DNA from: Chloroflexota bacterium
Lineage (GTDB): Bacteria; Chloroflexota; Anaerolineae; Ardenticatenales; Ardenticatenaceae
Direction: 5' to 3'
Assembly (NCBI GenBank): GCA_003520455.1
Contig: DOUV01000514.1
Location: 1 to 12,012, forward strand
Length of the DNA: 12,012 bases
This document shows, piece by piece, positions 1 to 12,012 of this stretch. The number at the start of each line of letters is the position of its first letter. Position 1 is the first letter of the stretch. The notes beneath the pieces are model-generated. The model made no database searches. It was not told the DNA's origin and saw only the letters and a list, made by a program, of their open reading frames with translations. The translations under genes were made by a program, and so were the position numbers.

Positions 1-2
1 TG

Positions 3-74
3 GCGCACGCGGACTTGGGCTTCCTCTTCCACCTGGAGCAAACGGTGGAGTGTCGCCTGTTGCGAGCCGCGTGA
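3..74 (+). CDS. 3' end of an unidentified gene (partial)
   Basis: An open frame enters from the left edge and ends at TGA 72-74, giving 23 residues that finish LEQTVECRLLRAA. Nearly every codon ends in G or C, which matches real genes in this window and argues for coding, but the fragment is too short to assign a family. No ribosome binding site or start lies inside the window. It could also be a chance open stretch in GC-rich DNA. Confidence 0.35.
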   Translation, partial: AHADLGFLFHLEQTVECRLLRAA

Positions 75-225
75 TCCCTGGTCGCGCATCGCCACGCTCC
101 TCATGCCGGCTCTCGCGCCGCTGGCCACACGAAAATCTTCGACCGGCGAACGGAAAAGCAGAGCCGTCTGCTACCTAGTGTATAGATCTCCGGTCAATGA
201 CAGTACCTACGTTTGTGACCTGCGA

Positions 226-279
226 AGGTGCTCTCTGTCACGCGCGCGGCCTCGCGCCCAAGTGCTTTTTGTCACGTGC
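226..279. repeat. Imperfect 20-bp direct repeat, 34-bp period
   Basis: Copy 1 (226-245) and copy 2 (260-279) match at 16 of 20 positions and share the core TGTCACG in the same orientation. The 34-bp offset is about three helical turns, the kind of spacing seen for paired regulator sites. That role is inference; a chance repeat in low-complexity sequence is possible. Confidence 0.35.
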
Positions 280-354
280 TTTTGATGAAGTCGAATGGCT
301 GATTGATCGGCGTTTGGACGGTATCATAGGTGTAGTCAGCTTCCCCGTTCCCCG

Positions 355-437
355 GCGCTGCCTGGCTGCAGCGCGACGCTCTGGGGCCGCCGGGATGAAG
401 AGACGCTTTGTCCGCATCGCACCATGCCCCGGCGGCC
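355..437 (+). promoter_or_regulatory. Two GC-rich stem-loops in the CBS gene leader
   Basis: A perfect 7-bp stem (GCGCTGC at 355-361 with GCAGCGC at 368-374, 6-nt loop) is followed by a perfect 10-bp stem (GGCCGCCGGG at 385-394 with CCCGGCGGCC at 428-437, 33-nt loop). Both lie 75-160 nt before the CBS start. They could form a structured 5' leader, or be a dispersed palindromic repeat. I do not recognise a known riboswitch. Confidence 0.35.
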
Positions 438-513
438 ACGTCGGGGCTGTTTGTATTCTCGGAACAATCCATCCCACTTCTCCCTGTCACCGGGGAAACT
501 CGCGGAGGTCTCG

Positions 514-945
514 ATGGAACAACTGATGGTCAGAGATTGGATGACGCCCGATCCGATTACGGTCGAGCCGCGGACGACCTTACCCGCCGCCTATTACCTC
601 ATGAAACTCAACCACATTCGCCGGCTGCCGGTCGTCGATCATGAGAGCCGCCTGGTCGGCATTGTGACGTTGGGCGATATTCGCGAGGCCCGGCCAAAGG
701 AGTCGACCCGGTTGAACCTCTGGGAACACCACTTCTTGACGGCCAGCCTTGAAGTTCAAGACTTTATGTCACCCAACCCGGTCGCCGTGGCGCCGGACAC
801 ATCAATCAGGCACGCGGCTCAGCTCATGCTCCAGCGCAAAATTGGCGGCCTCCCCGTCGTGGACGGTGGACGGTTGGTTGGGATTCTCACGGAATCGGAC
901 CTCTTGCGGTTGCTCGTGGAGCAGCTCCTGCCAGAGCCCGAATGA
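514..945 (+). CDS. Tandem CBS-domain protein
   Basis: This 143-aa protein consists of two CBS domains (a Bateman module), roughly residues 7-58 and 82-136. Each opens with the usual pattern (WMTPDPITV and FMSPNPVAV), continues with a helix and an RRLPVVD / GGLPVVD strand, and closes with LVGIVTLGDI / LVGILTESDL. Such stand-alone proteins usually bind adenosine nucleotides and act as energy or redox sensors; the ligand here is unknown. An upstream in-frame ATG at 424 exists, but GGAGGT at 504-509 sits 4 nt before ATG 514 and the CBS fold begins right after it, so I chose 514. It precedes the universal stress protein on the same strand, a common pairing, though 227 nt with a strong inverted repeat separates them. 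Confidence 0.9.
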   Translation: MEQLMVRDWMTPDPITVEPRTTLPAAYYLMKLNHIRRLPVVDHESRLVGIVTLGDIREARPKESTRLNLWEHHFLTASLEVQDFMSPNPVAVAPDTSIRHAAQLMLQRKIGGLPVVDGGRLVGILTESDLLRLLVEQLLPEPE

Positions 946-1016
946 GAGCCCAATGTGAGTGCGTGAACCGAGCGGGTTCGAATCCACTCGCTGCAGGGGA
1001 GGATGGCCCCGGCGCG

Positions 1017-1083
1017 GCACCGGACAGCACCCAACGCTGCCAGTTGGCGCACTCCCGCACGGTCTTTGGGTGCTGTCCGATGC
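1017..1083. other. Long inverted repeat between CBS and Usp genes
   Basis: CGGACAGCACCCAA at 1021-1034 is perfectly complementary to TTGGGTGCTGTCCG at 1066-1079. Extending to 1017 and 1083 gives 17 of 18 paired positions around a 31-nt loop, which itself holds a small GCCA/TGGC hairpin. There is no T-run after either arm, so it is not a standard intrinsic terminator. It lies 72 nt after the CBS stop and 90 nt before the Usp start. It could be an RNA processing or stability element, an attenuator, a protein-binding dyad or a repeat remnant. Confidence 0.6.
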
Positions 1084-1172
1084 CGGTCTTCCCCCGCTCC
1101 CGGGCGAAGGAGTTCGTCGCGGGGTGTCAGCCCTGATGATCGTGCCGATCCGATAGACATGGAGGTGCGAAA

Positions 1173-2558
1173 ATGACGACCCACAAAATTCTGATCCCAC
1201 TGGACGGCTCCGAGTTCAGCCGCCAGATTTTGCCCCCCGTTCGCCGTCTTTTCGGTCCGGAAAGCTCTCAGTTGATCCTGCTGCACGTCACGCCCCTTCT
1301 GGAGGAACTCGCCGTGGCACCGGCTCGCCCGCCCCTCATCGATGCGGGTGTGCTCTCGACCTGGCCGGGAACGGGCGCTATTCAGCACCCGAGCCATTCC
1401 ATCTCCGCCACTCAGGTATGGCACAGTGTTCCGCCAGCGGTCGCGGATGCGCTGCAGGGGGACGCGCAAGCTCTGCGCGCTGCCGGCTACCCGGTGTCCC
1501 TGGCCGTTCGGTTCGGCGACCCGGCTCAGGAAATCCTCGACCTCGTCGAGGACGAGGCCGTGGACCTGGTAGCAATGGCAACCCACAGTCGGACCGGGCT
1601 CGGCCGGCTCGTACTCGGCAGCGTCGCCGAACAGGTGCTCCATAACATAACGGTCCCGGTGATGCTGATGCGCCCGTTCGCGCGTCCCGCCCGGCAGTCC
1701 GGCGCGGGAGAGTTGCTGGCGGAACGCCTGGCAGAGGGACTCCCGGTCCGAATGGTGGTGGCCACGGATGGTTCTGCGCTCGCCCAGCTGGCCACAACCT
1801 TCGCCGGCGAGCTAGCCAGGCGGCTGAGCGCTGAGCTCACCTTACTCGTCGCTGTTCACGGCGATGCGACCAGCGTTCGCAGTCATAAAATCCTGGACGC
1901 GGCCCGCAATCTCCTCGGCGGCCTGAATTCGGTTCAGAAGGCGATTCCACTGGCCGAATTCAACTACGAGGTCGTCCTCGCGCAACTTGCCGAGTTACCG
2001 GTCGATCTTCTGGTCATCGGGCCCTTTGAGGATCGGAGCCCGTCGAGCGCCTACTCCGTCGGGCTGACTGCCCGCCGCCTGGTCCAGCTCGCACCGACCT
2101 CCGTGTTGGTGGTGAAGGGCGAGCCACGCGCGGCCGGCAGTATTCTAGCCTGCACTGCCGTTGGCGATGAAGTGGTCGTGGATGTCGCTGCGCGGCTTGC
2201 CAAAGCCATCGGGGCAGAATTGCGCCTCCTCCACGTGGTGGCGCTGACCGAGGATGAGTGCCTGGCGCTCTCTGATGGTATCGACATCCCGCTGACCGCC
2301 GTGTTCGATCGCCACACGACGCAGGCGCGGTATCTCAAGGCCTGCATCGCCAGGCTCGAGGCCCTGGGATTCGGTCACGAGGCGGTGACGGTCCGCTGCG
2401 GAGCGCTGCCCGAGGCCATCTTCGAGGAAGTCCGCGAGGGTGGCTTTGATCTGATCGTCGTCGGCAGCCAGACTCGACCGGAATACTTCCTCGGGAGCCT
2501 CGCCGATCGCGTCGTCAGGTACGCACCGCGGTCGGTTCTGGTCGTGCGAACATCGTAG
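1173..2558 (+). CDS. Universal stress protein with three Usp-like units
   Basis: The 461-aa protein is about three times the usual UspA length. Unit 1 (about residues 4-168) begins KILIPLDGSEFS, has a long insert after strand 2, and carries a near-canonical nucleotide loop, ATHSRTGLGRLVLGS (136-150). Unit 2 (about 190-316) begins VRMVVATDGSALA but has a degenerate loop after VIGP. Unit 3 (about 322-460) keeps VVGSQ...LGSLADRVV with a shortened loop and loses the N-terminal D-G-S. Usp proteins are cytoplasmic, often ATP-binding, and support survival under starvation or stress; only unit 1 looks clearly able to bind nucleotide. GGAGGTG at 1161-1167 lies 5 nt before ATG 1173, fixing the start. 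Its upstream neighbour is a CBS protein, a typical stress partner. Confidence 0.92.
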   Translation: MTTHKILIPLDGSEFSRQILPPVRRLFGPESSQLILLHVTPLLEELAVAPARPPLIDAGVLSTWPGTGAIQHPSHSISATQVWHSVPPAVADALQGDAQALRAAGYPVSLAVRFGDPAQEILDLVEDEAVDLVAMATHSRTGLGRLVLGSVAEQVLHNITVPVMLMRPFARPARQSGAGELLAERLAEGLPVRMVVATDGSALAQLATTFAGELARRLSAELTLLVAVHGDATSVRSHKILDAARNLLGGLNSVQKAIPLAEFNYEVVLAQLAELPVDLLVIGPFEDRSPSSAYSVGLTARRLVQLAPTSVLVVKGEPRAAGSILACTAVGDEVVVDVAARLAKAIGAELRLLHVVALTEDECLALSDGIDIPLTAVFDRHTTQARYLKACIARLEALGFGHEAVTVRCGALPEAIFEEVREGGFDLIVVGSQTRPEYFLGSLADRVVRYAPRSVLVVRTS

Positions 2559-2629
2559 CCAGACGAGCGAAAGGGAACTGGGGAACCTCAGGGAAATTTG
2601 GACGAACTGTCCTGAGAGTAGCCGTTGGA

Positions 2630-2653
2630 GGTGCAGGCGCAGGCGGTTGCACC
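2630..2653. repeat. Short dyad 72 nt after the Usp gene
   Basis: GGTGCA (2630-2635) pairs with TGCACC (2648-2653) around a 12-nt G/C-rich loop containing the tandem GGCGCAGGCGG. It may be a weak terminator-like hairpin for the Usp transcript or a degraded repeat; there is no T-run. Confidence 0.3.
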
Positions 2654-2843
2654 TTCTCCGGACGGCCCTTTTCATCCCTCACGGTAGGGCACGACCGCAT
2701 GAACAACTCGGGGGAATTGAAAGCTCGACCTGCCAGGGTGACGATCGGGCCACAGGCATGGCGAAAGTTCCCGTCATGCATCGGGCCGGGGTTGTCGAAG
2801 CCCGTACGAAGAGACGCTTCAATGGGAATACCGTGTGCTCGGC

Positions 2844-2862
2844 GGGCGAGGGCACTGCCCTC
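2844..2862. repeat. REP-like palindrome, copy 1
   Basis: GGGCGAGGGCACTGCCCTC is centred on C2855 with 7-bp perfect arms. It matches the larger palindrome at 9532-9560 at 18 of 19 positions, differing only in the central base. Two intergenic copies 6.7 kb apart suggest a dispersed extragenic palindrome family. Confidence 0.6.
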
Positions 2863-2896
2863 ACCTCCCTCATACACACGATCCGAAGAAGAGCAC

Positions 2897-2934
2897 AGAG
2901 GGAAGAGCCTGGCGGGTGCCAGGCTCTTCCCTCT
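2897..2934. terminator. Strong hairpin, probable bidirectional terminator
   Basis: Arms 2897-2913 and 2918-2934 are perfectly complementary over 17 bp, with a 4-nt loop (GGGT). This is one of the strongest hairpins in the window. It lies between the + strand Usp gene and the convergent - strand small ORF that stops at 2998, a sensible place for a shared terminator. The flanks are only modestly T-rich on each outgoing strand (CTTGT on +, GCTCTTCTTC on -), so termination efficiency is uncertain. Confidence 0.6.
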
Positions 2935-2997
2935 TGTACTGATCCACACCTCTCCACGCTATCGATCCATCATCAACCCTACTCCCAATACCAACCG

Positions 2998-3186
2998 CTA
3001 CCCTTCCTCGCTTTCCTCTTCTTCCTTCGCTTCCGACTCCTCGCGAACGACCGTTGGGGGCGTCCCGGTCGCCTTGGGAAACCCTTGGAGAATGTCGCCG
3101 CTCCCACCAGGGCCAGAGTCCTCTACCACTTCCTCGACCCTGGGGATCGAGGTCTCATCTTCCATACCGTAGTCGTCTACGTCCAC
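2998..3186 (-). CDS. Small acidic protein, unknown function
   Basis: GTG at 3186 is preceded by AAGGAG with 8 nt spacing, a near-ideal ribosome binding site, and the frame runs 62 codons to TAG. The product is strongly acidic, starting MDVDDYGMEDET, with a middle Gly/Pro part (SGPGGSGDILQGFP) and ending in an Asp/Glu/Ser-rich tail (EAKEEEESEEG). It has no membrane segment, no cysteine and no known motif, and is probably disordered. A strong hairpin sits 64 nt past its stop. On the same strand upstream is a small membrane protein gene, 204 nt away. I do not recognise a family. Spurious coding is possible, but the combination of ribosome binding site, start and terminator makes it credible. Confidence 0.5.
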   Translation of the reverse strand: MDVDDYGMEDETSIPRVEEVVEDSGPGGSGDILQGFPKATGTPPTVVREESEAKEEEESEEG

Positions 3187-3390
3187 GGGCCGCTCTCCTT
3201 GTTCCGTCTACCCTCAGCCGATCCGTCACCCTGGTCCCTTCGGTGCTTTCGATGAAAGAAGGTGCAAGAACCGGACCGCGAACCGGCATTGACGGTGTCT
3301 TTCAGGTATACACGTTATGGCCGCTGCGCACACGCGGCCCAATCAGAGTGCTGCCCAACCATCTGGCTTGACCGGAGAACGGCCGGTATG

Positions 3391-3957
3391 TCAGAGCAGC
3401 CGGTTCAGGAACTGGGTCGTCACGGCCGTGCCGAAGCCATAGGCGAGGTGCGCGCCGAGCCGGTTCGCGTGTTGTCGGGGAGGAACGGATGTTGGCCCGC
3501 CTTGCAGCCCGAGAAGAGGCACCGTCAACTCATCGCCGAAGAGCCAGAGCCCGGTCGCAAAGGCCAGGCCGCCGCGGATATCCGGAAAGCCGGCCGCGGC
3601 TCGGATGGCGCCGTAGATGCCGCCCTGCAGCATCCCATAGATCCAGTGAACCAGATAGCTCAACGTCGTCTTCGTCTCTTGGGACTGCGCCTCCTGGCCG
3701 GTGAGCGCGCGATACGCGATTCGACCGAGGGCTGCTGTCGATGACTCGCCCTCCTGGTACTGCTTTCCGATCAGTGAAATTGAGTCGAGCGGCTGGGGCT
3801 CGACGTGGCCGCTCGACTCACTCGTTTGGTTCGACACCCAACTCGTCACCAGTGGCGCCACCCACTGCCAGTAGCTGTCCATGGCGATCAATCCGACGGC
3901 ACCGCCAGCCAGCCCGAGAACGAAGCCTTTCCAGCGATTCGCCTCCTGATGTTTCAC
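3391..3957 (-). CDS. Small integral membrane protein, possibly DUF1440/YagU-like
   Basis: The 188-aa product has hydrophobic segments at about residues 11-37, 101-123 and 129-150, and a final amphipathic stretch from 168. Conserved-looking features are MDSYWQWVAP, GLWLFGDELTVPLLGL and GAHLAYGFGTAV. This recalls DUF1440/YagU-type inner-membrane proteins of unknown function; I make that link from pattern memory only. Two GTG starts are possible, at 3966 and 3957. AGGAG on the - strand abuts the first but sits 8 nt before the second, so I chose 3957 (MKHQEANRWK). The gene stands downstream of the osmoprotectant operon on the same strand, separated by a palindromic repeat, so it is probably transcribed separately. 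Confidence 0.7.
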   Translation of the reverse strand: MKHQEANRWKGFVLGLAGGAVGLIAMDSYWQWVAPLVTSWVSNQTSESSGHVEPQPLDSISLIGKQYQEGESSTAALGRIAYRALTGQEAQSQETKTTLSYLVHWIYGMLQGGIYGAIRAAAGFPDIRGGLAFATGLWLFGDELTVPLLGLQGGPTSVPPRQHANRLGAHLAYGFGTAVTTQFLNRLL

Positions 3958-4050
3958 GCACCTCACTCCTTTCTTCGATGAGATTCCTTGACCGGTTGAC
4001 GCCCCAAATCCCTCTGGCCTCGCCGGGCAGTCCGTTCCGCCTCGAATGCG

Positions 4051-4138
4051 AGAGCGCCAGTCAAGGAGTCAGACTTCCAAAGTCTCGGAAGAGTTCGGAA
4101 GTCTCCGACCACGCGCCCGGGCGACTCTTTGACCGGTA
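4051..4138. repeat. Palindromic MITE/REP-like element A
   Basis: The element starts AGAGCGCCAGTCAAG (4051-4065) and ends CTTTGACCGGTA (4127-4138), imperfect terminal inverted repeats. Its core at 4071-4104 pairs AGACTTCCAAAGTCT with TTCGGAAGTCT and matches the core at 10575-10608 at 32 of 34 positions. Homology to the reverse complement of 10541-10620 continues through GAAGTCTCCGA..GCGCCC and TTGACCGGT. It lies between the last gene of the osmoprotectant operon and the downstream membrane gene, where it may also act as a transcript-end structure. Confidence 0.7.
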
Positions 4139-4140
4139 TG

Positions 4141-4776
4141 CTAACGCATCATGTCGCGGCCGATCCCCCACGACGCTCGCGCTTCGAGCCAACGGATGAC
4201 GAGGTTGACGACTGCGGCAAGAGCGGAGACGGCCAGGCTGCCGGCGACGATCTTTTGGGGGTTGCCCTGAGCCACCCCGCTGAACAGTAACTCACCGAGG
4301 CCACCGGCGTTGATCAGGCTGGCGATGGTGCCAATCGCGATCGTAGAGAGGGTGGCAATGCGAATGCCGGCCAGGATGACCGGCAGCGCCAGGGGCAGTT
4401 CGACCCTGTAGAAACGTTGCCAGGGGGTCATGCCCATGCCGCGCGCCGCCTCGATGATGGCCGGGTCGATCCCATCGAGGCCGACGACGATGTTGCGAAC
4501 GAGAATCACCTGCGCGTACGCTACCAGCGCTACGAGCGCGGCCTCGAGACCGAGGCCAAAGACCGGGATGAGCAGGACAAAGAGCGAGAGACTGGGAATC
4601 GTGTAGATCACGCTGAGCACCCCCAAGACCGGCCCCTGAACATTCTTGACACGGACCAGCAGCAGCCCGAGCGGCATTGCAATGAGCAGGGCCAGGACGA
4701 GCGTCAACCCTGTCATGCGCAGATGCTCGAGGAAGAGCCCCCAGACGATCTGGGGGTTGGTCAGGAGATAGTTCAC
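4141..4776 (-). CDS. opuBB: Osmoprotectant ABC transporter, permease (OpuBB-type)
   Basis: This 211-aa membrane protein has about five or six hydrophobic segments and the permease EAA loop EAARGMGMTPWQRFYRVELP (109-128), which docks on the ATPase. The fold and the QIVWGLFLEHLRMT start are typical of OpuBB/OpuCB/YehY permeases for glycine betaine, choline or related solutes. The start is GTG 4776, overlapping the TGA of the ATPase gene by 4 bp (GTGA), which indicates translational coupling; GAGG lies 8 nt upstream. It is the last of four genes in the operon and would pair with the other permease (6705-7352) as a heterodimeric channel. The exact substrate cannot be read from the sequence. Confidence 0.93.
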   Translation of the reverse strand: MNYLLTNPQIVWGLFLEHLRMTGLTLVLALLIAMPLGLLLVRVKNVQGPVLGVLSVIYTIPSLSLFVLLIPVFGLGLEAALVALVAYAQVILVRNIVVGLDGIDPAIIEAARGMGMTPWQRFYRVELPLALPVILAGIRIATLSTIAIGTIASLINAGGLGELLFSGVAQGNPQKIVAGSLAVSALAAVVNLVIRWLEARASWGIGRDMMR

Positions 4777-5732
4777 GGCTCATGCCTCGCATCGATGATC
4801 CTGTGGAGGGTCTCGAACGTGAGCAGGCCGAGGAGTTGGCCGTCGTCGTCAACCACCGACAGTGCCTCCTCTTGACTCTTCAGCAGATCGGACAGCGCCA
4901 CACGCAGGTTCCGGTTGGCGGGAATCGTGCTGCGCGGCGGCGCCCTCCAGTCGAGCGGCTCGAGCGCATCGCGGGCACACAGGAGGCTGAGGCGGCGGAG
5001 CACATCGTCGGCATCGACCAATATGGCCACGAACTCGTTCGCGGGATGGGTCAGGATTTCGAGCGGCGGCGCGAACTGCTCAACGCGCCCGTCGCGCAAC
5101 ACCAGGATTCTATCGGCCAGCCGCAGTGCCTCGTCCACGTCGTGCGTGACGAAGAGGATGGTCTTGGCGAGGCGCCGCTGGATCGCGAGGAATTCATCCT
5201 GCATTCGAGCCCGGGTGATGGCATCGAGGGCACCGAAAGGCTCATCCATCAGCATGATGCCCGGATCGACCGCCAGCGCCCGGGCAATACCGACGCGCTG
5301 CTGCTCTCCGCCCGAGAGTTGGCGCGGGTACCGCCGGTGAAAACTAAGCGGCAGGCTGACCATCTCCAGAAGTTCGTCGATGCGCCGGCGGATGCGGGCC
5401 TTGTCCCACCCCAGCAGCTTCGGCACGGTGGCGATGTTCTCTTCGACGGTCATGTGCGGGAAGAGACCGGTCTGCTGGATGACGTAACCGATCGAGCGGC
5501 GCAACCTGGTTTTCGGAATCTCGAGGATATTGGTCCCATCGATGAAGATCGCGCCGCTTGTCGGCTCGTAGAGCCGGTTGACCATCTTGAGCAGGGTGGT
5601 CTTGCCAGAGCCAGAGGGGCCAAGGAAGACGACCAATTCACCCTCCCCGACCTCGAAGCTTACGCCGTCAACGGCCGGCACCGCACTCTCGCGGAAGCGC
5701 CTGGTCAATCCCTCGACACGGATGGTACTCAT
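4773..5732 (-). CDS. opuBA: Osmoprotectant ABC transporter, ATP-binding protein with CBS-like tail
   Basis: This 319-aa ATPase energises compatible-solute uptake. All nucleotide-binding motifs are intact: Walker A GPSGSGKT (38-45), Q-loop QQTG (86-89), signature LSGGEQQ (139-145), Walker B IMLMDEP (159-165) and H-loop His197. After about residue 235 there is a tail ending in a CBS-like half (ALSVVDDDGQLLGLLTFETL, about 290-309). OpuA/OpuC ATPases often carry two tandem CBS domains that sense ionic strength or nucleotides; here only one is evident, with a degenerate stretch before it. ATG 5732 is 25 nt after the receptor gene's stop; the ribosome binding site is weak (GTGAG). The gene overlaps the next permease by 4 bp. 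Confidence 0.95.
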   Translation of the reverse strand: MSTIRVEGLTRRFRESAVPAVDGVSFEVGEGELVVFLGPSGSGKTTLLKMVNRLYEPTSGAIFIDGTNILEIPKTRLRRSIGYVIQQTGLFPHMTVEENIATVPKLLGWDKARIRRRIDELLEMVSLPLSFHRRYPRQLSGGEQQRVGIARALAVDPGIMLMDEPFGALDAITRARMQDEFLAIQRRLAKTILFVTHDVDEALRLADRILVLRDGRVEQFAPPLEILTHPANEFVAILVDADDVLRRLSLLCARDALEPLDWRAPPRSTIPANRNLRVALSDLLKSQEEALSVVDDDGQLLGLLTFETLHRIIDARHEP

Positions 5733-5757
5733 TGGCGCGCCGTCTCACCCCCGATCC

Positions 5758-6675
5758 TCATTTGCGAATCAGCCCTTTCTCCACCAGGAACTGGCGCGCG
5801 ACCTCGGCGGGCTCCATCTTCGCCGGCCCATCGACCTTCCAGTTGAGCTCCGCCATGACCTCGTTGGTCAGCAGCGGCTCCACCTTGTTGAGCGCATCGG
5901 CGATGCCCGGATTGGCGCTCAGGGTATCCTGGCGAACCACCGGAGCAGCCTGGTAGGGCGGATAGAAGTTCTTATCGTCTTCGAGGCGGACCAGGTCGTA
6001 CCCCTGGAGTTGGCCGTCAGTCCCGAAGGCGACGACCACGTCGATGTCACCGTTGAGCAGAGCCTGGTAGCGCAGGCCCGGATCAAGCTGGCGCTGATCT
6101 TTGAACTGGAAGCCTCCATAGGCCTTCTGCAGACCGGGCAGACCATCCTCGCGGGCGAAGAATTCCGGCGGCCCGCCGATGACCAGGTTCGGGGCCGCCT
6201 GGGACAGATCGCTGAAGGTGCGAAGATTGAACTGGTCGGCGATTTTGGGCGTGGTCGCCAGGGCCTGGGTGTCGTTGAACGGCGCCGGCTGAAGCCAGGT
6301 GAGCTTGAAGCGCTGCTCGTACTCGCTTTTCACCTTTTCGAAGATCGCCTGACGGTCACTCATCGGCTCGTCCTTAAGAACGGTCAGCAACGCCGTGGAG
6401 GTGTACTCCGGATAGAGGTCGATGTCGCCCTTCAGCAGCGCCTCGTGCGCGACAGGCGTCGCGCCGAGGTTCAGCTTGCGCTCGACCTTGAAGCCGGCAT
6501 CTTCGAGCAAGTCGGCGTACATCTCGCCGAGGATGAATTCCTCAGTGAAGTTTTTCGAGCCGATGGCGATGGTCGAGGTGGACTGCTGGCCTGTCAAGCG
6601 GTTGCAGGCGGGCAAGAGCAGCACCACGACGAATAGAATGAGAATGCTCCGGCGGGCGGCACGGACGTCACGCAT
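5758..6675 (-). CDS. opuBC: Osmoprotectant ABC transporter, substrate-binding lipoprotein
   Basis: The 305-aa product starts with Arg-rich MRDVRAARRS, a hydrophobic stretch and the lipobox LPAC (Cys24), so it is a lipid-anchored extracytoplasmic receptor. The mature part opens with the OpuAC/OpuBC hallmark IAIGSKNFTEEFILGEMYAD and contains DLYPEYTSTALL and a second-lobe DIDVVVAFGTDGQL, typical of receptors for quaternary amines such as glycine betaine, choline or carnitine. The open frame extends back to 6963, but that part overlaps the upstream permease gene out of frame; AAGGAGG 8 nt before ATG 6675 decides the start. It lies 29 nt after the upstream permease and 25 nt before the ATPase, the second gene of the operon. 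Ligand identity is not determinable here. Confidence 0.95.
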   Translation of the reverse strand: MRDVRAARRSILILFVVVLLLPACNRLTGQQSTSTIAIGSKNFTEEFILGEMYADLLEDAGFKVERKLNLGATPVAHEALLKGDIDLYPEYTSTALLTVLKDEPMSDRQAIFEKVKSEYEQRFKLTWLQPAPFNDTQALATTPKIADQFNLRTFSDLSQAAPNLVIGGPPEFFAREDGLPGLQKAYGGFQFKDQRQLDPGLRYQALLNGDIDVVVAFGTDGQLQGYDLVRLEDDKNFYPPYQAAPVVRQDTLSANPGIADALNKVEPLLTNEVMAELNWKVDGPAKMEPAEVARQFLVEKGLIRK

Positions 6676-6704
6676 ACAGTCTTCCTCCTTGCTCGTACGA
6701 TTCC

Positions 6705-7352
6705 TTACGATCGGGCGGCCGGCGGGCTGAGCTGGTGTTGAACCGTTGCGAGCACGCCCTCGGCGAGAAGCGCCAACAGAGCCACGGGAATCGCGCCAGC
6801 CAGCATGACTCTGGCATCGAAGAGCGCGAAGCCGCGAAGGATAAAATCGCCCAATCCACCGCCGCCGATAAAAGCAGCCAGCGTTGCGCTCGCGATCACC
6901 TCGACCGTCGCCGTTCGAACCCCAGCAATGATCACCGGCAGTGCCAGTGGAAACTCGACCCAACGCAGAATCTGCGCCGTACTCATCCCCATCCCGCGGG
7001 CAGACTCCACAACCTCATCCGGGACGCTTCGGAAGCCGGCATAGGTGTTGATAAGGATGGGTGGAATGGCGAGGATCGTGATGGCCACCAATGCTGGGAC
7101 GAAGCCAAGCCCGAGGTATGGGTAGGCCAGGAAAAGAATGGCGAGGCTGGGCACGACCCGCAGCGCGTTGGTCAGGTTGATGGCGAGCGGTGCGACGACC
7201 AGGTGACGTGCGACAAGAATGCCCGACGGCAGGCCGATGAGAAACGCAAGCGTCAGTGCCGAAAGGCTCAAAATGACATGGGTCTCGAGGGAGTTCAAGA
7301 AAAAACGGGGGTTGCGCTGGGCATATTCAAATGCACCGATCAGCAAGCTCAC
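6705..7352 (-). CDS. opuBD: Osmoprotectant ABC transporter, permease (OpuBD-type), first gene of operon
   Basis: This 215-aa permease has about five or six membrane segments and an EAA-type loop, VESARGMGMSTAQILRWVE (115-133), followed by FPLALPVIIAGVRTATVEVI. The GGGGLGDFI motif near residue 163 is typical of OpuBB/OpuBD/YehW permeases. Translation starts at GTG 7352, with AAGGA 5 nt upstream. It is the first gene of a tight four-gene operon (permease, receptor, ATPase, permease), the layout of OpuB/OpuC/OsmU systems. The 275 bp upstream hold no gene; a 6-bp dyad CACCAG/CTGGTG at 7382-7404 might be an operator, but I cannot support a defined promoter. Confidence 0.93.
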   Translation of the reverse strand: MSLLIGAFEYAQRNPRFFLNSLETHVILSLSALTLAFLIGLPSGILVARHLVVAPLAINLTNALRVVPSLAILFLAYPYLGLGFVPALVAITILAIPPILINTYAGFRSVPDEVVESARGMGMSTAQILRWVEFPLALPVIIAGVRTATVEVIASATLAAFIGGGGLGDFILRGFALFDARVMLAGAIPVALLALLAEGVLATVQHQLSPPAARS

Positions 7353-7627
7353 GGTTTTCCTTGGTCCTTCTTCTGTGGTTCCACCAGGCTCTCTCTATCT
7401 GGTGTGCGGTCGCAGTGGGCGGCATGGAACCCTGCCGGGCATCGCGGCCGGCGCAAGTGCATCGCGGCACAAGAGTGAGGAGCACGCGTTTGTAGGAACG
7501 TTTGCAGCGCCGGAACGGAGGCACGCCGCAAGCCCCCCACCGGTTGGATAGTGGAGTGCGCCGGAGAAGACGGAGAGCGGCCGGCCTTCTGACGACGCTG
7601 AAACAGGATCAGGTCGATGGCACTCGA

Positions 7628-7652
7628 GCCGGGCCAGCAGGGCTGGCCCGGC
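7628..7652 (-). terminator. Hairpin immediately after the BON gene
   Basis: GCCGGGCCAGC (7628-7638) pairs perfectly with GCTGGCCCGGC (7642-7652), an 11-bp GC stem with a 3-nt loop, starting 1 nt past the TAA of the BON gene. No T-run follows on the - strand, so it may need a factor or serve to protect the mRNA 3' end. Confidence 0.6.
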
Positions 7653-7653
7653 G

Positions 7654-8409
7654 TTAGAGTTCCAGATTGACCCCGCCAAGGGGATTCTCGCCCTCGGTCA
7701 CGGCCCGTTCTCTTGCAGGTTCCTCTCTGATCCGCAGACGGTTGTAGATATCCCGAGCGCCGGGGACCGATTCGGCCACGTCCTCAGCCATGCGCTTGGC
7801 CTGGCGGTTGCGGACGGTACCCCGAAGCGTGACCTCGCCATTGCTGACGTCGACCTCAATCTGGCTGGCATCGAGATAGCCATGGGCCGTCAAGGCCTCA
7901 CACACGTCCTCGCAGATGCGTTCGTCGGAGCGTTGGTACCCCCGCGGGCCGCGGCCCGTGAACGGCCCGGGAATCATCCAGGGTTCGGTGCCGGCCGGTG
8001 GTACCGGCTCGCGGAAGCCCGGGCGGGCACGCTCATAACCGGCTTCCCGCCTATAGCTCCGATCAAAGCGCTCGCCGTAGTCGCCTTCCTGGCGATAGCC
8101 TCGGCGGAAAGGCTCATCCGAAAAGCGTTCTCGACGATGCTCACGCTCGCCGGGCACAGGCTCGCCATATTCAGGCCCGTGCTCACCGTAGCCAGGACCA
8201 CGCCAGGTGGGCTCGCTGTAGTAACCTTGCTGGCCGTAGGGATAGCTCGTGTAGTTGGTGAGGCGCCCGTGGTAGCCGCCCTCAAACCCAATCCTGCCAC
8301 CGGTGTCATAGTCAAAACGGCCGCTGCGCTCCCAATCCTGGTCGAAGCGATTGGCTCCCTCCCGCGACCGGCGCCAGATGCGCCGCCGATCATCCCAATG
8401 GTTAGGCAT
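7654..8409 (-). CDS. BON-domain protein with Arg/Tyr/Gly-rich N-terminal half
   Basis: The 251-aa protein begins MPNHWDDRRRIWRR and has a low-complexity, charged region rich in Arg, Glu, Gly and Tyr (about 1-155), with many short RY/GYGE/RER patches. It ends in a BON domain (161-227): SDERICEDVCEAL, then IEVDVSNGEVTLRGTVRNR and an AEDVAESVPGARDIYNRL helix. BON domains are found in OsmY-like and related stress or envelope proteins and are thought to contact phospholipid or other surfaces. The frame remains open to 8697, including a hydrophobic stretch, but GGGGGA 5 nt before ATG 8409 makes that start the best supported, giving no signal peptide. It stands alone on its strand, upstream of the osmoprotectant operon and followed by a hairpin. 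Confidence 0.85.
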   Translation of the reverse strand: MPNHWDDRRRIWRRSREGANRFDQDWERSGRFDYDTGGRIGFEGGYHGRLTNYTSYPYGQQGYYSEPTWRGPGYGEHGPEYGEPVPGEREHRRERFSDEPFRRGYRQEGDYGERFDRSYRREAGYERARPGFREPVPPAGTEPWMIPGPFTGRGPRGYQRSDERICEDVCEALTAHGYLDASQIEVDVSNGEVTLRGTVRNRQAKRMAEDVAESVPGARDIYNRLRIREEPARERAVTEGENPLGGVNLEL

Positions 8410-8836
8410 AGGGATCCCCCTTTCATGTGCAAAAGCAAACATTGATGGATCTGATACTGCCGGGCGGATGGGTCCGGCACCCAGAAGAACCACACATGCT
8501 ACTAGCAATGAACGTGCCGTGCGCTTGACGCGACCGGGCGGCTGCTGGTGAGGGTCGAGCGCCCGGAGAGAGGTGCCGTCTTCCAGCACAACACGGTCGT
8601 AGTCCGCTGCACCCACTCCACTGGCGTTTCCCTCTCGGCCCTCCTCCTCGAACCTTGCGCGGCCTCGATTGCAATCATTCTGGCTCGACAAAACCACGAT
8701 TCATCAGCGAGGCGGCGATCAGTCGGGAAAACCATCGCCCCACCAGGCTGGCTTGATTCTTGCTCTTTTCGACCGGTGTTGAACTGTCGAGAGCCCTGGC
8801 TGCGCCGGCGGTGGCAGGCGGGAGGGAGGCCTCAAC
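8410..8836. other. Intergenic region between divergent BON gene and glycosyltransferase remnant
   Basis: I find no supportable gene in these 427 bases. On the - strand, the BON frame stays open to 8697 and encodes a short hydrophobic stretch (RSLLVACVVLLGAG), which would be a signal peptide only if translation began further upstream. On the + strand, an open frame from 8548 runs through but shows no family resemblance before about 8970. Promoters for the two divergent genes presumably lie here but were not identified. Confidence 0.5.
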
Positions 8837-8971
8837 GTGCGCAATATTCTTTTCGTGGAACTCTTGGGCGGAATCGGCGACGTTTTGATTGCGCTGCCCA
8901 CCATCCAGGCCCTGGGTCGCTCCCACCGCGAAGCCGTGCTCACCGTTTTGACCTTTACCCCGGGGCGCTAG
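8837..8971 (+). pseudogene. Glycosyltransferase family 9 N-terminal fragment
   Basis: GTG 8837, with GGGAGG 7 nt upstream, opens a 44-codon frame ending at TAG 8969-8971. The translation, MRNILFVELLGGIGDVLIAL onward to PTIQALGRSHREAVLTVLTF, is the classic N-terminal strand and glycine loop of GT9 (ADP-heptose:LPS heptosyltransferase-like) enzymes, which normally run to about 330-350 aa. Everything after about residue 42 is missing: the sequence changes abruptly to a different glycosyltransferase in another frame. The intact ribosome binding site and start suggest a recently functional gene cut by a deletion or recombination. It cannot encode an active enzyme. Confidence 0.75.
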
Positions 8972-9525
8972 TGGCCGACCTCGGCCTCGCCGGGCTGGTC
9001 CACATGACCGGTTACCTGCCGGCGCCGACCGCCTCGCACCGTCTGGCCGGCGCCGACATTGGTGTGCTGCCCTTCAATGGAGGCGTCACCCTCAAGAGCG
9101 GCTCGCTCCTGGCGCTCCTGGCCCACGGCCTGCCTGTTGTCGCCACCCGCCACGATCCGCTAGACCCCGATCTGGTCGACGGGCACACTGTCCGGCTCGT
9201 CGCTCCCCGCGATATCGAGGGCCTGGCCAGGGCGTTGCTGCAGCGCCTTGCTCAGCCGGTGGTGCGTGCCCGGCTGGGCATCGCCGGTCGCGCCTTCGCC
9301 GGCAACTTCACCTGGTCGGGCATCGCTCAACGGCACTTCGATGTCTACCAGACTGTTCTCGGGAATCGACCAATCACCGCAACGCCCCAGCCGCCGCGGC
9401 CCGGCCGGGAGGCCACTCGATGGCAAGAACGATTGGCCGAACATAGAACGTGTTGCGCACGCCGACGTGAATCGAGACATTTCCGCCTTTTTGGCCGGGA
9501 TATCGAGAGCGGAAAGAGCCCGTAA
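8969..9525 (+). pseudogene. Glycosyltransferase family 4 C-terminal fragment
   Basis: In the frame offset from the GT9 fragment, the sequence LVADLGLAGLVHMTGYLPAP, then AGADIGVLPFNGGVTLKSGS and LLALLAHGLPVVATR is the nucleotide-sugar-binding half of a GT4 enzyme (GT-B fold), continuing to ARLGIAGRAFAGNFTWSGIA and RHFDVYQTVL near 9360. The acceptor-binding N-terminal half is absent. The frame runs on to TAA 9523-9525, but the last 50 or so codons (Arg-rich) do not look like the family and are probably read-through. No start or ribosome binding site belongs to this fragment. Together with the GT9 piece it looks like the scar of a deletion between two neighbouring sugar-transferase genes. Confidence 0.7.
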
Positions 9526-9531
9526 ACATGG

Positions 9532-9560
9532 GGTGGGCGAGGGCAGTGCCCTCGCCCACC
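9532..9560. repeat. REP-like perfect palindrome, copy 2
   Basis: Arms 9532-9545 and 9547-9560 are perfectly complementary (GGTGGGCGAGGGCA / TGCCCTCGCCCACC) around a single central G. As RNA it would form a 13-bp hairpin with a 3-nt loop. It follows the glycosyltransferase remnant by 7 nt and shares its core with 2844-2862. No T-run follows. Confidence 0.7.
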
Positions 9561-9586
9561 GGGCCTCACTGCGCCAACAGGAGCGT

Positions 9587-9599
9587 CACGTTTTACGTG
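9587..9599. promoter_or_regulatory. Possible operator dyad upstream of the ZIP-like gene
   Basis: CACGT (9587-9591) and ACGTG (9595-9599) form a 5-bp dyad with a TTT spacer, about 50 nt before the GTG start of the metal transporter. Metal uptake genes are commonly under dyad-binding repressors, but I recognise no specific box here. Confidence 0.2.
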
Positions 9600-9650
9600 C
9601 CAGCAATCTGTGCACCTTTGAACGATACGACATCACCGAGAGACACCATC

Positions 9651-10384
9651 GTGTTGAGCGCACGCCAGGACGTTCTGATCTACATCCTCATTCCCGCAGC
9701 GGCCATCGTTGCCGGGAGCGGTCTCGCCGCGTTCTACGAACCGGGGACAAAGCTTGAAAGCGCGATCCAACACTTCGCCGCCGGCATGATCTTCGCCGCC
9801 ATTGCAGGTGAGCTGTTGCCTCAGGTGCACGACCGCCAGCCCCTGACGGTCGGCATCGGCTTCGCGTTCGGAACCCTCGCCATGCTGATCATCAAATGGC
9901 TTATCGAGGACGTCTGGCAGGTCAAAGGCGGGGCGGCTCACGAGAGCGCTGACGCTGTGGGACTGATCACTGCGACGGGCGTGAACTTCGTGGTTGACGG
10001 CTTTCTGCTCGGGCTCGGATTTACTGTGGGGGTCGAAGAGGGGGTTCTCCTCATGGTCGCTGTCGCCGTCGAGATTTTTTTGTTGGCCTCAGCGGAGCGG
10101 CCGCACTGCAGGATACGGAAATATCGCGCGGGAAGAGCATCGCAGCCGCGCTCGGGTTGGCAGCGCTGTTCCTGGTTCCCGCAGCGGCCGGCGTGACGAT
10201 CTTCAGTGGCGTTTCCGGACCCGTCTTCGCGGCGGTCATCGCGTTCGGGGCTGCCGCCCTGCTCTACATTGTGATCGAGGAGTTATTCGTCGAGGCCCAC
10301 CAGAAGGTGCCCGAAAACCCGGTCATCGCGTCCACATTCTTTATCGGATTCCTGGCACTCCTGCTCGTCGAGATGGTCGCGTAG
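9651..10384 (+). CDS. ZIP-like metal transporter interrupted by a -1 frame change
   Basis: Frame one from GTG 9651 encodes a multi-pass membrane protein (YILIPAAAIVAGSGLAAFYE, FAAGMIFAAIAGELLPQV, GVNFVVDGFLLGLGF, VAVAVEIF). At a T7 run (10075-10081) the family-like sequence moves to the -1 frame and continues GLSGAAALQDTEISRGKSIA, then ALFLVPAAAGVTIF and LLYIVIEELFVEAHQ to TAG 10382-10384. Joined, it is about 244 aa, the normal size for bacterial ZIP (Zrt/Irt-like) transporters. The helix with Asn-x3-Asp (NFVVD) resembles ZIP helix 4, but the usual histidines of helices 4 and 5 (HN..., HE...) appear absent, so metal specificity is doubtful. Without frameshifting, frame one would end in about 38 wrong residues. 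The start is weakly supported (GAGAG 8 nt upstream). It could be a pseudogene, sequencing error or programmed shift. Confidence 0.65.
10076..10082 (+). other. Candidate -1 slippery heptamer in the ZIP-like gene
   Basis: In the zero frame the heptamer reads T TTT TTG, permitting tandem -1 slippage to TTT TTT, after which the ZIP-like sequence continues in frame. Seven nucleotides downstream, CAGCGG (10090-10095) can pair with CCGCACTG (10101-10108) with a two-base bulge, within the usual spacer range. The T7 run could equally suffer transcriptional slippage or a one-base deletion from T8. Confidence 0.4.
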
Positions 10385-10537
10385 AGCGCCGGTCAAGTCC
10401 TCAGACTTCCGAAGTCTGGTAGGGAGCGTGCTGGCCCAACACGCACTCCGACGACGGTGAGAGAGGCGGGCACTTGCCGCGAACAAGACTTCGGAAGTCT
10501 TTTCCCTAGCCCCGCAGGATTCCTTGGCCGGTGCTCT
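10383..10537. repeat. MITE/REP-like palindromic element B
   Basis: Terminal inverted repeats AGAGCGCCGGTCAAG (10383-10397) and CTTGGCCGGTGCTCT (10523-10537) match at 13 of 15. Just inside each end lies a perfect or near-perfect palindrome, AGACTTCCGAAGTCT (10403-10417) and AGACTTCGGAAGTCT (10486-10500). The 155-bp element has no coding capacity and its left end overlaps the stop codon of the ZIP-like gene. The left 35 bp closely match 4051-4085 of element A. The design is that of a non-autonomous, miniature inverted-repeat or REP-pair element. Confidence 0.7.
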
Positions 10538-10540
10538 AGA

Positions 10541-10620
10541 ACCGGTCAAGCTGTCGCCGAGGGCGCATGATCGGAGACTTCCGAAGTCTCGGAAGACTTC
10601 GGAAGTCTCACGACTGGCGG
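10541..10620. repeat. MITE/REP-like palindromic element C
   Basis: Directly after element B, ACCGGTCAAG (10541-10550) and CGACTGGCGG (10611-10620) bound a core (10575-10608) of two opposed palindromes, AGACTTCCGAAGTCT and AGACTTCGGAAGTCT. The reverse complement aligns with element A over almost its full length. Elements B and C are arranged back to back. Confidence 0.7.
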
Positions 10621-10917
10621 CAGACAACACAACGCAGCGGCGAGCCTGACAATTCTCGATAAGGGCGCACGACCGGGGCGAATTCCGCCTCGCCGGACGC
10701 CCAAACGAATTGAACGGCAACGGGCGCACGGCCGTACGGCCCCACGAACCCCCGGCGCTCTCAAACGACTTCGGATCGGCCCCTGGCGGCATCCTCACGG
10801 CTCGCCAGGACCGGCGTTTCGAAGGTATACTTATTCTTACCAAAGAATCGTCCCTGCCGCATTGCAACGTCTCACCCCTTTCCGTCGCAGTGCCATTCTC
10901 ATGAGAGGAGAACCGAA
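10621..10917. other. Upstream region of the formate dehydrogenase gene
   Basis: No gene is supportable in these 297 bases. The first part holds GC-rich repeat-like stretches, such as GGGCGCACGGCCGTACGGCC near 10718 and GGCGAATTCCGCCTCGCC near 10677. The part from 10820 to 10850 is markedly more AT-rich and includes TATACT (10826-10831), a possible -10 element without a convincing -35, and the dyad at 10833-10848. Confidence 0.45.
10833..10848. promoter_or_regulatory. AT-rich dyad, possible operator for formate dehydrogenase
   Basis: ATTCTT (10833-10838) and AAGAAT (10843-10848) form a perfect 6-bp dyad with a 4-nt spacer. It begins 2 bp after a TATACT hexamer and lies 70 nt before the start codon, where a repressor could block a promoter. 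No regulator family is assigned. Confidence 0.3.
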
Positions 10918-12012
10918 TTGGGCATTCGCGATCTACTCGAAACCCACGTTGGTCTGGTACCGAACCCGATCAGCCCCAAGACCGGCCAGGCGCACTCCCG
11001 AACCCGGGGAGCCTCAGTCAGGATCAGTGTCTGCCCTTACTGTGCCGTTGGCTGCTCGCAACTTGTCTACACGAAGAATGGACGGATCATCGACATCGAG
11101 GGCAATTACGAGAGTCCGATCAACGGCGGCACGCTCTGCCCAAAAGGGGCGGCGACCTTCGGGCTGCTCCACAACCCCCTCCGGCAGACCAAAGTCCAGT
11201 ACCGCGCGCCCTACAGCGATCATTGGGAGGAGCGCCCGCTCGAGTGGGCGATGGAGCGCATCGCCTGCCTGATCAAGCAGACACGCGACGCCAGCTTCGA
11301 GGAGACCGACGAGAACGGGATGGCCGTCAACCGCACTCTGGCGATTGGCCACCTCGGCGGCGCGACCCTCGACAACGAAGAGAACTACCTGATCAAGAAA
11401 CTCTGGACCGCGGGGCTCGGGATCGTCGCCGTCGAGAATCAGGCCCGCATATGACACTCCAGCACGGTGCCCGGTCTGGGCGCCCGCCTCGGTCGCGGCG
11501 GCGCGACCACCACGCAGCAGAGCCTGGCTGACAGCGACTGCGTCGTCATCATGGGCTCCAACATGGCGGAGAACCACCCGGTTGGGTTCCGCTTCGTCAT
11601 GAAGGCCAAAGAGCGCGGTGCGACGGTCATCCATGTGGACCCCCGCTTCTCGCGGACCTCGGCGCTGGCCGACATCCACGTCCCGCTCCGGGCGGGAAGC
11701 GACCTCGCCATGCTCGGCGGCCTGATCAACTACATCGTCAATAGCGAGCGTTGGAAGAGCGACCCCTTCTTCAAGGCGTACGTCACCCACTACACCAACG
11801 CGCCGGTGATCATCAATCCGGCCTTCAGGGACACGGAGGATCTGGGGGGGCTCTTCTCAGGCTACAACCCCGAAAAGCGGCGGTACGACTTCGACACGTG
11901 GCAGGTCGCCGCGCAGCCCGGTACCCCACCGGCCCCACCCGATCCGGGGCGAATGCCAGCCGGCTCTCCCGGCCGAGGCCAGCAGGAAGGCGGCCCCGGC
12001 GCCCAAGAGGCG
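10918..12012 (+). CDS. fdnG: Formate dehydrogenase alpha subunit, selenocysteine-containing (5' part)
   Basis: TTG 10918, 7 nt after AGAGGAG, opens a frame that reaches the window end through one in-frame TGA (11452-11454). The product is the molybdopterin catalytic subunit that oxidises formate to CO2. Its [4Fe-4S] cysteines are C39, C42, C46 and C74 (CPYCAVGC...LCPKG). After NQARI, TGA encodes Sec179, followed by HSSTVPGLGARLGRGG and then MGSNMAENHPVGFRFVMKAK, VIHVDPRFSRTSALADIHVP and LFSGYN, all typical of FdnG/FdoG-type enzymes where Sec ligates Mo. The final 30 residues form a Pro/Gly/Gln-rich insert. Unlike E. coli FdnG there is no twin-arginine signal at the chosen start, so a cytoplasmic location is suggested. 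The 3' two thirds lies outside the window. A conventional gene finder would wrongly stop it at 11454. Confidence 0.93.
11452..11454 (+). other. In-frame UGA read as selenocysteine
   Basis: TGA falls exactly at the catalytic position, in the context NQARI-U-H, matching NQAR-x-U-H of known Sec formate dehydrogenases. Family-like sequence resumes at once in the same frame, so it is not a stop or frameshift. Confidence 0.93.
11455..11484 (+). promoter_or_regulatory. Bacterial SECIS element
   Basis: Eleven nucleotides after the UGA, GGTGCCC (11466-11472) pairs with GGGCGCC (11478-11484) around the loop GGTCT (11473-11477). This reproduces the E. coli fdhF SECIS minihelix: same 11-nt distance, same GGUCU loop recognised by SelB. 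Unlike fdhF there is no bulged U; the corresponding U is in a U-G wobble. Confidence 0.88.

Follow-up and report, generated by a model that had tools for sequence, protein, structure and literature searches.

The 3′ end of the analysed stretch of DNA (12,012 nt from a Chloroflexota bacterium, hereafter the window) almost certainly carries a standard bacterial selenoprotein gene, encoding a formate dehydrogenase alpha subunit with a UGA-encoded active-site selenocysteine (Sec) and followed, after the UGA, by a normal SECIS hairpin. Both the gene and its SECIS are ordinary, and there is no novelty in the missing bulge of the hairpin's stem.

The gene for this molybdopterin enzyme occupies the 1095 bases at the window's 3′ end (10918–12012, forward strand); its 5′ part begins at a TTG codon, with AGAGGAGA just upstream at about 10902–10909, and runs off the window's end. 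Read with the standard code, the protein stops after 178 residues at a TGA (11452–11454, forward strand), while the gene in fact continues as that of a selenoenzyme. As the initial annotation had stated, this TGA is in frame; the frame opens with the TTG at 10918, and the protein context is NQARI-U-HSSTVPGLGARLGRGGATT. With the TGA read as Sec (residue 179), the frame yields 365 residues up to the window's end, containing a single TGA and no other stop. The translation through the TGA scores over the Pfam cut-offs for Molybdop_Fe4S4 (PF04879) and Molybdopterin (PF00384). The NCBIfam models formate_DH_Act (1.4e-142) and formate-DH-alph (5.5e-101) also match, and the top three NCBIfam models are all formate dehydrogenases, with scores below the whole-protein cut-offs because the gene is cut by the window's end. 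The closest relative among the matches listed, from Bacterium HR26 (L001), has a protein identity of 80%; its locus encodes a full alpha subunit, then a ferredoxin-like Fe-S subunit (Pfam) and then a membrane protein, which looks NrfD-like by eye from the list of open reading frames. By analogy with known systems, the formate dehydrogenase of the window is probably membrane-bound.

We compared the window with the best 80 of at least 583 confirmed matches, a set that represents near relatives and not all formate dehydrogenases. To judge by the names of most of the nearest relatives, the host is probably a Thermomicrobia-like member of the Chloroflexota. The alignment with Cys- and Sec-bearing homologues, which the initial annotation had proposed, shows TGA at the codon in 77 of these 81 sequences, TGC in three (L038, L042 and L046) and TAG in one (L077); the site is therefore UGA in this gene and Cys in some homologues. 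If the TGA were instead a true stop codon or had arisen by a sequencing error, the gene would be truncated or broken, and two other regions of the window do look frameshifted. Such a reading is very improbable, however, in view of the 77 TGA codons among the 81 sequences, of a frame that stays open and conserved 3′ of the TGA (in the translation and in relatives), and of an RGUYU loop downstream that is present in all 77 TGA genes and in the TAG gene and absent from the three Cys genes.

This loop belongs to the upper hairpin of the SECIS (11466–11484, forward strand), which we placed by predicted fold and conservation. Counting the U of UGA as position 1, a 7-bp stem joins GGUGCCC (positions 15–21; 11466–11472) to GGGCGCC (positions 27–33; 11478–11484) around a GGUCU loop (positions 22–26; 11473–11477). 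The spacer between UGA and helix is 11 nt (positions 4–14), in agreement with the GGUCU-loop minihelix first annotated at that distance. The hairpin appears in both the minimum-free-energy and the centroid structure of 52 nt. For so GC-rich a sequence, the folding energy of the 52 nt is not significant (z = 0.31, with 114 of 200 shuffles folding equally well), and the 19-nt hairpin alone, a stretch picked after the fact, reaches −13 kcal/mol (z = −3.6; 0 of 200 shuffles). The evidence for the hairpin is its conservation and not its energy. The two strands of the window together contain 348 TGA triplets, of which only the one at 11452 is followed by a 7-bp stem closing an RGUYU loop, with 10–34 nt allowed from the TGA to the loop. 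Rfam gave no match at the gathering score anywhere in the window, and ARAGORN found no tRNA gene in it.

The bacterial SECIS model, as set out in a 2026 review (PMC13188914), has a loop of 3–9 nt and a stem of 4–16 bp (Fig. 2A legend), a G in the first two loop positions, 16–37 nt from UGA to loop and a minimum free energy of −7.5 kcal/mol or lower. The hairpin lies within every one of these limits (loop of 5 nt beginning with GG, stem of 7 bp, 18 nt from UGA to loop, and the −13 kcal/mol of the 19-nt hairpin) and departs from none of the constraints listed there, which bears out its initial description as a textbook SECIS.

The comparison separates selection on the RNA from selection on the protein. 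Across the 77 TGA genes (the window and the best 80 of at least 583 matches), positions 17, 23, 24 and 26 are invariant, the loop is GGUCU in 60, AGUUU in 12 and AGUCU in 5, and all 7 stem pairs are formed in 59, 6 in 16 and 5 in 2. Seven codons past the UGA, Gly is always encoded by GGT (60/60) and Ser always by AGT (17/17); elsewhere in these genes, in their flanks, GGT makes up 10.6% of the 1889 Gly codons and AGT 5.5% of the Ser codons, and in the window's own flanks GGT accounts for 1 of 25 Gly codons. The bases at positions 18 and 30, each third in its codon and hence synonymous, are paired in 97% of the 68 distinct sequences; the mean in shuffles is 54%, and 0 of 10,000 reach the observed value. 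Their mutual information (0.905) ranks first among 190 third-base pairs, the next being 0.411. When the partner strand was slid, at most 56.7% of cells were paired, compared to 94.9% in register (31 chosen sequences, namely 30 of the 77 TGA sequences and the TAG sequence). On this comparative evidence, the identity of the UGA and of the hairpin is established, and the hairpin's conservation reflects selection on the RNA that accompanies a stop codon decoded as Sec. The claim of a true selenoprotein gene is upheld by the retention of TGA, the synonymous covariation in the SECIS and the fixed loop codon.

Could the hairpin be a mere by-product of the conserved VPGLG peptide, with no signal of its own? 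Amino acids do fix U17 and several stem bases, and the Cys homologues, a control of three sequences only, keep the VPGLG peptide along with 5, 6 and 5 of the 7 stem pairs, so that part of the stem either reflects the common peptide or is a relic. Nevertheless, we consider this explanation scarcely credible, since the third-base covariation at 18–30 and the fixed GGT or AGT are synonymous and not dictated by the peptide, and since the Cys homologues have VPGLG without GGU. Their loop codon is GGG or GGC; U24 is thereby lost, and the RGUYU loop is absent. Consequently, the stem follows in part from the peptide, but the loop and the 18–30 covariation do not. In the class of one Cys genome (G020), which we take to be Alphaproteobacteria, 4 of 142 genomes have a match: G020 itself and three with TGA, whose genes have the RGUYU loop and 6, 5 and 5 of the 7 pairs.

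The hairpin resembles the fdhF SECIS of E. coli in most respects. In both, an in-frame UGA is followed by CAC and an 11-nt gap to the minihelix, GGUCU occupies positions 22–26, and U17, G23 and U24 are in the same register (numbering as given in PMC8659212). In E. coli, according to this 2021 review, U17 has to be held in a bulge, and readthrough is lost when U17 is mutated. Unlike fdhF, where U17 is an unpaired bulge according to the same source, the hairpin in the window has 7 continuous pairs. Here U17 (11468, forward strand), the second base of a Val codon and in the register of the fdhF bulged U, faces G31 (11482) in a predicted U–G wobble; no base is thus forced out, and the unpaired U17 of the E. 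coli type is absent from the predicted fold. As drawn here, fdhF has a shorter upper stem and a 6-nt loop; its SECIS sequence occurs in 5368 of 5426 E. coli genomes. The Moorella thermoacetica fdhA SECIS bound by SelB (PDB 1WSU) reportedly has a fully paired stem and a GGUCU loop.

We found that a U17 able to pair is common. In the 77 TGA genes, again from the window and the best 80 of at least 583 matches, the base opposite U17 is A in 39 genes, G in 35 and U in the other 3 (L002, L006 and L009), so that U17 faces a pairable base in 74 of 77, and the record titles span several phyla. The initial annotation's statement that the stem has a U–G wobble and no bulged U is therefore correct for the predicted fold, but the feature is not distinctive. 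The weight that it gave to the missing bulge, as a variation worth comparing across phyla, was not supported by the comparison: the pattern is shared by near relatives in several phyla, and the bacterial model, as restated in PMC13188914, lists no bulged U among its constraints. Judged from the aligned sequences, the absent bulge characterises the near relatives collectively and not the window in particular.

The invariance of U17 is confounded with coding. In each of the 68 distinct sequences U17 falls in the middle of a Val codon, as it does in E. coli fdhF (GTT), and the codons that begin at position 31 encode Thr, Ala, Ile, Val or Ser. Neither the invariance of U17 nor its pairing can therefore be taken as a requirement of SelB, and in this set conservation alone cannot show that SelB needs U17.

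By analogy with known systems, from which we infer SelB binding, Sec insertion, membrane location and enzyme activity, SelB carrying Sec-tRNA-Sec would bind the hairpin 11 nt past the UGA, mainly via G23 and U24, and Sec would be inserted at the UGA instead of termination. In the free RNA, the stem would be a mostly continuous helix, because position 31, opposite the Val-fixed U17, is A, G or occasionally U. We tentatively propose, with a little less than even confidence, that the SelB of these bacteria reads a fully paired SECIS by its loop alone and needs no bulged U. If so, dependence on U17 would be a specialisation of the E. coli type, and the invariant U17 would be an echo of the Val codon. 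Another reading shares the decoding of the Sec codon and differs on how SelB reads the hairpin: U17 may still be a SelB contact, the weak U–A, U–G or U–U opposition opening and U17 flipping out on binding, which we hold to be possible at somewhat below an even chance. The hairpin would then lack a bulge in appearance only. Such flipping is consistent with U17, G23 and U24 lying in the register reported for E. coli fdhF (contacts in PMC8659212) and with the three U–U mismatches, which suggest that the 17–31 pair is dispensable. U17 is also invariant in 77/77 TGA genes (best 80 of at least 583 matches), but Val forces this invariance, which makes it uninformative on SelB.

A contact at U17 is further disfavoured by the SelD genes of related genomes, of which we read 12 with TGA and 2 with TGC. 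GGU was located in 9 of the 12 TGA-bearing genes, and the base matching U17 is G in all 9; the remaining 3 gave no GGU within the range covered. GGU also stands at that place in the two Cys SelD genes (L149 and L150), so the loop there is partly coding and the SelD control is weak. Folding of the SelD hairpins left out one gene (L143).

We also searched for Sec machinery, using 21 genomes selected among those that contain the best 80 of at least 583 loci; 17 of the 21 (G001–G017) carry a formate dehydrogenase with a Sec TGA. SelA scored over its cut-off in 17/17, SelB in 15/17 (the exceptions being G001 and G009) and SelD in 13/17 (the exceptions being G001, G002, G003 and G009). A tRNA-Sec(UCA) was found in 11/17, a count in which a missing gene is weak evidence, given the covariance search (123 candidates scored per genome) and ARAGORN; because some best hits over the cut-off are ordinary tRNA-Ser or tRNA-Leu, counts use the ARAGORN anticodon of the best hit. 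All four genes occur together in 10/17 (G004, G005, G006, G007, G010, G012, G013, G015, G016 and G017), including two Thermomicrobium genomes (G004 and G005). The initial annotation's deduction that the host has selA, selB, selC and selD may hold, though the full set does not occur in each of these relatives' genomes. The genome of the closest relative among the matches listed (G001) has SelA and tRNA-Sec, while neither SelB nor SelD scores above its cut-off there; of the Sec machinery, G009 has SelA alone; both are split into many contigs, and the absence of Sec genes from them is therefore weak evidence. Within the fetched flanks of the formate dehydrogenase genes, a tRNA-Sec(UCA) gene lies at 6 of the 60 loci scanned (L044, L048, L049, L051, L054 and L055). 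The SelB of Thermomicrobium (L083) contains two winged-helix domains of the SelB type (Pfam), and its match to the solved SelB chain 5lzb_z covers almost the whole length.

In two of the three Cys genomes (G018 and G020), SelA gave no match and SelB none above the cut-off; SelD is present in G020. The third, a Lautropia MAG (G019), has SelA, SelB, SelD and tRNA-Sec(UCA), and its formate dehydrogenase (L042) carries Cys despite this full machinery: either the formate dehydrogenase gene alone lost Sec while the organism retained it, or the MAG is a mixed bin, or a further Sec gene is present.

The TAG gene comes from a Blastococcus MAG (L077; genome G021), where TAG stands at 431–433 in place of TGA and the SECIS is intact, including the RGUYU loop. 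This genome has SelA, SelB, SelD and two tRNA-Sec genes with a CUA anticodon, which ARAGORN labels tRNA-Pyl; one is near selA-selB and the other near selD (L120 and L132). Sec decoded by UAG has already been described in Blastococcus, for AhpC (PMC5330540).

Several features elsewhere in the window were recorded. A short palindrome, AGACTTCSGAAGTCT, occurs at 10404–10607 and 4072–4103, apparently in intergenic DNA. Its core gives 12 both-strand matches with at most 2 mismatches, corresponding to 6 places, compared to 1.0 match expected; four of the six places are upstream of the formate dehydrogenase gene, and the palindrome is possibly a small interspersed repeat. At 9528–10420 lies a membrane-transporter-like frame, presumably of the ZIP type, with no Pfam match in its first part and an apparent frame change at about 10100, which reflects either a broken gene or a sequencing indel. 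Stretches resembling pieces of glycosyltransferases lie in different frames at 8560–9540, perhaps a decayed gene region. The window further holds genes for a glycine-betaine-type ABC transporter (4141–7352, reverse strand; an ATPase, two permeases and an OsmF/OpuAC-like binding protein) and for CBS-domain and universal stress proteins (424–945 and 1173–2558).
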